Source of the DNA: Micromonospora orduensis
GTDB lineage: Bacteria > Actinomycetota > Actinomycetes > Mycobacteriales > Micromonosporaceae
Length of the DNA stretch: 64,000 nucleotides
Reading direction: 5' to 3'
Assembly: GCF_006228125.1 (NCBI RefSeq)
Contig: NZ_VDFY01000106.1
Span: 1 to 64,000 of the forward strand
Of the stretch, positions 1-64,000 are shown piece after piece. The notes beneath the pieces were generated by a model. That model was not told the DNA's origin and ran no database searches. It saw only the letters and a program-made list of their open reading frames with translations. A program made the translations under genes and the position numbers. How positions within the stretch are numbered: position 1 is the first letter of the stretch; each line of letters opens with the position of its first letter.

Positions 1-1
1 G

Positions 2-685
2 ACCAACCCTCCGCCGTCCGGCTGGCCGACGCCCACCAGCAGCCAGAAGGTGGACGCCACGATCGCCGTCTCCGGCACGTTCGACGGTGGACTCAAGCGC
101 TACTACGGCATCGGCGACGGCGGGCAGAGCGAGAGCCAGGACCCGATGTTCGAGCTGGCCGCCGGCGCCACCCTCCGCAACGTGATCATCGGCGCGCCGG
201 CCGGCGACGGCGTGCACTGCGAGGGCAACTGCACCCTGATCAACGTCTGGTGGGAGGACGTCGGCGAGGACGCGGCCACCTTCCGGGGCGGCACCACGTA
301 CACCGTCGACGGCGGTGGCGCCCGCTCGGCCAGCGACAAGGTCTTCCAGCACAACGGCTCGGGCACCGTCTACATCAGGAACTTCCGGGTGGAGAACGCC
401 GGGAAGCTCTACCGGGCCTGCGGCAACTGCTCCACGTCGTACCAGCGGCACGTGGTGATCGACAACGTGGTCGTCCGGGACACCGACGCGATCGCCGGCA
501 TCAACACCAACTGGGGGGACACGGCCCGGTTCAGCCGCATCACCATCGTCGACGACCCGGACCGGGAGACCTCGATCTGCGTGAAGTACAAGGGAGTGCC
601 CAAGGGCAGCGAGCCCACCGAGATCGGTGAGGGCGCCGACGGCGTCAACTGCCTCTACTCACCCTCGGACATCACCTACCAGTAG
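2..685 (+). CDS. Pectate lyase, PL3 family, 5'-truncated by window edge
   Basis: This is the C-terminal catalytic domain of a secreted polysaccharide lyase family 3 enzyme, which cleaves de-esterified pectin (polygalacturonate) by beta-elimination, usually with Ca2+. The frame stays open to base 2 and reads a Pro/Thr/Ser-rich linker (PPPSGWPTPTSSQ) before the domain, so a carbohydrate-binding module or signal peptide probably lies off the left edge. A GTG at 50 is only an internal valine. Recognisable PL3 features are the parallel-beta-helix rungs GVHCEGNCTLINVWWEDVGE and DKVFQHNGSG, the pair CxxCS in RACGNCS, and the closing SICVKYKG. A 32-bp perfect palindrome follows the stop. Convergent with thrC. 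Family call is confident; substrate preference is inferred. Confidence 0.88.
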   Translation, partial: TNPPPSGWPTPTSSQKVDATIAVSGTFDGGLKRYYGIGDGGQSESQDPMFELAAGATLRNVIIGAPAGDGVHCEGNCTLINVWWEDVGEDAATFRGGTTYTVDGGGARSASDKVFQHNGSGTVYIRNFRVENAGKLYRACGNCSTSYQRHVVIDNVVVRDTDAIAGINTNWGDTARFSRITIVDDPDRETSICVKYKGVPKGSEPTEIGEGADGVNCLYSPSDITYQ

Positions 686-693
686 ACCGCCCG

Positions 694-725
694 GCAGGTG
701 GGTGCCCCGCGGGGCACCCACCTGC
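694..725. terminator. Bidirectional hairpin between pectate lyase and thrC
   Basis: A perfect inverted repeat: arm GCAGGTGGGTGCCCC at 694-708, two-base centre GC, and its exact complement at 711-725. There is no T-tract, as is common for actinobacterial terminators. It lies precisely between two convergent genes, starting 9 bases after one stop and ending one base before the other, so it probably serves both. Confidence 0.75.
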
Positions 726-1916
726 TCAGGCCAGCACGGGTACGTCGGACACGTCGACCGTGTCCGGATACTTCAGCCCGGCACCGGTGTTGAGCACCAC
801 CACCCGCTCACCGGCCCGGATCCACCCGCTGGCGCGCAGGTGCCGCGCCGCCGTCAGGCAGGCCGCCCCCTCGGGGCAGAGCAGCAGCCCCTCCCGGGCG
901 GCGAAGTCCCGCAGGTCGGCCAGGATCTCCGCGTCGTCGACGGCGACCGCGGTGCCGGAGGACTCCCGCAGCGCGGTCAGGATCAGCTCGTCGCCCAGCG
1001 GCGCCGGCACGGTGATGCCGAACGCCACCGTGTGCGCGTCCGCCCACGGCTGCGTCCGATCGGCGCCGGCGGCGAACGCCCGTACGATCGGCGCGCAGCC
1101 GGTCGACTGCACCGCCACCAGTCGGGGCAGCTTGTCGCCGATCCAGCCCAGCTCGCGCAGCTCGTGCAGCGCCTTGTGGATGCCGATCAGACCGACCCCG
1201 CCACCCGTCGGGTAGATGATCACGTCGGGGGCCTGCCAGCCGAGCTGCTCGACGATCTCGTACCCCATCGTCTTCTTGCCCTCCAGCCGGTAGGGCTCGC
1301 GCAGCGTGCCGGCGTCGAAGATCGCCCCGTTCGACTCCGCGACCAGCTCGGCCACCCGCCGGCCGGCGTCGCCGATCAGCCCGTCGATCAGGCGCAGATC
1401 GGCACCGGCTGCCACGCACTCGCGCCGGCAGATGCTCGGCGCCGCCAACGGCATGACGATTGTCGCGCCCATCCCGGCCCGCGCCGCGTACGTCGCCCAG
1501 GCCGACCCGGCGTTGCCGTTGGTGGGCATCGCGATCCGCTCGACGCCCAGCTCGCGGGCCCGGCTCACACCGACCGCCGCGCCGCGCGCCTTGAACGAAC
1601 CGGTCGGGATCAGCCCCTCGTCCTTGACCATCAGGTCCGCGATGCCGATCTCGGCGCCGTACGCCGGGGCGCGCAACAGCGGCGTCCAGCCCTCGCCCAG
1701 TGTGGTGACGTACCGCAGGTCGTCGACCGGCAGCAGCTCCCGGTATCGCCACAGGTCGGCCGGGCGCAGCGGAAAGCGTTCCGGGGTGACCGCCTTCGCC
1801 ACCGCCGGCAGGTCGTAACGGGCCAGTAGCGGAGACCCGCACTCGCAGAGGTTCTGTAACCGGTCGGCGGCGTACTCCCTGCCGCAGCGCGGGCAGTCCA
1901 GGTGGGTCAGGTACAC
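726..1916 (-). CDS. thrC: Threonine synthase
   Basis: PLP-dependent enzyme converting O-phosphohomoserine to threonine in the cytoplasm. The 396-residue protein begins with a small Cys cluster (DCPRCGREY, then CECG) typical of this branch, followed by the fold-type II core. The PLP lysine is in PTGSFKARGA and the phosphate-binding asparagine segment reads PTNGNAGSAW. A GTG start at 1916 is preceded by GGCGAGGAG. Only 14 bases separate it from the LigD-like gene upstream on the same strand, so the two are probably co-transcribed. The C-terminal LCPEGAACLTA segment is also characteristic. Some paralogues in actinobacteria are annotated simply as PLP-dependent lyases, so the exact substrate is family inference. 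Confidence 0.88.
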   Translation of the reverse strand: MYLTHLDCPRCGREYAADRLQNLCECGSPLLARYDLPAVAKAVTPERFPLRPADLWRYRELLPVDDLRYVTTLGEGWTPLLRAPAYGAEIGIADLMVKDEGLIPTGSFKARGAAVGVSRARELGVERIAMPTNGNAGSAWATYAARAGMGATIVMPLAAPSICRRECVAAGADLRLIDGLIGDAGRRVAELVAESNGAIFDAGTLREPYRLEGKKTMGYEIVEQLGWQAPDVIIYPTGGGVGLIGIHKALHELRELGWIGDKLPRLVAVQSTGCAPIVRAFAAGADRTQPWADAHTVAFGITVPAPLGDELILTALRESSGTAVAVDDAEILADLRDFAAREGLLLCPEGAACLTAARHLRASGWIRAGERVVVLNTGAGLKYPDTVDVSDVPVLA

Positions 1917-1930
1917 GTCGCTCCTCGCCG

Positions 1931-2998
1931 TCAGACCGCGTCGACGCTCAGCCAGCGTCGACTGCGCCGCCCCGGCTCGTAGACCGAGTCCAGCCGCTTG
2001 GCGACCACACCGGGCAGGCCCTGCTCCCGCCCGGCACGCAGGGCCTCGTCGCCCGCGCCGGAGAACCACGGCGGAGTCTGCCAGTGCGGTCCGGTCAGGG
2101 CCAGCCCATCGAGCAGTTCCCGGCGTTGCGCGTACGGCACGTCGACGCTGCTCACGCCCTCCAACCAGAGCAGGTCGACGATCAGGTACTGGGCGCCGGC
2201 CGGGACCCGGCTGCCGGTGGCCGGCCGGACCGGACGGACCCGGCCGGCACCGTCGATGCGGACCAGCACACCGTCGAGCACCGCCTCGGTGGGCGCGAGC
2301 GCCTCGGCCATCGCGCGCAGCCACGGGTACCCGCCGGTGATCTCCTCGTCGGTCTCGGAGAGCAGCCGCAGCCGCCCGCCGGAGACGTACGCCATCGCCC
2401 GGACCCCGTCCCAGCGCAGCTCGTACCCCCATTCGTCGCGGTCGCGGGGGAGCCTGGCGGCCGGCGTGGCGTGCATCGGCCGGACCAGCTCGGGCATCGG
2501 GGTCCAGCCCGGCGGCGCGGGATCGGTGCGCCGGACCATCCAGTCCCGGCCGCCGGTGGCGAAGAGCACGTACCGCCCGGCGGTCCGCTCGCCGGCGAGG
2601 GTCACGATCACCTCGTCGTCGCGCCACTTCTCCGCGCGGTAGGTCCCCCGGTCGTGGATGACCATCCGGCCGCCGCCGTACTCGCCGGCGGGGATCTCAC
2701 CGTGGAAGTCGAGGTACTCCATCGGGTGGTCCTCGGTGTGCACCGCGAGGTGGTTGCGGCCGGGATCGCGGGGAAGGCCGCGCGGTACCGCCCAGGACGC
2801 CAGCACACCCTCGTGCTCCAGGCGCAGGTCCCAGTGCAGGCTGCGGGCGTGGTGCTGCTGGATGACGAAGCGCGCGGCGCCGTCGCCGGGGCCGGCCGCC
2901 GTGGGGCTCCGCGCCGGCACCGGCTCGGGTGTACGGGCCGCGTCCCGCCGACGCCGGTACTCCTCCAGCCGGTCCGCCACACCCGCATTCTCCGGCAA
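1931..2998 (-). CDS. LigD-type phosphoesterase fused to a degenerate DNA ligase domain
   Basis: The 355-residue protein has two parts. Residues about 43-160 match the 3'-phosphoesterase domain of bacterial NHEJ ligase LigD (QHHARSLHWDLRLEHEG at 48-64, HTEDHPMEY, then IHDRGTY), with the metal-binding His and Asp residues visible. Residues about 170-355 look like an ATP-dependent ligase adenylation domain, but the catalytic motifs are altered. Motif I reads LRWDG (Arg195 in place of the adenylated Lys), motif III reads LDGVL (Val for Glu), motif IV reads GLPGVVAKR (Pro for Glu), and motif V lacks its Lys. It is therefore likely to retain end-processing but not ligation. It precedes thrC by 14 bases; no ku or polymerase gene is nearby. 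Confidence 0.8.
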   Translation of the reverse strand: MPENAGVADRLEEYRRRRDAARTPEPVPARSPTAAGPGDGAARFVIQQHHARSLHWDLRLEHEGVLASWAVPRGLPRDPGRNHLAVHTEDHPMEYLDFHGEIPAGEYGGGRMVIHDRGTYRAEKWRDDEVIVTLAGERTAGRYVLFATGGRDWMVRRTDPAPPGWTPMPELVRPMHATPAARLPRDRDEWGYELRWDGVRAMAYVSGGRLRLLSETDEEITGGYPWLRAMAEALAPTEAVLDGVLVRIDGAGRVRPVRPATGSRVPAGAQYLIVDLLWLEGVSSVDVPYAQRRELLDGLALTGPHWQTPPWFSGAGDEALRAGREQGLPGVVAKRLDSVYEPGRRSRRWLSVDAV

Positions 2999-3074
2999 AC
3001 CGGACCGTCACGCTGGACACCCGAGTGTCCGGTTCGGTCGCCGGCCGGGTGCGGGGCGGGGTAGAACGGTGCAT

Positions 3075-3860
3075 ATGGACAACACGGACCAGCCCACCGT
3101 CCTGCTCCCCGGCGAGGTGCGGATGCCCCTGCTCGGCTTCGGCACCTGGCAGGCCACCGGGTCCGCCGCGTACGACGCCGTGCTTGCCGCGCTCGACACC
3201 GGCTACCGGCACCTCGACACCGCCACGCTGTACGGCAACGAGCGGGAGGTCGGCCGGGCGGTGCGGGAGAGCGGGCTGCGCCGGGAGGACCTCTTCATCA
3301 CCACCAAGGTCCCGCCGGACCGGGTGGGCCGGGAGCGGGAGACGCTGGAGGCCAGTCTGGAGGCGCTCGGCGTCGACCAGGTGGACCTCTGGCTGATCCA
3401 CTGGCCCCCGTCGGCCACCGACAGCATCCCGATGTGGCGCGAGCTGCTGGCGGCCCGGGACGAGAATCTCACCCGTGCGGTCGGGGTGAGCAACTACAGC
3501 ACCATTCAGATCGACGAGCTGATCCAGTCGACCGAGGAGAACCCGGCAGTCAACCAGATCAGGTGGGGCCCGATGCTGTACGACAGGCAGCGGCATGCCG
3601 AGCACCGCGACCGGGGCGTGGTGCTGGAGGGGTACAGCCCGTTCAAGACCACGGACCTCAGCCACCCGGTGCTCACCAGGATCGCCTCCGCGCACGGTGT
3701 CTCGCCGGCCCAGGTGGTGCTGCGCTGGCACATCGACCACGAGATCGTGGTGATCCCGAAGTCGGTGACGCCGGAGCGGATCAGCGCCAACTTCGACGTC
3801 TTCCACTTCTCGCTGACCGCGGAGGAGATGCGCGACATCGACGCGCTCGGCGAGGTCTGA
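3075..3860 (+). CDS. Aldo/keto reductase
   Basis: An NADPH-dependent aldehyde/ketone reductase of the AKR superfamily with the usual (beta/alpha)8 barrel, 261 residues. The catalytic tetrad is visible as Asp48, Tyr53, Lys78 and His109 (in DTATLYGNE, TTKVPP and LIHWPP). The signatures GVSNYS and IPKSVTPERI (cofactor phosphate binding) are present. ATG at 3075 was chosen because upstream in-frame codons run back into the divergent LigD-like gene. It resembles the 2,5-diketo-D-gluconate reductase group, but the physiological substrate cannot be read from sequence. It stands alone, followed by a hairpin. Confidence 0.9.
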   Translation: MDNTDQPTVLLPGEVRMPLLGFGTWQATGSAAYDAVLAALDTGYRHLDTATLYGNEREVGRAVRESGLRREDLFITTKVPPDRVGRERETLEASLEALGVDQVDLWLIHWPPSATDSIPMWRELLAARDENLTRAVGVSNYSTIQIDELIQSTEENPAVNQIRWGPMLYDRQRHAEHRDRGVVLEGYSPFKTTDLSHPVLTRIASAHGVSPAQVVLRWHIDHEIVVIPKSVTPERISANFDVFHFSLTAEEMRDIDALGEV

Positions 3861-3872
3861 ATCGGCGATTTT

Positions 3873-3898
3873 CTTCAGCAGGCGACCCAGCGCTGAAG
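3873..3898 (+). terminator. Hairpin after aldo/keto reductase
   Basis: Arms CTTCAGC (3873-3879) and GCTGAAG (3892-3898) enclose a 12-base loop, starting 12 bases after the stop. A short TTTTC run lies before rather than after the stem, so termination on the plus strand is plausible but weak. Confidence 0.4.
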
Positions 3899-3920
3899 GG
3901 TATCGACATCGACGTACGTG

Positions 3921-3932
3921 ACGGTATACCGT
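3921..3932. promoter_or_regulatory. Palindrome ACGGTATACCGT upstream of amidase
   Basis: A perfect 12-bp palindrome, nested in a larger TGACGG...CCGTCA inverted repeat (3919-3940), lies 55 bases before the signal-peptide start at 3987. Its centre, GTATAC, could double as a -10 element. It may be an operator or promoter for the amidase locus; no regulator is recognised nearby. Confidence 0.35.
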
Positions 3933-3986
3933 GCCCGTCATCACGTTCGTCGATCCGTTCGTACCCGCCGTCGCTGGAGGATCGCC

Positions 3987-4139
3987 ATGGCCCGAACACC
4001 GTCCATCCGTCTGCGCCGTCGTGGGGTGCTCGGCATCCCCGCCCTGGTGGTCGCCGCGCTGACAGTCGTCGCCCGACCCGGGGCGGCGAGCGCCGCGCCG
4101 AAGGCCGAGTGCCTCGCCGACCTGATCCAGGGCGCCTGA
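3987..4139 (+). CDS. Short ORF encoding a signal peptide, out of frame with the amidase
   Basis: A 50-residue reading frame with a strong SD (GGAGG at 3976-3980) and ATG at 3987. It encodes a classic secretion signal: a basic start with RLRRRG, a hydrophobic core LGIPALVVAALTVVA and an AASAAP cleavage region, then APKAECLADLIQGA before TGA. The stop overlaps the amidase ATG (TGATG at 4137-4141). The amidase frame itself has no signal. The pair therefore looks like one secreted enzyme split by a frame change or deletion junction, or by two translationally coupled ORFs. The tail ECLADLIQGA is reminiscent of the N-terminus of other secreted actinobacterial peptidoglycan hydrolases, but that is recollection rather than a measured match. 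Confidence 0.6.
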   Translation: MARTPSIRLRRRGVLGIPALVVAALTVVARPGAASAAPKAECLADLIQGA

Positions 4140-5104
4140 TGGCGACGATTCCCTGGCTGGTGGACGTGCTGCGCGCCGCCGGGGTCCAGGTCGTCGTCGA
4201 GGGCGACTGGCTCAACCGGATGCGGCCGGGTTCCTTCGACCCGATCGGCGTGCTCTGGCACCACACCGCCTCGACCTCCAGCGCCAGCAACCCGCACCCG
4301 GCGCTCGGCATCTGCATCAACGGCCGCTCCGACCTGGCCGGGCCGCTGTGCCAGGCGCTCGTCGACTACAACGGTGTCTTCCACGTCATCTCCGCCGGTC
4401 GGTGCAACCACGCCGGGGTCAGCGGCGGCAGCGGGCCGATCCCCGCCGGAGACGGCAACACCCTCATGATCGGGTGGGAGATCGACTACAACGGCGTCAA
4501 CCAGGAGATGACCGCCGCGCAGTACAACGCGTCGATCGCCGCCACCGCCGCCGTGCTCACCCGGCTCGGCCGGGACAGCAGCTACGCCCGGGGGCACCGG
4601 GAGACCAGTACCACCGGCAAGATCGACCCGTCCTTCATCGACCTGAACGTCATGCGCGCCGACGTCGCGGCGAAGATGGCCGGTGGGGGTACGGCGTGGT
4701 CGTCCACCGTGGACAACACCACCGCCGGTCGGTTCACCGCAAGCGCCAACTGGGGTGTGTCGACCTTCTCCAGCCAGCGGTACGGCGCCGACTACCGGTA
4801 CGCCGACCCGGTCGCGGCCAGCGACCCCGCCTGGTACCGGTTCGACGTCCCGGCCGCCGGCAACTACCGGGTCGAGGCCTGGTGGCCGACGAACAGCGGC
4901 TACAACAGCGCCACCCCGTACATCGTCGCCACCACCACCGGCAACCGGACGGTGTACGTCGACCAGCGCGCCACCGGCGGGCAGTGGCGTGTCCTCGGCA
5001 CGTTCACCCTGCCGGCGGGCGACGCCAACCGGGTCGCGGTGAGCCGCTGGAGCAACGCCACCGGCCTGGTCATCGCCGACGCCGTACGCCTCACCCGCGT
5101 CTGA
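4139..5104 (+). CDS. N-acetylmuramoyl-L-alanine amidase with golvesin-like C-terminal domain
   Basis: The 321-residue protein has an Amidase_2/PGRP-like domain at about 1-180. Zinc-ligand and catalytic segments are visible in VLWHHTAS, RCNHAG and RGHRETSTTGKIDPS. It would cleave the bond between muramic acid and L-alanine in peptidoglycan. Residues about 190-321 form a Trp/Tyr-rich beta domain (SSQRYGADYRY, PAAGNYRVEAWWPTNSGYN, AVRLTRV) of the golvesin C-terminal type seen on actinobacterial cell-wall hydrolases. The ATG at 4139 overlaps the stop of the signal-peptide ORF. Without that ORF the enzyme has no export signal, which is unusual for the family. A strong hairpin follows. Confidence 0.85.
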   Translation: MATIPWLVDVLRAAGVQVVVEGDWLNRMRPGSFDPIGVLWHHTASTSSASNPHPALGICINGRSDLAGPLCQALVDYNGVFHVISAGRCNHAGVSGGSGPIPAGDGNTLMIGWEIDYNGVNQEMTAAQYNASIAATAAVLTRLGRDSSYARGHRETSTTGKIDPSFIDLNVMRADVAAKMAGGGTAWSSTVDNTTAGRFTASANWGVSTFSSQRYGADYRYADPVAASDPAWYRFDVPAAGNYRVEAWWPTNSGYNSATPYIVATTTGNRTVYVDQRATGGQWRVLGTFTLPAGDANRVAVSRWSNATGLVIADAVRLTRV

Positions 5105-5108
5105 CCGC

Positions 5109-5147
5109 GTCCGGCCCGCGCCCAGCCTTGTTGAGCGCGGGCCGGAC
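5109..5147 (+). terminator. Hairpin terminator after amidase
   Basis: Arms GTCCGGCCCGCGC (5109-5121) and its exact complement (5135-5147) enclose a 13-base loop, starting four bases after the amidase stop. A 13-bp GC-rich stem is strong evidence for termination. Confidence 0.75.
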
Positions 5148-5259
5148 AGCTCTCGGATTTCCCTCTCCGTCATCCGTATCCATTCAGGACCGTGTTCCGG
5201 TGGGCTGAATAAACTGCGACGGAATCGATTTTTTCGAGTGCTGAACTGTGAGGGCGGCA

Positions 5260-5616
5260 ATGGATGTAGAGCTACTTCTCGGGTGGGCAGACGGCCCAGG
5301 CGGCGGCTCGATCGACTCTCTGGTTCCTGAGCTGGCATCGCTGTTGGGTGTCGAGTACGAAGAGGTGCAGAGTGGTTCGCGGACCTTCCTCGCCTTTCAC
5401 AAAGATTTCAAGATGTGGGTGAGCTACCGCCCCGAGGGCGAGGAACCGTCATTGAGCCACCCCTTCACCCTCGAACTGGGCATCAGGAGGGGGGAGGAGG
5501 GGGAAGTCGGCAACCGGATCTACCAGCGGTTGGTGGACACGGGTCGCTTTCGCGTGGTCCTGCTCCAGGATGCCGCCTGCGTGAAGTCGACTCACTTCCC
5601 GTGTGCGGACTGGTGA
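5260..5616 (+). CDS. Small acidic protein of unknown function
   Basis: 118 residues from ATG at 5260 (an in-frame GTG at 5248 is an alternative). I do not recognise the family. The protein is soluble, acidic and rich in aromatics (FLAFHKDFKMWVSY, SHPFTLELGI), with no signal peptide or membrane segment, and ends STHFPCADW. The compact alpha/beta look and isolated position resemble orphan immunity-type proteins of polymorphic toxin systems, but no toxin gene is adjacent. The 5' flank (5205-5240) contains a T-rich run unlike the surrounding GC-rich DNA, which may mean a promoter or recent acquisition. A long hairpin follows. Confidence 0.6.
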   Translation: MDVELLLGWADGPGGGSIDSLVPELASLLGVEYEEVQSGSRTFLAFHKDFKMWVSYRPEGEEPSLSHPFTLELGIRRGEEGEVGNRIYQRLVDTGRFRVVLLQDAACVKSTHFPCADW

Positions 5617-5644
5617 GCTGACGCCACGGGTCGGCCATGGCGGG

Positions 5645-5680
5645 CCCTGGGGGCGTGACCACACGGTCACGCCCCCAGGG
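5645..5680. terminator. Bidirectional hairpin
   Basis: A perfect 16-bp inverted repeat: arm CCCTGGGGGCGTGACC (5645-5660), loop ACAC, complement at 5665-5680. It sits between the small orphan gene and the convergent cellulase gene. Confidence 0.75.
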
Positions 5681-5733
5681 TCGCCTCGACGCCGAGGCAT
5701 GCACCGTCAACCGGGGCTCAGAGGTGACGATTC

Positions 5734-6873
5734 TCAGGTGCGGGAGCAGGTTGCCCCGTTGAGCGAGAAGCTGGTCGGCGACGAGTACGACCCGCTCAGC
5801 GTGCCCTGGTAGCCGAAGCTGGCGGTTCCGCCGGGAGCGATCGACCCGTTGTGGCCGACGTTACGGGCGGTCACCGCGGAGCCGCTCTGGCTCACCGTGG
5901 CGTTCCAGGCGTTGGTGACCTGCTGACCGCCGGGCAGGCTGTAGGTGAGCGTCCAGCCGTTGATCGCGCTGGAGCCGGTGTTGGTGATCTGCACGTCGGC
6001 GGTGAAGCCGTTGTTCCACGAGTTCGCCGTGTACTTCACCGCGCAGCCCGCGCCACCACCCGGCGGCGGGGTCGTCGGCGGCGGTGTGGTCGGGGGCGGC
6101 GTGGTCGGGTTGCCGCCACCGTTGACGTTCGCCGAGAAGGACGTCACCGCGAGGCCGACACCACCCTGCCAGGGCTCGAAGCCGGCCTGGATGCTGGTCA
6201 GGTACCAGGAGTTGGTGATCGCGCCACGGTTGCGGACGTCGTTGATGAAGTCCAGCACGCTGAAGTTCAGGCTGGAGATCGCCGACGGCGCGACGTAGGA
6301 GATGACGTTGTTGGAGCCGTTGCTGCCCCGCCAGACCTCCCAGGTCCGGCCGGCCAGGTTGGTGGTGCCGACGACCGAACCGATGGGCTGGATCGGGCCC
6401 TGCCGGTTGAGCCAGATCATGATCTCCATCTGGTTCACCCCGTCCCGCTTGGGCGACGGGTCCAGCCAGATGTCGTACGACGCGTTGTAGGTGGCACCGC
6501 TGACGTACCGGTAGGAGATGCTGCTGGTGGCGCTGCTGATCTGGCTCACCTGGATCGGCAGGTTCGTGCCGGGCGAGCAGTTGGTGTAGTGACAACCGAA
6601 GAACACCGAGGGGTACGCCGTGGGCGCGCCGTTGGTGGGGCTGCTGCCGTTCAGGGTGGTGATCTCGAAGCCGTTGCTTGTGACGTTGATGCACTGCTGG
6701 GCCGTGGTGCCCCAGCGGTTGTTCTGCACCACGTACCGGCCCTGGATGACGGCCGAGCCGTACTGCTCGCAGATCTGGGTGTCGGCGGAGGCGTTGCCGC
6801 CGAGAGCCACGGCGACCAGCGAGCCTGCGAGCAGCAGACCGGTGGCGACCAGGGCCCGAAGTGGACGTTTCAT
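5734..6873 (-). CDS. Secreted GH12 endo-beta-1,4-glucanase with CBM2
   Basis: 379 residues. A Sec signal peptide (1-30, LLLAGSLVAVALGGNASA) is followed by a glycoside hydrolase family 12 domain (about 32-252). The nucleophile Glu150 lies in NQMEIMIWLN and the acid/base Glu233 in AGFEPWQGG. A PTTPPP linker (256-272) leads to a family 2 cellulose-binding module (277-379, beginning GCAVKY and ending GATCSRT). It cleaves internal beta-1,4 bonds in cellulose or related glucans outside the cell. The ATG at 6873 has an AAGGAG Shine-Dalgarno. A CebR-like operator lies 56-69 bases upstream, so induction by cello-oligosaccharides is likely. Confidence 0.95.
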   Translation of the reverse strand: MKRPLRALVATGLLLAGSLVAVALGGNASADTQICEQYGSAVIQGRYVVQNNRWGTTAQQCINVTSNGFEITTLNGSSPTNGAPTAYPSVFFGCHYTNCSPGTNLPIQVSQISSATSSISYRYVSGATYNASYDIWLDPSPKRDGVNQMEIMIWLNRQGPIQPIGSVVGTTNLAGRTWEVWRGSNGSNNVISYVAPSAISSLNFSVLDFINDVRNRGAITNSWYLTSIQAGFEPWQGGVGLAVTSFSANVNGGGNPTTPPPTTPPPTTPPPGGGAGCAVKYTANSWNNGFTADVQITNTGSSAINGWTLTYSLPGGQQVTNAWNATVSQSGSAVTARNVGHNGSIAPGGTASFGYQGTLSGSYSSPTSFSLNGATCSRT

Positions 6874-7177
6874 GACGCTCCTTGACTGCGGCGCGTGCCC
6901 GGGCGCCGGGGATGGGGACGGGCTGATGCGGGAGCGCTCCCACGTCAACGACACATTCACATGTCTGAAACTCACGCGCAACCGTACGGGTCAAACTGGT
7001 GAATTGTGAGGATTGCCACGCCCCCGCCGGACGGTTGTCACAGGAGCGCCAGCTAAGCGGCACGCGCCGCCGACGAGAGGCGCCGGCCGGTCCGATCGGC
7101 CCTGGTGTGCGCCAATAGCTCCGAGTAGCGTGTTGCCTCCAACGCGTGCCGTTCCCCCTCCGGAGGCGTACACCACC
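6874..7177. other. Intergenic region between divergent cellulase and monooxygenase genes
   Basis: A stretch of 304 bases without a gene. It holds the cellulase leader and CebR-like site on the minus side. The 6951-7010 segment is comparatively AT-rich and probably carries the cellulase core promoter; on the minus strand TTGACC occurs at about 6990. The plus side ends with the GGAGG Shine-Dalgarno of the monooxygenase at 7162-7166. I see no small ORF or RNA gene in it. Confidence 0.5.
6929..6942 (-). promoter_or_regulatory. CebR-type operator upstream of cellulase
   Basis: On the minus strand this reads TGGGAGCGCTCCCG, matching 13 of 14 positions of the palindrome TGGGAGCGCTCCCA known for the LacI-family cellobiose repressor CebR of streptomycetes. 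The 12-bp core GGGAGCGCTCCC (6930-6941) is perfect. It lies in the promoter region of the GH12 gene, so CebR repression relieved by cellobiose is the natural reading. No cebR gene is in the window. Confidence 0.8.
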
Positions 7178-8284
7178 ATGGGTGGCTCCCCCCTGCGCAT
7201 CCTCGTCGTCGGCGCGGGCATCGCCGGTCTGGCCGTCGCCCGGGCGCTGCGCATGGCGGGCTTCCGACCCGACGTCACCGAGAAGCTGCCGCCGGGGGAG
7301 TCCACCGAGACGGGCCTCTACCTGCCGGGGAACGCCGCCCGCGCGCTGCACCGGCTGGACCTGCACGACCCGGTCCGCCCGCTCGGGCAGGTGATCCGCC
7401 GGCAGCGCTTCTTCGACGCGGCCGGCGCGCCGCTCTGCGAGATCGACCTCGACACCCTGTGGGCCGGCGTCGGCGAGTGCCGGGCGCTACCCCGGGCCGA
7501 CCTGCACCGCGTGCTGCTCAGCGGCGCCGGCGGCGCCGTCCGCCACGGCGCGGAGGTCCGCACCCTGGACCTGCTCCCGGGCGCGGTCGGCGTCACCTTC
7601 ACCGACGGCACCACAGGTGAGTACGACCTGGTCATCGGCGCCGACGGCCCACGCTCCTCGGTCCGCGCGCTCGCCGCGCTCGGCGGGCCACCCCGCCCGG
7701 TCGGGCAGGTGGTCTACCGGGCCGTCCTGCGCGACGGCCCACCGGTCACCGAGTGGACCGCCCTGCTCGGCCAGCGCTCCGGGTTCCTCATGGTGCCGAT
7801 CGGCGCCGGGCGACTGCACCTGTACGCCGACGAGGCCGGCACCGAGGCGCCCACCGACCCTCTCGCGCGGCTGCGGGACCTCTTCGCCGACTACCGGGGA
7901 CCGGTGCCCGAGGTGCTGGCCGCGCTCGACTCCGTGCACGTCGGGATCACCGACGAGGTGGAGCTGGGCCGCTGGTACCGGGGCCGGGTGCTGCTCGTCG
8001 GCGACGCCGCGCACGCCACCGCGCCGACCCTGTCCCAGGGCGCGGCCATGGCACTGGAGGACGCCGTGGTGCTGGCCGAGTCGCTGCGCGCCGCCGGCAG
8101 CGTGGACGCGGCGCTCGTGGCGTACGAGAGTCGTCGCCGTCCGCGTACCCGATGGGTGCGGGACCGGACCCGGGACCGCAACCGGACCCGGGACGTGCCG
8201 CCGGCGCTGCGCGACCCGCTGTTGCGTGGACGCGGCGGCCGGATCTTCGGGGAGCACTACCGGCTCCTGCTCGGCCCGCTGTAG
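7178..8284 (+). CDS. FAD-dependent monooxygenase
   Basis: 368-residue class A flavoprotein monooxygenase (PHBH fold). The Rossmann motif VVGAGIAGLAVARAL is near the start. The DG motif reads GADGPRSSVR, and the second FAD motif reads LVGDAAHATAPTLSQGAAMALEDA. These enzymes use NAD(P)H and O2 to hydroxylate aromatic or polyketide-like substrates. The ATG at 7178 follows GGAGG by 11 bases; earlier in-frame codons lack an SD. No biosynthetic cluster surrounds it, so it is more likely catabolic or housekeeping, for example salicylate-hydroxylase-like. Substrate unknown. Confidence 0.88.
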   Translation: MGGSPLRILVVGAGIAGLAVARALRMAGFRPDVTEKLPPGESTETGLYLPGNAARALHRLDLHDPVRPLGQVIRRQRFFDAAGAPLCEIDLDTLWAGVGECRALPRADLHRVLLSGAGGAVRHGAEVRTLDLLPGAVGVTFTDGTTGEYDLVIGADGPRSSVRALAALGGPPRPVGQVVYRAVLRDGPPVTEWTALLGQRSGFLMVPIGAGRLHLYADEAGTEAPTDPLARLRDLFADYRGPVPEVLAALDSVHVGITDEVELGRWYRGRVLLVGDAAHATAPTLSQGAAMALEDAVVLAESLRAAGSVDAALVAYESRRRPRTRWVRDRTRDRNRTRDVPPALRDPLLRGRGGRIFGEHYRLLLGPL

Positions 8285-8414
8285 ACCCGTTGTAGATCGT
8301 GTCACGCCACCCCACGCGGCGCTGCGACCTGCCGGGGACTATCCTCCTTGCGGATGACGGCCCGCCGATAACCAGCGTGTGCCGAGCGGGACAACCGAGA
8401 ACCGGAGGCCACTC

Positions 8415-10172
8415 GTGACCACCGTCGCACCCAAGCCGGTCGTGACCCGGCCCTGGCCGGTCCGGGAGCCGGTCAAGGGGTCGGCCATCGCGCGGCTGCT
8501 GCGAACCACGGACGCGAAGCAAATCGGGATCATGTACATGGTCACCGCGTTCGTGTTCTTCATGATCGGTGGCCTGATGGCCCTGGTCATGCGTGCTGAA
8601 CTGGCCCGACCGGGGCTTCAGTTCCTGTCGCCGGAGCAGTACAACCAGCTCTTCACGATGCACGGCACGATCATGTTGCTGTTCTTCGCGACGCCGATCG
8701 TGTTCGCCTTCGCGAACTACATCGTGCCGATCCAGATCGGCGCGCCCGACGTCTCCTTCCCCCGGCTGAACAGCTTCGCCTACTGGCTGTACCTGTTCGG
8801 CGGCACGATGGCGACCGCCGGGTTCATCACCCCGGGTGGCGCCGCCGACTTCGGCTGGTTCGCGTACGCGCCGCTGAGCAGCGTCGAGCACTCGCCCGGC
8901 GTCGGCGCCAACATGTGGATCATGGGTCTGGCCATCTCCGGTCTGGGCACCATCCTCGGCGCGGTGAACATGATCACCACCGTGCTGACGCTGCGCGCGC
9001 CCGGCATGACCATGTTCCGGATGCCGATCTTCACGTGGAACATCCTGGTCACCAGCCTTCTGGTGATCCTGGTCTTCCCGCTGCTGGCCGCCGCGTTGTT
9101 CGCGCTCGCCGCGGACCGCATCCTCGGCGCCCACGTGTACGACCCCGCCACCGGCGGGCCGATGCTCTGGCAGCACCTGTTCTGGTTCTTCGGCCACCCC
9201 GAGGTGTACATCGTCGCGCTGCCGTTCTTCGGCATCATCAGCGAGGTCATCCCGGTCTTCTCCCGCAAGCCGATCTTCGGCTACAAGGGTCTGGTCGCCG
9301 CGACCGTGGCGATCGCCGCGCTCTCCATGAGCGTCTGGGCGCACCACATGTTCGCCACCGGCCAGGTGCTGCTGCCGTTCTTCAGCTTCCTGAGCTACCT
9401 GATCGCCGTGCCGACCGGTATGAAGTTCTTCAACTGGATCGGCACCATGTGGCGGGGCCAGATCAGCTTCGAGACGCCCATGCTCTGGGCGGTCGGCTTC
9501 CTGGTCACCTTCCTCTTCGGTGGTCTCACCGGTGTGCTGCTGGCCAGCCCGCCGATCGACTTCCACGTCTCCGACTCGTACTTCGTGGTGGCGCACTTCC
9601 ACTACGTGCTCTTCGGCACGATCGTGTTCGCCGTCTTCGCCGGCATCTACTTCTGGTTCCCGAAGATGTTCGGGCGGATGCTCGACGAGCGACTGGGCAA
9701 GATTCACTTCTGGCTCACCATGATCGGTTTCCACACCACGTTCCTGGTGCAGCACTGGCTCGGCAACGAGGGCATGCCCCGTCGGTACGCCGACTACCTG
9801 CCCAGCGACGGCTTCACCACGCTGAACACGATCTCCACGATCGGCGCGTTCATCACCGGTATCTCGACCCTGCCGTTCATCTGGAACTGCTGGAAGTCGT
9901 ACAAGACCGGCCCGGTGGTCGAGGTCAACGACCCCTGGGGTCACGGCAACTCGCTGGAGTGGGCGACCAGCAGCCCGCCGCCGCTGCGCAACTTCGACCG
10001 GATGCCCCGCATCCGCTCCGAGCGGCCGGCGTTCGACGCGAAGTTCCCCGAGTTGGCCGCCGGCCAGAGCGTGGCCGGCCCGCCGGAGGGGGGCGCCAAG
10101 CCGCTCACCAGCGAGTCGGACGGTGGGGCCAGCTACAACGAGGACACCGCCAGCGACATCGACCGGCACTGA
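8415..10172 (+). CDS. ctaD: Cytochrome c oxidase subunit I (aa3 type)
   Basis: 585 residues with 12 predicted transmembrane helices. This is the haem a/a3-CuB catalytic subunit of the terminal oxidase. Haem and copper ligands are in [21 protein letters not shown] (CuB His and the cross-linked Tyr), WAHHMFATG and [10 protein letters not shown]. The GTG at 8415 has GGAGG six bases upstream; an upstream in-frame start would add residues without an SD. The C-terminal 70 residues are a hydrophilic tail. Subunits II and III are not adjacent, as in many actinobacteria where ctaD stands alone. A strong hairpin follows. Confidence 0.97.
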
Positions 10173-10188
10173 CGCTCGACTGCACCGT

Positions 10189-10232
10189 ACGACGGGCGCC
10201 GCCCCCGGGACACCGGGAGCGGCGCCCGTCGT
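10189..10232 (+). terminator. Hairpin terminator after ctaD
   Basis: Arms ACGACGGGCGCCGC (10189-10202) and its exact complement (10219-10232) are separated by 16 bases that can themselves pair (CCCGG/CCGGG). It starts 17 bases after the ctaD stop. Confidence 0.75.
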
Positions 10233-10280
10233 CATGTCCAGCCCCGCCTCGGCCGTGCGGGGCCTGCCCGGCCCGACAAC

Positions 10281-10398
10281 GCCGGGTCGCGCCCGCTCGG
10301 GCAAGGCCGGGTCGCGGCCCTCGGGCAAGGCCGGGTGGCGCCCGCTCGGGCAAGGCCGGCCCCGCCCGATCCGGCAAGGCCAGGCCCCGCCCGGCACC
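10281..10398. repeat. Imperfect 24-25 bp tandem repeat, four and a half copies
   Basis: Units begin at 10281, 10306, 10330, 10355 and (partial) 10379. Each starts GCCGG and ends GGCAAG, and units 1 and 3 contain the small hairpin GCCCG-CT-CGGGC. Unit lengths are 25, 24, 25 and 24. The alternating 24/25 spacing breaks frame, so it is not coding repeat sequence. It sits directly after the ctaD terminator. Confidence 0.7.
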
Positions 10399-10447
10399 GC
10401 ACCCCAGCTGGATGGCCCCGATGTCCGAGGCGTGGCAGTGCCGACGA

Positions 10448-10491
10448 GCGATATACCTGGGAGTCATATTCATGCCTCACAGGTATATGCG
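10448..10491. promoter_or_regulatory. AT-rich inverted repeat with divergent ATGs
   Basis: Perfect 9-bp arms ATATACCTG (10451-10459) and CAGGTATAT (10480-10488) enclose 20 bases. The similarity extends inward: minus-strand ATGACTCCCAGGTATAT from 10467 and plus-strand ATGCCTCACAGGTATAT from 10472 agree at 15 of 17 positions. A second minus-strand ATG (10473) shares its bases with the plus ATG. The AT content contrasts sharply with the flanks. It could be an operator for a dimeric regulator or one copy of a dispersed repeat. Confidence 0.45.
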
Positions 10492-10729
10492 GTCTGAGAA
10501 TGAGTGCCGCCGGTCGGGAGCGTCGACTACCTGCGGCGCGCCGCACAGGCAATCCGGCGGTCAGGGCGGGGCGCGGCAGGGCGCAACCCGGCAGCGGCGT
10601 GGCAGGGCGCGATCCGGTAGCGGCGCGGCCCGGCGGCAACGCGGCCCGGCGGCGGCGCGGTCAGGCTGCGCGGCGCGGGACCACCCAGGGGGGCCGCAGC
10701 CTTCCGTGCCGCCGCGTCGGCGGCTGCTG

Positions 10730-11947
10730 TCAGCGGCCGGCGGGGGCGAGATCGACCTCGACGGGCGGCGGGGTGGCCGCGTCGGCGTTACGGCGGCGGC
10801 GCAACTCGATCGGGAGCACCACGAGGGTGACCAGCGCGCCGAGCGCACCGGTCACCACGAATCCCCACAGCGGCGCGCTGGCGTCGATCACGGCGCCGGC
10901 GAGCGGCGCGCCGACCGCGATGCCGACGGTGACGGCGGAGCCGTGCAGGCCCATCGCCTCGCCGCGTACCTCGGCCGGAACGAGCCGGCTGACCGCGTCG
11001 GACGAGGCCGCGATGGTGGGCGCGCAGAGCGCGCCGGCCGGGATCAGCGCCAGGCAGAGCAGCCACCAGTGCGCGCCGCCCAGCCCGACCGGGATGGTGC
11101 ACACGCCCAGCGCCGCGGTCAGGACCAGCGGCGAGAACGAGCGGTGCACGGCACCGTAGGCGAAGCCGCCGGCCAGCGACGCGACCGCCCAGATGGCCAG
11201 CACCGCGCCGGTCCAGCCGACCTCTCCGCTGGCCCGCAGGACGGCGACCACGGCCACGTCGGTGCCGCCGAGCACCAGGGTCGCGGCGGTGCTGAGCGCC
11301 AGCACGGCGAGCAGCCGGGGGGTCAGCCACTCCCGGCGCGGCACCCGGCGCGGCGGGCCGCTGGGTTCGGTGGCGCCACGGATCGGCGGGTTGACCACCC
11401 ACAGGGCGATACCGGCCGCGACGATGCCGCCGCCGACGAGATACATGGTGGTCTGGGCGGAGATCGCGGTGACCAGCGCCACCGCCAACGCCGGGCCGAT
11501 CATGAAGGACAGCTCCACCGACATGGAGTCCAGCGCGTACGCCGGGCGGCGTTGGTCCTCCGGGACCAGCGCGGCGATCGACTGGCGGACCACCGAGAAG
11601 ATGGGCAGGGCCAGCGAGCCGGCCACGAACGCGGTCGGCAGCAGCACGGGGTACGGCAGCGTGGGCGCGGTGGACCAGAAGATCGCTTCGGCGATGGCGG
11701 TGAGCACCAGAACCGGGCGCAGGCCACGCCGGTCCACCAGCCGGCCGAGCAGCGGCCCGCCGATCGCCGCGCCCACGGTGACGGCCGCGCCCACCAGGCC
11801 GGCGGCCCCGTAGCCCCGGTCGAGGTCGAGCACCACATGGAAGGTCAGCGTCACCCCGGTCGCGGTGAGCGGGATGCGGGCGAGGACGGCTACCAGCAGC
11901 AACGGCCGCAGGCCGGGCAGGGCGAGCGCTGTCCGGTAAGGCTTCAT
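10730..11947 (-). CDS. MFS transporter
   Basis: About 405 residues with 12 predicted membrane segments and the MFS loop 2-3 motif GRLVDRRGLRPVL. It is a drug:H+ antiporter-like permease without a soluble extension; cargo unknown. The start is uncertain: ATG at 11947 (MKPYRTAL) and an in-frame GTG two codons earlier (11953) both lie downstream of a GGAGG, and an upstream ATG at 11977 is too close to its SD. It follows pncA by 70 bases on the same strand, so a role in moving nicotinamide-related metabolites is possible but unproven. Confidence 0.85.
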   Translation of the reverse strand: MKPYRTALALPGLRPLLLVAVLARIPLTATGVTLTFHVVLDLDRGYGAAGLVGAAVTVGAAIGGPLLGRLVDRRGLRPVLVLTAIAEAIFWSTAPTLPYPVLLPTAFVAGSLALPIFSVVRQSIAALVPEDQRRPAYALDSMSVELSFMIGPALAVALVTAISAQTTMYLVGGGIVAAGIALWVVNPPIRGATEPSGPPRRVPRREWLTPRLLAVLALSTAATLVLGGTDVAVVAVLRASGEVGWTGAVLAIWAVASLAGGFAYGAVHRSFSPLVLTAALGVCTIPVGLGGAHWWLLCLALIPAGALCAPTIAASSDAVSRLVPAEVRGEAMGLHGSAVTVGIAVGAPLAGAVIDASAPLWGFVVTGALGALVTLVVLPIELRRRRNADAATPPPVEVDLAPAGR

Positions 11948-12017
11948 GTTCACGTCGGTCCGTACCTCCGGCGACATCCTCGACCGGCGGCGGTCCGAAG
12001 GCCAACCTTTTACCGCC

Positions 12018-12599
12018 TCATGCGGCCCTGATCACAGGCTCTCCGTGCAGGGTCACCCCGGCGCCGTCCATCGCGCGCAGGGCCACGTCGGTGGTGTCCG
12101 GGGCGACGGCTGCGGTCAGCTCCAGCAGCACGGTGGTCGCGAAACCCTCCCGGGCGGCGTCCAGCGCGGTCGCCCGGACGCAGTGGTCCGTGGCGATCCC
12201 GACCAGGTCGACCCGGTCCACGTCGTGCCGGCGCAGCCAGTCGGCCAAGCACTCGCCGTCGTCGGCGTGCCCCTCGAACCCGGAGTACGCCGCGGCGTGC
12301 TCGCCCTTGTGGAAGATCGCCTCGACCCGGCCCGTGTCCAGCTCGGGGTGGAACTCCGAGCCAGTGGTGCCGACCACACAGTGCCGGGGCCAGGAGTCCA
12401 CGAAATCCGGCGGATCGCCGAAGTGCGCCCCCGGGTCGACGTGGTAGTCCTTGGTGGCGACCACGTGCGACCACCGGTCCGGCTCGGCTGCGAGCAGGCG
12501 GGAGATGCCGGCGGCCACGCCCGCCCCGCCCGCGACGGCCAGCGAGCCGCCCTCGCAGAAGTCGTTCTGCACGTCCACGATGATCAGCGCGTTGGCCAT
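12018..12599 (-). CDS. pncA: Nicotinamidase
   Basis: 193-residue isochorismatase-fold hydrolase converting nicotinamide to nicotinate. The catalytic triad is Asp9 (IIVDVQNDF), Lys98 (IFHKGEHAA) and Cys140 (TDHCVRA). The metal site is in KDYHVDPGAHF (Asp51, His53, His59). The family cis-peptide region GIATDHC is intact. It lies 22 bases after pncB, which uses its product, so the two form a nicotinamide salvage pair feeding the Preiss-Handler route to NAD. Confidence 0.95.
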   Translation of the reverse strand: MANALIIVDVQNDFCEGGSLAVAGGAGVAAGISRLLAAEPDRWSHVVATKDYHVDPGAHFGDPPDFVDSWPRHCVVGTTGSEFHPELDTGRVEAIFHKGEHAAAYSGFEGHADDGECLADWLRRHDVDRVDLVGIATDHCVRATALDAAREGFATTVLLELTAAVAPDTTDVALRAMDGAGVTLHGEPVIRAA

Positions 12600-12621
12600 C
12601 GGGGTCTCCCTCTCAGTCAGA

Positions 12622-13908
12622 TCAGCTGGCGGGTACGACGGTGACCGGCACGGCCGGGTCGCCGGCGGAGAGCTTCAGCCCCTCCCACGGGATGGAGATC
12701 AGGCATTCGCGCAGGTGCTCCCGGGACTGGTCGAGGGTGGGCAGCGCCACCGGCTCGCCGTCGACCACGTACGAGCGCTGGAGCATCCGGTCGTTGGGCT
12801 GCCGGTCCGGCACGCCCTGCGGGACGATGATCTCCTCGGTGGCGGTGCCGGTCGGCTTGTGCCGGCGCACGGCCACCTTCCGGCCGCCGATGGTCGCCTT
12901 GTGCTCGGAACGCTTGACCACCGGCCGACCCTCGACCTCGACGAGCTTGTAGACCAACCCGGCCGTCGGCGCCCCGGAGCCGGTGACGACGGCCGTCCCC
13001 GCGCCGTACATGTCCACCGGTTCGGCGGCCAGCGCGGCGATCGAGTACTCGTCGAGGTCACCCGAGACGATGATCTTGGTCTCGGTGGCGCCCAGCGAGT
13101 CCAGCAACTCCCGCGACTGCTGCGCGATGACCGCCAGGTCACCCGAGTCGATGCGGACCGCCCGCAGCTCCGGCCCGGCCACCGCGATCGCGTTGCGGAT
13201 GCCCTGGCTGATGTCGTACGTGTCGACCAGCAGCGTGGTGTCCTTGCCCAACGTGGCCACCTGCGACGCGAACGCGGCCCGCTCGTCGTCGTGCAGCAGC
13301 GTGAACGCGTGCGCCGCCGTACCCGCCGTGGGGATGCCGTAGCGGGCTCCCGCCGCCAGGTTGGAGGTGAACCGGAACCCGGCCAGGTACGCGGCCCGCG
13401 CCGCGGCCACCGCGGACTCCTCGTGCGCCCGACGCGATCCCATTTCGATCAGCGCCCGACCCCGCGCCGCGGTCACCATCCGGGCCGCCGCGGCGGCCAC
13501 GGCGCTGTCGTGGTTGAGCACCGAGAGCGCCAACGTCTCCAGCACCACGCACTCGGCGAAACCACCGGAGACGGTCAGGATCGGCGAACCGGGGAAGAAC
13601 AGCTCACCCTCGGCGTACCCGTCGATGTCACCGGTGAAGCGGTAGTCGGCCAGCCAGGCCGCCGCCGCCTCGTCGACCACCCCGGTCCGGCGCAGGAAGT
13701 CGATCTCCGCCTCGTCGAAGCGGAAGTCGCGGATCATCTCGATCAGCCGGGCCGTGCCGCCGACCACACCGTAGCGGCGGCCGGACGGCAGTCGACGGGT
13801 GAAGACCTCGAAGACGCAGCGGCGGTCGGCGGTGCCGTCCTTCAGTGCCGCGCTGACCATGGTCAGCTCGTAGTGGTCGGTCAGCAGCGCGGGGCGGAGG
13901 GTGCTCAC
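12622..13908 (-). CDS. pncB: Nicotinate phosphoribosyltransferase
   Basis: 428 residues. It makes nicotinate mononucleotide from nicotinate and PRPP, usually with ATP hydrolysis. Family landmarks are the N-terminal LLTDHYELTM, FEVFTRRLPSGRRYGV, the histidine region ALLIEMGSRRAHEE, and the PRPP-binding stretch VRIDSGDLA with the following VSGDLDEYSI. Full-length start MSTLRPALLTDHYELTM. It begins 16 bases after the LuxR regulator stop and precedes pncA by 22 bases. A pncB homologue beside clpS is also the mycobacterial arrangement (Rv1330c next to Rv1331). Confidence 0.96.
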   Translation of the reverse strand: MSTLRPALLTDHYELTMVSAALKDGTADRRCVFEVFTRRLPSGRRYGVVGGTARLIEMIRDFRFDEAEIDFLRRTGVVDEAAAAWLADYRFTGDIDGYAEGELFFPGSPILTVSGGFAECVVLETLALSVLNHDSAVAAAAARMVTAARGRALIEMGSRRAHEESAVAAARAAYLAGFRFTSNLAAGARYGIPTAGTAAHAFTLLHDDERAAFASQVATLGKDTTLLVDTYDISQGIRNAIAVAGPELRAVRIDSGDLAVIAQQSRELLDSLGATETKIIVSGDLDEYSIAALAAEPVDMYGAGTAVVTGSGAPTAGLVYKLVEVEGRPVVKRSEHKATIGGRKVAVRRHKPTGTATEEIIVPQGVPDRQPNDRMLQRSYVVDGEPVALPTLDQSREHLRECLISIPWEGLKLSAGDPAVPVTVVPAS

Positions 13909-13924
13909 CGCCCCAGCCTAAGGT

Positions 13925-16603
13925 TCAGCCGACGTCGCCGCCCTCGTGGCCCGGGATCGACCGCAGTGCCGCCCACAGCTCGGTCCGCCCGGTCACGCCG
14001 AGCTTGGAGTAGATCCGCTGGAGGTGGTTCTCCACGGTGCGCGCGGAGAGGTAGAGCCGTTCGGCGATGGCCCGGCTGGGCGCGCCGTGCGCGGCGAGCC
14101 GGGCCACCTGCCACTCCCGCTCGGTGAGCACCGGCACCCCGGCGTTCAGCGCCGGCGTACGGATCAGGTCGCAGCGACCGAGCAGGCCCGCCAGCCGCTC
14201 TCGGGCGTCGTTGGCCGCGGCCGACTGCTGCCGGCGCAGCCGCTGCGCGGCCTGGGCGGTGGCCTCGGCGGCGAACACGGTCAGCTCCAGCGCGGCGTAG
14301 TCGTCGGCGACCGCGAGCAGATCGGTTGTGGAGTCGGTCGCGGCGGCCCGGCCGTGCCGGGCCAGCAGCGGCGGCAGCACACCGTCGACCCGTTCGGAGA
14401 GTTCGGCGAGGCGCTGCGCGACGGTACGCCGACCGCCGTCCGAGCAGGTGGGGCCGACCGCCATCGAAGCCTGGTCGAGCCGTACCAGGTCGTGCAGGAC
14501 GTGCACCTCGTGCCCGGCGAAGTTGTCCGCGCGCAGCCGGTCCACCAGGTCGCCGAGGTGTTTGACGGCGCCCGGCAGGTCGCCCGACGTGGCGAGCGTC
14601 GCGCCGCGGGCCTGCTCCAGCCACGGGTAGAGCACCGCCATGCCCGGCGCGTGGGTGCGGTCCGCCTCGGCCATCGCGGCGGCGGCCTGCGTCGCGTCGC
14701 CGCGCAGCGCCGCCGACTGGGCCCGTTCGGCCTGGGCCAGCCCGGCGTAGACGCGGCTGGTGGCCAGCACCGCGCAGGCGCCCAGCGACGTCCGCATCGC
14801 CGTGTCGCTCTGCCCGCGCAGGCGTGCCGCGTACGCCTGGAGGATGGCCAGGTAGCCGGTGCCGAGCCGGAAGTCACCGGCGCCCGCGAGGTCGGCGAAC
14901 TCGTCGGCCACGATCGCGTCGATCCCGGCCAGGTCACAGGTGAGCATGAGCCGGGTGCCCCGGGCCAGCTCCAACGCCAGTTGCAGGTACGGCATGTCGG
15001 TGCGCCAACTGGCCGCCGCGGAGTGCACCTGGGCGATCGCCGCGCCGCTGCGGGTCAGCTCGCCCCGGGCGGCCTGGACGTACGCGATTGTGGAGCGGGC
15101 CAGCTCCCGGGCGGCGACGCCGGCCGCCGGCCGGTCCAGTACGCGTTGGCTGAGCCGCACCGCGGCGGTCGTGTCCAGCCGGTGCAGGCGCATGATCGCC
15201 TCGAAGGCGTGCACCCGGGCGCGGCCGGCGGAGTCGCTGATCTGCTCCGCCCGGCTGGCGATCTCCTCCACCGTGGACTCCTGGCTCAACCCCCAGTAGC
15301 TGACCATTCCCCGTACCGTCAGCCAGCGGCAGAGCCGCCGCTCGTCGTCCGGCTCCGGAGTCACCGCGTCGAGGACGTCGATGGCCTCGTCCGGTCGGTC
15401 GGCGAACATCAGGATGGTGGCCAGCAGCTCGGCGGCGTCCGAGCCGCCGTCGGCGTCCAGCGCGGCACGGGCCAGACGGGTCGCCAGCGGTACGTCGTAG
15501 CGGGTGAACGCCTGCACCGCGGCGTCCACCAGCAGGGCCGGGTCCTGCGCGGTGCCGGAGTCCAGACGCCAGACCGCCACCCGCAGGAGATCGTCGCGAC
15601 GGCGCTTGCCGACCTGCTCCAGCAGCTCCGCGAGGCGGGCCTGGAGTCGACGGGTACGGCTGACCGGGCAGCGACGGCGCAGCACCTCTCCATAGAGCGG
15701 ATGGGCCAGCCGGACGTTGGTCCGCCGGTCGTGCTGCATCACCGTGATCAGTCCGCGTTCCTCGGCCATCTCCACGTCCGCCTGGTCGGCGGCCTGGTTG
15801 AGCAGGTGCAGGCCGAGGGGCTCGCCGAAGGCGACCAGCTCACCGACCGCGCGGACACCGTCGGTGAGCTGCCCGACCCGGGTGTCGATCAGGTCGGTCA
15901 GGTTGGGTGCCAGCTCCAGCCGTCCGGTCCACTTCCAGATCCCGTAGGTGCGCTTGAGCTCCTCGCTGCCGGTGGCGGCGTGCACCAGCTCGCGCAGCAG
16001 CAGCGGGTTGCCGGACGAGAGCCGGCCCAGCCGGTCGGCGGAGCCGGCGTCGACCGGGCCGCCCAGGATCTCCGCCAGCAGGCCGGCGGTCTCCGCCGGT
16101 GGCATCGGTGTGAGCTCGACGTGCTCGACCAGGTCGTCGGTCCACAGTGCGCGGATCGGCAGCGGGATCTGCTCGCCGTCGCGCAGCGTGCCGACCACTG
16201 TGGCGTTCTCCGTACGCGCGACCAGGTGCACGAGGGCCGCGGACGGGGGATCGAGCAGGTGCGCGTCGTCGATGGCCAGCACGATCCGCCGGCCGGCGGC
16301 CTGTTGTTGCAGCACGTCCAGCGCCCAGCGGAGGATGCCGGCGGGGGAGAGGCCCTGCGGCTGCTCGGCGGGGAGGACCTGCACCAGCCCGCCGAACGGC
16401 AGCGCCGCGGTGGTGGCGCTCGCCGCGATGGACCAGATGGCGTACCTGTCGCTGGGCAGCGTGGCGACGCCCTCGCGCAGCAGCCGGCTCTTGCCGATGC
16501 CGGCGCTGCCGCTGAAGAAGAGCCCCCGGCCGGCCTCGCCGGTCACCGCTGCCAGCAGGCGGTTGAGTTCATCGGTGCGGCCGACGAACTTCCATCGACT
16601 CAT
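13925..16603 (-). CDS. LuxR-family regulator with AAA ATPase domain (LAL type)
   Basis: 892 residues. The N-terminal P-loop ATPase has Walker A GSAGIGKSRLL (about 33-43) and Walker B IVLAIDDAH. A long helical, TPR-like middle follows, then a C-terminal LuxR helix-turn-helix (LTEREWQVARLAAHG through SARTVENHLQRIYSKLGVTGR). This is the large ATP-binding LuxR architecture, which typically activates transcription on sensing a ligand. ATG at 16603 (MSRWKFVGR) was chosen because the ATPase domain begins at once. pncB begins only 16 bases after its stop, so it could be co-transcribed with pncB-pncA. Its target is unknown. Confidence 0.93.
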   Translation of the reverse strand: MSRWKFVGRTDELNRLLAAVTGEAGRGLFFSGSAGIGKSRLLREGVATLPSDRYAIWSIAASATTAALPFGGLVQVLPAEQPQGLSPAGILRWALDVLQQQAAGRRIVLAIDDAHLLDPPSAALVHLVARTENATVVGTLRDGEQIPLPIRALWTDDLVEHVELTPMPPAETAGLLAEILGGPVDAGSADRLGRLSSGNPLLLRELVHAATGSEELKRTYGIWKWTGRLELAPNLTDLIDTRVGQLTDGVRAVGELVAFGEPLGLHLLNQAADQADVEMAEERGLITVMQHDRRTNVRLAHPLYGEVLRRRCPVSRTRRLQARLAELLEQVGKRRRDDLLRVAVWRLDSGTAQDPALLVDAAVQAFTRYDVPLATRLARAALDADGGSDAAELLATILMFADRPDEAIDVLDAVTPEPDDERRLCRWLTVRGMVSYWGLSQESTVEEIASRAEQISDSAGRARVHAFEAIMRLHRLDTTAAVRLSQRVLDRPAAGVAARELARSTIAYVQAARGELTRSGAAIAQVHSAAASWRTDMPYLQLALELARGTRLMLTCDLAGIDAIVADEFADLAGAGDFRLGTGYLAILQAYAARLRGQSDTAMRTSLGACAVLATSRVYAGLAQAERAQSAALRGDATQAAAAMAEADRTHAPGMAVLYPWLEQARGATLATSGDLPGAVKHLGDLVDRLRADNFAGHEVHVLHDLVRLDQASMAVGPTCSDGGRRTVAQRLAELSERVDGVLPPLLARHGRAAATDSTTDLLAVADDYAALELTVFAAEATAQAAQRLRRQQSAAANDARERLAGLLGRCDLIRTPALNAGVPVLTEREWQVARLAAHGAPSRAIAERLYLSARTVENHLQRIYSKLGVTGRTELWAALRSIPGHEGGDVG

Positions 16604-16661
16604 TCGCGCAGCATATCCATCGAGACCTGTCCGCGCCCGTACCGTCACGCACCGAAGTTGA

Positions 16662-16677
16662 GTAATCTCGCGATTAC
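16662..16677. promoter_or_regulatory. Palindrome GTAATC-TCGC-GATTAC in divergent promoter region
   Basis: Perfect 6-bp arms around TCGC, 59 bases upstream of the LAL regulator start and 124 bases upstream of the divergent GTPase-like gene. The site is AT-richer than its surroundings. A role as an operator of the LuxR-type regulator is inference from position. Confidence 0.35.
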
Positions 16678-16800
16678 CGGTGAGTATTCGGAGTGTTCCG
16701 TCCGGTCACCGGCCCGCCCGTAGTCTTCCGGCATCCGAATAGCGTCACCGGAGTTTCCAATCGACCGGGTTACCGGTCACCTGCCCTGGGAGGCCACCCG

Positions 16801-18333
16801 ATGAAGCAGGGCCCTCTCCCCTCGGTCGACTCGTCCGACGACGTGTCCGGCGATACCCACCTGCCCAACTGCGGTCCCTTACCCACCCGCACCGGCGTGA
16901 CCGGCCCGGCCCTTGAGGAGCCGCTCGGCGTGGTCGCCGTCGGCCCGGCCGGCGCCGAGCGGCGTACCGTGCTCGCCACCCTGCTGGGCCTGGACCCGGT
17001 CATGCTCACCGTGCCGGCGGGCAGTTGGCTGGTGGTGCGGCACGCCAAGGTGCCGACCCGGGCCGCCTTCGTCCCCGGCTACCGCCAGCCCTACTCGTAC
17101 GGGGCGGACCGCGACGCCGCCGGGCCGGCGCTGGCCCGCCCGCCCCGACGGGTCGAGTTGAGCGTGGCGGAGCCCCTGCTGCGGCACTTCACGCTTATCG
17201 ACACACCCGACACGGGCACGCTCGGCGTGGCCGGCGTCCGGGTTCTGCTGGACGCAGTGGGCAGGGCCGGCGCGCTGCTCTTCGTGATCGCGGCCGACCA
17301 GGCGTTCACCGCCACGGAGCTGAACCTGCTCGCCGAGGTCGCCCCGGCGGGCGTGGAGGTCGCCTTCGCGGTCACCCCGGGCGCGGCGGGCTGGGGCCCG
17401 TCCGCCGACTGCGCGGCGACGGAGGGCGCGGGAGCGGCCGTCCCGTCGACCGAGGTGGACCCGATCGCGGTGACCGTGGAGGCGCACCGCGCGGCGCTGC
17501 TGGCCGCGGTGCCGGCGTTGGCCGGCGCGCGCTGGTTCCCGGTGGACGACGCCGCCTCCGCGGCCGACCTGCGCCGGGCGCTGGTGGGCTGGTCCGCGGG
17601 TGAGGGCCTGCAACGCGCCAGCGCCGATCCTCCGGTGCTGCCCGGCCAGCACGACCGGGTGGCCGTCGTCGCCGATCCGGGGGACTGGTCCGAGCAGCTC
17701 GACCGGCAGACCCGCTCCTGCTCGCAGCGCATCCGTCAGCACCTCGCCCTGGAGTTGGCAAACATCCACCTGCGGGCCGTTCAGGAGATCGTCTTCGGGG
17801 TCGGCTGCGCCGGCCTGCCCGATCTGCTGGACCGGGAGATGGCCGCCCTGTCGTTGCTCGCCACCGCACAGTGCGACCACGCCGTGCGGGGCATCCTGTC
17901 CGACACGGCGGCCCAGGTGCTCGGCGCCCCACCCGCTGAGGGCGTGCGCCGCCGTATCGCCACCGCCGTGCAGTACGGCCTGGCCGACCACCGCAACGGC
18001 GGCGACCTGGACCGGGTGCTGTTGATTACCAGTACGGCCGGGGTGGCCAATCTGACCGGCGCGGACGCGATCGACGCGCTCGCCGGCTACCCGACGCCGT
18101 CCCGTGACGAGGTGCTCCCGCCGGTGGCGGTGGCGCTCTCCGGCGGGTGCTGGCAGCAGTGGCGTACGCCCGGCAACGCCGACCACAACGCCGCGCGGGC
18201 CTGGTCCCAGCGGGCGTTGCGGGAGGTCGAGCTGGGGTTGTCCCGGGAGCTCTCCCGGCGATTCGAGGTGATCCGCCTCTCGTTGGGCGCGGTGCTCTCC
18301 GATGCAGTCGACCACGGCATCCTGCTCGCCTGA
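16801..18333 (+). CDS. GTPase-like protein with degenerate P-loop
   Basis: 510 residues, start supported by GGGAGG before ATG 16801. The N-terminal half looks like a dynamin/TRAFAC-type G domain: a beta strand runs into [16 protein letters not shown] where GxxxxGKS/T would be, and a clear G3-like LIDTPDTG lies further on. The P-loop Lys and Ser/Thr are missing (ERR replaces GKT), so nucleotide binding is doubtful. The C-terminal half is helical with long amphipathic stretches ([43 protein letters not shown]). No membrane segment is seen. It precedes clpS by about 140 bases. Function unknown. Confidence 0.65.
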
Positions 18334-18481
18334 CGGCGTGGTCGCCCCACCGTCCGGGCTCGCCCCACCCTTCGCGGCCGACAACGTCCGCGGCGGGTCG
18401 GGCGGGGCCGGAGTGGGCGATCCTCGCCGGGCCGGCGTTCCGGTTCCTCGGTTCCGGGAAACCGGTGGCACGATGGGGGGC

Positions 18482-18772
18482 ATGGCGGCTCCACAGGTTG
18501 CACCGGTCGAGACGCCGGACACTGACGAGGTGCCGGCGGCTGACCGGCAATGGGTGACGATCGTGTGGGACGACCCGGTCAACCTGATGACGTACGTGAC
18601 CTGGGTCTTCCAGAAGCTCTTCGGCTACAGCCGGGAGAGGGCCGAGCAGCTCATGCTGGACGTGCACCACAAGGGCCGGGCCGTGGTCTCCACGGGAGCG
18701 CGGGAGCGGATGGAGCACGACGCGTCGCAGCTGCACGCGTACGGGCTGTGGGCGACGGTGGACAAGTCGTGA
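18482..18772 (+). CDS. clpS: ClpS adaptor of the Clp protease
   Basis: 96 residues (99 if the in-frame ATG at 18473 is used, which has better SD spacing). ClpS binds ClpC/ClpA and delivers N-degron substrates. The core [27 protein letters not shown] carries the conserved DDPVNLM motif, and [12 protein letters not shown] supplies the substrate-pocket region. The stop overlaps the GTG of the next gene by three bases, indicating translational coupling with the DUF2017 gene. Confidence 0.95.
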
Positions 18773-19269
18773 GCATGTTCCGTCGCCAGGCCGACTGCTA
18801 TGTGGCCACCTTCGCCGTCGACGAGGTGCGGGTGCTGCGCAAGGTCGCCTCCGAGGTGGTCGGCCTGCTCACCGATGGCTTCGACCACACCGACCCGGTC
18901 GTCGGCCGGCTCTTCCCGGCGGTCTACCCGAAGGATGTGGCGGGCTCCGCCGAGTTCCGCCGCTACACCGAGGGCGACCTGAAGACCGCCAAGATCGATC
19001 AGGCGGGCGCGATCCTGGCCGCGTTGCCCGACGAGGCCGGTGGCGAGGTGCGGCTGGACGCCGAGGCGGCCGAGGCGTGGCTGCGGGCGTTGAACGACGC
19101 GCGGCTGGCGATGGGTGTCCGCCTGGAGATCAAGGACGGCACCGACCTGGGCGAGGAGCTGGACGACGCGGTCACCGAGGACCCGGGTTCCAGCCGGGTG
19201 TTCCAGCTGTCGGTCTACGCGTATCTCGGGTATCTACAGGAGTCGCTGCTCAACGCCTTGATCGACTAG
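18769..19269 (+). CDS. DUF2017 family protein
   Basis: 166 residues starting at a GTG that overlaps the clpS stop (GTGA). It is mostly helical and acidic, with [18 protein letters not shown] near the start and a C-terminal [14 protein letters not shown]. It corresponds to the small conserved protein always found beside clpS in actinobacteria (Rv1332 in Mycobacterium tuberculosis). The molecular role is not established; tight coupling suggests it works with ClpS. A short hairpin follows at 19291-19307. Confidence 0.85.
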
Positions 19270-19290
19270 GCGTGACCGGCGCCACTTCAG

Positions 19291-19307
19291 CCCCTGTCCG
19301 ACAGGGG
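19291..19307 (+). terminator. Small hairpin between DUF2017 gene and mec
   Basis: Arms CCCCTGT (19291-19297) and ACAGGGG (19301-19307) around CCG, only nine bases before the first possible mec start (19316). It could attenuate read-through or occlude the mec ribosome site rather than terminate fully. Confidence 0.45.
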
Positions 19308-19321
19308 TTAGGCTGGTGCAC

Positions 19322-19810
19322 GTGCTGAGCATCGACCGGTCGATCATCGACGCGATCGTCGCCCACGCGCGCCGGGACCACCCCGACGAGGCGTGCGGCG
19401 TCGTCGCCGGTCCCGTCGGCAGCGACACCCCGACCCGGCACATCCCGATGGACAACGCGGCGCGCTCGATGACCTTCTACGAGTTCGACTCGATGGAGCA
19501 TCTGCGCGTGTGGCGGGAGATGGACGACCGCGACGAGGAGCCGGTGGTCATCTACCACTCGCACACCGCCACCGAGGCGTACCCGTCTCGGACCGACGTC
19601 TCCTTCGCCGGCGAGCCGGGCGCGCACTACCTGCTCGTCTCGACCCGCGAGCCCGACTCGGAGGAGATCCGGTCGTTCCGGATCGTCGACGGTGTGGTGA
19701 CCGAGGAGCCGGTCCGGATCGTGGAGGCCGCCGTCGACCCGCACGCCGTCCAGTCGTACATGTTCGGGCAGAGCCCGGCGACGGTCGACTACGAGTGTTC
19801 CGGCCGCTGA
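19322..19810 (+). CDS. mec: JAMM/MPN+ metalloprotease, Mec type
   Basis: 162-residue zinc peptidase of the JAMM family. The metal/catalytic set is complete: Glu23 (PDEACG), His79 and His81 (IYHSHTATEAYPSRTD), with Ser89 and Asp92. In mycobacteria Mec releases cysteine from the CysO-cysteine adduct made by CysM, regenerating CysO. The neighbours here are cysO and cysM in the same order, so the same job is expected. GTG at 19322 is used; another GTG two codons earlier (19316) is possible. It may additionally trim the unusual C-terminus of the CysO next door. Confidence 0.93.
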   Translation: MLSIDRSIIDAIVAHARRDHPDEACGVVAGPVGSDTPTRHIPMDNAARSMTFYEFDSMEHLRVWREMDDRDEEPVVIYHSHTATEAYPSRTDVSFAGEPGAHYLLVSTREPDSEEIRSFRIVDGVVTEEPVRIVEAAVDPHAVQSYMFGQSPATVDYECSGR

Positions 19811-19875
19811 CCCGTCAGCGTCCGCACCCGTTTCGTCCCGTCACCTAGGCACACCTGAGCGAGGAGCACGACATC

Positions 19876-21182
<1,307 letters not shown>

Positions 21183-21202
21183 CCGGAATGGTCGTCGTGT
21201 AC

Positions 21203-21230
21203 GGGCCGTCGACGCGTGCGTCGGCGGCCC
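21203..21230 (+). terminator. Hairpin terminator after cysM
   Basis: Arms GGGCCGTCGACGC (21203-21215) and GCGTCGGCGGCCC (21218-21230), one mismatch in 13 pairs, loop GT. It begins 21 bases after the cysM stop, suggesting the mec-cysO-cysM unit ends here. Confidence 0.65.
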
Positions 21231-21258
21231 GAACGCTGCCGGCACCACCGTGAGCAGG

Positions 21259-21319
21259 TGTCACGTTCGTGACAAGTTCCAGTGGATGATTCTTGCCTTC
21301 GGGTCCCTCAGCGTAGGCT
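21259..21319 (+). promoter_or_regulatory. Palindrome and putative promoter upstream of MBL-fold gene
   Basis: A perfect palindrome TGTCACG-TT-CGTGACA (21259-21274) is followed by promoter-like TTGCCT (21293-21298) and TAGGCT (21314-21319); the 15-base spacer is short. The palindrome would place a regulator just upstream of RNA polymerase. It is not a CRP site, because the half-sites have the wrong orientation. Confidence 0.4.
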
Positions 21320-21406
21320 GCCCAGCGTGGCGTACGCGTCGGTAGAGATCATGTCTGTAGCGACGGCCGGCACCAATGCTACTGACAGTGACAGCGAGAC
21401 GACCAG

Positions 21407-22150
21407 ATGCGACTGACCGTCCTGGGTTGCGCCGGCAGCTTTCCCGGCCCCGAGTCCCCGTGCTCGGCGTACCTCGTCGAGGCTGACGGCTTCCGACTCC
21501 TTGTCGACTTCGGTTCCGGGTCGCTGTCCAGTCTCCAGCGGTACGCGGGGCTGCACGCCCCCGACGCGATCCTGCTGACCCACCTGCACTGCGACCACAT
21601 CCTCGACGCCGTCACGTACGTGGTCGTCCGCCGCTACGCCCCGGAGGGCCCCTATCCGGCCCTGCCGGTGTACGCGCCCGCCGGCGCTCCGGACCGGCTG
21701 AGCGCCGCGTACCACGACGACGGCACGGTGGAGGACGTCTACCAGTTCTACGCGCTGGAGCCGGGCACGTTCCCGATCGGCCCGTTCACGGTCACCGTCG
21801 ACCGGGTCAACCATCCGGTCGAGACGTACGGGGTGCGGCTGGAGCACGACGGCAGGTCGCTCTGCTACTCGTCGGACACCGCGCCCTGCGACGCGCTGCT
21901 GCGGCTGGCCCAGAACGTCGACGCGTTCCTCTGCGAGGCGAGCTTCCTCGACGGGGTGGACAATCCGCCGGATCTGCACCTGACCGGCCGGGAGGCCGGC
22001 GAGACGGCGACCAAGGCGGTGGTGGGTCGGCTGCTGCTCACCCACCTCGTGGCGGCCTGGGGTAGCGAGGCGCACACGTTGGAGTCGGCCGCCGCCGCGT
22101 ACACCGGTCCGCTCGAGGTGGTCCGGCCCGGCGCCAGCTACGACATCTGA
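21407..22150 (+). CDS. MBL-fold phosphodiesterase, Rv1339-like
   Basis: 247-residue metallo-beta-lactamase-fold hydrolase with the di-metal motif THLHCDH (His59, His61, Asp63, His64) and later metal ligands in VNHPVETYG, YSSDTAPCD and LLTHLVAAW. It resembles the RNase Z/class II phosphodiesterase branch. The mycobacterial homologue in the same neighbourhood, Rv1339, has been described as an atypical cAMP phosphodiesterase; that activity here is by homology and synteny only. A 21-codon ORF (21351-21416, ATG with GTAGAG upstream) overlaps its start by 10 bases and could be a leader. Confidence 0.88.
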   Translation: MRLTVLGCAGSFPGPESPCSAYLVEADGFRLLVDFGSGSLSSLQRYAGLHAPDAILLTHLHCDHILDAVTYVVVRRYAPEGPYPALPVYAPAGAPDRLSAAYHDDGTVEDVYQFYALEPGTFPIGPFTVTVDRVNHPVETYGVRLEHDGRSLCYSSDTAPCDALLRLAQNVDAFLCEASFLDGVDNPPDLHLTGREAGETATKAVVGRLLLTHLVAAWGSEAHTLESAAAAYTGPLEVVRPGASYDI

Positions 22151-22261
22151 CCCGCACGCCCGGGTCGACCGGGAGCGGCCGGGCGGTGTTGTGCGGAACT
22201 GTTCGCCGGGCGGTCAGCGGACCGTCGTCTGCCGCACCCATCCCACCCGCACGGTGTGGGC

Positions 22262-23407
22262 ATGCGGATCGCCATCGTGACCGAGTCGTTCCCGCCGGAT
22301 GTGAACGGCGTCGCGCACTCCGTGGTGCGGACGGCGGAACATCTGCTCGCCCGGGGCCACGAGCCAGTCGTCATCGCGCCCTCGCCACCCGGCGCCGGTC
22401 GGCAGGACGTCGACCGGCTGCCGTACCCGGTGGTGCGTATCCCCAGCGTGCCGTTGCCGCGTTACCAGGGCTTCCGGCTGGGCGTGCCGACCACCACCCG
22501 GCTGGCCGGCGCGCTGCTGTCGGCGGCGCCGGATGTGGTGCATCTGGCCAGCCCGTTCGTCCTCGGCGCGCGGGCGGCGACGCTGGCCAGCCGGCACGGG
22601 CTGCCCACGGTGGCGGTCTACCAGACCGACGTGGCCGCGTACGCCCGGGCGTACCGGGTGAGCTGGGGTGAGGCGGCGGCGTGGCGGCGGATCCGGGAGA
22701 TCCACAACCTGGCGCAGCGGACCCTCGCCCCGTCCACCCGGGCCGCCGCCGACCTGATCGCCAACGGGGTGCGGCGGATCTGGCTGTGGGGTCGGGGCGT
22801 CGACGCCGTCCGGTTCGATCCGGCGAAACGTTGCCCGGCACTGCGGGAACGGCTCGCACCCGGCGGCGAGCTGCTGGTCGGCTACGTCGGCCGGCTCGCC
22901 CCGGAGAAGCGGGTGGACCTGCTGGCGGCGACGTCCCGGCTGCCCGGCGTGCGGGTGGTGGTGGCCGGTGACGGCCCGGCCCGGCGCCAGTTGGCGCGGA
23001 CGCTGCCCGAGGTGAGCTTCCTGGGCGTGCGGCACGGCGAGGACCTGGCCCGGCTCTACGCCAGCCTGGACGTGTTCGCGCACACCGGCCCGCACGAGAC
23101 GTTCGGCCAGACGATCCAGGAGGCGCTGGCCTCCGGCGTGCCGGTGGTGGCGCCGGCCAGCGGCGGCCCTGTCGACCTGGTCGACGAGGGGGTGACCGGG
23201 TCGCTGGTGCCGCCGAACGACGGGGACGCGCTGGCCGCGGCGGTGGCCGACCTGGCCGGCGACGCCGACCGGCGGCGGGCGTACGGCCTGGCCGCCCGGG
23301 CCGCGGTCAGCCGGCGCAGCTGGGCCGCCGTGGGCGACGAGCTGATCGGGCACTACCAGGCGGTACGAGCCTCGGCCGCCACCGTGGGCCTGCCGGCCGC
23401 CTCATGA
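22262..23407 (+). CDS. GT4 glycosyltransferase, GDP-mannose-dependent type
   Basis: 381 residues from ATG 22262 (GTG at 22256 is possible). GT-B fold: an N-terminal acceptor domain begins MRIAIVTESFPPDVNGVAHSV, and the C-terminal donor domain has VGYVGRLAPEKRVDLL and the HETFGQTIQEALASGVPVVAP signature (EX7E). The N-terminal FPP-NGV pattern resembles MgtA/PimB-type alpha-mannosyltransferases that act on lipid acceptors. The stop overlaps the start of the next glycosyltransferase (ATGA), so they form a pair. Confidence 0.88.
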   Translation: MRIAIVTESFPPDVNGVAHSVVRTAEHLLARGHEPVVIAPSPPGAGRQDVDRLPYPVVRIPSVPLPRYQGFRLGVPTTTRLAGALLSAAPDVVHLASPFVLGARAATLASRHGLPTVAVYQTDVAAYARAYRVSWGEAAAWRRIREIHNLAQRTLAPSTRAAADLIANGVRRIWLWGRGVDAVRFDPAKRCPALRERLAPGGELLVGYVGRLAPEKRVDLLAATSRLPGVRVVVAGDGPARRQLARTLPEVSFLGVRHGEDLARLYASLDVFAHTGPHETFGQTIQEALASGVPVVAPASGGPVDLVDEGVTGSLVPPNDGDALAAAVADLAGDADRRRAYGLAARAAVSRRSWAAVGDELIGHYQAVRASAATVGLPAAS

Positions 23408-24573
23408 CCCGGCGAACGTCCGGGCTGCGGATCGTGCGGCTCGCCAACTTCGTGACGGCCCGCTCCGGTGGGCTGCGGACCGCCCTGCGACACCTCGGCG
23501 AGGGCTACCGGGCGGCCGGCCACGACCCGGTGCTTGTGGTGCCGGGCGAGCGGGCCGCCGACGAGTCGTACCCGTGGGGGCGGGTGGTCACCCTGCCCGG
23601 CCCGGAGCTGCCCGGCACCGGTGGCTACCGGCTGCTGGCCGGCCGGCGGCGGCTGGCCCGGCTGCTCGCCGACCTGGCCCCGGACCGGTTGGAGGTGTCG
23701 GACCGGTCGTCGCTGCGCTGGACGGGGAGCTGGGCGCGGGCGAACGGGGTGCCGTCGGTGATGGTGTCGCACGAGTCGCTGGCCGGCCTGCTCGGCCAGT
23801 GGGGTGTGCCGGACGCGCTGCGCCGGCCGACAGCCGACCGGCTCAACCGGGCGACCAGCCGGGCGTACGACCGGATCGTGTGCACCACCCGGTGGGCGGC
23901 CGACGAGTTCGACCGGATCGGCGCCGGCAACGTGGACCTGGTGCCGCTCGGGGTGGACCTGGACACCTTCCACCCGGACCGGGCCGACCCGCGGCTGCGC
24001 GAGCGCTACGCCGACCCCACCGAACTGCTGCTGGTGCACTGTGCCCGGCTGTCCCCCGAGAAGCGACCGGAGTTGGCCGTGCAGACCCTCGCCGAGTTGC
24101 GCCGGGCGGGCGTACCGGCGGTGCTGGTGATGGCCGGGGACGGCCCGCAGCGTGCCGCCCTGGCCCGACGCGCCGCCGGCCTGCCCGTCACGTTCACCGG
24201 CTTCCTGCCCGACCGCGCCGCGGTGGCCGCGCTGCTCGCCAGCGCGGACGTGGTGCTCGCGCCCGGCCCGGTGGAGACCTTCGGCCTGGCCGGGCTGGAG
24301 GCGCTGGCCTGCGGCACCCCGGTCGTGGTCAACGCGGCAAGCGCCCTGCCGGAGGTGGTCGGCGTCGCCGGCGTGGCCGCGTACGGCTCGGGGGCGTCGA
24401 TGGCCGAGGCGGTGAGCCGCCTGGCGGCCCGGCCGCGGGCGCGGCGGCGGCGGGACGCCCGGGCGCGGGCCGAGGAGTTCGGCTGGCCGGCGGCGGTCGC
24501 CGGATTTCTCCGGGTGCACGACGCGGACACCGGTCGGGACACCGCGGCGGAGGTGGATCACCCCACCGCATAG
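23404..24573 (+). CDS. GT4 glycosyltransferase, second of the pair
   Basis: 389 residues, ATG overlapping the previous stop by four bases. GT-B fold with LANFVTARSGGLRTALRHLGEGY at the N-terminus, donor-site LLLVHCARLSPEKRPEL and the EX7E motif ETFGLAGLEALACGTPVVV. It resembles PimC-like mannosyltransferases. With its partner it probably adds successive sugars to a glycolipid. The final 15 residues (DTGRDTAAEVDHPTA) are a disordered tail. rph starts 10 bases later. Confidence 0.88.
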   Translation: MTRRTSGLRIVRLANFVTARSGGLRTALRHLGEGYRAAGHDPVLVVPGERAADESYPWGRVVTLPGPELPGTGGYRLLAGRRRLARLLADLAPDRLEVSDRSSLRWTGSWARANGVPSVMVSHESLAGLLGQWGVPDALRRPTADRLNRATSRAYDRIVCTTRWAADEFDRIGAGNVDLVPLGVDLDTFHPDRADPRLRERYADPTELLLVHCARLSPEKRPELAVQTLAELRRAGVPAVLVMAGDGPQRAALARRAAGLPVTFTGFLPDRAAVAALLASADVVLAPGPVETFGLAGLEALACGTPVVVNAASALPEVVGVAGVAAYGSGASMAEAVSRLAARPRARRRRDARARAEEFGWPAAVAGFLRVHDADTGRDTAAEVDHPTA

Positions 24574-24582
24574 GGTGCAGGC

Positions 24583-25308
24583 ATGGCGCGACCTGACGGG
24601 CGAGGGCCCTCTCAACTTCGACCGGTGACCCTGACGCGGGGCTGGAGCAGCCACCCGGAGGGCTCGGTGCTCGTCGAGTTCGGCGGCACCCGGGTGCTCT
24701 GCACGGCGAGCGTCACCGAGGGGGTGCCCCGCTGGCGCAAGGGCTCCGGGCTCGGCTGGGTGACCGCCGAGTACGCGATGCTGCCCCGGGCCACCAACAC
24801 CCGCTCCGACCGGGAGAGCGTCAAGGGTCGGGTCGGTGGCCGGACCCACGAGATCTCCCGCCTGATCGGTCGCAGCCTGCGCGCGTGCATCGACCTCAAG
24901 GCGCTCGGCGAGAACTCGGTGGTCCTCGACTGTGACGTGCTCCAGGCCGACGGCGGCACCCGCACGGCCGCGATCACCGGCGCGTACGTCGCGCTGCACG
25001 ACGCGGTCAGCTGGCTGGCTGCCCGCAAGTCGCTGGCCGGCAAGCCGGAGAAGGTCATGCACCGTTCGGTGGCCGCGGTCAGCGTGGGGATCATCGCCGG
25101 CGAGCCGCGCCTCGACCTCTGCTACGAGGAGGACGTCGCCGCCGAGGTGGACATGAACGTGGTGTGCACCGGCGCGGGCGACTTCGTCGAGGTGCAGGGC
25201 ACCGGTGAGGCGGGCGTGTTCGCCCGGGACCAGCTCGACAGCCTGCTCGACCTGGCCGTGGCCGGGTGCGCCGAATTGGCCGAAGCCCAGCGGAAGGCAC
25301 TGCTATGA
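24583..25308 (+). CDS. rph: Ribonuclease PH
   Basis: 241 residues, full length for the family. Phosphorolytic 3' exoribonuclease trimming tRNA 3' ends. Signatures present: [15 protein letters not shown] at the start, [42 protein letters not shown] and [23 protein letters not shown] (phosphate/Mg site). The stop overlaps the rdgB ATG (ATGA at 25305-25308). The rph-rdgB pair is conserved in actinobacteria. Confidence 0.97.
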
Positions 25309-25922
25309 ACAAGGTCCTGCTGGCCACGCGTAACCAGAAGAAGCTGGTGGAACTCCAGCGGATCCTGGACGGCGCGCTCGGCGCGCACCGGATCGCCCTG
25401 CTCGGGTTGGACGACGTCGAGCAGTACGCGGAACTGCCGGAGACCGGCCTGACCTTCGGCGAGAACGCGCTGATCAAGGCGCGGGAGGGCTGCCGGCAGA
25501 CCGGCCTGCCGACCATCGCCGACGACTCCGGGCTCGCGGTGGACGCGCTCAACGGGATGCCGGGCGTGTTCAGCGCCCGCTGGTCCGGCCGGCACGGCGA
25601 CGACCAGGCCAACCTTCAGCTGGTGCTGGACCAGATCGCCGACGTGCCGGACGAGCACCGGGCGGCGTCCTTCGTCTGCACGGTGGCGCTGGTGCTGCCC
25701 GGCGGCAAGGAGCACCTGGTCGACGGCCGGCAGTCCGGCCGCCTGCTGCGTGCCCCGCGCGGCGACGGCGGGTTCGGCTACGACCCGATCTTCCTGGGCG
25801 ACGGGCAGGACCGGACCAACGCCGAGTTGACCCCGGCGGAGAAGGACGCGATCAGCCACCGGGGCAAGGCGCTGCGCGAGCTGGCCAAGCTGGTCGCCAA
25901 GGTGCTGCCGCCCGCCGCCTGA
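25305..25922 (+). CDS. rdgB: dITP/XTP pyrophosphatase
   Basis: 205 residues. It hydrolyses non-canonical purine NTPs (ITP, XTP, dITP) to monophosphates, keeping them out of nucleic acids. Motifs: [13 protein letters not shown] (substrate Asn-Lys loop), [48 protein letters not shown] and the C-terminal [15 protein letters not shown] at 25305 overlaps the rph stop. Convergent with hutH, 31 bases apart. Confidence 0.97.
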
Positions 25923-25953
25923 CCCGCGGCGGACGACAGCGACCGAGCGGAGG

Positions 25954-27492
25954 TCAGCCCAGCGGGCCGATCTCCCGTTCGATGGCGGCGCGCAACTCCG
26001 GCCCGGCGACGACGGCTCGGGCCGCCTCCATCACCGGGGCGAGGAACACGTCCGGTCCGGGTTCGCCGGCCGCCCCGCCGAGCGCGGCGACGGCGGCCCG
26101 GCCGGCCGGCGACGGCACCAGCGGCGCGCGCAGCTGAAGTCCGCGTACGCCGGCCAGCAGCTCCACCGCGAGCAGGCTGGTCAGGTTGTCCAGGACGGTG
26201 CGCAGCTTCTTGGCAGCCGCCCAGCCCATCGAGACGTGGTCCTCCTGCATGCCGCTGGTGGGCAGCGAGTCCACCGAGGCGGGGGCGGCCAGGCGGCGGT
26301 TCTCCGCGACGATCCCGGCCGCCGTGTACTGGGCGATCATCAGCCCGGAGTTCACCCCCGCGTCGGGGGAGAGGAACGCGGGCAGTTCCCGGGAGCGGGT
26401 GACGTCGAGCAGCCGGTCCACCCGCCGTTCGGCGATCGCCCCCACCTCGGCGGCGGCGATGGCGAGGAAGTCCGCGGCGAAGCCGAGCGGCGCGCCGTGG
26501 AAGTTGCCGGTCGACTCGACCCTGCCGTCCGGCAGCACCACCGGGTTGTCCACCACCGACACCAGCTCCCGGCCCGCGACCGTGCGGACGAAGTCCAGGG
26601 TGTCCCGGGCCGCGCCGGCGACCTGCGGGGCGCACCGCATCGAGTACGCGTCCTGCACGGCGTGCGCCAGGTCGTCGCGGTGCGAGTCCATCACCCGGGA
26701 GTCCTGCAACAGCCTGTGGATGTTCGCCGCCGACGCCGCCTGACCGGGGTGTGGCCGGATCGCGTGCAGCTCGGGCAGGAACGGCCGCTCCGAGCCGAGC
26801 ATCGCCTCGATGGCCAGCGCGGCGGTCACGTCCGCCATGGCGAACAGGTGCGCCGCGTCGTGGATGGCCAGCAGCAGCATGCCGAGCATGCCGTCGGTGC
26901 CGTTGATCAGCGCCAGCCCCTCCTTGGCGGCCAGCTCGATCGGCTTGAGCCCGGCGGCGGCCAGCACGTCGGCCGCGTCGCGCCGCTCGCCGGCCGGGCC
27001 GAGGACCCAGCCCTCACCGAGCAGCACGAGCGCGCAGTGCGCCAGCGGCGCCAGGTCGCCGGAGGCGCCCAGCGAGCCGTGCTCGGGCACCCACGGGGTG
27101 ATGTCGTGGTTGAGCAGGTCGACGAGCGCCTCGGCGACCAGCGGGCGGACGCCGGAGCGGCCAAGGGCCAGGGACCTGACCCGCAGCAGCATCATGGCCC
27201 GGACCACCTCGCGGGGCATGGGCGCGCCCACCCCGGCGGCGTGCGAGCGGATCAGCGCGTGTTGCAGTTCGGCCCGCCGCTCCGGCGCGACGAAGGTGTT
27301 GGCCAGCGCCCCGAACCCGGTCGACACGCCGTACACGGGCCGCCCGGCGGCCTCGATGCCGTCCACGATGGCGCGGCTGGTCGCCATCGCCTCCCTGGTG
27401 GCCGGGTCGAGGACCACTGTGGCGGTGCCGCGGGCCACCGCGAGGACGTCGTCGGTGGAGATCCCGGTGGGCTGGATGGTCACGTTCGTCAT
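25954..27492 (-). CDS. hutH: Histidine ammonia-lyase
   Basis: 512 residues. It deaminates histidine to urocanate with the self-made MIO cofactor formed from Ala143-Ser144-Gly145 in [15 protein letters not shown]. Other landmarks are [24 protein letters not shown] and [23 protein letters not shown] at 27492 overlaps the hutI stop by four bases, making it the last gene of the hut operon although it encodes the first enzyme of the pathway. Confidence 0.97.
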
Positions 27493-28658
27493 TGGGGAAC
27501 TCCGTTGCGTATTACCTGGCGGATCAGTGGGACACCGGGCCGGTAGGCCAGGTGCAGGTACGACGGCGCGTCCAGGACGACGAGGTCGGCCCGCGCGCCC
27601 GGGGTGAGGACACCGATGTCGTCGCGGCGTAGCGCACGCGCCCCGCCGGCGGTGGCGGCCCAGACCGCCTCCGCCGGGGTCATCCGCATCTCGCGGACCG
27701 CGAGGGCCACGCAGAACGGCATCGACGAGGTGTACGACGAGCCGGGGTTGCAGTCGGTGGCCAGCGCGACTGTGACACCGGCGTCGAGCAGCCGGCGGGC
27801 GTCCGGGTACGGCGAGCGGGTGGAGAACTCGGCGCCGGGCAGCAGCGTGGCGACGGTGGTGGTGTGCGCGCCCGCGAGCGCGTCGATGTCGGCGTCGGAC
27901 AGGTAGGTGCAGTGATCCACGCTGGCCGCGCCCAGTTCCACCCCGAGCTGGACGCCCGGGCCGGGGCCGAGCTGGTTGGCGTGCAGCCGTACGCCCAGCC
28001 CGACGGCCTGCCCGCAGGCGAGGATGGCGCGGGCGTGGTCCACGTCGAAGGCGCCCCGCTCGCAGAACACGTCGATCCACTTCGCGTGCGGCGCGGCGGC
28101 GGCCAGCATCGGCCCGCAGACCAGCCCGACGTAGTCGTCGGGGCGGTCGGCGTACTCGGCGGGCACCACGTGCGCCCCGAGGAAGGTGGTCTCGGTGCTG
28201 GTCTCGGCGGCGATCCGCAGCGAGCGGGCCTCGTCGGCGACGGTCAGCCCGTACCCACTCTTGATCTCCATGGTCGTGGTGCCCTGGCGCAGGGCCTCCC
28301 CGCGCAGCCGGCGCACGGTGGCCCGCAGGTCGTCGTCGCCGGCAGCCCGTGTCGCGCCCACCGTGGTGCGGATCCCGCCGCCGGTGTACGGCTGGCCGGC
28401 CATCCGGGCGGCGAACTCGGCGGCCCGGTCCCCGGCGAAGACCAGGTGGGCGTGGCTGTCCACGAAGCCGGGCAGCACGGCGGCCCCGTCGGCGTCCAGC
28501 CGTCGGTCGGCGGCCGGCGCGTACGCGGCCGCGCCGACCCAGGCCACCCGGCCGTCCTCGACCAGCACGGCCGCGTCGCGGCGGATGCCCAGCGGGCCCT
28601 CACCGAGGCCGTTGGTGACCAGCTCGCCGATGTTGTCGACCAGCAGGCTGCCGCTCAT
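27489..28658 (-). CDS. hutI: Imidazolonepropionase
   Basis: 389-residue amidohydrolase that opens imidazolone-5-propionate to N-formimino-L-glutamate. Metal-binding and substrate motifs: [58 protein letters not shown] and ATDCNPGSS. Its ATG at 28658 has GAAGG upstream. A 58-base spacer separates it from hutF, the only real gap in the operon. Confidence 0.96.
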
Positions 28659-28716
28659 GCGGAGCCTTCGTTCGTTCGCGACTGCGGGGCTCGCAAACCC
28701 GGCTCGCTCCTCGCGC

Positions 28717-30084
28717 TCACCGGGGAGTCACCGCCTCGATCGACGCCGCCAGCTCGGCCGGCACGTCGACGCTCAGGTGCCGGCCCTCGGCCACCACCAC
28801 CCGACCGTCCACGACGACCTGGTCGACGTCCGCCGCCCCGGCCGCGAAGAACACGCCGACCGGCGGGACCCCGGCGGTGCGGGCGCTGTCCAGCCGTACC
28901 GTCACCAGGTCGGCACGGGCGCCGACGGCGATCCGCCCGGCGTCGGCCCAGCCCAGCGCCGCGTGCCCGGTGGCGCTGGCGGCGGTCAGCAGGTCGACGG
29001 TGCTGAAGTGGCCGCGCCGGCGGGTACGCAGCCGCTCGTCCAACTCCACCGCCCGGGCCTCCTCGAACAGGTCGACGACCGCGTGACTGTCGCTGCCCAG
29101 GCTCAGCCGGATGCCCGCGTCGGCCATGAGCCGGGCCGGGCCGATGCCGTCGGCGAGGTCGCGTTCGGTGGTCGGGCAGAGGCACACCCCGGTCCGACTG
29201 TCGGCGAGCACCGTGATGTCGGCGCTTGACGGGTGGGTGGCGTGCACGGCTGTGGTGTCCGGCCCGAGGACGCCGTGTTCGGCGAGCAGGGCGGTGGGGG
29301 TACGCCCGTGCACGGCCCGGCACTCGTCGTTCTCGGCGGGCTGCTCGGAGAGGTGCACGTGCAGGGGCGCCTGCCGGTCGCGGGCCCAGTCGGCGACCGT
29401 GCGGAGCTGGTCGGCGGGGACCGCCCGCACCGAGTGCACGGCCGCGCCGACCCGGGCGTGCGCGTCCGTGGGCTGCAACGCCGTCGCCCGCTCGGCCCAC
29501 CGCGCCGCGTCCCCGTCACCGAAGCGCCGCTGCGGCCCGGCGAGGGGTCGCCCGTCCACCCCCGCGCTCAGGTAGCAGGTGTCCAGCAGGGTGAGCCGGA
29601 TCCCGGCGTGCGCGGCGGCCTCGACAAGCGCCGCGCCCATCGCGTTCGGGTCGTCGTACGCGCCGCCGTCGGGCCGGTGGTGCAGGTAGTGGAACTCGCC
29701 GACGCCTGTGATGCCCGCGAGGGCCATCTCGGCGTAGACGGCGCGCGCCAGGGCGAGGTAGGTGTCCGGGTCCAGCCGGTCCGCGACGGCGTACATCCGG
29801 TCGCGCCAGCTGAAGAAGTCACCCCGGCCGCCGTGGGTACGCCCCCGCAGCGCCCGGTGGAACGCGTGCGAGTGCGCGTTGGCCAGCCCGGGCAGGGTCA
29901 GGCCGGGAAGCGGCACGGCGTCGGCGTACACCGCCACCCCGGCCGGTGGCCGGCTCCCGGGAGTCAGCGGCGTCACCGCGCTGATCCGGCCGTCCTCGAC
30001 CTCGATCAGCACGTCGGGCGTGGGTTCGGCGTGCTCGGGCAGCCAGGCGTACTCGGCGAGCCAGCGCGTCGGGGTCAGCGGCAT
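28717..30084 (-). CDS. hutF: Formimidoylglutamate deiminase
   Basis: 455-residue amidohydrolase-superfamily enzyme converting N-formimino-L-glutamate to N-formyl-L-glutamate and ammonia. Zn/catalytic segments: [52 protein letters not shown] and [19 protein letters not shown] at 30084 ([15 protein letters not shown]) overlaps the stop of the M20 hydrolase by 10 bases. HutF commits the pathway to formylglutamate, which then needs a deformylase; no HutG is present. Confidence 0.94.
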
Positions 30085-31277
30085 GTCAGCTCCTCCAGCA
30101 CGCGGGCGAGCGCGCGCACCCCGGCGGCGCAGTCGTCGTCGGTCGCCGCCTCGAAGGGGGAGTGCGACACCCCGGTCGGGTTGCGCACGAAGAGCATCGC
30201 GGTGGGCAGGTGCGCGGCGAGCACCCCGGCGTCGTGCCCCGCGCCGGTGGGAAGCACCGGGGCGCCGAGCAGCGTGGCCAGCCGCTTGGCCAGCCCACCG
30301 TCGAAGGCGACCAGCGGGGTCACCGACTCCTCGGTGACTGTCACCTCCGTACCGTCGCGGCGGGCCCGCTCGGCGAGCTTGCCGCGCACCGCGTCGACCA
30401 GCCCGGTCAGCGTCTCCGGGTCGGCGGCGCGCGCGTCCAGCCAGCCGGTCACCTTCGACGGGATGGCGTTTGTGGCGTTGGGTTCCACGGCGACCCGGCC
30501 GACTGTGGCGTGCGCGCCGCGCAGCCGGGCCTCCTTGTTGGCGGCCAGCACCGTGAACGCGTAGGTGAGCATCGGGTCGCGGCGGTCGGCCATCCGGGTG
30601 GTACCCGCGTGGTTGCCCTCGCCTACCACGTCGAAGCGCCAGCGGCCGTGCGGCCAGATCGCGCTCGCCACCCCGACCGGCGCATCCGCGTCGACAAGCG
30701 CGCGGCCCTGCTCGACGTGCAGCTCCACGAAGGCGCCGAACCGGCCCAGCAGCTCCGGGCGGGCGCCCGCCGGCCGGTCGCCCAGCGCTTCGGCGAAGCT
30801 GACCCCGGCCGCGTCGCGCAGGCCGGCCGCGCGGTCGGCATCCAGCGCGCCGGTGAGCAGCCGCGACCCCAGACACGGTACGCCGAAGCGCGCCCCCTCC
30901 TCCTCCACGAACGCGGCGAGCACCAGCGGCCGGGTCGGGGTGACGCCCGCGGCGCGCAGCTCGTCCACGGCGAGGAACGCGCTGACGATGCCGAGCGGCC
31001 CGTCGTACGCCCCGCCGTGTGGCACCGAGTCGAAGTGACTGCCGGTCAGCACCGCGTCGGAGCCCTCCGGGTCGCCCCAGTGCGCGAAGAGGTTGCCGTT
31101 GCCGTCCCCGGTGACCGGGAGGTCCCGCCGTTGCGCCTGGGCGCGGAACCAGGCGCGCAACTCCAGCTCGGTCCCGGTCAGGGCGTACCGCAGGTAGCCG
31201 CCGCTGGCGGCGTCCCGCCCGACCGGCGCGATCTCGTCCCACAGCGCCCGGAAACGGCTCGACAGGTCGTCGCTCAC
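30075..31277 (-). CDS. M20-family amidohydrolase (allantoate amidohydrolase/N-carbamoylase type) in hut operon
   Basis: 400 residues. Binuclear zinc hydrolase of the hydantoinase/carbamoylase family, with metal ligands in [33 protein letters not shown] and GAGHDAG. Relatives split N-carbamoyl or ureido groups from amino acids and allantoate. Here it overlaps hutU by four bases and hutF by 10, so it is translated with them. The likeliest job is hydrolysis of N-formyl-L-glutamate to glutamate and formate, replacing HutG; that is inference from position and from the absence of hutG. Confidence 0.88.
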
Positions 31278-32932
31278 GCGGCGCCACCCTCCGCCATCGG
31301 CACCCGGACCCCGGTACGCGTGGCGACGTCGCGGGCGATGTCGTAGCCGGCGTCGACGTGCCGGATGACGCCCATCGCCGGGTCGTTGGTGAGCACCCGC
31401 TCGATCTTCTGCCCGGCCAGGGCGGTGCCGTCGGCCACGCAGACCTGCCCGGCGTGGATCGACCGTCCGATGCCGACACCGCCGCCGTGGTGGATGGACA
31501 CCCAGGAGGCCCCGCTGGCCGTGTTGACAAGCGCGTTGAGCAGCGGCCAGTCGGCGATCGCGTCGGAGCCGTCGGCCATCCCCTCGGTCTCCCGGTACGG
31601 GCTGGCGACGCTGCCGGTGTCCAGGTGGTCCCGGCCGATGACGACCGGGGCGGAGAGTTCACCGGAGGCGACCATGTCGTTGAACCGCACACCCGCCCGG
31701 TCCCGCTCGCCCTGGCCGAGCCAGCAGATCCGGGCCGGCAGGCCCTGGAAGGCGACCCGCTCACCGGCCAGCCTGATCCACCGGGCCAGCGACTCGTTCT
31801 CCGGGAACAGCTCCAGGACGGCCCGGTCGGTGGCGGCGATGTCGGCCGGGTCGCCGGAGAGCGCCGCCCACCGGAACGGGCCCCTGCCCTCGCAGAACAG
31901 CGGCCGGATGTACGCGGGCACGAAACCGGGGAAGTCGAAGGCGCGCTGGTAGCCGCCGAGCTGTGCCTCGCCCCGGATCGAGTTGCCGTAGTCGAACACC
32001 TCGGCGCCGGCGTCGAGGAAGCCGACCATCGCCTCGACGTGCCTCGCCATCGACGCCCGGGCCCGGTCGGTGAACTCGGCCGGCTTCGCGGCCGCGTAGT
32101 CGCGGGCGTCGGCCAGCTCCACCCCCACCGGCAGGTACGCCAGCGGGTCGTGCGCGCTGGTCTGGTCGGTCACGATGTCGATCTCGACGCCCCGGCCGAG
32201 CAGCTCGGGAAAGACCTCGGCGGCATTACCGACCACGCCGACGCTCAACGCCCGCCGGTCCCGCTTCGCCGCGAGGACCCGCTCGACCGCGTCGTCGAGG
32301 GAGTCCGCGACCTCGTCCAGGTAGCGGTCGTGCACCCGGCGGTCCAGGCGGGTCCGGTCCACGTCCACGATCAGGCAGACGCCGTCGTTCATGGTGACCG
32401 CGAGCGGTTGCGCGCCGCCCATCCCGCCGCAGCCGGCGGTCAGCGTCAGAGTGCCCGCGAGCGTCCCCGAGAACCGCTTCGCGGCGACCGCCGCGAACGT
32501 CTCGTAGGTGCCCTGGAGGATGCCCTGGGTGCCGATGTAGATCCACGAACCGGCGGTCATCTGCCCGTACATGGTCAGGCCGAGCTGTTCGAGACGGCGG
32601 AACTCCGGCCAGGTCGCCCAGTCACCGACCAGGTTCGAGTTGGCCAGCAGCACCCGGGGCGCCCACTCGTGCGTGCGCATGACCCCGACCGGGCGACCCG
32701 ACTGCACAAGCATCGTCTCGTCCTCGCGCAGGTCGGTGAGCGTACGGACCAACGCGTGGTACGACGGCCAGTCCCGCGCGGCCCTGCCGGTGCCCCCGTA
32801 GACGACCAGGTCGTCGGGGCGTTCGGCCACCTCGGGGTCGAGGTTGTTCATCAGCATCCGCAGGGCGGCCTCCTGCGGCCAGCCCCGGGCGGTGAGCTGG
32901 CTGCCCCGTGCGGCACGGACGGGCTGGGTCAT
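31274..32932 (-). CDS. hutU: Urocanate hydratase
   Basis: 552 residues, full length. It hydrates urocanate to imidazolonepropionate using tightly bound NAD+ as electrophile. Characteristic runs: [23 protein letters not shown] (NAD binding), [12 protein letters not shown] and [13 protein letters not shown]. It is the first enzyme gene after the rpiR-type regulator (16 bases), and its stop overlaps the next gene by four bases. Operon order on the minus strand is rpiR, hutU, M20 hydrolase, hutF, hutI, hutH. Confidence 0.97.
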
Positions 32933-32948
32933 CTCTGGTCTCCTCCGG

Positions 32949-33788
32949 TCATCCGAGGAACAACTGTCGGCGGGCCGCGGAGGCTTCGAACGCCTCCAGT
33001 CGGCGTTGGGTGTCGGCCGGCGCGGCGTCGCAGATCGCCTGCAACAGCACCATGGCCAGGGTCATCGGGGCGGTGTGCAGGTCGAAGACGAGTTGCGCGC
33101 CGACCGCCGCGGGCAGCACCACGTCGGCGTGCTCGGTGGCCGGACTGACCGGCGAGTCGGTGATCGCCACCACGGTCAGCCCGGCGGCGCGTGCCTCGCG
33201 CAGCGCGTCAAGCGTCTCCCGGGGATAGCGGGGCAGCACGAAGGCGAGCAGGGCGGACGCGCCGGCCTCTGCGGCCTGCTCCAGGCGGTCGGTGAGCAGG
33301 CTGCCGCTGTCGTCGAGGACCCGCACGTCGGGGTGCACCTTTGCGGCGAAGTAGGCGAAGTACGCGGCCAGCGGCGCGGCGGCGCGCAGGCCGAGCACCG
33401 GCAGCGGGCGGCTGGCGGCGAGCAGCCGACCGGTCTCGGCGATCCGGTCCCGGTCGGCGAGCTGTCCGGCCAGCCGGTCCAGGTTGCCCATCTCGGCGCG
33501 TACCGCCTGCTGGAGTTCGTTGCCGGCGTCCGCCGGCCGGCCGGCGGCGGCGGTCAGGTCGCGCAGCCGACGGCGCAGCGCCGGGTAGCCGTCGTGCCCG
33601 AGCGCGACGGCGAACCGGGTGACCGACGGCTGGCTGACCCCGGCCAGTTCGGCGACCTCGGCCGCCGACAGGTACGCCACGGCCGGCGCGTGCTGCACGA
33701 GGCAGTGGGCGATCCGCCGCTGGGTGGGGGTGAGTCGCACTCCGTCGAACAGGTCCAGCACCTGCTCGACCGACGCTCCTTCATTCAC
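32949..33788 (-). CDS. RpiR-family transcriptional regulator of the hut operon
   Basis: 279 residues: an N-terminal HTH (about 1-75; [52 protein letters not shown]) and a C-terminal SIS sugar-phosphate-type domain (about 115-255; [47 protein letters not shown]). RpiR proteins usually sense phosphosugars, so control of histidine use by one is notable. Only 16 bases separate it from hutU, so it is probably autoregulated with the operon through the palindrome at 33805-33816. Confidence 0.9.
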
Positions 33789-33804
33789 GGCGTGACTCTA
33801 TGCA

Positions 33805-33816
33805 TGAAAACTTTCA
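33805..33816 (-). promoter_or_regulatory. Inverted repeat TGAAA-AC-TTTCA upstream of rpiR-hut operon
   Basis: Perfect 5-bp arms 17 bases upstream of the regulator ATG (33788). On the minus strand it is followed by CATGCATAGAGT, which could contain the -10. Position suggests the operator for the RpiR-type repressor. Confidence 0.5.
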
Positions 33817-33922
33817 GGGGGCAAGGGTCCGCCCGTCCCACCACCTGTCGCTCCGCCGACCGGCGGGGCGCTGAGATGGCGCCACCTCTGTAGGATCCAC
33901 GGCGGTTGAGCTAAGGAGTGGC

Positions 33923-35245
33923 ATGCAGCCGGAGAGCCCGTACAGGTACACCCACATGTTGGGCGCGTGTCAGGTTGGGAAGGCCTGGGCCGCAGTGGAC
34001 GGGCAGGGGCAGTTCGCCACCGTGGCCGTGTTGGACGGGGTCGCCGCGTCCGACGAGCGCTGGCGGGTGGCCTTCGGCAACGCGGCCAACGCCCTGGCCC
34101 AGGCGGCCGGCGGTCACCGCTACGCCGACGCCGACCTGACCGCCGCCCACCCGTGGGTCGCCTACCGGGCCGAGGAGGGGCACGCGCCACAGCGGCTCTT
34201 CCAGAGCCTCGGCATGGACTACCAGCCGGTGCCCGACCTGCCGGTCTCCGCGCCGCCCACCTCGGCCCCGCCCTCGTCCGCGCCACCCACCCCGCCGGTG
34301 TCCGGTGTGCCGCAGCAGGCCAGCGGGCCGCCGCAGTCCCAGACCCCCGAGCTGGTGTCGGAGAAGCCGCAGCTCCCGTGGGCGGTGCACATGTCCCCGG
34401 TCTCCGGTCAGCCGGTGTCGGCGTCCGCGCAGCCGGTGTCCGCCGCCCCGCAACCGGTCTCGGCCGCGCCGGCCTCGCCGGCGCCGGCCACGCCCACGCC
34501 CCCGCCCGTCTCCGCCGCACCACAGTCTCCGGCGTACGTCGACAGTGGCCCGTCGGTCCCGCCGTTCGACCCGCTCTCGACCTCAGGTGGTCGGCGGATC
34601 GCCCCGGTGGCGCGACCGCCGCGCAGTAGAACAGGTCTGTGGGTGGGCGGCATCATCCTGACCGCCGTGCTGGCCGCCGGCGCCGGGTTCCTCGGCGGCG
34701 GCGCCCGCGGTGGCGACACGCCGCCCGAGGCCCGCCCGCCGGCCAGCCAGCCCACTCCGCTGTTCGAGAAGACCCAGTACGCCTTGAACAAGGCGAAGTT
34801 CGACCCCGACCTGGTGCCGCTCGCCGAGCCCTGGCTCGCCCGGATGGGCGACTGCGCGTCCGACCGGGAGGCGGGTGGCCCGAAGCTGCCGAAGGACGAG
34901 AAACGGCACGTCTTCTGCAGGTACGGCAATGTGTTCGTCCACTTCGCGCTCTTCGAGTCCACGACCACGAAGGACGCGGCACGCGCCTACCGCGAGCAGC
35001 TCGCCTTCCTCGCCGGCACCCTCTCGCCGGGGATCCGGCAGGGGGCGCGGACCACCGGGGGCGCCAGCGGGGCCACCGGCAGTTACGTCGAGTACGCGGG
35101 CAACCCCGGTGACGGGCGTGTCATGTGCGGTATCTGGTGGGATCGGGACGACAGATTGGGCGCGGTGTACTTCGAGACGCCGTGCGAGTCCGGGATCGGC
35201 GGCAACTGGGACGCGCTGCGCGACCTGTGGCATCGGAACAGCTGA
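33923..35245 (+). CDS. Membrane-anchored protein with proline-rich linker, unknown function
   Basis: 440 residues, AAGGAG SD at 33914. Three parts are visible. The N-terminal cytoplasmic globular region (1-105) has QFATVAVLDGVAASDERWRVAFGNAANALAQAAGG. A long Pro/Ser/Ala linker (about 108-230) carries repeated PVSA words (for example QPVSASAQPVSAAPQPVSAA). A single membrane helix follows (GLWVGGIILTAVLAAGAGFLGGG, about 235-257), then an extracytoplasmic domain (275-440) with three Cys in DCASD, VFCRY and VMCGIWWD. I do not recognise the family. Topology resembles actinobacterial surface or signalling adaptors. Monocistronic; convergent with the exopolysaccharide locus. Confidence 0.75.
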   Translation: MQPESPYRYTHMLGACQVGKAWAAVDGQGQFATVAVLDGVAASDERWRVAFGNAANALAQAAGGHRYADADLTAAHPWVAYRAEEGHAPQRLFQSLGMDYQPVPDLPVSAPPTSAPPSSAPPTPPVSGVPQQASGPPQSQTPELVSEKPQLPWAVHMSPVSGQPVSASAQPVSAAPQPVSAAPASPAPATPTPPPVSAAPQSPAYVDSGPSVPPFDPLSTSGGRRIAPVARPPRSRTGLWVGGIILTAVLAAGAGFLGGGARGGDTPPEARPPASQPTPLFEKTQYALNKAKFDPDLVPLAEPWLARMGDCASDREAGGPKLPKDEKRHVFCRYGNVFVHFALFESTTTKDAARAYREQLAFLAGTLSPGIRQGARTTGGASGATGSYVEYAGNPGDGRVMCGIWWDRDDRLGAVYFETPCESGIGGNWDALRDLWHRNS

Positions 35246-35261
35246 GCGCCGGGCTGCTGTC

Positions 35262-37295
35262 CTACCAGAACTCGTAGATGAGGAACGTGGCGGCCGGATA
35301 GCGGATCGTGGCCCTCAGCTTCAGGCACGACTCGTTGATCTCGGTGCCCGTCACGAGGTACTTGACGCGGTTCTGCCGGAGGAAGGGACCGCACGGCTCG
35401 GTGTTCACCAGGAAGTGGTCCGCCGCCGTGAGGGTGAAGGTGGTCGTCACCATCACGGCCGGATTCCGGTCGAACGTGAACCAGACGTGCGCGTAGCGGT
35501 TGACGACGTACTCCTGCTGGCCCTGCGCGGCGGCGGCCCGCCAGAGCTGCGACTGTGGGTACGCGAAGACGCCGGACAGGGACGGGGCGCCGTTCATGGC
35601 GGCGAAGTTCTGGACGATGCCCACCTCGGCCGCCCACCTGGCATCCGGATCGTCGGCGGCGATGGCCCTGATGGACCGGGACAGCGGTGTCTGGGTCAGG
35701 ATGGCCGTGCCTCGGTAGAGCGGGTGGATGAAGGCCGTCATGGCTACCGAGAAGGCCAGCAGGACCGACGTGGCCCAGGTGAAGCGGCCTCGTAGCGCCA
35801 GATACACCACCAACGGCACCGGGACGAGCGACAGGACGAAGCCGCCGAGGTCCAGAAAACCGGGGAAGGCCCGCACCACGTGCAGGCTGAGCAGGGCCTG
35901 GACGAGCAGCAGCGCGAGCGTGTAGCCGATGACGACGGTACGAGCCGGCAGCGCCGACCGTTGGTCGCGGAGCAGTCGGACGATCAGCGCCATCCCGATG
36001 AAGTTGAGCAGGCCGATGCCGATGAGCAGCCGCGTGTGCGGCACCCGGTCCAGGAACAGCAGCCTGCCCCACGCGTCAAGATGGGACACGAACAGCCAGG
36101 CGAGCGCCCCCAGGAACGCGAGGTTGACCAGCAGCAGGGGCCAGTCGACGACGCGTCCGCTCCGGTGTGACCGGTACAGCAGGTAGAGACACGGCACGGT
36201 CAGGTACGGCAGGACGAGCAGGAAGTTGGAGTTCTCGCTCTGGTTGGTCAGGCCCTTCTCGGGGATGGTGTACTGGGCGGCCGAGCGGCTGGACTCCAGG
36301 CCCAGGCTGGTGTGTCCGGAGAACAGGTGGGCCAGGTCGAACCCCCCACTGCGGGTGAGCCGCTGACCCGGGTAGGCGGTGTGCAGGACCGCGTTGACCG
36401 CCTCCAGCCGGGTGGCGACGAACAGGCCGATCAGGATGCCCGCGACCAGGATCGACATCGCGACGAGGAGCAGGTGACGCCGCAGAGGGCCATGCGGCGC
36501 GACGTGCCGCTCGACGAGATGCCCCAGGCAGAACGCGGCAAGCGCCAGGGCGCAGGGGATCTGGAAGGGCGGATAGAGGACGAGAGCGAAACAGGTGAGC
36601 AGGTACGCCAGCAGCGCCGCCCAGGCGACGGTGGCGAGCAGCCGGGACGACCGCAGCATGAGGACGAACACCGTCGCGATGAACAACGCGTAGTACAGAG
36701 GCCCGACGGTGATGTACTGGTACCACCACTGCACGAACGGGCTGAAGAGAAGCGTCAACGACAGTCCGGCCGCGAGCCAGCGCTGGCCCGGCATCAGCAC
36801 CAGTACGAAGAAGTAGCCACTCAGGATGAGCAGCACCGCCATGACCCACCACTTGAACGCGAAGGCGTGGTCGAGCGGCAGCACCAGGAACGCCAGGTTG
36901 TGCGGCCGGAAAGCCGCCGACCAGTCCTTGTACGGCACATCCAGGACCAGGGAGACGTCCGCGCCCTGCCCGACGTTCGGGTTGATCCGGGGGTAACCCG
37001 CGGCGTCCTGCGCGATGGTCAACTGGGTGTTCACGATCCACTCGTCCGACCGGATCGACTGTGGATCATTGATCAGCAGGTTCGCGTCGGGCTGTGAGCC
37101 GTAGAGCATCGACTGGTAGACGCCTATCGACGAGCCGCTGATCTGAAGGACGGTCGGCAGCGCCAGCAGGACGGCGAGCAGGGCCGGGAAGAACCAGATG
37201 CCGCGTACGAAGGTGCGGCCGAGCCGCGCGACCCGGTCGCGGACGTCCGGCGGCGTCGCGGAGGGGAGCGGACCGCCGGTGGTCGTCACTGCCAT
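35262..37295 (-). CDS. Large polytopic membrane protein, GT-C/YfhO-like
   Basis: 677 residues with about 13 membrane helices and an extracytoplasmic C-terminal domain (about 560-677). After the first helix comes a loop with DPQSIRSDEWIVNTQLTIAQD, whose acidic Asp-Glu pair fits GT-C lipid-sugar transferases. The topology resembles YfhO-type proteins that modify wall glycopolymers. ATG 37295 is chosen for its AGGGG SD; ATGs at 37313 and 37325 are in frame. It closes the exopolysaccharide locus and probably decorates the glycan outside the membrane using a polyprenyl-phosphate sugar. Donor unknown. Confidence 0.75.
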   Translation of the reverse strand: MAVTTTGGPLPSATPPDVRDRVARLGRTFVRGIWFFPALLAVLLALPTVLQISGSSIGVYQSMLYGSQPDANLLINDPQSIRSDEWIVNTQLTIAQDAAGYPRINPNVGQGADVSLVLDVPYKDWSAAFRPHNLAFLVLPLDHAFAFKWWVMAVLLILSGYFFVLVLMPGQRWLAAGLSLTLLFSPFVQWWYQYITVGPLYYALFIATVFVLMLRSSRLLATVAWAALLAYLLTCFALVLYPPFQIPCALALAAFCLGHLVERHVAPHGPLRRHLLLVAMSILVAGILIGLFVATRLEAVNAVLHTAYPGQRLTRSGGFDLAHLFSGHTSLGLESSRSAAQYTIPEKGLTNQSENSNFLLVLPYLTVPCLYLLYRSHRSGRVVDWPLLLVNLAFLGALAWLFVSHLDAWGRLLFLDRVPHTRLLIGIGLLNFIGMALIVRLLRDQRSALPARTVVIGYTLALLLVQALLSLHVVRAFPGFLDLGGFVLSLVPVPLVVYLALRGRFTWATSVLLAFSVAMTAFIHPLYRGTAILTQTPLSRSIRAIAADDPDARWAAEVGIVQNFAAMNGAPSLSGVFAYPQSQLWRAAAAQGQQEYVVNRYAHVWFTFDRNPAVMVTTTFTLTAADHFLVNTEPCGPFLRQNRVKYLVTGTEINESCLKLRATIRYPAATFLIYEFW

Positions 37296-37337
37296 CGGAG
37301 CCCCTCTCGTCATCGCCGTCAGCATTCGCTGCCGCTC

Positions 37338-38159
37338 TCAGCGGCCGTTCGGCACCGCGGAGCCGATCATCCGTGCCGCCTGACGGTGCCGGCGCGGCGC
37401 CGGCGGCAGTCCGGTCAGGAACTCCGGGAACATGCCGAAGAACGTCCGGGCGCTGCGCAGCTCCAGTGTGTGGGCCCGGGACCAGCGGAACGAGTTCGTC
37501 GCCCGGCCCCAGTGGTGGGTCCACCGGACGTCGCCGAGCAGTGCCACCTGGAGTCCGTTGCGCCAGGCGCGCAGACCCAACTCGTGGTCCTCGTAGTAGA
37601 GGAAGAACCGCTCGTTCCAGCCGCCCAGGTCGACGAAGTCCCGGGTCCGTGCGGCGACCGCGGCGCCCATGACCCAGGCCACCCAGATCGCCCCGCCGGG
37701 AGCGGCCGTCAACCGGTACGACGCGTGCAACCGGGACAGCGGCCAGACCTTCCGGTTGCCCAGTTTGGCGGTGGCGTAGGGAAAGCCGCGGCCGTTGGGC
37801 TGCGGGACGCCGTCCGAGGAGAGCAGTTGCGGCGCTGCCAGGCCGCCGTGCGTGTCGAGGTGTGCCTGAAGGACGTCGAACCCCTCGGTCGGGTTGATCT
37901 CCAGATCCGGGTTGGCGAACAGGACGTACTCGCCCGAGACCTGACGCAGCCCGATGTTGTTGGCCCGGGAGAAGCCGACGTTCTCCGGTAGCCGGATGAC
38001 CCGGGCGCCCAACCTCTCGGCCACCGCCGCCGAGTCGTCGGAGGAACAGTTGTCGACGACGACCCACTCGTACGGTCTGGTTTCGCCCCGCCAGCACTCG
38101 CGCAGCGTCTGCGCCGAGTTGTAGGTGACCGTCACGACACTCCAGCGTCGTCCTGTCAT
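37338..38159 (-). CDS. GT2 glycosyltransferase
   Basis: 273 residues, GT-A fold. SVVTVTYNSAQTLRECW begins the nucleotide-sugar domain. VVVDNCSSDDSA, NVGFSRANNIGLRQ and LFANPDLEI (DxD-like) are the donor/metal motifs, with YYEDHELGLRAWRNG as the ED catalytic region. It resembles rhamnosyltransferase-type enzymes of polysaccharide loci. The ATG overlaps the previous stop (38157-38161), so it is coupled to the upstream GT2. Sugar specificity cannot be read. Confidence 0.9.
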   Translation of the reverse strand: MTGRRWSVVTVTYNSAQTLRECWRGETRPYEWVVVDNCSSDDSAAVAERLGARVIRLPENVGFSRANNIGLRQVSGEYVLFANPDLEINPTEGFDVLQAHLDTHGGLAAPQLLSSDGVPQPNGRGFPYATAKLGNRKVWPLSRLHASYRLTAAPGGAIWVAWVMGAAVAARTRDFVDLGGWNERFFLYYEDHELGLRAWRNGLQVALLGDVRWTHHWGRATNSFRWSRAHTLELRSARTFFGMFPEFLTGLPPAPRRHRQAARMIGSAVPNGR

Positions 38160-39070
38160 CACGCTCTCCGAACTGTCAGGTAGCTGAGCAGGGTGGCGAA
38201 GCCGAACCGCTCGCCCGGCCACTGGCGGCGGGCGCGCGGCGCACCCCGAAGGCCTTCGCCCACCCCGCGCAGGAACGGGCGCAGCAGGCCCTGACGCACA
38301 CGGCGGACGGCGAGCGCGAGGTGCGCCAGGGCCAGCACCGGCATCGCGACCATCATCATTGGCCGGGTGAAGGTGCGGGCCGCGACCAGGAGCCGGTTGC
38401 GGGCCAGCAGGTAGGCGCGGAACGCCTGCAACGTGTGATCGCCCTGCACGCTGTGGCCGCCCGCGTGCGGCAGCATCAGCTCCAGTCGGCGGGTGCGCAC
38501 CCCGGACGCGTAGAGGCGGAAGGCGAGGTCGGCGTCCTCACCCCAGGCGAACAGGTGCTCGTAGAAGCCCCCGAACCGTTGGAACAGCTCGACCGGGAAG
38601 ACGGCCGCGCCGCCCGACGGGCCCAGCGGGCCTCTGGACGCCGTGGCCGGCCGGTCGATGAACAGCGAGATCGGATTCAGGTCGATGCCGACGTACTCGC
38701 CGCCGTGCATCGACAGGCCGACCGCGATGGGGACGTCGGGCGCCTCGGCGATGGCCGCGCAGATCGTCGCCAGGGCGCCCTCGGGCAGCCAGACGTCCGG
38801 ATTCAGCAACAGGACGTGGCTCGTCGTCGTACGCGCCACCGCCCGGTTGCAGCCGATCGCGAAGCCCGGATTCGCGGCGTCGGGCAGGTACTCGTAGCGG
38901 TCGTCGTCCAGGTGGTCGGCGATGACCTTCTGGCCGCCGTCCTCCGGCGAGTTGTCGGCGAAGAGAAACCGCACCGGCAGGCCGTCGGCACTTCGTACCC
39001 AGGTCGGCAGCGTCTCGGTGAGCATGCCGGCGGACCGGTAGAGCACCGTGACGACGGTCAGCGTTTCCAC
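38159..39070 (-). CDS. GT2 glycosyltransferase
   Basis: 303 residues from GTG 39070, giving the normal GT2 start LTVVTVLYRSAGMLTETL. Motifs: FLFADNSPEDGGQ, NPGFAIGCNRAVA, LLLNPDVWLP (DxD region) and AWGEDADLAFRLYASG (catalytic ED). Helical C-terminal segment with hydrophobic MMMVAMPVLALAHLALAV may touch the membrane. It overlaps the polymerase gene by 13 bases upstream and the next GT2 downstream. Confidence 0.88.
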   Translation of the reverse strand: METLTVVTVLYRSAGMLTETLPTWVRSADGLPVRFLFADNSPEDGGQKVIADHLDDDRYEYLPDAANPGFAIGCNRAVARTTTSHVLLLNPDVWLPEGALATICAAIAEAPDVPIAVGLSMHGGEYVGIDLNPISLFIDRPATASRGPLGPSGGAAVFPVELFQRFGGFYEHLFAWGEDADLAFRLYASGVRTRRLELMLPHAGGHSVQGDHTLQAFRAYLLARNRLLVAARTFTRPMMMVAMPVLALAHLALAVRRVRQGLLRPFLRGVGEGLRGAPRARRQWPGERFGFATLLSYLTVRRA

Positions 39071-40524
39071 GTCGGCATCACCAGCTTGGGCCAGGCCGGC
39101 AGCGCCAACCTGGACGGATTGCTGACCAGGTAGAACGCGATGATCCCGGGCACGAGAGACAGCCAGAACGGCTGGATGACCGGATAGAACTCGTAGACGC
39201 CGAAGGTGGCGTAGTAGATGAGGAACGCGCGCCCGATGTGGTGCGCCGGGCTGGGGACCTCGCTGAGCCGACGTTCGGCGAAGCCGACGACCAGCCCGGT
39301 GAGGACCAGGGCCACTGCCGCGCCGACCGGTCCGAAGTCCATCAGTGGCACCGCCACGAAGGTCGCGGTGTTCATGTAGAACGGCTGGCTGAGCCCACCG
39401 GTGATCTGGTACAGGTCGACCGGCCCGAGAAGTCGCTCGCCGACCGAGCCGGTGAAGGTCAGCGAGTATCGACCCCACGCTGGCTCGTACTCGTCCCGGT
39501 GCTCCCAGAGCCGGCCGAACGTCTCCACCGACGAACTGAGCGACAGGTCGAGGGACCCCACACTCGTGGAGATCGGGTTGCCGCCGTACTGGGCCCGGAA
39601 CTGGTCCTCGAAGGTGCCGGTGCCGGCCAGGGTGCGCTGACCGCCCAGGTAGACGGCGCCGCCCACTACGCCGAGGCCGACCAGGACCACGACCAGGGCG
39701 GCGATCTGCCGCTGCCGGACACTCATGCCGCCCGACTCGCGTCGCGTGGAGAGCGCCGCGACGAGCGCCGGGACGATCCCGACCAGGACCGAGTTCTTGC
39801 TGGCTCCGAGTGCCGCCCCGAACGTGAAGACCACGACCAGGAGCAGGTACCGCCAGCGGGCCTCGGACCTGCCGTTGAGGACCCGCAGGAGAGAGATCGC
39901 CATGCCGAGCGTCCAGGCCTCGGCGAGCAGACCCACGACGATGTTCGACCGGAGGCCGAGTTCGGCGCGGGCGACGTCCGGGTTGTCGGCGAAGAGCGGA
40001 GGTACCGCACCGTGGAACTTCAGCGCCCCCCCGACGATCGCGATGGCCAGCACGACGAGCAGAAAGCCCGTGAGGCGCCGGTCCGACGGCCACCGCAGCG
40101 TGGGGCGCGGCTGCCGGCTCGCCTCGACGATCGCGGGGTCAAAGGCCCGGTCCCGGCCCGCCGGTTGGATCCACCACAGTGGCTGCGCCTTCGGCGGCTC
40201 GGCGACGGCGGGCCGACCACGGCCGGCCAGCCACCGACCGGCGTACCAGGCGGCGAGGAAGCAGCCGACGAAGACCCCGAGCACCGGGATCACGGCGCGG
40301 CCGGCCGGGGAGTCGTAGGGGCCTGGAACCGTGATCACCGCGAGGAAGACGAGTGCCCACGCGGCGGAACACACCGCGAGCCACAGGGCGGACCGCGCCG
40401 CGATGACCGCGACGGCCGCGAACGCCGCCACCACTCCGGCTGCCGGGTTGACCACGAAGATGGGTACGACGACGGCGGCCGCGGCCACCCAGAGTCCGAC
40501 GGTCAGGTACTTCTGGAAGATCAT
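39058..40524 (-). CDS. Wzy-like O-antigen/exopolysaccharide polymerase
   Basis: 488 residues with about 11 membrane helices and a large extracytoplasmic loop (about 285-385, SLDLSLSSSVETFGRLWEHRDEYEPAWGRYSL) between late helices, the topology of Wzy polymerases. Sequence between helices is poorly conserved, as usual for the family. It would link flipped repeat units on the outer face of the membrane. ATG 40524 has GAGGAAC upstream and overlaps the GT4 stop by four bases. The call rests on topology and locus context. Confidence 0.75.
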   Translation of the reverse strand: MIFQKYLTVGLWVAAAAVVVPIFVVNPAAGVVAAFAAVAVIAARSALWLAVCSAAWALVFLAVITVPGPYDSPAGRAVIPVLGVFVGCFLAAWYAGRWLAGRGRPAVAEPPKAQPLWWIQPAGRDRAFDPAIVEASRQPRPTLRWPSDRRLTGFLLVVLAIAIVGGALKFHGAVPPLFADNPDVARAELGLRSNIVVGLLAEAWTLGMAISLLRVLNGRSEARWRYLLLVVVFTFGAALGASKNSVLVGIVPALVAALSTRRESGGMSVRQRQIAALVVVLVGLGVVGGAVYLGGQRTLAGTGTFEDQFRAQYGGNPISTSVGSLDLSLSSSVETFGRLWEHRDEYEPAWGRYSLTFTGSVGERLLGPVDLYQITGGLSQPFYMNTATFVAVPLMDFGPVGAAVALVLTGLVVGFAERRLSEVPSPAHHIGRAFLIYYATFGVYEFYPVIQPFWLSLVPGIIAFYLVSNPSRLALPAWPKLVMPTWKR

Positions 40525-41609
40525 TTTGCGTTCCTCGTGAGGAGTGACCGGTACAGGCTCTGCCACCGCTGGACGCACCGGTCGAAGGCGTACTCCTTCG
40601 CGTACCGGTCCGCGACGGCGCGCCGCTGCTCGACGGTGGTCGCCGTGACGGCCTGGCGGATCGCGGCGGCGATCGACGACGGGGTGAGGGCGCTCTGGAA
40701 TGCCAGCGTTCCGGCTGCGTGCCGGGTGACCTCGGCGAGACCTCCCACCCCGGAATGGACCACCGGTACGCCAAGGGACAGCGCCTCGAGGGCGCTCAGG
40801 CCGAAGGCCTCGACCCGGGAGGGGACGACGAGGCAGTCGATCTGGCGCAGGAAGTCGGCGGCGTCGACCCGGCCGACAGTCTCCACGTTCGGTCGGGCGG
40901 CCAGGGCCAGTGCCCCGCTGCCGGCGACCCTGAAGTCGGTGTCCGTCATGATCGACGCGACCTCGGGTATCAGGTCGACGCCCTTCTCCGGCTCCAGCCG
41001 GCCCAGATATCCCACCACGGTCCGCCGGGACCTGTGCGGCGTCGGCGCCGGAGCGGGCCAGGCCGCCGGAAGGGGATTGGGGATCAGGTGGACGTTCCGG
41101 ACACGGCCACGGTTGCGCAGCTCGTCGGCCTCGAACTGCGACACGGCCACGCTCGCGTGCGGACGTAGCCGACGCATGACGAGGTCGAGCGTGATGTTGG
41201 ACTGGATGCTCGCCCTGCGCTTCACCGATGGCGCCGTGTCGAGGAACTGCCACAGGCTGGTGTGCATGGTGACCACCAGTGGGGTGCCGGGGCGCTCGGT
41301 GGCCAGGGCGGCCCGCGAGTGCATCGCCGCGGACAGCAAATGCGCACACACCACGTCCGGTTTGACCTCCTCGACGAGACGCCTGAGCGAACGGGCGTAC
41401 CCCAGGTCGACCCGACGGGTGGCGCTGAGGTCGACCCACGGGACTCCGGAGTCCCGTAGGGAGGCGCCCACCTCGTCGTCGGAGGTGGCGGCGACGACGT
41501 CGACGCCGGTCCGGGCGTGTGCGGGAATGATCTGCGTCAGGATCCGCTCCGCGCCGCCGAACTGGCGTCGGCCCGACCCGCCCGTGGTGCAGACGAACAG
41601 CACCTTCAT
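40521..41609 (-). CDS. GT4 glycosyltransferase
   Basis: 362 residues, GT-B fold. MKVLFVCTTGGSGRRQFGGAERIL is the N-terminal glycine-rich loop, TVVGYLGRLEPEKGVDLI the donor domain, and SRVEAFGLSALEALSLGVPVV the EX7E motif. It adds a sugar to the lipid-linked repeat unit. It overlaps the polymerase gene downstream and the GT2 stop upstream by four bases each, showing tight operon structure. Confidence 0.92.
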   Translation of the reverse strand: MKVLFVCTTGGSGRRQFGGAERILTQIIPAHARTGVDVVAATSDDEVGASLRDSGVPWVDLSATRRVDLGYARSLRRLVEEVKPDVVCAHLLSAAMHSRAALATERPGTPLVVTMHTSLWQFLDTAPSVKRRASIQSNITLDLVMRRLRPHASVAVSQFEADELRNRGRVRNVHLIPNPLPAAWPAPAPTPHRSRRTVVGYLGRLEPEKGVDLIPEVASIMTDTDFRVAGSGALALAARPNVETVGRVDAADFLRQIDCLVVPSRVEAFGLSALEALSLGVPVVHSGVGGLAEVTRHAAGTLAFQSALTPSSIAAAIRQAVTATTVEQRRAVADRYAKEYAFDRCVQRWQSLYRSLLTRNAK

Positions 41610-42457
41610 CGGGTACGCAGTCCCTCGATGGCGCCCCGTGCGATCGCCCGCCGTACCGGATTCGGTCCGACGGCGGCCCGCAGCAGAACCCCGACCACGA
41701 AGGCCGTGCTGGCGATCTGCCCCCGTCGACCGGCCAGCTGCCGGGTGGCGCGGATGAACTCACGCGTCCGCCGCTGGGAGATTTCCTCCTCGGTCCAGCG
41801 CCGCCGGGCGGTGGCGTCGTCCTCGTGCATGATCACCGCATCGGGCACGTACGCCAGGCGCAAGCCCCGTTGCTGCACCGCCCAGCACAGGCGCATGTCC
41901 TCGCCGTAGAAGAACGACGTCTCGTCGACGCCGCCGATCGCGTCGAGTGTGCTCCGACGCAGTGCCACGAACGGCCCGGTCAGCCAGTCCGCCTTCGCCG
42001 GCTCAGCGATGATCCGCAGGTTGGGCAGGACCATGCTCAGTCCGGTGGCGTGGGCGAGCCCGACGGGAACGCTCAGGAAGCGGCCGCCCTCGGTCTGGGC
42101 GACGCCGGACGGGGTGACGACACCGGGGAAGGCGGCACCCACCGCAGGATCGTCGAGTGCCCGCAGCAGGCGCTCCACGGCCCCCTCGTGCACGAGGATG
42201 TCGTTGTTCGACAGGATGACGTTCGCCCTGGTGGTGTGCCGGACGCCCAGGTTCATCCCCCGCGCGTAACCCAGGTTCGAGCCGGACTGGACGTAGCGGA
42301 CGCCCTGCTGGGCGCAGAACTCGTCGAGCGCCTGCCGGATGTCGTCCGAGCTGCCGTTGTCGACAACGATGATCTCCGCCTCGCGGGGCAACGACAGGAC
42401 GCAGGCGCGTGTGCGGTCGTAGTCCTCCCAGGCGAGGACCACAATCGAGACATCCAA
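41606..42457 (-). CDS. GT2 glycosyltransferase
   Basis: 283 residues from a TTG at 42457, which gives the standard GT2 N-terminus DVSIVVLAWEDYDRT and sits just after the flippase stop. A GTG at 42505 would add 16 residues but lacks an SD. Motifs: IIVVDNGSSDD, NLGYARGMNLGVRH, VILSNNDILV and FFYGEDMRLCWAVQQRG. Rhamnosyl/mannosyl-type transferase of the exopolysaccharide repeat unit. Confidence 0.88.
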   Translation of the reverse strand: MDVSIVVLAWEDYDRTRACVLSLPREAEIIVVDNGSSDDIRQALDEFCAQQGVRYVQSGSNLGYARGMNLGVRHTTRANVILSNNDILVHEGAVERLLRALDDPAVGAAFPGVVTPSGVAQTEGGRFLSVPVGLAHATGLSMVLPNLRIIAEPAKADWLTGPFVALRRSTLDAIGGVDETSFFYGEDMRLCWAVQQRGLRLAYVPDAVIMHEDDATARRRWTEEEISQRRTREFIRATRQLAGRRGQIASTAFVVGVLLRAAVGPNPVRRAIARGAIEGLRTR

Positions 42458-42458
42458 C

Positions 42459-43730
42459 TCATACCGTCCCAGGGGTTCGCGGCCGCGACTGTCGCAGGCT
42501 CGCACGGGAGATGAAGGCGTGTACGGCGTAGGCGAGCGACGAGGCGAGCGCTGCCCCGATCACCCCGGCCACCGGGATGACCGCGAAGTAGGCGACGAGC
42601 GCGACGACCAGGGTGATGACCGCCGCGACAGTCGTCGCTCTCTCTCCCCGCTTCTTCAACAGCACAGAACTCCAGGTCTTGCCGGCCGCGGCGGCAAGCG
42701 TCCCCGGCAGGAGGCACAGCCCGAGGATCCAGGCGAGCCGGTACTCCGGTCGCAGGAAGCCCAGCACGGCCAGTGCGGCCACGGCGGCCAGGGCCACCGG
42801 AACCGCCGACCGGACGACCGGCCCGGCCCGGTGTGCCGAGGGGTCGACGTTCCGGTCGGCGAGAATCCGCTGAGCGCGCACCACGGCACCGGCCTGTGCG
42901 AATTCCAACGCCGCGACCGCCAGGGCGTACACGCCGAGCGGCCCGGCTCCGACGAACCTGGCCACCAGAATCTGGTTGAACCGCAGCGTCATCATCTGCG
43001 CGAAGATCCCGGTGTGCAGGTTGCCGACCGCCCGCAGGTCGGAGCGGTAGTCCAGAGCCTCGGCCGTGGGCGCGGGCGTGGGCCCGACCCGCCTGACCAT
43101 TCCCAGCACCAGGGCGCACACGGCGAACGCGCTGACCCACTGGACGGCGAGCCAGACGACACTCCACAGGCCGCCGTCGAGGTGCCCGGTGGCGAAGAGC
43201 ACCAGGTAGCCGCCGACGAGGACCGCGCCGCTCGCGGCACGCATCGAGTAGACGGCCAGGAAACCCCGCTGGCGCAACGCGATCGACGAGACTGTGTTGA
43301 AGATCGTCAGACCCACGGCGGAGCCCACACCGACCAGGTAGCCGCCGATTCCACTCAGCGCCGTCAGCAGCGCGGCGGCGACGGCGGAGAGAAGCACCGA
43401 GGCCACGAACATCGCGAGGACCCACGCCCGCCCACGGGAGAAGACCCAACCCGCCGGACGCGACAACAGAAAGGTGTCCAGCGACAGCCCACCGACGGCC
43501 GCACCCAGCGTGGCGCTGACCATGTTCGCGGAGAGTTCACCGCGCTCGGCGGCGGGCAGGGTCACCGACACGACCGCCGCCAGGCCGGTCAGACCCAGAG
43601 CCGCGAGGTACAGGCGCTCCGGCGCGACGAGCCGCCGGAGCAGACCGGGCGAGGAAGAATCGGTGGCACCATCCGGACCGGGGTCGTTCGCCGACGACTG
43701 ACCAGCGTTGGACACCGAAACGCTCTTCAC
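42459..43730 (-). CDS. Wzx-like polysaccharide flippase (MOP superfamily)
   Basis: 423 residues with about 12 membrane helices. GTG at 43730 is preceded by GGGGGAG. Helix pairs such as LSGIGGYLVGVGSAVGLTIFNTVSSIALRQRGF and the central FAQMMTLRFNQILVARFVGAGPLGVYALA are typical of Wzx/RfbX flippases. It would move the undecaprenyl-linked repeat unit outward. Flanked by the initiating transferase and glycosyltransferases. Confidence 0.82.
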   Translation of the reverse strand: MKSVSVSNAGQSSANDPGPDGATDSSSPGLLRRLVAPERLYLAALGLTGLAAVVSVTLPAAERGELSANMVSATLGAAVGGLSLDTFLLSRPAGWVFSRGRAWVLAMFVASVLLSAVAAALLTALSGIGGYLVGVGSAVGLTIFNTVSSIALRQRGFLAVYSMRAASGAVLVGGYLVLFATGHLDGGLWSVVWLAVQWVSAFAVCALVLGMVRRVGPTPAPTAEALDYRSDLRAVGNLHTGIFAQMMTLRFNQILVARFVGAGPLGVYALAVAALEFAQAGAVVRAQRILADRNVDPSAHRAGPVVRSAVPVALAAVAALAVLGFLRPEYRLAWILGLCLLPGTLAAAAGKTWSSVLLKKRGERATTVAAVITLVVALVAYFAVIPVAGVIGAALASSLAYAVHAFISRASLRQSRPRTPGTV

Positions 43731-43868
43731 TGGTCTCCCCCGGGTGGTGCGGCGCACCGGCGGGGACGACGAGGTCCACACCGCTGGCAATGTCTACCCG
43801 AACGCTCCGGCACCCGCAACCAGGTCGACGGCTCCACCCCGGAGCCTGCGCGCGGCGGGTGCGGCGGT

Positions 43869-45323
43869 TCAACGCCCGCCGCCACGGAACACCTCCGCGA
43901 CCGTACGCAGCACCACCTTGACGTCCAACCACAGTGACCAGTTCTCGATGTAGTAGTTGTCGAACCGGGCCCGGTCGGAGATCGGGGTGTCGCCCCGCAG
44001 GCCGCTGACCTGCGCGAGGCCGGTGAGCCCCACGGGAACGCGGTGCCGTGCCGCGTAGGTCGGGTACTCGGCGGAGAACTTCTCGACGAAGTACGGCCGC
44101 TCCGGCCGCGGACCGACCACGCTCATGTCGCCGCGCAGGATGTTCCACAGCTGGGGCAGCTCGTCCAGTGAGGTCCGGCGCAGGAACCGGCCGATCGGCC
44201 CGACCCGGTGGTCGTACGCGATGGACCACCTGGTCTGCGACTCGTGTTCGTTCACCGGGTGCATGGTCCGGAACTTGATGACGTTGAACGGCCTGCCGTA
44301 CCGGCCGATCCGCTCCTGGTGGAAGAAGATCCCCGGGCCACCGTCGACGAACGTGGCGATCGTGCAGAGCAGCAGCAGCGGACTCATCAGGATGAGCGCG
44401 AACCCCGCGAACACGATGTCGGACGCCCGTTTGATCGCCCAGCGGGGACCGGTAAGCGCGATGTCCCTGATCTTGACGATCGGAAACGCTCCGATGTGGT
44501 CCGGGTAGCCGCTGTGCGAGCGGGACCCCCACAGGCGGGGCACCGCCCAGAGGTCACAACGGGAGCTGCGGGGACGCAGCAGGGTCTCCATCAGAGTGGA
44601 CTCCTGGCAGTCCGGATCGGCGATGACCAGCACCTCGCACTCCAGCAACCGGACGAGGTGTTCGAGGTCGGACAGGGTGCCGCTCAACGGCAGCACCTCG
44701 GTGTCCTGGCGGGACGGGGCGTCGACGCAGCCGACGAACCGCAGGCCGTACTGCGGGTAGCGGCGCAGCAGGCGGGCGAGTTCGACGCCGATCGGCCCGC
44801 CCCCGACGATTATCGCGTTGTGCTCCGCCCAGCGACGCTTGCGGGACAGGACGGTGAACGCCCGGCTGGCCGCCCGCCCGAGGATCACGAGCCCCGCCGA
44901 CAGCGCGACGCCCCGCATGAACCCGCCCACGTACGTCACCGACGAGTGGCGCTCCGCCGCGATGATCGCCACGATCGCGGCGGAGGCCAGCAGGCGCCCG
45001 CAGAGGCCGGGCAACTCGTCCAGGATGCTCACGTGCCGGCGCGGCCGGTAGAGGCCTCCGGCCGTGAAGAGGGCCACCGTCAGTGCGGCGTTGGCAAGCG
45101 TGCCCTTCCAGTAGTCGTGGCTCAGCACCAGCGGGGCGACCAGCGCGACGACGTCGACGGGCGCGGTCACCATCCACGCCCGCAGCCACCGGGTACGCGA
45201 CGACGTGCGGGACCGGGCGTACGGCAGGACGGCGGTGGTGCTCAGGCCGGCCGGCTCCGTCCCGGTCTCCGGCTGCCGGGTCGGGGGCACGAGGGATGCG
45301 CTGGTCGTCGGCTGACTTGACAC
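43869..45323 (-). CDS. Undecaprenyl-phosphate sugar phosphotransferase (initiating enzyme)
   Basis: 484-residue polyprenyl-phosphate hexose-1-phosphate transferase of the WbaP/WcaJ type. Four N-terminal helices (about 50-150) are followed by a Rossmann-like CoA-binding-type domain (AIIVGGGPIGVELARLLRR), a fifth hydrophobic segment (SDIVFAGFALILMSPLLLLC), and the catalytic cytoplasmic part with FHQERIGRYGRPFNVIKFRTM, TSLDELPQLWNILRGDMSVVGPRPE and GLTGLAQVSGLRG. GTG start with GGGAGG SD. It starts repeat-unit synthesis on undecaprenyl phosphate. Confidence 0.94.
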   Translation of the reverse strand: MSSQPTTSASLVPPTRQPETGTEPAGLSTTAVLPYARSRTSSRTRWLRAWMVTAPVDVVALVAPLVLSHDYWKGTLANAALTVALFTAGGLYRPRRHVSILDELPGLCGRLLASAAIVAIIAAERHSSVTYVGGFMRGVALSAGLVILGRAASRAFTVLSRKRRWAEHNAIIVGGGPIGVELARLLRRYPQYGLRFVGCVDAPSRQDTEVLPLSGTLSDLEHLVRLLECEVLVIADPDCQESTLMETLLRPRSSRCDLWAVPRLWGSRSHSGYPDHIGAFPIVKIRDIALTGPRWAIKRASDIVFAGFALILMSPLLLLCTIATFVDGGPGIFFHQERIGRYGRPFNVIKFRTMHPVNEHESQTRWSIAYDHRVGPIGRFLRRTSLDELPQLWNILRGDMSVVGPRPERPYFVEKFSAEYPTYAARHRVPVGLTGLAQVSGLRGDTPISDRARFDNYYIENWSLWLDVKVVLRTVAEVFRGGGR

Positions 45324-45419
45324 TGTGGACCTCCCCGTGATCGCCCGTGTGGAGACCGCGACCAGAACGGCGACCGAACGTCAGGCTCGGCCGGGACGCG
45401 CCACCGTGGTCGGCGGGCA

Positions 45420-46487
45420 CTACTGCGCGGCGGACAGAATCTCCGGCACGTTGTCGCTCCGGACCGCCTCGAAGACCTGTGCGGCCTTCTCCTTGTCGGC
45501 CAGGACCACGCTCTCGCCGCCGATCGTTCCGGTGCCCTTCGTGGGGCAGGTCAGGAACGTCAGGTTGCCGCTGCGCAGCTCCCGAAGATCGGTGGCGAGA
45601 TCCAGCAGGTTCAGCGACTTGTCCACCGCCACCGCGTCCGCCGTCGCCTTGACGAACGAGTTGAGTTTGGCCGGATTGGCGAGCGTGCCGCCGGACGCGG
45701 CCTTGTCCAGGATCGCCTTGATGACCTGCTGCTGGTGCCGGATGCGGGCAAAGTCGCCGTCGGCGAAGGCGTGGCGTTCCCGGGCGTAGTCGAGCGCCGC
45801 GGCGCCGTCCATCCGCTGCCGACCGGCGGCGAACGTCCGGCTGCCGTTGAGCGCGTACAACGTGGTGAAGCCCTTCTCCACGTCCACGTCGATGCCGCCC
45901 AGGGCGTCCACGATCTCCTTGAAACCGCCGAAGTCGACAATCGTGACGTGGTCGACGCGGACCCCGGTGAACTTCTCCACCGTCTGCACCATCAGCGGAA
46001 TCCCACCCCAGGCGAACGATGCGTTGATCTTCGCGTCCCGTCCGCCGCGACCCTGCGCCGACTTCGGCACGTTCACCCAGGTGTCCCGGGGGATCGAGAT
46101 GAGCTGGGCGCTGGAGTGGTCCTTCGGAATGTGGGCCAGGATGATGGTGTCGGTACGGGAGCCCGAGTCGCTCTCCGGGTCCCGCGAGTCGCTGCCCAGG
46201 ATCATGATGTTCATGGCGCCCTTGGCCTTCTCGACCACCGGCGGGCGCTCGGCCTCCGGTACGCCGTCGAAGGCGTCCACACGCTCGATCCCGTTGTTGA
46301 CCGAACGGTAGTAGAGCCCTCCGGCGAGCACGCCGCCACCGGCGAGCAGCACCAGAACCGCGAGGGTGATCAGCACGGCCTTCTTCCACCGGCGGCGCTT
46401 CGGTGGTGCCTCCTGCGTCGGCTCCGATGGTGGCTGTGCCTCGATGAACTGGGTCTCGGGCTCCGCGTGCTCCTGGCGATACCGCAT
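45420..46487 (-). CDS. LytR-CpsA-Psr (LCP) family glycopolymer ligase
   Basis: 355 residues: a short cytoplasmic part, one membrane helix (AVLITLAVLVLLAGGGVLAGGLYY, about 38-61) and an extracytoplasmic LCP domain (about 88-330). Conserved Asp/Arg residues are in NIMILGSDSRD, SRTDTIILAHI, LISIPRDTWVNV and DYARERHAFADGDFARIRHQQQVIKA. LCP enzymes transfer undecaprenyl-linked glycans onto peptidoglycan. As first gene of the locus it implies the polymer is wall-attached rather than released. Confidence 0.93.
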   Translation of the reverse strand: MRYRQEHAEPETQFIEAQPPSEPTQEAPPKRRRWKKAVLITLAVLVLLAGGGVLAGGLYYRSVNNGIERVDAFDGVPEAERPPVVEKAKGAMNIMILGSDSRDPESDSGSRTDTIILAHIPKDHSSAQLISIPRDTWVNVPKSAQGRGGRDAKINASFAWGGIPLMVQTVEKFTGVRVDHVTIVDFGGFKEIVDALGGIDVDVEKGFTTLYALNGSRTFAAGRQRMDGAAALDYARERHAFADGDFARIRHQQQVIKAILDKAASGGTLANPAKLNSFVKATADAVAVDKSLNLLDLATDLRELRSGNLTFLTCPTKGTGTIGGESVVLADKEKAAQVFEAVRSDNVPEILSAAQ

Positions 46488-46609
46488 GAACTCCGATGCT
46501 ACTGATTGCGGGTTCCGCTCACGTACCCCGGAGGCGGTCCACATGGGTCCGTTTGACGACTGAAATCTTTTCCCGACCAGCGGTGCCCCGGACCTGGTAT
46601 GAAACAGCC

Positions 46610-47443
46610 GTGGACCCATCGAAGCTGCGCCGGGCCATCGCCCGTACGCCCCTCGCGCCCGTCGCCGCCTTCCCCAAGCGGTTCGCCCGGGTCGCCCGCC
46701 ACGACGCCCGGGTGCTCCGCGTCTCCGCCCGCTGGCTGGTGACGTCCCGCGAGCACCACAACTACACGTACGAGCTGACCAAGCTCAGCCGCCAGCACCT
46801 GGCCTGGTTCGTCAGCGTGGTCTGCGACCAGCCGGTCAAGCAGGTCCGCGCGTGGATCGACGAGATCGAGTCCGACCAGGCGCTGCGCCAGCACATCGAG
46901 CGGGCCACCGCCGGCGCCGCCCGCCGCGGCCTCGCCGACAGGCGGGTGCGCTACGCCCGCCGGGTCGGCTGGTACGCGATCGTCCGCGCCACCCGGCCCG
47001 CGCACGTGGTCGAGACCGGCGTCGACAAGGGGCTGGGCACCTGCGTGCTGGCCGCCGCCCTGCTGCGCAACGCGCAGGAGGGCCACCCGGGTCGGGTCAC
47101 CTCGCTGGACATCAACCCGGAGGCCGGTTACCTCGCCGCCGGCGCGCCCTGGTCCGAGGTCGTCGACCTGGTGATCGGCGACTCGATCACCTCGATCGGG
47201 GCGCTGGACCGACCGGTCGACCTGTTCCTGCACGACAGTGACCACAGCCGCGCGCACGAGAAGCGTGAGTTCGACGCGGTGGAGCCGAAGCTCGCCCCCG
47301 GCGCGATCCTGCTCACCGACAACGTCACAAGCACCAACGTGCTCGCCGAGCACGCCGAGCGCACCGGCCGACGGTTCCTCGCCTACCGGGAGAGCCCGGC
47401 CAACCACTGGTATCCGGGCGACGGCATCGGCGTGGCATGGTAG
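46610..47443 (+). CDS. Class I SAM-dependent methyltransferase-like protein
   Basis: 277 residues from GTG 46610. After a basic N-terminal helical region comes a Rossmann methyltransferase fold: VVETGVDKGLGTCVLAAAL (motif I-like), TSLDINPEAGYL, VVDLVIGDSI, VDLFLHDSDHSRAHEKREFDAV and PGAILLTDNVTS. The HDSDHS motif resembles CmcI/cephalosporin-hydroxylase-like and sugar O-methyltransferases. It is divergent from the LCP gene and close to the exopolysaccharide locus, so glycan methylation is possible. The MOSC gene starts four bases after its stop. Confidence 0.8.
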   Translation: MDPSKLRRAIARTPLAPVAAFPKRFARVARHDARVLRVSARWLVTSREHHNYTYELTKLSRQHLAWFVSVVCDQPVKQVRAWIDEIESDQALRQHIERATAGAARRGLADRRVRYARRVGWYAIVRATRPAHVVETGVDKGLGTCVLAAALLRNAQEGHPGRVTSLDINPEAGYLAAGAPWSEVVDLVIGDSITSIGALDRPVDLFLHDSDHSRAHEKREFDAVEPKLAPGAILLTDNVTSTNVLAEHAERTGRRFLAYRESPANHWYPGDGIGVAW

Positions 47444-47447
47444 GCGG

Positions 47448-48266
47448 GTGCGGCTGAGCTCGATCCACACGTACCCCGTCAAGGGTTGTCACCGGGTCGA
47501 CCACGACGGCGCGTTCGTGCAGGCGTGGGGCCTGGCCGGCGACCGGCGCTGGATGGTGGTGGACGCCGACGGCGTCGGCGTCACCCAGCGGGAGACGACC
47601 CGGCTGGTCGACCTGCGCGCCAGCGTGCGCCCGGGCGGTCTGACGCTGCGCGCCGACGGGCGGCCCGACCTCGACGTGCCCGAGCCCGCCGGTGGCGAGC
47701 CGGTGCTGGTGCGGACCTTCCGCAAACGCGAGCTGCGGGTCCCCGCCATGGCGGCTGGTCCGGCGGCCGACGCCTGGCTCGGCGCGCTGCTCGGCCGGCA
47801 GGTCCGGCTGGTCTGGCTGGCCCGGCCGACCCGCCACCTGCCCGTCGAGAGCCGTGAGTACGACACCGGCGACCAGGTCGGCTTCGCCGACGCCTACCCG
47901 CTGCTGCTGACGAACGCCGCCTCGCTCGGCGCGCTCAACGGCTGGCTGGCCGAGGCGGGGGAGGAGCCGGTGCCGATGACCCGGTTCCGGCCCAACCTGG
48001 TGGTCGACGGCGCGCCGGCCTGGGCCGAGGACGGCTGGGCCGGCCGGTCGCTGCGCGTCGGCGGCCTGCGGATGCGCGCCGCCGGGCCGTGCGACCGCTG
48101 CGTGGTGACCACCACCGACCAGGAGACCGGGGTACGCGCGAAGGAGCCCCTGCGCACCCTCGCGCGCCACCGCAACATCCGGCAGAAGCTCCTGTTCGGG
48201 CTGCACGTCGTGCCGATCGACGGTGGACCGTTGGCGGTGGGCGACCGGGTCGTCGTCGAGCCCTGA
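47448..48266 (+). CDS. MOSC-domain protein
   Basis: 272 residues: an N-terminal MOSC beta-barrel domain (1-110; SSIHTYPVKGC) and a MOSC domain (about 130-270; RFRPNLVVDG, AAGPCDRCVVTTTDQETG). The Cys in GPCDRC aligns with the molybdenum ligand of mARC/YcbX enzymes, which reduce N-hydroxylated compounds using sulfurated molybdenum cofactor. GTG at 47448 was chosen since the domain begins at once and it abuts the previous gene. No other Mo genes are in view. Confidence 0.88.
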   Translation: MRLSSIHTYPVKGCHRVDHDGAFVQAWGLAGDRRWMVVDADGVGVTQRETTRLVDLRASVRPGGLTLRADGRPDLDVPEPAGGEPVLVRTFRKRELRVPAMAAGPAADAWLGALLGRQVRLVWLARPTRHLPVESREYDTGDQVGFADAYPLLLTNAASLGALNGWLAEAGEEPVPMTRFRPNLVVDGAPAWAEDGWAGRSLRVGGLRMRAAGPCDRCVVTTTDQETGVRAKEPLRTLARHRNIRQKLLFGLHVVPIDGGPLAVGDRVVVEP

Positions 48267-48376
48267 CCGGCGGGCCTGTCGCCGCCGGCACGCCCCGGTC
48301 ACCGTCCGTCGACGCTGTCTTAGCTTTGGCTTAGCCCGCTTGTCCGGGCACTGGCGGGTCCGGCACCATCGCCGTC

Positions 48377-49366
48377 GTGACGGACGGAAGCGCTCCCGCG
48401 GTCGTCGACATCGACATCGACCTGGACCGGGTTCCCGACGACCGGCCCGCGTCCTCGCCCGGTCCGCTGCCCTGGCTGGTCGCCGCCGGCGTCACAGTCC
48501 TCGCGGCGACGCTCGGGCTCAGCCTGGCGCTGCGCTCCGGCTCGGCCCCGGCCTGCGCGGCCGGCCGCACACTCGGCGCCGCGCCGCCCACCGGCACCGC
48601 CACGCACAGCGGCAAGGCCACCTTCTACGACTCCAACGGCGCCGGCGGCAACTGCTCGAACCCGGCCGCGCCCGCCAACCGGCTCTACGTCGCGCTCGGC
48701 CCGAGCGAGTACGCGGCAGGCGCCGCCTGCGGCGGCTTCCTCGACGTGACCGGCCCGAAGGGCACCGTCCGGGTCCTCATCATGGACCAGTGCCCGGAGT
48801 GCGAACCCGGCCATCTCGACCTGTCCCGGGAGGCGTTCGCCCGGATCGCCAACCCGGTCCAGGGCCTCGTCCCGGTCACCTACCGCGCGGTGGTCAACCC
48901 GCCGCTGCCCGGCCCCCTCACCTTCCGGATCAAGGAGGGCGCGTCGCAGTTCTGGTTCGCCGTCCGGGTCGGTAACCACGGCAACCCGTTGCGCGCCGTC
49001 GAGGTCCGCCAGGGCGACAGCGGCCCGTGGCGGTCGACAGCCCGGCAGGACTACAACTATTGGCTGATCCCCTCCGGCGCCGGCGCCGGACCGTTCAGCG
49101 TCCGGGTCAGCGACGTGTACGGCAACCGGACCACCGCCTCGGGGATCCGGATGGCGCCCGGCCAGGTCCAGACCAGCGCGGTCCGGATGTACGGGACCGG
49201 CGCGTCGACCAGTTCGCGGAAGTCCGCCTCGGCCCGGCCGTCCGCCACCCGGGCCGCCGCCACGCCGACACCGGCCCGCTCGGTCGAGGTCGCGAGGGCG
49301 AGCGCGCCGCCCGCCGAGAGGCCGTCGACCCGTCCGGCCGGGGCGACCGCGCGGTGGTGCGGCTGA
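48377..49366 (+). CDS. Expansin-like secreted/membrane-anchored protein
   Basis: 329 residues. An N-terminal membrane anchor or uncleaved signal (PLPWLVAAGVTVLAATLGLSLAL, 30-52) is followed by a double-psi beta-barrel domain 1 (about 73-165; GKATFYDSNGAGGNCS, VRVLIMDQCPECEPGHLDLS with Asp137 and Asp148). A CBM63-like domain 2 follows (about 170-265; FRIKEGASQFWFAVRVGNHGNP, YNYWLIPSG). The tail (270-329) is Ser/Ala/Pro/Arg-rich. Bacterial expansins loosen cellulose or peptidoglycan networks without hydrolysis, which suits the cellulolytic repertoire. An acidic DIDIDLD run precedes the anchor. Confidence 0.88.
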   Translation: MTDGSAPAVVDIDIDLDRVPDDRPASSPGPLPWLVAAGVTVLAATLGLSLALRSGSAPACAAGRTLGAAPPTGTATHSGKATFYDSNGAGGNCSNPAAPANRLYVALGPSEYAAGAACGGFLDVTGPKGTVRVLIMDQCPECEPGHLDLSREAFARIANPVQGLVPVTYRAVVNPPLPGPLTFRIKEGASQFWFAVRVGNHGNPLRAVEVRQGDSGPWRSTARQDYNYWLIPSGAGAGPFSVRVSDVYGNRTTASGIRMAPGQVQTSAVRMYGTGASTSSRKSASARPSATRAAATPTPARSVEVARASAPPAERPSTRPAGATARWCG

Positions 49367-49374
49367 CCGGGCGG

Positions 49375-49911
49375 TCAGTCGGCTGGTGTCAGGTCGAGCC
49401 ACATGAGGATCTCGTCCCGGTCGTCACCGGGCGCGACCCGCAGCGCCCCCGGCAACCGGCCGACCTCCCGGTACCCGAGGCGGCGGTAGAACCCGTCCAG
49501 CCCCAACCCGTCGCGCACCGTCAGGTGCAACGCCTCGTGGCCCATCTCCCGACCCAACCGGGTGGCCTCCCGCATCAACGCCGCGCCATATCCGCTGCCC
49601 TGGGCGTCGGGGTGCACCATCACCCGCTTCAGCACACACCAGTGCGCCTTGAGCCCGAACCGGTTGTCGCAGAAGATCAGCACGGCGACCAGCCGCGCAC
49701 CGTCGTACCCGAGCAGCAGCCGGTCCGGCCCCTCGGTGATGTCCACGAAGGTCGGGTCGGCGATCGTACGGACGTCGGCCGCGGTGACCGGCGGCACGAA
49801 ACCCACCGCACCGCCGGCGTTGCTGGCGTCCGTCCAGAGGGCGACGATCTCGGTACGCAGGCTCGGCGTCAGGTCGGGGTCGAGGACGAAGCGCAGACTC
49901 ACGCCGCCCAT
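49375..49911 (-). CDS. GNAT-family N-acetyltransferase
   Basis: 178 residues. The acetyl-CoA pyrophosphate loop is VMVHPDAQGSGYGAALMREA and the later strand/helix reads LGLDGFYRRLGYREVGRLPG. Acceptor unknown. Convergent with the expansin-like gene (8 bases apart); its start lies 72 bases from the unusual tRNA. Confidence 0.87.
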   Translation of the reverse strand: MGGVSLRFVLDPDLTPSLRTEIVALWTDASNAGGAVGFVPPVTAADVRTIADPTFVDITEGPDRLLLGYDGARLVAVLIFCDNRFGLKAHWCVLKRVMVHPDAQGSGYGAALMREATRLGREMGHEALHLTVRDGLGLDGFYRRLGYREVGRLPGALRVAPGDDRDEILMWLDLTPAD

Positions 49912-49982
49912 CCTGACCCGGCGACCAGGCCCGCGACCCGCGACAGTGACGCGTTTGACAACGCGCTCTGACCGAACTTGTG

Positions 49983-50056
49983 TGGGGCCGGCGGGATTCG
50001 AACCCGCACTGGTACGGACCTAAACCGCATGCCTCCTGCCGTTGGGCTACGGCCCC
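49983..50056 (-). tRNA. tRNA with anticodon UAG (Leu codon CUA) but class I body
   Basis: A 74-nt cloverleaf reads cleanly on the minus strand. The acceptor stem is GGGGCCG/CGGCCCC with discriminator A. The D arm has a GCC/GGC stem and GG in its loop. The anticodon stem is TGCGG/CCGTA with loop TTTAGGT (anticodon TAG, U33 and G37 in place). The variable region is five bases (CCAGT), and the T arm is GCGGG-TTCGAAT-CCCGC. No CCA is encoded. UAG should read the leucine codon CUA, but bacterial tRNA-Leu are class II with a long variable arm, which is absent here. It abuts an HNH-endonuclease remnant. Confidence 0.88.
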
Positions 50057-50420
50057 CTGAAGCTGTACTCCACCAGCATCCACGGCCATTCTTGCCGACG
50101 AGGCAGTCGTCTGCCTATTCGGAAGCCAGTGGGAGTAACCGCGTCAGGATCGTAGACCACCTCGGCATCGACGCGGGTAGGCCTTCGCTGCCCAGCGTAC
50201 GTGGAGGTCTGGCTGTGGCAGTTGGGGCACATACGCCTCGGTTGTGCGCCTGCCCCGTGAAGTGCGACGTGTCGATGCCAGATCTCTTGAGCTGGCGGCT
50301 GATGTGGGCGTGTTAGCCACCACTGACGCGTACGCCGAGCAACCGCATCACCTCGGTGATGTTGCGCACTGCGGCGGCCGCTTGCGCGAGCGCCTCGGGC
50401 GTGTACTTGTACCGAACCAT
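50047..50420 (-). pseudogene. Decayed HNH endonuclease gene
   Basis: Starting at ATG 50420 the frame reads MVRYKYTPEALAQAAAA, then reaches TAA at codon 36 (50313-50315). Translation past it continues HAHISRQLKRSGIDTSHFTG, the typical N-terminal half of a family of actinobacterial HNH endonucleases. After HNRG (ending 50235) the homology jumps to another frame with MCPNCHSQTSTYAG (about 50193-50234), the C-terminal zinc-knuckle end of the same family. The central part with the HNH histidines is missing. So there is a nonsense codon plus an internal deletion/frameshift. The last codons run into the adjacent tRNA gene. bcp ends 31 bases upstream of the pseudogene start. Confidence 0.8.
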
Positions 50421-50450
50421 TGACGCACGGTAGCGGGCTGGTATGACAGG

Positions 50451-50927
50451 TCAGTCCAGGCCGAGGTCGCGGCGGAGCTTGGCGACGTGCCCGGTGGCCT
50501 TGACGTTGTAGAGCGCCCGTTCGACCTTGCCGTCGCCGTCGATGACGAAGGTCGAGCGGATCACCCCGGTCACGGTCTTGCCGTAGAGCTGCTTCTCGCC
50601 GTACGCGCCGTACGCGGTGAGCACCGCCTTGTCGACGTCCGACACCAGCGGGAAGGTGATCGCGTCGCGGTCGCGGAACTTCGCCAGCTTCTCCGGCTTG
50701 TCCGGGGAGATGCCGACGACCTCGTAGCCGGCCGCCTGAAGGGAGGCGAGCGAGTCGCGGAAGTCGCAGGCCTGCTTGGTGCAGCCGGGGGTCATGGCCG
50801 CCGGGTACGCGTACAGGACGACCTTGCGGCCGCGCAGGTCGGCGAGGGAGAGCTGGTCGCCGGTGTCGGTGGGCAGGGTCCACTCGGGGGCGGGGTCACC
50901 GGGGGAGAGGCGGTCGGGCGTGGTCAT
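50451..50927 (-). CDS. bcp: Thioredoxin-dependent thiol peroxidase (BCP/PrxQ)
   Basis: 158-residue peroxiredoxin reducing hydroperoxides. The peroxidatic Cys49 is in AAMTPGCTKQAC, with a resolving Cys54 five residues later, the PrxQ/BCP pattern. Start MTTPDRLSPGDPAPEWTL is normal for the family. VVGISPDKPEKLAKFRDR and YGEKQLYGK are conserved. The usual YPKANTPGCT is AAMTPGCT here. It stands alone. Confidence 0.95.
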   Translation of the reverse strand: MTTPDRLSPGDPAPEWTLPTDTGDQLSLADLRGRKVVLYAYPAAMTPGCTKQACDFRDSLASLQAAGYEVVGISPDKPEKLAKFRDRDAITFPLVSDVDKAVLTAYGAYGEKQLYGKTVTGVIRSTFVIDGDGKVERALYNVKATGHVAKLRRDLGLD

Positions 50928-51031
50928 GGCCCGACCCTACCGCCGGGCCGCGCGGTGCTGTCGCCGCCGCCGCGCCAGGGACGCGACAGACCGGCGACGC
51001 CGGGGCGGCGCAAGGTGATCAAGACCATGCC

Positions 51032-51054
51032 TTGTTGCCAGACTCTGGCAACAA
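51032..51054. promoter_or_regulatory. Long perfect palindrome upstream of cbiM, probable metal-regulator operator
   Basis: Arm TTGTTGCCAGA (51032-51042), centre C, arm TCTGGCAACAA (51044-51054): 11 bp each, no mismatch. The core half-sites TTGCCA/TGGCAA resemble the TTGCAA-type inverted repeats recognised by Fur-family Nur proteins. It lies about 80-100 bases before the cbiM start and 11 bases before GAAATAGGCT, a possible -10. Control of Co/Ni uptake by a Fur-family repressor is inferred. Confidence 0.6.
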
Positions 51055-51133
51055 CGAGGTTGGGGAAATAGGCTGACCCGGTCGGCCCCGCACGGGTCCG
51101 CTGACGCTGGGAGGTCGCGTGGAGACACTGGCG

Positions 51134-51835
51134 ATGCACATCTCGAACGGGATCATCAACGGTCCCGTCGCGGCGGTCTTCGCGGCACTCGCACTTGCCG
51201 CGCTCACCTTCTGCGTCCTGCGCGCTCGACGCGACCTGGACGACCGGCTGGCGCCGATGGCGGGCCTGGTGGCCGCGTTCATCTTCGCCGTCCAGATGCT
51301 CAACTTCCCGATCTTCACGGCCGGGGTCAGTGGCCACCTGCTCGGTGGCGCGCTCGCCGCCATGCTGGTCGGCCCGTGGGTCGGCGCGCTCTGCGTGGCA
51401 GTCGTCCTCGTCGTCCAGGCGCTGATCTTCGGAGACGGCGGCGTGGCGATGCTCGGCCTCAACATCACAAACATGGCGCTGCTCGGCACCGCCGCGGCGT
51501 ACCTGCTCATCGCCCTGCTGCTGAGGGTGCTTCCCCGTACGCCCGCCGGCCTGGCGGTGACCGCCTTCGTCGCCGCGATGCTCAGCGTGGTCGTCGCGTC
51601 GCAGGGCTTCGTCGTGCAGTACTGGCTCGGTGGCACCACCGACCTGGGCGGCAACCTGGCCGGGCTGGCCGGCACGATGGCCGGCGTCCACCTGCTCATC
51701 GGCATCGGTGAGGGCCTGATCACCGCGACCACCGTGCTCACCGTCGCGAAGGTGCGCCCCGACCTGGTGTACGCGCTGCGCTCCCTGCGTACGCCCGCCG
51801 CTCCCGTCGTCCCGGTCGCCGGAGGTGTCCGATGA
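51134..51835 (+). CDS. cbiM: ECF transporter substrate-capture component CbiM (Co/Ni)
   Basis: 233 residues with about seven membrane helices. In this family the mature N-terminus (Met1-His2) coordinates the metal, so ATG 51134 (MHISNGIINGPVAAVF) is the preferred start. A GTG at 51119 with a good GGGAGG SD would add five residues and bury the metal site. Helical landmarks: LNFPIFTAGVSGHLLGGALAAMLVGPWVG and IGIGEGLITATTV. It captures Co2+ or Ni2+ for the CbiNQO machinery. First gene of the operon. Confidence 0.92.
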   Translation: MHISNGIINGPVAAVFAALALAALTFCVLRARRDLDDRLAPMAGLVAAFIFAVQMLNFPIFTAGVSGHLLGGALAAMLVGPWVGALCVAVVLVVQALIFGDGGVAMLGLNITNMALLGTAAAYLLIALLLRVLPRTPAGLAVTAFVAAMLSVVVASQGFVVQYWLGGTTDLGGNLAGLAGTMAGVHLLIGIGEGLITATTVLTVAKVRPDLVYALRSLRTPAAPVVPVAGGVR

Positions 51836-52257
51836 AGAACCGTTCCTGGGCCTTCCTGGCCGGCGGCCTGCTGGTCGCCCTGCTGCTCGCCGGAGTGGTG
51901 AGCAACTACGCCTCGTCCCACCCGGACGGGCTCGATTCGTCCCTGCTCAAGGGCTGCACGGTCGACGCCGACGACAACATCGTCGCCGGCAGCTGCCCGG
52001 CCCAGCAGGCGAAGGACCACGAGTTGGGGGACAGCCCGCTCGCCGACTACGGCGTACGCGGCGTGGAGAACAGCTTCCTCTCCACAGGCCTGTCCGGGGT
52101 GCTCGGTGTGCTGGTGACCTTCGCGATCGGCGCCGGCGGCTTCTGGCTGGTGCGCCGCCGGGGCACCACGCCGACCGACGGTGACGCGACGACGCCCGCC
52201 GGCGGCGACGCCGTGGCGTCCGACGACGACCGCCGCCACGCCGGCGCCAACGGCTGA
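51832..52257 (+). CDS. cbiN: CbiN-like PDGLE-domain component of ECF metal transporter
   Basis: 141 residues, ATG overlapping the cbiM stop by four bases. One N-terminal and one central membrane helix flank an extracytoplasmic loop with the signature SSHPDGLDSS. The loop is about 60 residues and holds two Cys (KGCTVDADDNIVAGSC), a possible disulfide. The C-terminal tail is acidic and disordered. It assists CbiM in metal loading. In some actinobacteria this domain is fused to CbiM; here it is separate. Confidence 0.9.
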   Translation: MKNRSWAFLAGGLLVALLLAGVVSNYASSHPDGLDSSLLKGCTVDADDNIVAGSCPAQQAKDHELGDSPLADYGVRGVENSFLSTGLSGVLGVLVTFAIGAGGFWLVRRRGTTPTDGDATTPAGGDAVASDDDRRHAGANG

Positions 52258-52271
52258 GCGGGGGTACGCGG

Positions 52272-53042
52272 ATGGGTGCCGGTCACGGGCATGTGCTGTA
52301 CCGCGAGTCGGACTCGCCGGTGCACCGGCTCCCGCCCGAGGTCAAGATCGTGGCGATGGTGGTCTTCACCATCGCCGTGGTGGCCACCCCACGCGAGGCG
52401 TTCTGGGCCTTCGGCGCGTACGCCCTGCTGGTGGCCGTGGTGGCGGCGCTGGCCCGGGTGGGGCCGCGGTGGCTGCTCAGCCGGGCGCTGATCGAGCTGC
52501 CGTTCGTGCTGTTCGCCGTGGCGCTGCCGTTCCTGGGCGCCGGCGAGCGGGTCGAGGTGCTGGGCCTGCGGCTGTCCGAGGACGGGCTGCACGGCGCGTG
52601 GAACATCCTGGCCAAGGGCACCCTGGGCGTCCTCGCCTCGCTGCTGCTCGCCGCGACCACCACCACCCGCGATCTGATCGTGGGGCTGGACCGGCTGCAC
52701 TGCCCGCAGGTGCTCACCCAGATCGCCACGTTCATGCTGCGCTACCTCGATGTGCTGGTCGGCGAGGCGCGGCGGATGCGGGTGGCCCGGATCTCCCGGG
52801 GCGACGACCCGCGCTTCCTGTGGCAGCTGCGCGGCTTCGCCGCCGGGATCGGCGCGTTGTTCCTGCGCGCCTTCGAGCGCGGGGAGCGGGTCTACCTGGC
52901 GATGCTGTCCCGGGGTTACACCGGGCGGATGCCCGCCGTGTGGCAGGGCGACGGCGCGGCGACCACCGGCCAGTGGCTGGTCGCGGCGACAGTGCCGGTG
53001 GTGGCGGCCTCCATCGCCGCCACCGCCGTCGTGCTGACATGA
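52272..53042 (+). CDS. cbiQ: ECF transporter transmembrane component CbiQ
   Basis: 256 residues with about six membrane helices and the coupling helices of T components: ARRMRVARISRGDD and RAFERGERVYLAMLSRGYTG (two Ala-Arg-Gly-like motifs that contact the ATPase). The start MGAGHGHVLYRESDSPVHRLPPEVK is typical. It links CbiM to the ATPase CbiO. It overlaps the cbiO start by four bases. Confidence 0.94.
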   Translation: MGAGHGHVLYRESDSPVHRLPPEVKIVAMVVFTIAVVATPREAFWAFGAYALLVAVVAALARVGPRWLLSRALIELPFVLFAVALPFLGAGERVEVLGLRLSEDGLHGAWNILAKGTLGVLASLLLAATTTTRDLIVGLDRLHCPQVLTQIATFMLRYLDVLVGEARRMRVARISRGDDPRFLWQLRGFAAGIGALFLRAFERGERVYLAMLSRGYTGRMPAVWQGDGAATTGQWLVAATVPVVAASIAATAVVLT

Positions 53043-53797
53043 TCGGAGTCGTGCAGACCGCTGTCTCGCTGGACGTCCGTGGTGTCCGGTACGCGTACCC
53101 GGACGGGCACGTCGCCCTGCACGGCGTGGACCTGACGGTGCCGCGCGGTGACCGGGTGGCGCTGCTGGGGCCCAACGGCGCTGGCAAGACCACACTGGTG
53201 CTGCACCTCAACGGCATCCTCACGCCGACCGAGGGCAGCGTGAGCGTCGGCGGGCTGACCGTCACACCGGACCGGGCCACCCTCTCCGAGGTGCGCCGCC
53301 GGGTGGGCATCGTCTTTCAGGACCCGGACGACCAGCTGTTCCTGCCCACGGTGGCGGAGGATGTGGCGTTCGGGCCGGCCAACCTGGGCCTGCGCGGGGC
53401 GGAGTTGTCGGCCCGGGTCGACGAGGCCCTGGCCGCGGTGGGGATGGGTGAGCACCGGGACCGGTCGCCGCAGCACCTCTCGTTCGGGCAGCGCCGCCGG
53501 GTGGCGGTGGCCACCGTCCTCGCCATGCACCCGGAGATCCTGGTGCTGGACGAGCCGTCGTCGAACCTCGATCCGGCGGCCCGCCGGGAGCTGGCCGAGA
53601 TCCTGCGCGGCCTGCCGGTGACGCTGCTGATGGTGACCCACGACCTGCCGTACGCGGCGGAGCTGTGCGATCGCTCGGTGATCCTGGACGGTGGCCGGAT
53701 CGTCGCCGACGCCCCCACCCGCGACCTGCTGTCGGACTCCACCCTGCTGGCCCGGCACCGCCTGGAACTCCCGTACGGCTTCACTCCGCCGGCGTAG
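53039..53797 (+). CDS. cbiO: ECF transporter ATPase CbiO
   Basis: 252-residue ABC ATPase: Walker A GPNGAGKTTL, Q-loop VFQDPDDQLF, signature LSFGQRRRVA, Walker B ILVLDEPSSNLD and H-loop VTHD. It drives CbiMNQ-mediated Co2+/Ni2+ uptake. ATG 53039 overlaps the cbiQ stop. Its 3' end overlaps the convergent membrane-protein gene by 17 bases, so the two transcripts are antisense at their ends. Confidence 0.96.
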   Translation: MIGVVQTAVSLDVRGVRYAYPDGHVALHGVDLTVPRGDRVALLGPNGAGKTTLVLHLNGILTPTEGSVSVGGLTVTPDRATLSEVRRRVGIVFQDPDDQLFLPTVAEDVAFGPANLGLRGAELSARVDEALAAVGMGEHRDRSPQHLSFGQRRRVAVATVLAMHPEILVLDEPSSNLDPAARRELAEILRGLPVTLLMVTHDLPYAAELCDRSVILDGGRIVADAPTRDLLSDSTLLARHRLELPYGFTPPA

Positions 53798-54893
53798 CCC
53801 CGCGCTCGGTGGCCTCGACCCGCGGAGCTGGTGTGGCGGCGCGGGAGGTGGCGTGCAGGCGCAGGACGCCGGCGGCTGTCGCGCCGGCGCCGGTGACGAG
53901 CACCGCCGCGACCATCACGCGGGCTGCCTCGGGCGTCCACGGCACGGGGGCGATGGACCGGGCGAACACGGCGGCGTTCGCCGTGCCGGCGAGGAGCGCC
54001 AGACAGGCCCCGCCCAGCGCGACCACGAAGTCGGCTCCCGGCCGGCGGGCCAGCGCGTACCAGCCGGCGGCGATCGCGCCGAGGCCGGTGAGCAGCGACC
54101 AGACCTGCCCGGACAGCAGCCCGACCAGCACGCCCCCGACACCCTGGGCGCCGGCGTCCAGCTCCCGCCCGACCGGGTACACCACGGCGACCGCCCCGCC
54201 GACGATCAGCAGCGCACCGAGCGCGGACAGCGCCCGTGCGCCGGCGGGGGAGGCGGCCGCGAGCAGGCCGAGCGCCCCCACGGCGAGCAGCCCCACGATG
54301 GTCACGGCCCACCAGGTGTACGCGTCCGGCGGCGGCACCCAGTCCAACGTGCCGTCGATCCGCAGCGGGTCGGTGCCGTCGCGCAGCGGAACCGACCAGT
54401 CCCGGACCCGGTGTTCGCGCTCCGGCGCGGCGCGTACCGCAGCCGGCGGAGCCGACTCCTGCCACAGGGCGCGCTGGTCGTGCCAGCGTGCCGTGTCCCC
54501 GTCGGCGATGCGCCGCCAGGACGCGGGCGCCGCCGGGTCGGCGTCGGCGGGGAGCGCCGTGTCCCCGGCGAGGGTGCGGTTCAGGTAGGTGGCCGGGGAG
54601 CGGCTGTTCTCGTACATCCCGTCCGGGCCGATTCGCAGGTACGGCTCGCCGGAGTAGCCGAGCACCTCGATCGGGCGGCCGGTGCGGTTGGTCAACTCCA
54701 GTCGGGCGCCCGCCTCGACGACGCGTACCTCCAGGCCGGGCCGGGCCGGGGTGACGCCCGTGGCCCGGGTGCGGTAGTCGGTGCCGTTCGGGGCGTCCGC
54801 GCCGTGCGCGGCGGCGGGCGCCGCGGTGAGCAGGGTGGCCGCGCAGGCGGCGGTGGCGACCAGGCCGGCGCGGGCCAGCAGGGTACGGATCAC
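53781..54893 (-). CDS. Secreted/membrane protein of unknown function next to DsbA
   Basis: 370 residues from GTG 54893 (overlapping the DsbA stop). A signal peptide (1-27, ending APAAAHGADA) is followed by an extracytoplasmic beta domain (about 28-195; GLEVRVVEAGARLELTNRTGRPIEVLGYSGEPYLRIGPDGMYENSRSPATYLN). Five membrane helices follow (about 210-350). The extracytoplasmic part resembles proteins clustered with copper or thiol-redox genes, but I cannot name the family. It is the last gene of the sigma-MauE-DsbA set. Confidence 0.75.
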   Translation of the reverse strand: MIRTLLARAGLVATAACAATLLTAAPAAAHGADAPNGTDYRTRATGVTPARPGLEVRVVEAGARLELTNRTGRPIEVLGYSGEPYLRIGPDGMYENSRSPATYLNRTLAGDTALPADADPAAPASWRRIADGDTARWHDQRALWQESAPPAAVRAAPEREHRVRDWSVPLRDGTDPLRIDGTLDWVPPPDAYTWWAVTIVGLLAVGALGLLAAASPAGARALSALGALLIVGGAVAVVYPVGRELDAGAQGVGGVLVGLLSGQVWSLLTGLGAIAAGWYALARRPGADFVVALGGACLALLAGTANAAVFARSIAPVPWTPEAARVMVAAVLVTGAGATAAGVLRLHATSRAATPAPRVEATERGATPAE

Positions 54894-55606
54894 TTGCCGG
54901 CCGCCGCCACGGCCGCGGTGAGGCCCTGCGGGCTGCGGTCGGCCAGCGGCTGGCCGTTGACCAGGATGGTCGGCGTGCCGGTGACGTCGCTGCGGCTGGC
55001 CTCGTCGGTGACGTGCGCGGTCCACGTCCGGTAGGTGCCGTCCTTGACGCAGCCGCCGAACGAGCCACGGTCGAGCCCCACCCCGGCGCCGATGTCGATC
55101 AGCTCGTCGTTGCTGAGCCCGGCGCTGCCCTCCGGTGGCTGCTTCGCGAAGAGCGCCTTGGCGTACTCCCGGAACTTTCCGCCGGCCGCGGCGCAGCCGG
55201 AGGCGGCCGAGGAGCGGGTCGAGTACTCGGTGGTGGAGAAGCGGTTGAGGTACGCCACCGGGTGGTAGACGACCTTCGCCTTGTTCTCGGCGACCAGCTG
55301 TTCCAGGGTGGCCCCGCTGGTCTGCTCGAACTGGTTGCAGGCCGGGCAGAGGAAGTCCTCGTAGACGTCGATGGTGACCGGGCCGCCGCCGGTGACGATG
55401 CCGGTGCCGTCGGCGTTCGCTCCGGGCGGGGTGGTGAAGGTGTCCGACTTCTGGCTGGACCAGACGCCCCAGCCGATCACGCCGGCGATGATCAGCACGG
55501 CGACGGCGGCGGCGGAGATCCAGATCGTGCGGCGGCGGCGCCGTTCGCGGGCGAGCTGCTCGCGGACCACCCGGGCGGCGTCCCGCTGCCCCTTGCGACT
55601 ACTCAT
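54890..55606 (-). CDS. DsbA-family thiol-disulfide oxidoreductase, membrane-anchored
   Basis: 238 residues. A cytoplasmic basic N-terminus and one helix (IWISAAAVAVLIIAGVIGWGVW, 28-49) precede a thioredoxin-fold DsbA domain with active site CPAC (Cys87, Cys90 in YEDFLCPACNQFEQ) and the cis-Pro loop TGTPTILVNG. It forms disulfides in exported proteins. Two extra Cys (GCAAAGG, GGCVKDG) occur in the helical insert. It overlaps the MauE-like gene by eight bases; a MauE/DoxX partner commonly supplies redox equivalents. Confidence 0.92.
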   Translation of the reverse strand: MSSRKGQRDAARVVREQLARERRRRRTIWISAAAVAVLIIAGVIGWGVWSSQKSDTFTTPPGANADGTGIVTGGGPVTIDVYEDFLCPACNQFEQTSGATLEQLVAENKAKVVYHPVAYLNRFSTTEYSTRSSAASGCAAAGGKFREYAKALFAKQPPEGSAGLSNDELIDIGAGVGLDRGSFGGCVKDGTYRTWTAHVTDEASRSDVTGTPTILVNGQPLADRSPQGLTAAVAAAGK

Positions 55607-56123
55607 CCTCGTCCTCCACAGCGGGTTCGCCGGACAGCCACCCGTCCACCGATACGGGCGTACGTGGCCAGATCAGTAGAAATCCGGCCAGTACCAAGAA
55701 TCCCAGGTCGCGCAGGATCTCCGGGAGGTAACTGGGTGCCTGCCCCTGCGCCAACTGCCCACCGCTGCCGAAACAGCCGCAGTCGATGGACAGGCCGCGC
55801 GCCCACGCCGAGGCGATCCCCGCGATGAAGACCACGAGCAGCGCGACCGACACCCCCGCGCCGAGTCGGGTGGCCAGCCCGAGCAGCAGGAGCACGCCCA
55901 GCGCCAGCTCGACGAAGGGCAGCGCGGCGCCGATCACTGTCGCCACGTCGTACGGCAGCACCTGGTACGCGTTGACGGCCCGCCCGGACGCGGCCAGGTC
56001 GCCGACCTTCGACGCGCCGGCGATCAGCCAGACGGCGGCGAGGCCGAGCCGGGCCGCGACGCCGAGCCAGGGGCGGACGACGGGCCAGCGGCCGGCCCGG
56101 GTTGGGGGTGCTGTCACGCTCAT
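55599..56123 (-). CDS. MauE/DoxX-family membrane protein
   Basis: 174 residues with four membrane helices. Landmarks are LGLAAVWLIAGASKVGDLAASGRAVNAYQVLP and the paired cysteines SIDCGCFGSGGQL in the loop after helix 3, typical of MauE-like redox partners. ATG 56123 (MSVTAPP) is used; ATG 56135 is in frame. It probably exchanges electrons with the DsbA-like protein encoded next. The ECF sigma gene lies upstream on the same strand. Confidence 0.88.
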   Translation of the reverse strand: MSVTAPPTRAGRWPVVRPWLGVAARLGLAAVWLIAGASKVGDLAASGRAVNAYQVLPYDVATVIGAALPFVELALGVLLLLGLATRLGAGVSVALLVVFIAGIASAWARGLSIDCGCFGSGGQLAQGQAPSYLPEILRDLGFLVLAGFLLIWPRTPVSVDGWLSGEPAVEDEDE

Positions 56124-56155
56124 TTGTCGTCTCATCTCCGCCGGAAGTTCCGCGT

Positions 56156-56746
56156 TCAGCCGGCCAGGGCGTCGCCGACCGCCTCGACCAGCTCGTCGCG
56201 GGCCCGGGCGACCCGGGACCGGATGGTGCCCACCGGCACCCCCTCGATCGCGGCGGCCTCCGCGTACGACAGGCCGAGCAGCTGCGTGAGCACGAACGCG
56301 GCACGCCGTTCGGCGCTCAACCGACGGACCAGATCGGTGGCGCCGAACTGCCCGGCCGGGTCCGGATGCGGCCGGTCGGTGTACGCGTTCGCCGTCAACC
56401 GCTCGTCGAGCCGGCGACGGCGCACCACGGTCCGCAGATGGTCGGCGCAGGCCCGCCGGGCGATGCCGAGCAGCCAGGTGCGGGCCGTGGAGCGACCCTC
56501 GAACGCCGGCAGCGCCCGGAACGCCCGCAGGTAGGTCTCCTGGGTCAGATCGTCGGCGCTGTCGGTGTCGACCAGGGCCGCGGCGAAGCGCCAGACCTCG
56601 GCCTGGGTCAGCCGGACGAAGGCGGCCTGAGCGGCGGGATCACCGTCACGGGCGGTCAACGCCCACTCGGTCGCCGGATCCCGGACGGCGTCACCGGTCG
56701 GCTCGGCCGGACCGGAGGCGCCTGTGTCACGCGGGACAGGGATCAC
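56156..56746 (-). CDS. ECF sigma factor, SigC-like
   Basis: 196 residues with region 2 (FAAALVDTDSADDLTQETYLRAFRALPAFEG) and region 4 (RRAAFVLTQLLGLSYAEAAAIEGVPVGTIRSRVARARDEL). No anti-sigma gene is next to it; the neighbours are redox proteins. Mycobacterial SigC likewise lacks a known anti-sigma and is linked to copper, and here copper genes lie divergently across 202 bases. A candidate ECF promoter faces those genes. Confidence 0.92.
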   Translation of the reverse strand: MIPVPRDTGASGPAEPTGDAVRDPATEWALTARDGDPAAQAAFVRLTQAEVWRFAAALVDTDSADDLTQETYLRAFRALPAFEGRSTARTWLLGIARRACADHLRTVVRRRRLDERLTANAYTDRPHPDPAGQFGATDLVRRLSAERRAAFVLTQLLGLSYAEAAAIEGVPVGTIRSRVARARDELVEAVGDALAG

Positions 56747-56817
56747 GACAACCCAGGTTACGCGGCGCCCGGCGGAGCGTCAGGGTCCTTCGGCCCTTGG
56801 ATGGTCTGCGCCACGTC

Positions 56818-56846
56818 GGGAACTTTTCCCCGCGCCGCGCCGACTA
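56818..56846 (+). promoter_or_regulatory. Putative ECF-sigma promoter upstream of copCD
   Basis: GGGAAC (56818-56823) and CGACTA (56841-56846) with a 17-base spacer, in the intergenic region between the ECF sigma gene and the CopCD gene. GGGAAC is a common ECF -35. A 15-codon ORF (MTRDQVRAALAAGRR, 56854-56901) follows and could be a leader peptide. Confidence 0.4.
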
Positions 56847-56948
56847 CCTGCTCATGACACGCGACCAGGTACGCGCGGCGCTGGCGGCTGGGCGCAGGTG
56901 AGCGGTTCACCCGCCTCGGGTCGCCGAGAGCCACGCCGGTCGGCGACC

Positions 56949-58619
56949 ATGGCCGGCATGACTGTCGCCCCCCGCCGTTGGATCACCCGGCTGGCCGCAG
57001 CCGCCGGTCTCCTGGTCACCGTCGTCGCCCTGTTGATCGCGCCGGCCACCCCCGCCAGCGCCCACGCGGTGCTGTCGAGCAGCAGCCCGGCAGCCTCCGC
57101 GGTGGTGCCGAGCGGGCCGTCCGAGGTGGTCCTCACGTTCACCGAGTCGGTCCGCAAGGTCCCCGACAAGGTGAGGGTGATCGCGCCGGACGGCTCCCGG
57201 GCCGACCGGGGTGAGCCGTCGTTCGACGGGGCCGTGGTGACCATCCCGGTGGACCCGTCCGGCGAGCGCGGCACCTACCTGGTCACCTTCCGGGTGATCT
57301 CCGCCGACAGTCACCCGGTCTCCGGCGCCTTCACCTACTCGGTGGGCGCGCCCTCGACCCCGCCTGTCGACGCCGGCAACGACAGCCGCGCCAACCCGGT
57401 GGTCGTCAACGCGGTGAAGGTCGCCCGTTTCCTCGGCTACGCCGGCCTGGTGCTGCTGGTCGGGCCGGTGCTGGTGCTCGCCGCGCTGTGGCCGCGGCGG
57501 CTTCCCCGGCGGGGGCCGAGCCGGCTGGCCTGGACCGGCCTCGGATTGGTGGCCCTGGCCACCATCGCCGACCTGTGGTTGCAGGTGCCCTACACCGCCG
57601 GTGGTGGCATCTTCGCGGTGACCGGCGAGGGGTTCGGCAGCGTGTTCGGCAGTGCCTTCGGCGCCGCCCACCTGGTCCGGCTCGGCCTGCTGGCGGCCTC
57701 GGCGTTCCTGCTCCGGCCGATGCTGGCCCGCCCGGCCGGCCGCGCGGACGCGATCATCCTGGCCGTGCTGGGCGGGGCCGCGCTGCTGACCTGGCCGCTG
57801 GCCGGGCACCCGGCGGCGTCCCCGGCGCCTGCGGTGTCGGTGGTCGTCGACGCGGTCCACCTCGGCAGCATGGCGGTCTGGCTGGGCGGTCTGCTGATGC
57901 TCGGCGGTTTCCTGCTGCGCCAGGCCGACGAGCGGGAGCTGGGCGCGATCCTGCCGATCTGGTCCCGGTGGGCGGCGCTCGCCGTCTCGGCGCTGCTGCT
58001 GGCCGGCACCGTCCAGGCGTTGATCGAGGTGGCCACCCTCGACGCCCTGGTCAGCACCACCTACGGACGACTGCTGCTGGCCAAGATCGGCCTGTTCGCG
58101 ATCGTCATCGCCGTGGCCGCGTACTCCCGGCAGATGGTGCGTCGACGCGTCGCCGCGCAGCGGCCGGTGCCGGTGCGCCGGGCGGTCTGGGTGGAGCTGG
58201 CCGTCACCGCGGTGGTGCTGGGCCTGTCCGCGACGTTGGTGCAGACCACACCCGCGCGGACCGCCGTTGCGGAGCCCGCCGGCACCCAGGCCGAGCTGTT
58301 CACCACCACCCTGTCCAGCCCGCTGTACTCCCTGCGGGTCGAACTGGACCCGCAGCAGCGGGGCAACAACTCGATCCACCTGTACGCGTACGCCCCGGAC
58401 AACCAGTCGCAGCCGCTGCCGGTGGCGGAGTGGAAGGCCACCGCGGCGCTGCCATCGGCCGGGATCGAGCCGATCGACGTCCCGCTGCTGCCGCTTGTCG
58501 ACAACCACGCGTACGGCGACGTCAGCCTGCCGGCCGCCGGCGACTGGCAGCTGAAGATCACTGTCCGGACTACCGACATCGACCAGGCCACGGTGACCGC
58601 CACCGTGCCCATCCGTTAG
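56949..58619 (+). CDS. CopC-CopD fusion, copper handling/import
   Basis: 556 residues. A signal peptide (1-38, ATPASA) leaves a mature N-terminus HAVLSSSSPAA, where His39 is the CopC copper ligand. The CopC domain (39-135; ISADSHPVSGAFTYSV holds another His ligand) is followed by CopD membrane domain helices (about 155-450; GHPAASPAP, VVVDAVHLGSMAVWLGGLLMLGGF). A C-terminal extracytoplasmic beta domain (about 460-556, YtkA-like) ends the protein. CopCD proteins take up or sequester Cu. ATG 56949 is used; ATG 56958 is in frame. YcnI follows 17 bases later. Confidence 0.92.
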   Translation: MAGMTVAPRRWITRLAAAAGLLVTVVALLIAPATPASAHAVLSSSSPAASAVVPSGPSEVVLTFTESVRKVPDKVRVIAPDGSRADRGEPSFDGAVVTIPVDPSGERGTYLVTFRVISADSHPVSGAFTYSVGAPSTPPVDAGNDSRANPVVVNAVKVARFLGYAGLVLLVGPVLVLAALWPRRLPRRGPSRLAWTGLGLVALATIADLWLQVPYTAGGGIFAVTGEGFGSVFGSAFGAAHLVRLGLLAASAFLLRPMLARPAGRADAIILAVLGGAALLTWPLAGHPAASPAPAVSVVVDAVHLGSMAVWLGGLLMLGGFLLRQADERELGAILPIWSRWAALAVSALLLAGTVQALIEVATLDALVSTTYGRLLLAKIGLFAIVIAVAAYSRQMVRRRVAAQRPVPVRRAVWVELAVTAVVLGLSATLVQTTPARTAVAEPAGTQAELFTTTLSSPLYSLRVELDPQQRGNNSIHLYAYAPDNQSQPLPVAEWKATAALPSAGIEPIDVPLLPLVDNHAYGDVSLPAAGDWQLKITVRTTDIDQATVTATVPIR

Positions 58620-58636
58620 AGAGGCTCCCGAAACCC

Positions 58637-59362
58637 ATGACCCGACTCCGGCGTACCGCAACCGCCGCTGCCGCCCTGGCGTTCACCGCCGTCGCTGTCC
58701 TCGGCTTCGCCGGGGCCGCCTCCGCCCACGTCACCGTGAACCCGAAGGAGGCCACCCAGGGCGGCTACGCCCGGCTGGCGTTCCGGGTGCCCAACGAGAG
58801 CGACACCGCGTCGACCACCAAGCTGGAGGTGGTGCTGCCGGAGAACGCCCCGGTCGGCTCGGTGTCGACGCAGCCGGTGCCCGGGTGGACGGTGGCCGTG
58901 GAGAAGCGCAAGGTGGATCCGCCCATCGAGGTGCACGGCAGCCAGATCACCGAGGCGGTCTCCAAGATCACCTGGACGGCTGCGGGGGACGCCGCGGTCA
59001 AGCCGGGCCAGTTCCAGGAGTTCGGGGTCTCGATGGGTCCGCTGCCCAAGGTCGAGTCGATGGTCTTCAAGACCCTCCAGACGTACTCCGACGGCAACGT
59101 GTCGCGGTGGATCGACGAGCCGCAGCCGGGCGGCGCGGAGCCGGAGAAGCCGGCGCCGGTGCTCACCCTGACGGCCGCCGCGCCGTCGGCGTCGGCCGCG
59201 CCGGCCGCCGCCGTGGCCTCCCGCGACGACGATGACGACGACGAGGGCGACGGCCTGACGGTCGGCCTCGCGATCGCCGGTCTCGTCGCCGGTCTGGCCG
59301 GTCTGGCGCTGGGTGGGCTGGCGTTCGCCCGGACCCGCCGGGATCCGGCCGCCAGGTCCTGA
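58637..59362 (+). CDS. YcnI-like copper-binding membrane protein (DUF1775)
   Basis: 241 residues. The signal peptide (1-30, FAGAASA) leaves His31 as first residue (HVTVNPKEATQGG), the single-His copper brace of YcnI. The DUF1775 domain spans about 31-165 (FRVPNESD, ITWTAAGDAAVKPGQFQEFGVSMGPLP). An acidic DDDDDDE linker (about 196-203) and a C-terminal helix (LAIAGLVAGLAGLALGGLAF) anchor it. Pairing with CopCD and a divergent DsbA/sigma set indicates a copper module. A rho-independent terminator follows. Confidence 0.93.
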   Translation: MTRLRRTATAAAALAFTAVAVLGFAGAASAHVTVNPKEATQGGYARLAFRVPNESDTASTTKLEVVLPENAPVGSVSTQPVPGWTVAVEKRKVDPPIEVHGSQITEAVSKITWTAAGDAAVKPGQFQEFGVSMGPLPKVESMVFKTLQTYSDGNVSRWIDEPQPGGAEPEKPAPVLTLTAAAPSASAAPAAAVASRDDDDDDEGDGLTVGLAIAGLVAGLAGLALGGLAFARTRRDPAARS

Positions 59363-59377
59363 CCCACCGCGCAACCG

Positions 59378-59415
59378 CTGGCCCGCCGGACATCCGGCGG
59401 GCCAGCCTGCTTTTC
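59378..59415 (+). terminator. Rho-independent terminator after ycnI-like gene
   Basis: Arms CTGGCCCGCCGGA (59378-59390) and the exact complement (59393-59405), loop CA, followed by CCTGCTTTT. It begins 16 bases after the stop. Confidence 0.85.
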
Positions 59416-59505
59416 GTGGCCGGAACCGGTCGTGCCGTGGATATCCCCTGATCAGACGGTCGACGTCGGTAAGGTCGGCCGGGTATCTGGCTACGGAGGG
59501 GGACG

Positions 59506-60561
59506 GTGCGAATGCGTTTCGTGCGGGCGATCGCCGGAGTGCTGCTGTTGGTCGTCGGGATTCCGGCGCTGTTCGCCGGTGGGGCGCTCTGGCTGGTGAC
59601 CCGGCACGCCGACCCTGGTGGGGCCTTCGCCGCCCGCTTCGAGACGGTCCGCACACCCGGGCACGCCGTCGTCGTCGGCGACCTCGACCGGCTGCTGCGG
59701 CAGGAGGCGCCCTTCGCGCGTACCGCCCAGACCCGGCTGCGGGTGGACGCCCGCACGCCCGACGGCCCGGCGTTCGTCGGCCTGGCGCCCACCGCCGAGG
59801 TGCGCCGCTGGCTGGAGTCGGTGCCGCACGCCACGGTCCGCCGCGTCGCGTTGGCGCGGGGTCCGCTGCCGGTCCGGCTGGACCCGGCCGGCCCGACCGT
59901 CGTACCGGCCGCCGGCGAGCCAGCCAGCCCGCTGGGCCGCCCCTTCTGGGTACGCGAGGGAATCGGCTCGCTGGAGTGGACGGCCGACGACCTGGCCGGC
60001 GAGCCGATGAGCCTGGTGGTGATGCGCCCGGACGGCGGCGCCGACCTCGCGCTGGATCTGCGGGCGGAGTTGCGGGCCACCTGGACCGGCCCGGCGACCT
60101 GGGGCCTGCTCGCCCTCGGGGTGCTGCTGGTGGTGGGCGCGGTGCTGCTCCTGCTGCGACCACAGCGTCCCCGCGAGGTGGTCTTCGTGGTCGAACCGGA
60201 CCAGGTGCCGGTGCTCGCCGGCCGCCTCGGGGTCACCTCGCTGAGTGGCCTCGGCGTCCGGGAGCACGCTGCGGCCCCGCCGATTCCGGCGGTGCGGCAG
60301 CTCGCTCCGGTCGGCTCGGGGGAGCGACCCCGCTCGGCGATCGGTGCCGAGCCGGCCCGCCCGGCCACCCTCGCCGACCTGGAGGCGCCGGCGGAGCGGC
60401 CCCGCCCGCCCGAGGTGACGTTGAGTCTGGCCTGGCCGCCGTCGGGGGCCGAGCCGACGGCCCGGCCGGTGGCGGTGGACGAGACGGCGAGCGGCCCTCC
60501 GCGCTGCCGACGCGGAGGGCCGCCCTCACCGGGGGATCGGTGCTACCCGAGCGACGCTTGA
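59506..60561 (+). CDS. Two-helix membrane protein of unknown function
   Basis: 351 residues from GTG 59506, five bases after GGAGGG (an ATG at 59512 is in frame). Helix 1 is AIAGVLLLVVGIPALFAGGALWLV. An extracytoplasmic domain (about 35-195; PGHAVVVGDLDRLLRQEAPFARTAQTRLRV, GSLEWTADDLAGEPMSLVVM) precedes helix 2 (TWGLLALGVLLVVGAVLLLL). A cytoplasmic Pro/Ala-rich tail follows. The family is common in actinobacteria but has no role I can name. Convergent with the GT87 gene, 33 bases apart. Confidence 0.75.
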   Translation: MRMRFVRAIAGVLLLVVGIPALFAGGALWLVTRHADPGGAFAARFETVRTPGHAVVVGDLDRLLRQEAPFARTAQTRLRVDARTPDGPAFVGLAPTAEVRRWLESVPHATVRRVALARGPLPVRLDPAGPTVVPAAGEPASPLGRPFWVREGIGSLEWTADDLAGEPMSLVVMRPDGGADLALDLRAELRATWTGPATWGLLALGVLLVVGAVLLLLRPQRPREVVFVVEPDQVPVLAGRLGVTSLSGLGVREHAAAPPIPAVRQLAPVGSGERPRSAIGAEPARPATLADLEAPAERPRPPEVTLSLAWPPSGAEPTARPVAVDETASGPPRCRRGGPPSPGDRCYPSDA

Positions 60562-60594
60562 GGTAGATGAGACCAGATTAAACCGTGATAGCGG

Positions 60595-61887
60595 CTACTG
60601 GGGATGTCTGTCCATTTGGTGCGATTTTTCCTCGGGCTGCGGTTGGTCCACTTGCCGGCGGCGCACCGAGCGCACCGGAAGGGCCGCCAGCAGCACCAGA
60701 CTGAGGAGCACGTACGTGTTCTGCGTGACGAAGTCGACCGGGTCATGGGTGCGGACCGGTGCGGTGCCCCACTTCTGGAACGTCACCACGCCGTAGACGA
60801 CCACGGCGGTGGCGACCAGCGCGAGCCCGGTCAACCACCGGCGTCGGCGGGCCTCGTCCGGCCGGTCCGCGCTCAACGCCGCGTCCGCGAGCAGCACCAC
60901 CGCCGGCACGAACCAGTAGATGTGGTGGGTCCACGTGATCGGGCTGACCAGGGCGCCGACCAGGCCGGTCAACGTCAGGCCGGTCAGCAGGTCACCGGCC
61001 CGGGCCGCGCGGGCCGCCCGCCACAGTCCATAGGCGGCGACGACGGCGACCACCAGCAGCCAGAGCGGCCGGTCCGGCTTCTCCGGCGCGGTGAACCTGC
61101 TGAGCAGACCGAAGAGCGACTGGTTGCCGACGTAGTCGGTGCGGCCCACCCGGTCGTTGTCCCACAGCTCCCGGGTCCAGAAACGCCACGAGTCCTCCGG
61201 CGCGATCGCCGCCGCGAGCAGCGTCGCCGCCGCCGCGGTCGCGCTCGCCACCACCGCGGCCCGCCACCGTCGGGTGGCCAGCAGGTACACGATGAAGATG
61301 CCGGGGAAGAGCTTGAGCGCCGTCGCCAGCCCCACGCCGACCCCGGCCCACCGCCGCGCCTGCGGTACGGCGAACAGCAGGTCGGCCAGGATCAGCACCA
61401 CCAGCAGCATGTTGATCTGCCCGAAGGTGATCGTCTCGCGGGTGCTCTCCACGGCCAGCACCAGCAGCACGGCGACGGTAAGCGTGAACGCCCGGGGCAG
61501 GTGGTGCCTGGCGATCACCGGCGTCACCAGCCAACGGGTCGTCACCACCACGGCCAGGATGGTGAGCACCGTGAAGATCGTCACGGTGGCACCGAGCCGC
61601 AGCAGCCCGAACGGCCACAGCAGAAGGGCGCTGAACGGCGGGTAGGTGAAGTACAACTCGCCCTGCACCCGGTCCGGCTGGACGTAGTCGTAGAGCGGGT
61701 TGCCGGCCGTCCACCAGTCCATGGCCGACATGTAGATCTTCAGGTCGAAGAAGTTGTGCACCAGCCCTGGCAGGTACAGCGCCGGCAGCACGGCGGCCAG
61801 GGCCACCACCGCCACCAGCCGACGGACCGTACGGCCGCCGGGATCGTCCTCGGTGATGGCGGGCGGAGCGACGGGTTCTGCTGGCAC
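60595..61887 (-). CDS. GT87-family polyprenyl-phosphomannose-dependent mannosyltransferase
   Basis: 430 residues with about 10-11 membrane helices, GT-C fold. The first loop carries FFDLKIYMSAMDWWTAGNPLYDYVQP with the catalytic Asp near the membrane, and YFTYPPFSALLLWPFGLL is typical of the PimE/MptC-like DUF2029 (GT87) family. TWTHHIYWFVPAVVLL is a late helix. It adds mannose (or a related pentose) to glycolipids outside the membrane. GTG 61887 was chosen because the frame otherwise runs antisense into orn. Possible partner of the two GT4 enzymes at 22-24 kb. Confidence 0.88.
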   Translation of the reverse strand: MPAEPVAPPAITEDDPGGRTVRRLVAVVALAAVLPALYLPGLVHNFFDLKIYMSAMDWWTAGNPLYDYVQPDRVQGELYFTYPPFSALLLWPFGLLRLGATVTIFTVLTILAVVVTTRWLVTPVIARHHLPRAFTLTVAVLLVLAVESTRETITFGQINMLLVVLILADLLFAVPQARRWAGVGVGLATALKLFPGIFIVYLLATRRWRAAVVASATAAAATLLAAAIAPEDSWRFWTRELWDNDRVGRTDYVGNQSLFGLLSRFTAPEKPDRPLWLLVVAVVAAYGLWRAARAARAGDLLTGLTLTGLVGALVSPITWTHHIYWFVPAVVLLADAALSADRPDEARRRRWLTGLALVATAVVVYGVVTFQKWGTAPVRTHDPVDFVTQNTYVLLSLVLLAALPVRSVRRRQVDQPQPEEKSHQMDRHPQ

Positions 61888-61954
61888 TTGAGAAACCCTA
61901 GCGGTCTGCCGCACCCGGAGCGCGCAGCCACGGGGTGTGGGCTGCGCGTAGGCT

Positions 61955-62551
61955 GTGCCGGTGGCTGAACTCCTCGTCTGGATCGACTGTGAGATGACCG
62001 GTTTGGACCTCGGCAGCGACAAGCTGATCGAGGTCGCGGCACTCGTCACCGATCCCAATCTCAACGTGCTGGGTGACGGGGTCGACGTGGTGATCCACGC
62101 CGACGAGGCCGCGCTGGAGGCGATGCCCGAGATCGTCCAGACGATGCACGCCAAGTCAGGCCTCACCGAGGAGGTCCGCCGCTCGACGGTCACCCTGGCC
62201 GAGGCCGAGGACCTGGTGCTGGAGTACGTCCGCACCTTCGTCAAGGATCCGCGTACGGCGCCGCTGTGCGGCAACTCGATCGCCACCGACCGGGGCTTCA
62301 TCGCCCGGGACATGCCCCGCCTCGACGCGCACCTGCACTACCGCATGATCGACGTCTCCTCGATCAAGGAGCTGTGCCGCCGCTGGTACCCCCGCGTGTA
62401 CTTCGGGCAGCCGCAGAAGGGCCTCGCGCACCGGGCGCTCGCCGACATCCGGGAGAGCATCCGGGAGCTGGAGTACTACCGGCGCACCATCTTCGTCCCG
62501 CTGCCCGGCCCCGACGTCGAGACCGCCAAGGGCATCGCCGCCGAACTCTGA
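61955..62551 (+). CDS. orn: Oligoribonuclease
   Basis: 198-residue DEDDh 3'-5' exonuclease that destroys di- to pentaribonucleotides, including pGpG from c-di-GMP turnover. Asp11 and Glu13 lie in [22 protein letters not shown]; the later catalytic residues are in [14 protein letters not shown] and [14 protein letters not shown]. Full length. GTG 61955 is used (GTG 61961 also possible). A tRNA-His follows about 105 bases later. Confidence 0.97.
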
Positions 62552-62604
62552 CCCCTCGGACGCCGAGCCGGGAACCCGCTGGACGTGCCCGGCCGCGGTG
62601 TGGC

Positions 62605-62610
62605 TATTAT
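62605..62610 (+). promoter_or_regulatory. Putative -10 of tRNA-His
   Basis: TATTAT, 47 bases before the tRNA, the most AT-rich hexamer in the region. A loose -35 (CTGGAC) lies 20 bases upstream. Confidence 0.4.
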
Positions 62611-62656
62611 TGGTCCGCACCCCGCCCGGGGCGAACGACCGGGCGACGGCGGCATG

Positions 62657-62732
62657 GTGGCTGTAGCTCAGTTGGCAGAGCACCGGGTTGTGGTCCCGGT
62701 TGTCGTGGGTTCAATTCCCATCAGTCACCCCA
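62657..62732 (+). tRNA. tRNA-His (GTG)
   Basis: Cloverleaf with acceptor GTGGCTG/CAGTCAC, D arm GCTC...GAGC, anticodon stem CCGGG/CCCGG with loop TTGTGGT (anticodon GTG), T arm GTGGG-TTCAATT-CCCAT and encoded CCA (62730-62732). The base before it is G (62656) and the discriminator is C, giving the G-1:C73 pair that HisRS needs. Confidence 0.97.
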
Positions 62733-62736
62733 ACGG

Positions 62737-62764
62737 AAAGCCCCCTCCATTCGGAGGGGGCTTT
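62737..62764 (+). terminator. Terminator of tRNA-His
   Basis: Arms AAAGCCCCCTCC (62737-62748) and GGAGGGGGCTTT (62753-62764), loop ATTC. The right arm ends in TTT. It may also serve the convergent transpeptidase gene. Confidence 0.85.
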
Positions 62765-62779
62765 CGTCGTTCCGGTCGC

Positions 62780-64000
62780 TCAGGCGGTCGGCGTGGGGGT
62801 GGGCGTGAGCGCCCCGTCCGGCGTCGGCGAGGTGTCCGGGTCGGCCGGCGGCTCGTACGGCAGGGCGCTGCCCTTGACGTACTCGTCCCAGCTCATGTTC
62901 CAGTCGGTCCAGCCGTTGCCGTTCTGGAGCTTGCGCTCGGTGCCCTTGACCGTGATCGGGTCACCGATCTGGGTGTTCTTGAACAGCCAGTCGCCGTTGG
63001 CCATCGACACGTTCACGCAGCCGTGCGAGACGTTCACGCTGCCCTGCTGGCCCTCGGACCAGGGCGCCGCGTGGATGAACTCGCCGCCCCAGGTGAGGCG
63101 TTGCGCGAAGTCAATCTTGGTGCGGTAGCCGTCCTCCGGGCCCAGCTCCTCGAACGTGTCGAAGACCGTCTTGCGCAGCTTCTCGATCACGACCATGGTC
63201 CCGCTCGACGACGGTGTGCTCTTCTTGCCGAGGCTGACCGGGATCGTCTTGATCACGGCGCCGTTGCGGGTCACCGTCATCCGCTTGGTCTTGTTGTCCA
63301 CAGTCATGACGACCGCGGCGCCGATCTTGATGTCCACGGAGAGGTCGGCGCGGCCGTACCAGCCCGCACCCATCGGCAGACCGCCGGCCTGCACCCGGTA
63401 CGAGACCTTGCTACCGGTCTTCCAGAACTCCTTCGGCCGGTACCGGACCTCGGTGGGGCTGACCCAGTGCCAGATGCCCTCCTGGGCCGGCGTGGAGGTC
63501 ACAGTCATCCGGCGCTGCACGTCGTCGCGGTAGTCCTCCGGGATGGCCCGGTCGAACTTCACGATCAGCGGCATTCCGACGCCGACGACCTGGTTGTCGC
63601 CGAGGAAGCTGCTCACCCGGATCTGCTTGCCGGGCTTGGCCATGGTGGTGAAGGTGCTGGTCGCGGTGGCGGGGCGCCCGTCGTCTCCGGTGGCGGTCAC
63701 GATGGCGGTGTAGCTGGTGCCGTACTCCAGCGCGCCGGCCGGGAGCCAGGTCTTGCCGTCCGCGGCGAGCTTGCCCTCGACGGCCTTGCCGGCCGCGTCC
63801 TTGAGTTCGACTGTCGTCTCCTCGGCGTCCTTCGTGGTGAAGGTGATGCCGGTGGACGCCGGTACGTCCTTGGCGTCGGCCGCCGGTTCGCTGATGGTCG
63901 CCGCGGCCTTGGGGGCCGGGCTCTCGCCGCCGCCCTGCCACGAGGACGGCTTGCCGCCGCCGTCGGTGCAGGCGGAGGTCAAGGCCAGCGCCACGGCGAG
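62780..64000 (-). CDS. L,D-transpeptidase lipoprotein, N-terminus beyond window
   Basis: The frame is open to the right edge, where it reads LAVALALTSACTDGGG, the lipobox end of a lipoprotein signal; the true start is outside. Two Ig-like domains follow (about 35-115 and 120-245), then the YkuD catalytic domain with the active-site motif SVNVSHGCVNVS (His, Cys) and FIHAAPWSEGQQ. The tail is Pro/Thr-rich (PTPDGALTPTPTPTA). It forms 3-3 peptidoglycan cross-links in the outer leaflet space, like LdtMt2. Confidence 0.95.
   Translation of the reverse strand, partial: LAVALALTSACTDGGGKPSSWQGGGESPAPKAAATISEPAADAKDVPASTGITFTTKDAEETTVELKDAAGKAVEGKLAADGKTWLPAGALEYGTSYTAIVTATGDDGRPATATSTFTTMAKPGKQIRVSSFLGDNQVVGVGMPLIVKFDRAIPEDYRDDVQRRMTVTSTPAQEGIWHWVSPTEVRYRPKEFWKTGSKVSYRVQAGGLPMGAGWYGRADLSVDIKIGAAVVMTVDNKTKRMTVTRNGAVIKTIPVSLGKKSTPSSSGTMVVIEKLRKTVFDTFEELGPEDGYRTKIDFAQRLTWGGEFIHAAPWSEGQQGSVNVSHGCVNVSMANGDWLFKNTQIGDPITVKGTERKLQNGNGWTDWNMSWDEYVKGSALPYEPPADPDTSPTPDGALTPTPTPTA

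Follow-up and report, generated by a model that had tools for sequence, protein, structure and literature searches.

A phage-type class I tRNA-Leu in a putative HNH homing cassette has probably replaced the host tRNA-Leu(UAG) gene repeatedly in the Micromonosporaceae

Can a bacterium rely, for one of its leucine codons, on a tRNA gene of phage type that has taken the place of its own? Single-copy isoacceptor tRNA genes are regarded as fixed and vertically inherited, and bacterial tRNA-Leu as a class II tRNA. A locus of Micromonospora orduensis raises the question, since there a short tRNA gene with a leucine anticodon adjoins the remains of an HNH endonuclease gene. We analysed a stretch of 64,000 nucleotides containing this locus (positions 1 to 64,000 of contig NZ_VDFY01000106.1, assembly GCF_006228125.1), referred to below as the window. 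The features of the locus are the following:

50451..50927, minus strand: peroxiredoxin (bcp-like) gene, the fixed upstream neighbour (Pfam AhpC-TSA, 2.5e-38; synteny)
50235..50366, minus strand: N-terminal part of the HNH remnant (tblastn, 90.9% identity to residues 10-53 of L004; one in-frame stop)
50053..50238, minus strand: C-terminal part of the HNH remnant, in another frame (tblastn, 64.5% identity to residues 127-188 of L004)
50047..50049, minus strand: TAG stop of the HNH frame, at tRNA bases 8-10 (from the sequence; the overlap is also found at 23 of 43 class I loci)
49982..50056, minus strand: class I tRNA-Leu(UAG) gene (ARAGORN; Rfam; alignment of 21 relatives; covariation)
49962..50241, minus strand: exchanged cassette as left in this genome, a block that cannot be aligned with class II relatives except for 38 bases at 50229-50192 (window compared with L110 and L104)
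49375..49911, minus strand: GNAT acetyltransferase gene, the downstream neighbour in several Micromonospora (Pfam Acetyltransf_1, 1.4e-11; synteny)

ARAGORN, proposed as a check in the initial annotation, returned tRNA-Leu(tag) at 49982-50056 on the minus strand, and Rfam RF00005 matched 49983-50056 with 53.2 bits and an E-value of 1.3e-8 over the 64-kb window, which rules out a chance match. The gene is 74-75 nt long, has A as the discriminator and does not encode CCA. Its variable region consists of the five bases CCAGT and its anticodon loop is TTTAGGT, both as first annotated, and a variable region of this length places the tRNA in class I. It thus has the UAG anticodon of a canonical bacterial tRNA-Leu and lacks the long variable arm of class II. 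The D-arm (GTAGCCCAA..GGCAG..AGGC), the class I form and the leucine anticodon are together those of phage-type class I tRNA-Leu. The claim that the tRNA folds perfectly has to be qualified: all cloverleaf cells are paired across 55 relatives, but the window tRNA has a G-U pair in the anticodon stem and a D-stem of only three pairs, and single-sequence RNA folding favours an alternative D-arm pairing (z -1.84; 10 of 200 shuffles folded equally well or better). In the model-fitted alignment of 55 distinct class I tRNAs, 20 of 20 pairs were kept in every cell and 13 of the 20 had two-sided changes, including a D-stem pair that goes from C-G to U-A; when the partners were slid, pairing fell to 52% or less.

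Three trivial origins were considered and rejected. A chance or mis-called tRNA is ruled out by the ARAGORN and Rfam calls and by a class I model matched by 58 of 58 chosen loci, and a pseudogene or tRNA-like RNA by conservation and covariation. Deletion of the long arm from a local class II gene would probably not explain the class I gene, as the two bodies, judged by eye, differ throughout. A simple scan found no promoter or terminator belonging to the window tRNA, the promoter scan being weak evidence in GC-rich DNA.

The tRNA had been annotated as odd and possibly as cargo of a mobile cassette. The view that it is an extra beside a normal set did not survive inspection of the whole genome, in which it is the sole tRNA found with a UAG anticodon and sits in the slot of its relatives' class II gene (see below). 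RF00005 gave 50 matches, each of which was examined, and the UAG anticodon appeared solely at the window tRNA, a statement that covers the genes found in this assembly (321 contigs, listed as 100% complete). The leucine tRNAs with anticodons CAA, CAG, GAG and UAA are all class II, of 84-85 nt. Elsewhere in the same genome (G000:C263:34667-34796, L072), ARAGORN reads a tRNA-Gln(ttg) whose anticodon loop is interrupted by 56 additional bases, and a normal tRNA-Gln(ttg) is also there.

We then counted the two types in related genomes. Among 150 genomes of the family, tRNA-Leu(UAG) was class I in 61 and class II in 88, no genome had both, and one was assigned neither (G094, 87% complete). The class I pattern matched 59 genomes and two class II patterns jointly 84, part of the latter being checked with ARAGORN; of the seven genomes outside both patterns, G038 and G070 are class I, and G066, G076, G097 and G140 are class II. 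Two pattern searches that recover 84 of the 88 class II genes revealed no hidden class II UAG gene in the 61 class I genomes, and matches to a looser class II pattern in G055, G075, G111 and G116 were discarded since they are not tRNAs. In 296 genomes of the phylum, the class I pattern was matched by 6 and the class II pattern by 237; no genome matched both, and 54 matched neither. Five of these six class I genomes belong to one distant family of another class, from which nine genomes were sampled; three more of the nine are class II, and one matched neither pattern. Their class I tRNA-Leu(UAG) genes (L417-L421) have a different acceptor stem and no bcp or HNH gene within 1.5 kb, so HNH is not involved every time, and the genomes have no class II pattern match. 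Of eight genomes of a Streptomyces-like family, two could be assigned. In G331 the gene is of class I, with another D-arm; in G342 a gene of class II length lies at bcp, which ARAGORN calls Pro(agg) and in which we read, by eye, the loop TTTAGGG and the anticodon UAG. At the G331 locus (L423), four HNH-like stretches lie in series upstream of the class I tRNA-Leu(UAG) with the different D-arm, as if multiple cassettes had arrived and then decayed.

In order to determine what the tRNA decodes, we looked at the codon CUA. It is rare: the window's genes that have two or more relatives use it 20 times in 22,877 codons. At 11 window CUA sites, class II relatives have leucine, by codons other than CUA, in 19 of 22 cells. 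With all three class I genomes taken together, leucine accounts for 24 of 36 CUA cells, and V, P and A for 8, 3 and 1; the reverse comparison gives 60 of 68. For control codons of the window, CTC corresponds to L in 452 of 625 cells and GTA to V in 52 of 77; the conservation of CUA therefore resembles that of other codons in the same alignments and gives no hint of a new meaning. A reassignment of CUA, or a role of the tRNA other than leucine decoding, might be suspected from the class I shape, which is unusual for leucine, and from yeast mitochondrial tRNA-Thr(UAG), which according to PMC7609411 shows that UAG-anticodon tRNAs can change identity. However, CUA sites align mostly with leucine, about as CTC does, and 77 of 78 viral tRNAs with the same body (80 of at least 120 loci) have leucine anticodons. 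Reassignment is thus not supported, and we consider either form of this explanation extremely unlikely. The best explanation of these data would be that the class I tRNA took over the job of the chromosomal tRNA-Leu(UAG), reading the rare codon CUA. Leucyl-tRNA synthetase (LeuRS) is not known to read the tRNA anticodon, and we infer that it charges the class I tRNA.

The surroundings of the gene place it more precisely. The bcp gene lies upstream at 27 of 30 class I loci of the family and at 20 of 20 class II HNH loci of Micromonospora; as judged by this synteny, the class I gene occupies the slot of the class II gene beside bcp. The HNH gene is near full length at 6 of the 30 class I loci, partial at 3 and absent at 21, so that transfer free of HNH is possible. 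The initial annotation had considered that the tRNA might turn out to be universal and independent of HNH in all relatives. Independence holds at the 21 loci that lack HNH, but universality does not, as 88 of the 150 family genomes have class II. We further searched named genomes for relatives of the HNH of L004, a relative with an open HNH gene. All of the best 80 of 341 matches have a tRNA-Leu(UAG) downstream, of class I in 43 (one of them, L121, with a different tRNA body) and of class II in 37, a split that is not a frequency, because the loci were ranked by likeness to a class I HNH. The HNH frame enters or crosses the tRNA gene at 54 of these 80 loci. Its stop falls on tRNA bases 8-10 at 23 of the 43 class I loci and on bases 34-36, the anticodon, at 5 of the 37 class II loci; frames were traced from the start of the match, and frameshifts would mislead these positions. 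At L095, L096, L106, L109 and L127, the HNH frame is closed by the TAG that serves as anticodon in the class II tRNA-Leu(UAG) lying downstream.

In the HNH relatives, H113, N125, H134 and two CxxC pairs are invariant in 34 sequences (alignment A2), and the scores for Pfam HNH and HNH_3 are slightly below the cut-off. The median dN/dS is 0.18, 0.23 and 0.21 in three groups (64, 153 and 87 usable pairs), values by which the HNH genes are under purifying selection. The predicted structure (pLDDT 84.6) finds its best PDB matches in the HNH domains of McrA and Cap5, none at E <= 0.001, a likeness that is no guide to function. A profile match to a PADLOC homing endonuclease model reached 4.5e-11, homing being in the name of the model only, and a plasmid search gave four records with weak matches, of the 76-80% identity class.

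In the window itself, the gene is no longer intact. As the initial annotation had it, a broken HNH gene adjoins the tRNA with its last codons inside the tRNA gene, and the two tblastn pieces and the TAG at 50049-50047 bear this out. Besides the in-frame stop and the change of frame, about 223 bases are missing, the amount by which the relative L003 is longer between the counterparts of the two pieces. Residues 54-126 (L004 numbering) are gone, and most of the metal-binding and catalytic motif with them; since these residues include C93, C96, H113 and N125, invariant in 34 relatives, the window enzyme cannot be active. The sequence thus reads as a dead HNH gene with the tRNA left behind. The other neighbours are ordinary (MOSC, lytic transglycosylase-like, cobalt transport, methyltransferase and LytR-family genes), and no integrase or phage domain was found among the ten neighbouring genes, from 45.4 to 53.8 kb. 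This bears on the possibility that the tRNA is a relic of tRNA-dependent lysogeny, in which a prophage disrupted the host tRNA-Leu(UAG) gene, supplied its own and decayed, leaving the phage tRNA. PMC10865867 describes this mechanism in actinophages, one case involving tRNA-Leu(CAA). Here, however, no integrase or phage domain lies nearby, the flanks are common to both allele types and HNH accompanies both, and we regard this origin as very unlikely.

How the two types are distributed among close relatives was examined at 33 Micromonospora loci (13 class I, 20 class II). The bcp tree requires at least 10 class changes, against a mean of 10.4 (range 7-13) in 200 label shuffles, and the HNH tree of the same loci only 2, against a mean of 10.4 (range 5-13), with many weak branches in both trees. 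That both types are old, vertically inherited and differentially lost would agree with their presence in several genera of the family, yet we found no genome with both, and on the bcp tree class is random, the 10 changes being close to the 10.4 of shuffled labels; this is the least probable of the explanations that we considered.

Nine pairs of class I and class II relatives were aligned. Both flanks align in long pieces (82-97%), while the 3' part of HNH and the tRNA do not; the alignment stops within HNH and restarts about 20-90 bases past the tRNA. The window behaves likewise against L110 and L104, where alignment runs as far as 50241 and restarts at 49962; against L094 and L100, the right-hand alignment picks up only at 49918. 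In the HNH part of the exchanged block, stretches of 60 bases still agree at roughly 45-85%, so that the relationship is recognisable. Between close relatives, the type of HNH and that of the tRNA change jointly, in a block of a few hundred base pairs. Taken with the HNH and bcp trees, the nine pairs are consistent with the gene-conversion pattern of a free-standing homing endonuclease. L092 (Micromonospora globispora), which is mismatched on the HNH tree, has HNH sequences of both types in series: a class II-type HNH comes first, and after it lie the C-terminal half of a class I-type HNH and a class I tRNA. The arrangement looks as though a second cassette had inserted downstream of a first. 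The suggestion, made at the outset, that the HNH-tRNA pair is a mobile cassette is thus supported by the phage-type tRNA, the HNH partner and the swaps between relatives, but has to accommodate the HNH that precedes class II genes at 37 of the best 80 loci.

The most serious rival is that ordinary homologous recombination between the shared flanks spreads the class I allele, with HNH as a passenger or in some other role. The flanks are long and similar, and HNH is missing at 21 of 30 class I family loci and near the class I genes of the distant family. On the other hand, the exchanged block holds both HNH and tRNA, HNH type tracks tRNA type, and HNH is under purifying selection and stands beside tRNA-Leu(UAG) in all of the best 80 of 341 loci. 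We therefore judge recombination with a passenger HNH to be somewhat unlikely.

Where the class I type came from is suggested by viruses. A blastn search of phage records returned 41 records, and five of the six examined in detail have a class I tRNA-Leu(UAG): Thermobifida phage P318, Gordonia phages GodonK and Sixama, Rhodococcus phage Francesca and Streptomyces phage CeilingFan; the match in phage Wakanda is a class I Leu(CAA). In Sixama, the HNH gene ends at base 10 of the class I tRNA-Leu(UAG), as in the window. We also searched viral contigs with the D-arm motif, which is blind to anticodon and variable arm. In 80 of at least 120 loci, there were 78 motif tRNAs, 77 of them class I with leucine anticodons (UAA 41, UAG 15, CAA 14, GAG 5, AAG 1 and CAG 1) and shorter than 80 nt; one was called Gly, and four loci had no tRNA at the match. 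Since viral tRNAs share this body across six leucine anticodons, we infer a phage source for the class I type, and transfer from phage to host would be the simpler reading. The best phage family match of the intact HNH is PHROG phrog_10822 (3e-43), a family annotated as HNH endonuclease by name alone. Among viral HNH relatives (best 80 of 577), 74 loci have tRNAs and 55 an adjacent tRNA on the same strand, including Leu in 41 of the 55; the Leu share among all 563 tRNAs of these loci is 22%, and this viral family adjoins non-Leu tRNAs too.

Class I leucine tRNAs also occur in other settings. In some members of the family, chromosomal tRNA arrays (L461, L462 and L463, in G028, G103 and G045) have a class I tRNA-Leu(CAG), with Leu(GAG) in two of the three. 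A Nonomuraea linear plasmid (NZ_CP107854.1, L275) has two class I tRNA-Leu genes, with anticodons AAG and CAG, next to a Leu(CAA) of class II; the plasmid gene table lists none of the three.

The class I form might itself be beneficial: a leucine tRNA that lacks the long arm may escape nucleases that recognise the long variable arm, so that phages use it and some hosts kept it. The six leucine anticodons of the viral class I tRNAs (80 of at least 120 loci) fit this idea, but class II leucine tRNAs are also carried by many host arrays and viruses, and an advantage of this kind would account for the existence of the form, not for the cassette swaps. We consider it unlikely as the explanation of this locus.

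Our results are best accounted for by repeated replacement of the host tRNA-Leu(UAG) gene by a tRNA-Leu of phage type that comes with an HNH homing cassette, a reading that we hold to be probable as a whole. Replacement in place by a phage-type tRNA is well supported; homing by HNH would be the best mechanism to drive it, at lower odds than the replacement itself. The HNH of an incoming cassette would cut the resident tRNA-Leu(UAG) region in a cell that lacks the cassette or has one of the other type, and repair would then copy the incoming HNH-tRNA block. The cell would survive on the copied tRNA because LeuRS would charge it. Later the HNH could decay, as in the window, or be lost, and the foreign tRNA would be retained because it is needed.

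A bolder form of this replacement by homing is possible, and we advance it tentatively. The HNH would destroy a needed tRNA-Leu(UAG) gene and the same cassette would bring a recoded replacement that cannot be cut. Among sequences that can still be charged with leucine, a tRNA of the other class would differ about as much as is possible. Class I and class II alleles, each with its own HNH, would then chase each other through the Micromonosporaceae, and after decay of the HNH the foreign, indispensable tRNA would be left as a scar.

A tRNA of class I and phage type appears to read CUA in about two fifths of the sampled family (61 of 150 genomes), and the type varies between close relatives. If homing is true, the cassette would resemble, in natural form, the engineered drives that bring a rescue copy of their target gene with them, and it could be tested in a laboratory actinomycete. 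Further, class I leucine tRNAs with six anticodons are natural test material for the action of LeuRS without the long arm. Class I tRNA-Leu genes can resemble phage extras, which is a reason to recheck tRNA annotation.

In the open-licence literature, we found no paper describing an exchange in place with loss of the host's own tRNA gene, and several known systems come near it. Among them are the horizontally acquired tRNA clusters of mycobacteria, for which PMC6582537 describes a short-variable-loop tRNA-Leu(TAG) and an HNH gene, judged to be phage-derived. The unusual tRNA form and the HNH neighbour are the same, but there the tRNA is extra to a normal isoacceptor and here it is the sole one found. 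In tRNA arrays of mycobacteria and their phages, HNH is reported as the most widespread coding gene (PMC5966550); neither replacement of a host gene nor the class of leucine tRNA is mentioned in the parts of that paper considered here. In tRNA-dependent lysogeny of actinophages, as presented in PMC10865867, a host that has lost a needed tRNA is supplied by the phage with one of the same isotype. There an integrase puts the prophage into the host gene, whereas here no integrase lies nearby and the gene is exchanged in place. Finally, SegB of T-even phages, a GIY-YIG enzyme, is described as a free-standing homing endonuclease that cuts a tRNA region and drives its inheritance (PMC2988022, PMC6409571, PMC13096335). 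In both systems, as far as these accounts go, a free-standing nuclease gene lies by tRNA genes, and tRNA DNA is at once target and co-transferred cargo, the cutting being proposed in our case. The differences are that the nuclease here is HNH and not GIY-YIG, that it lies in a bacterial chromosome and not in a phage, and that its tRNA stands in place of the host's only such gene.
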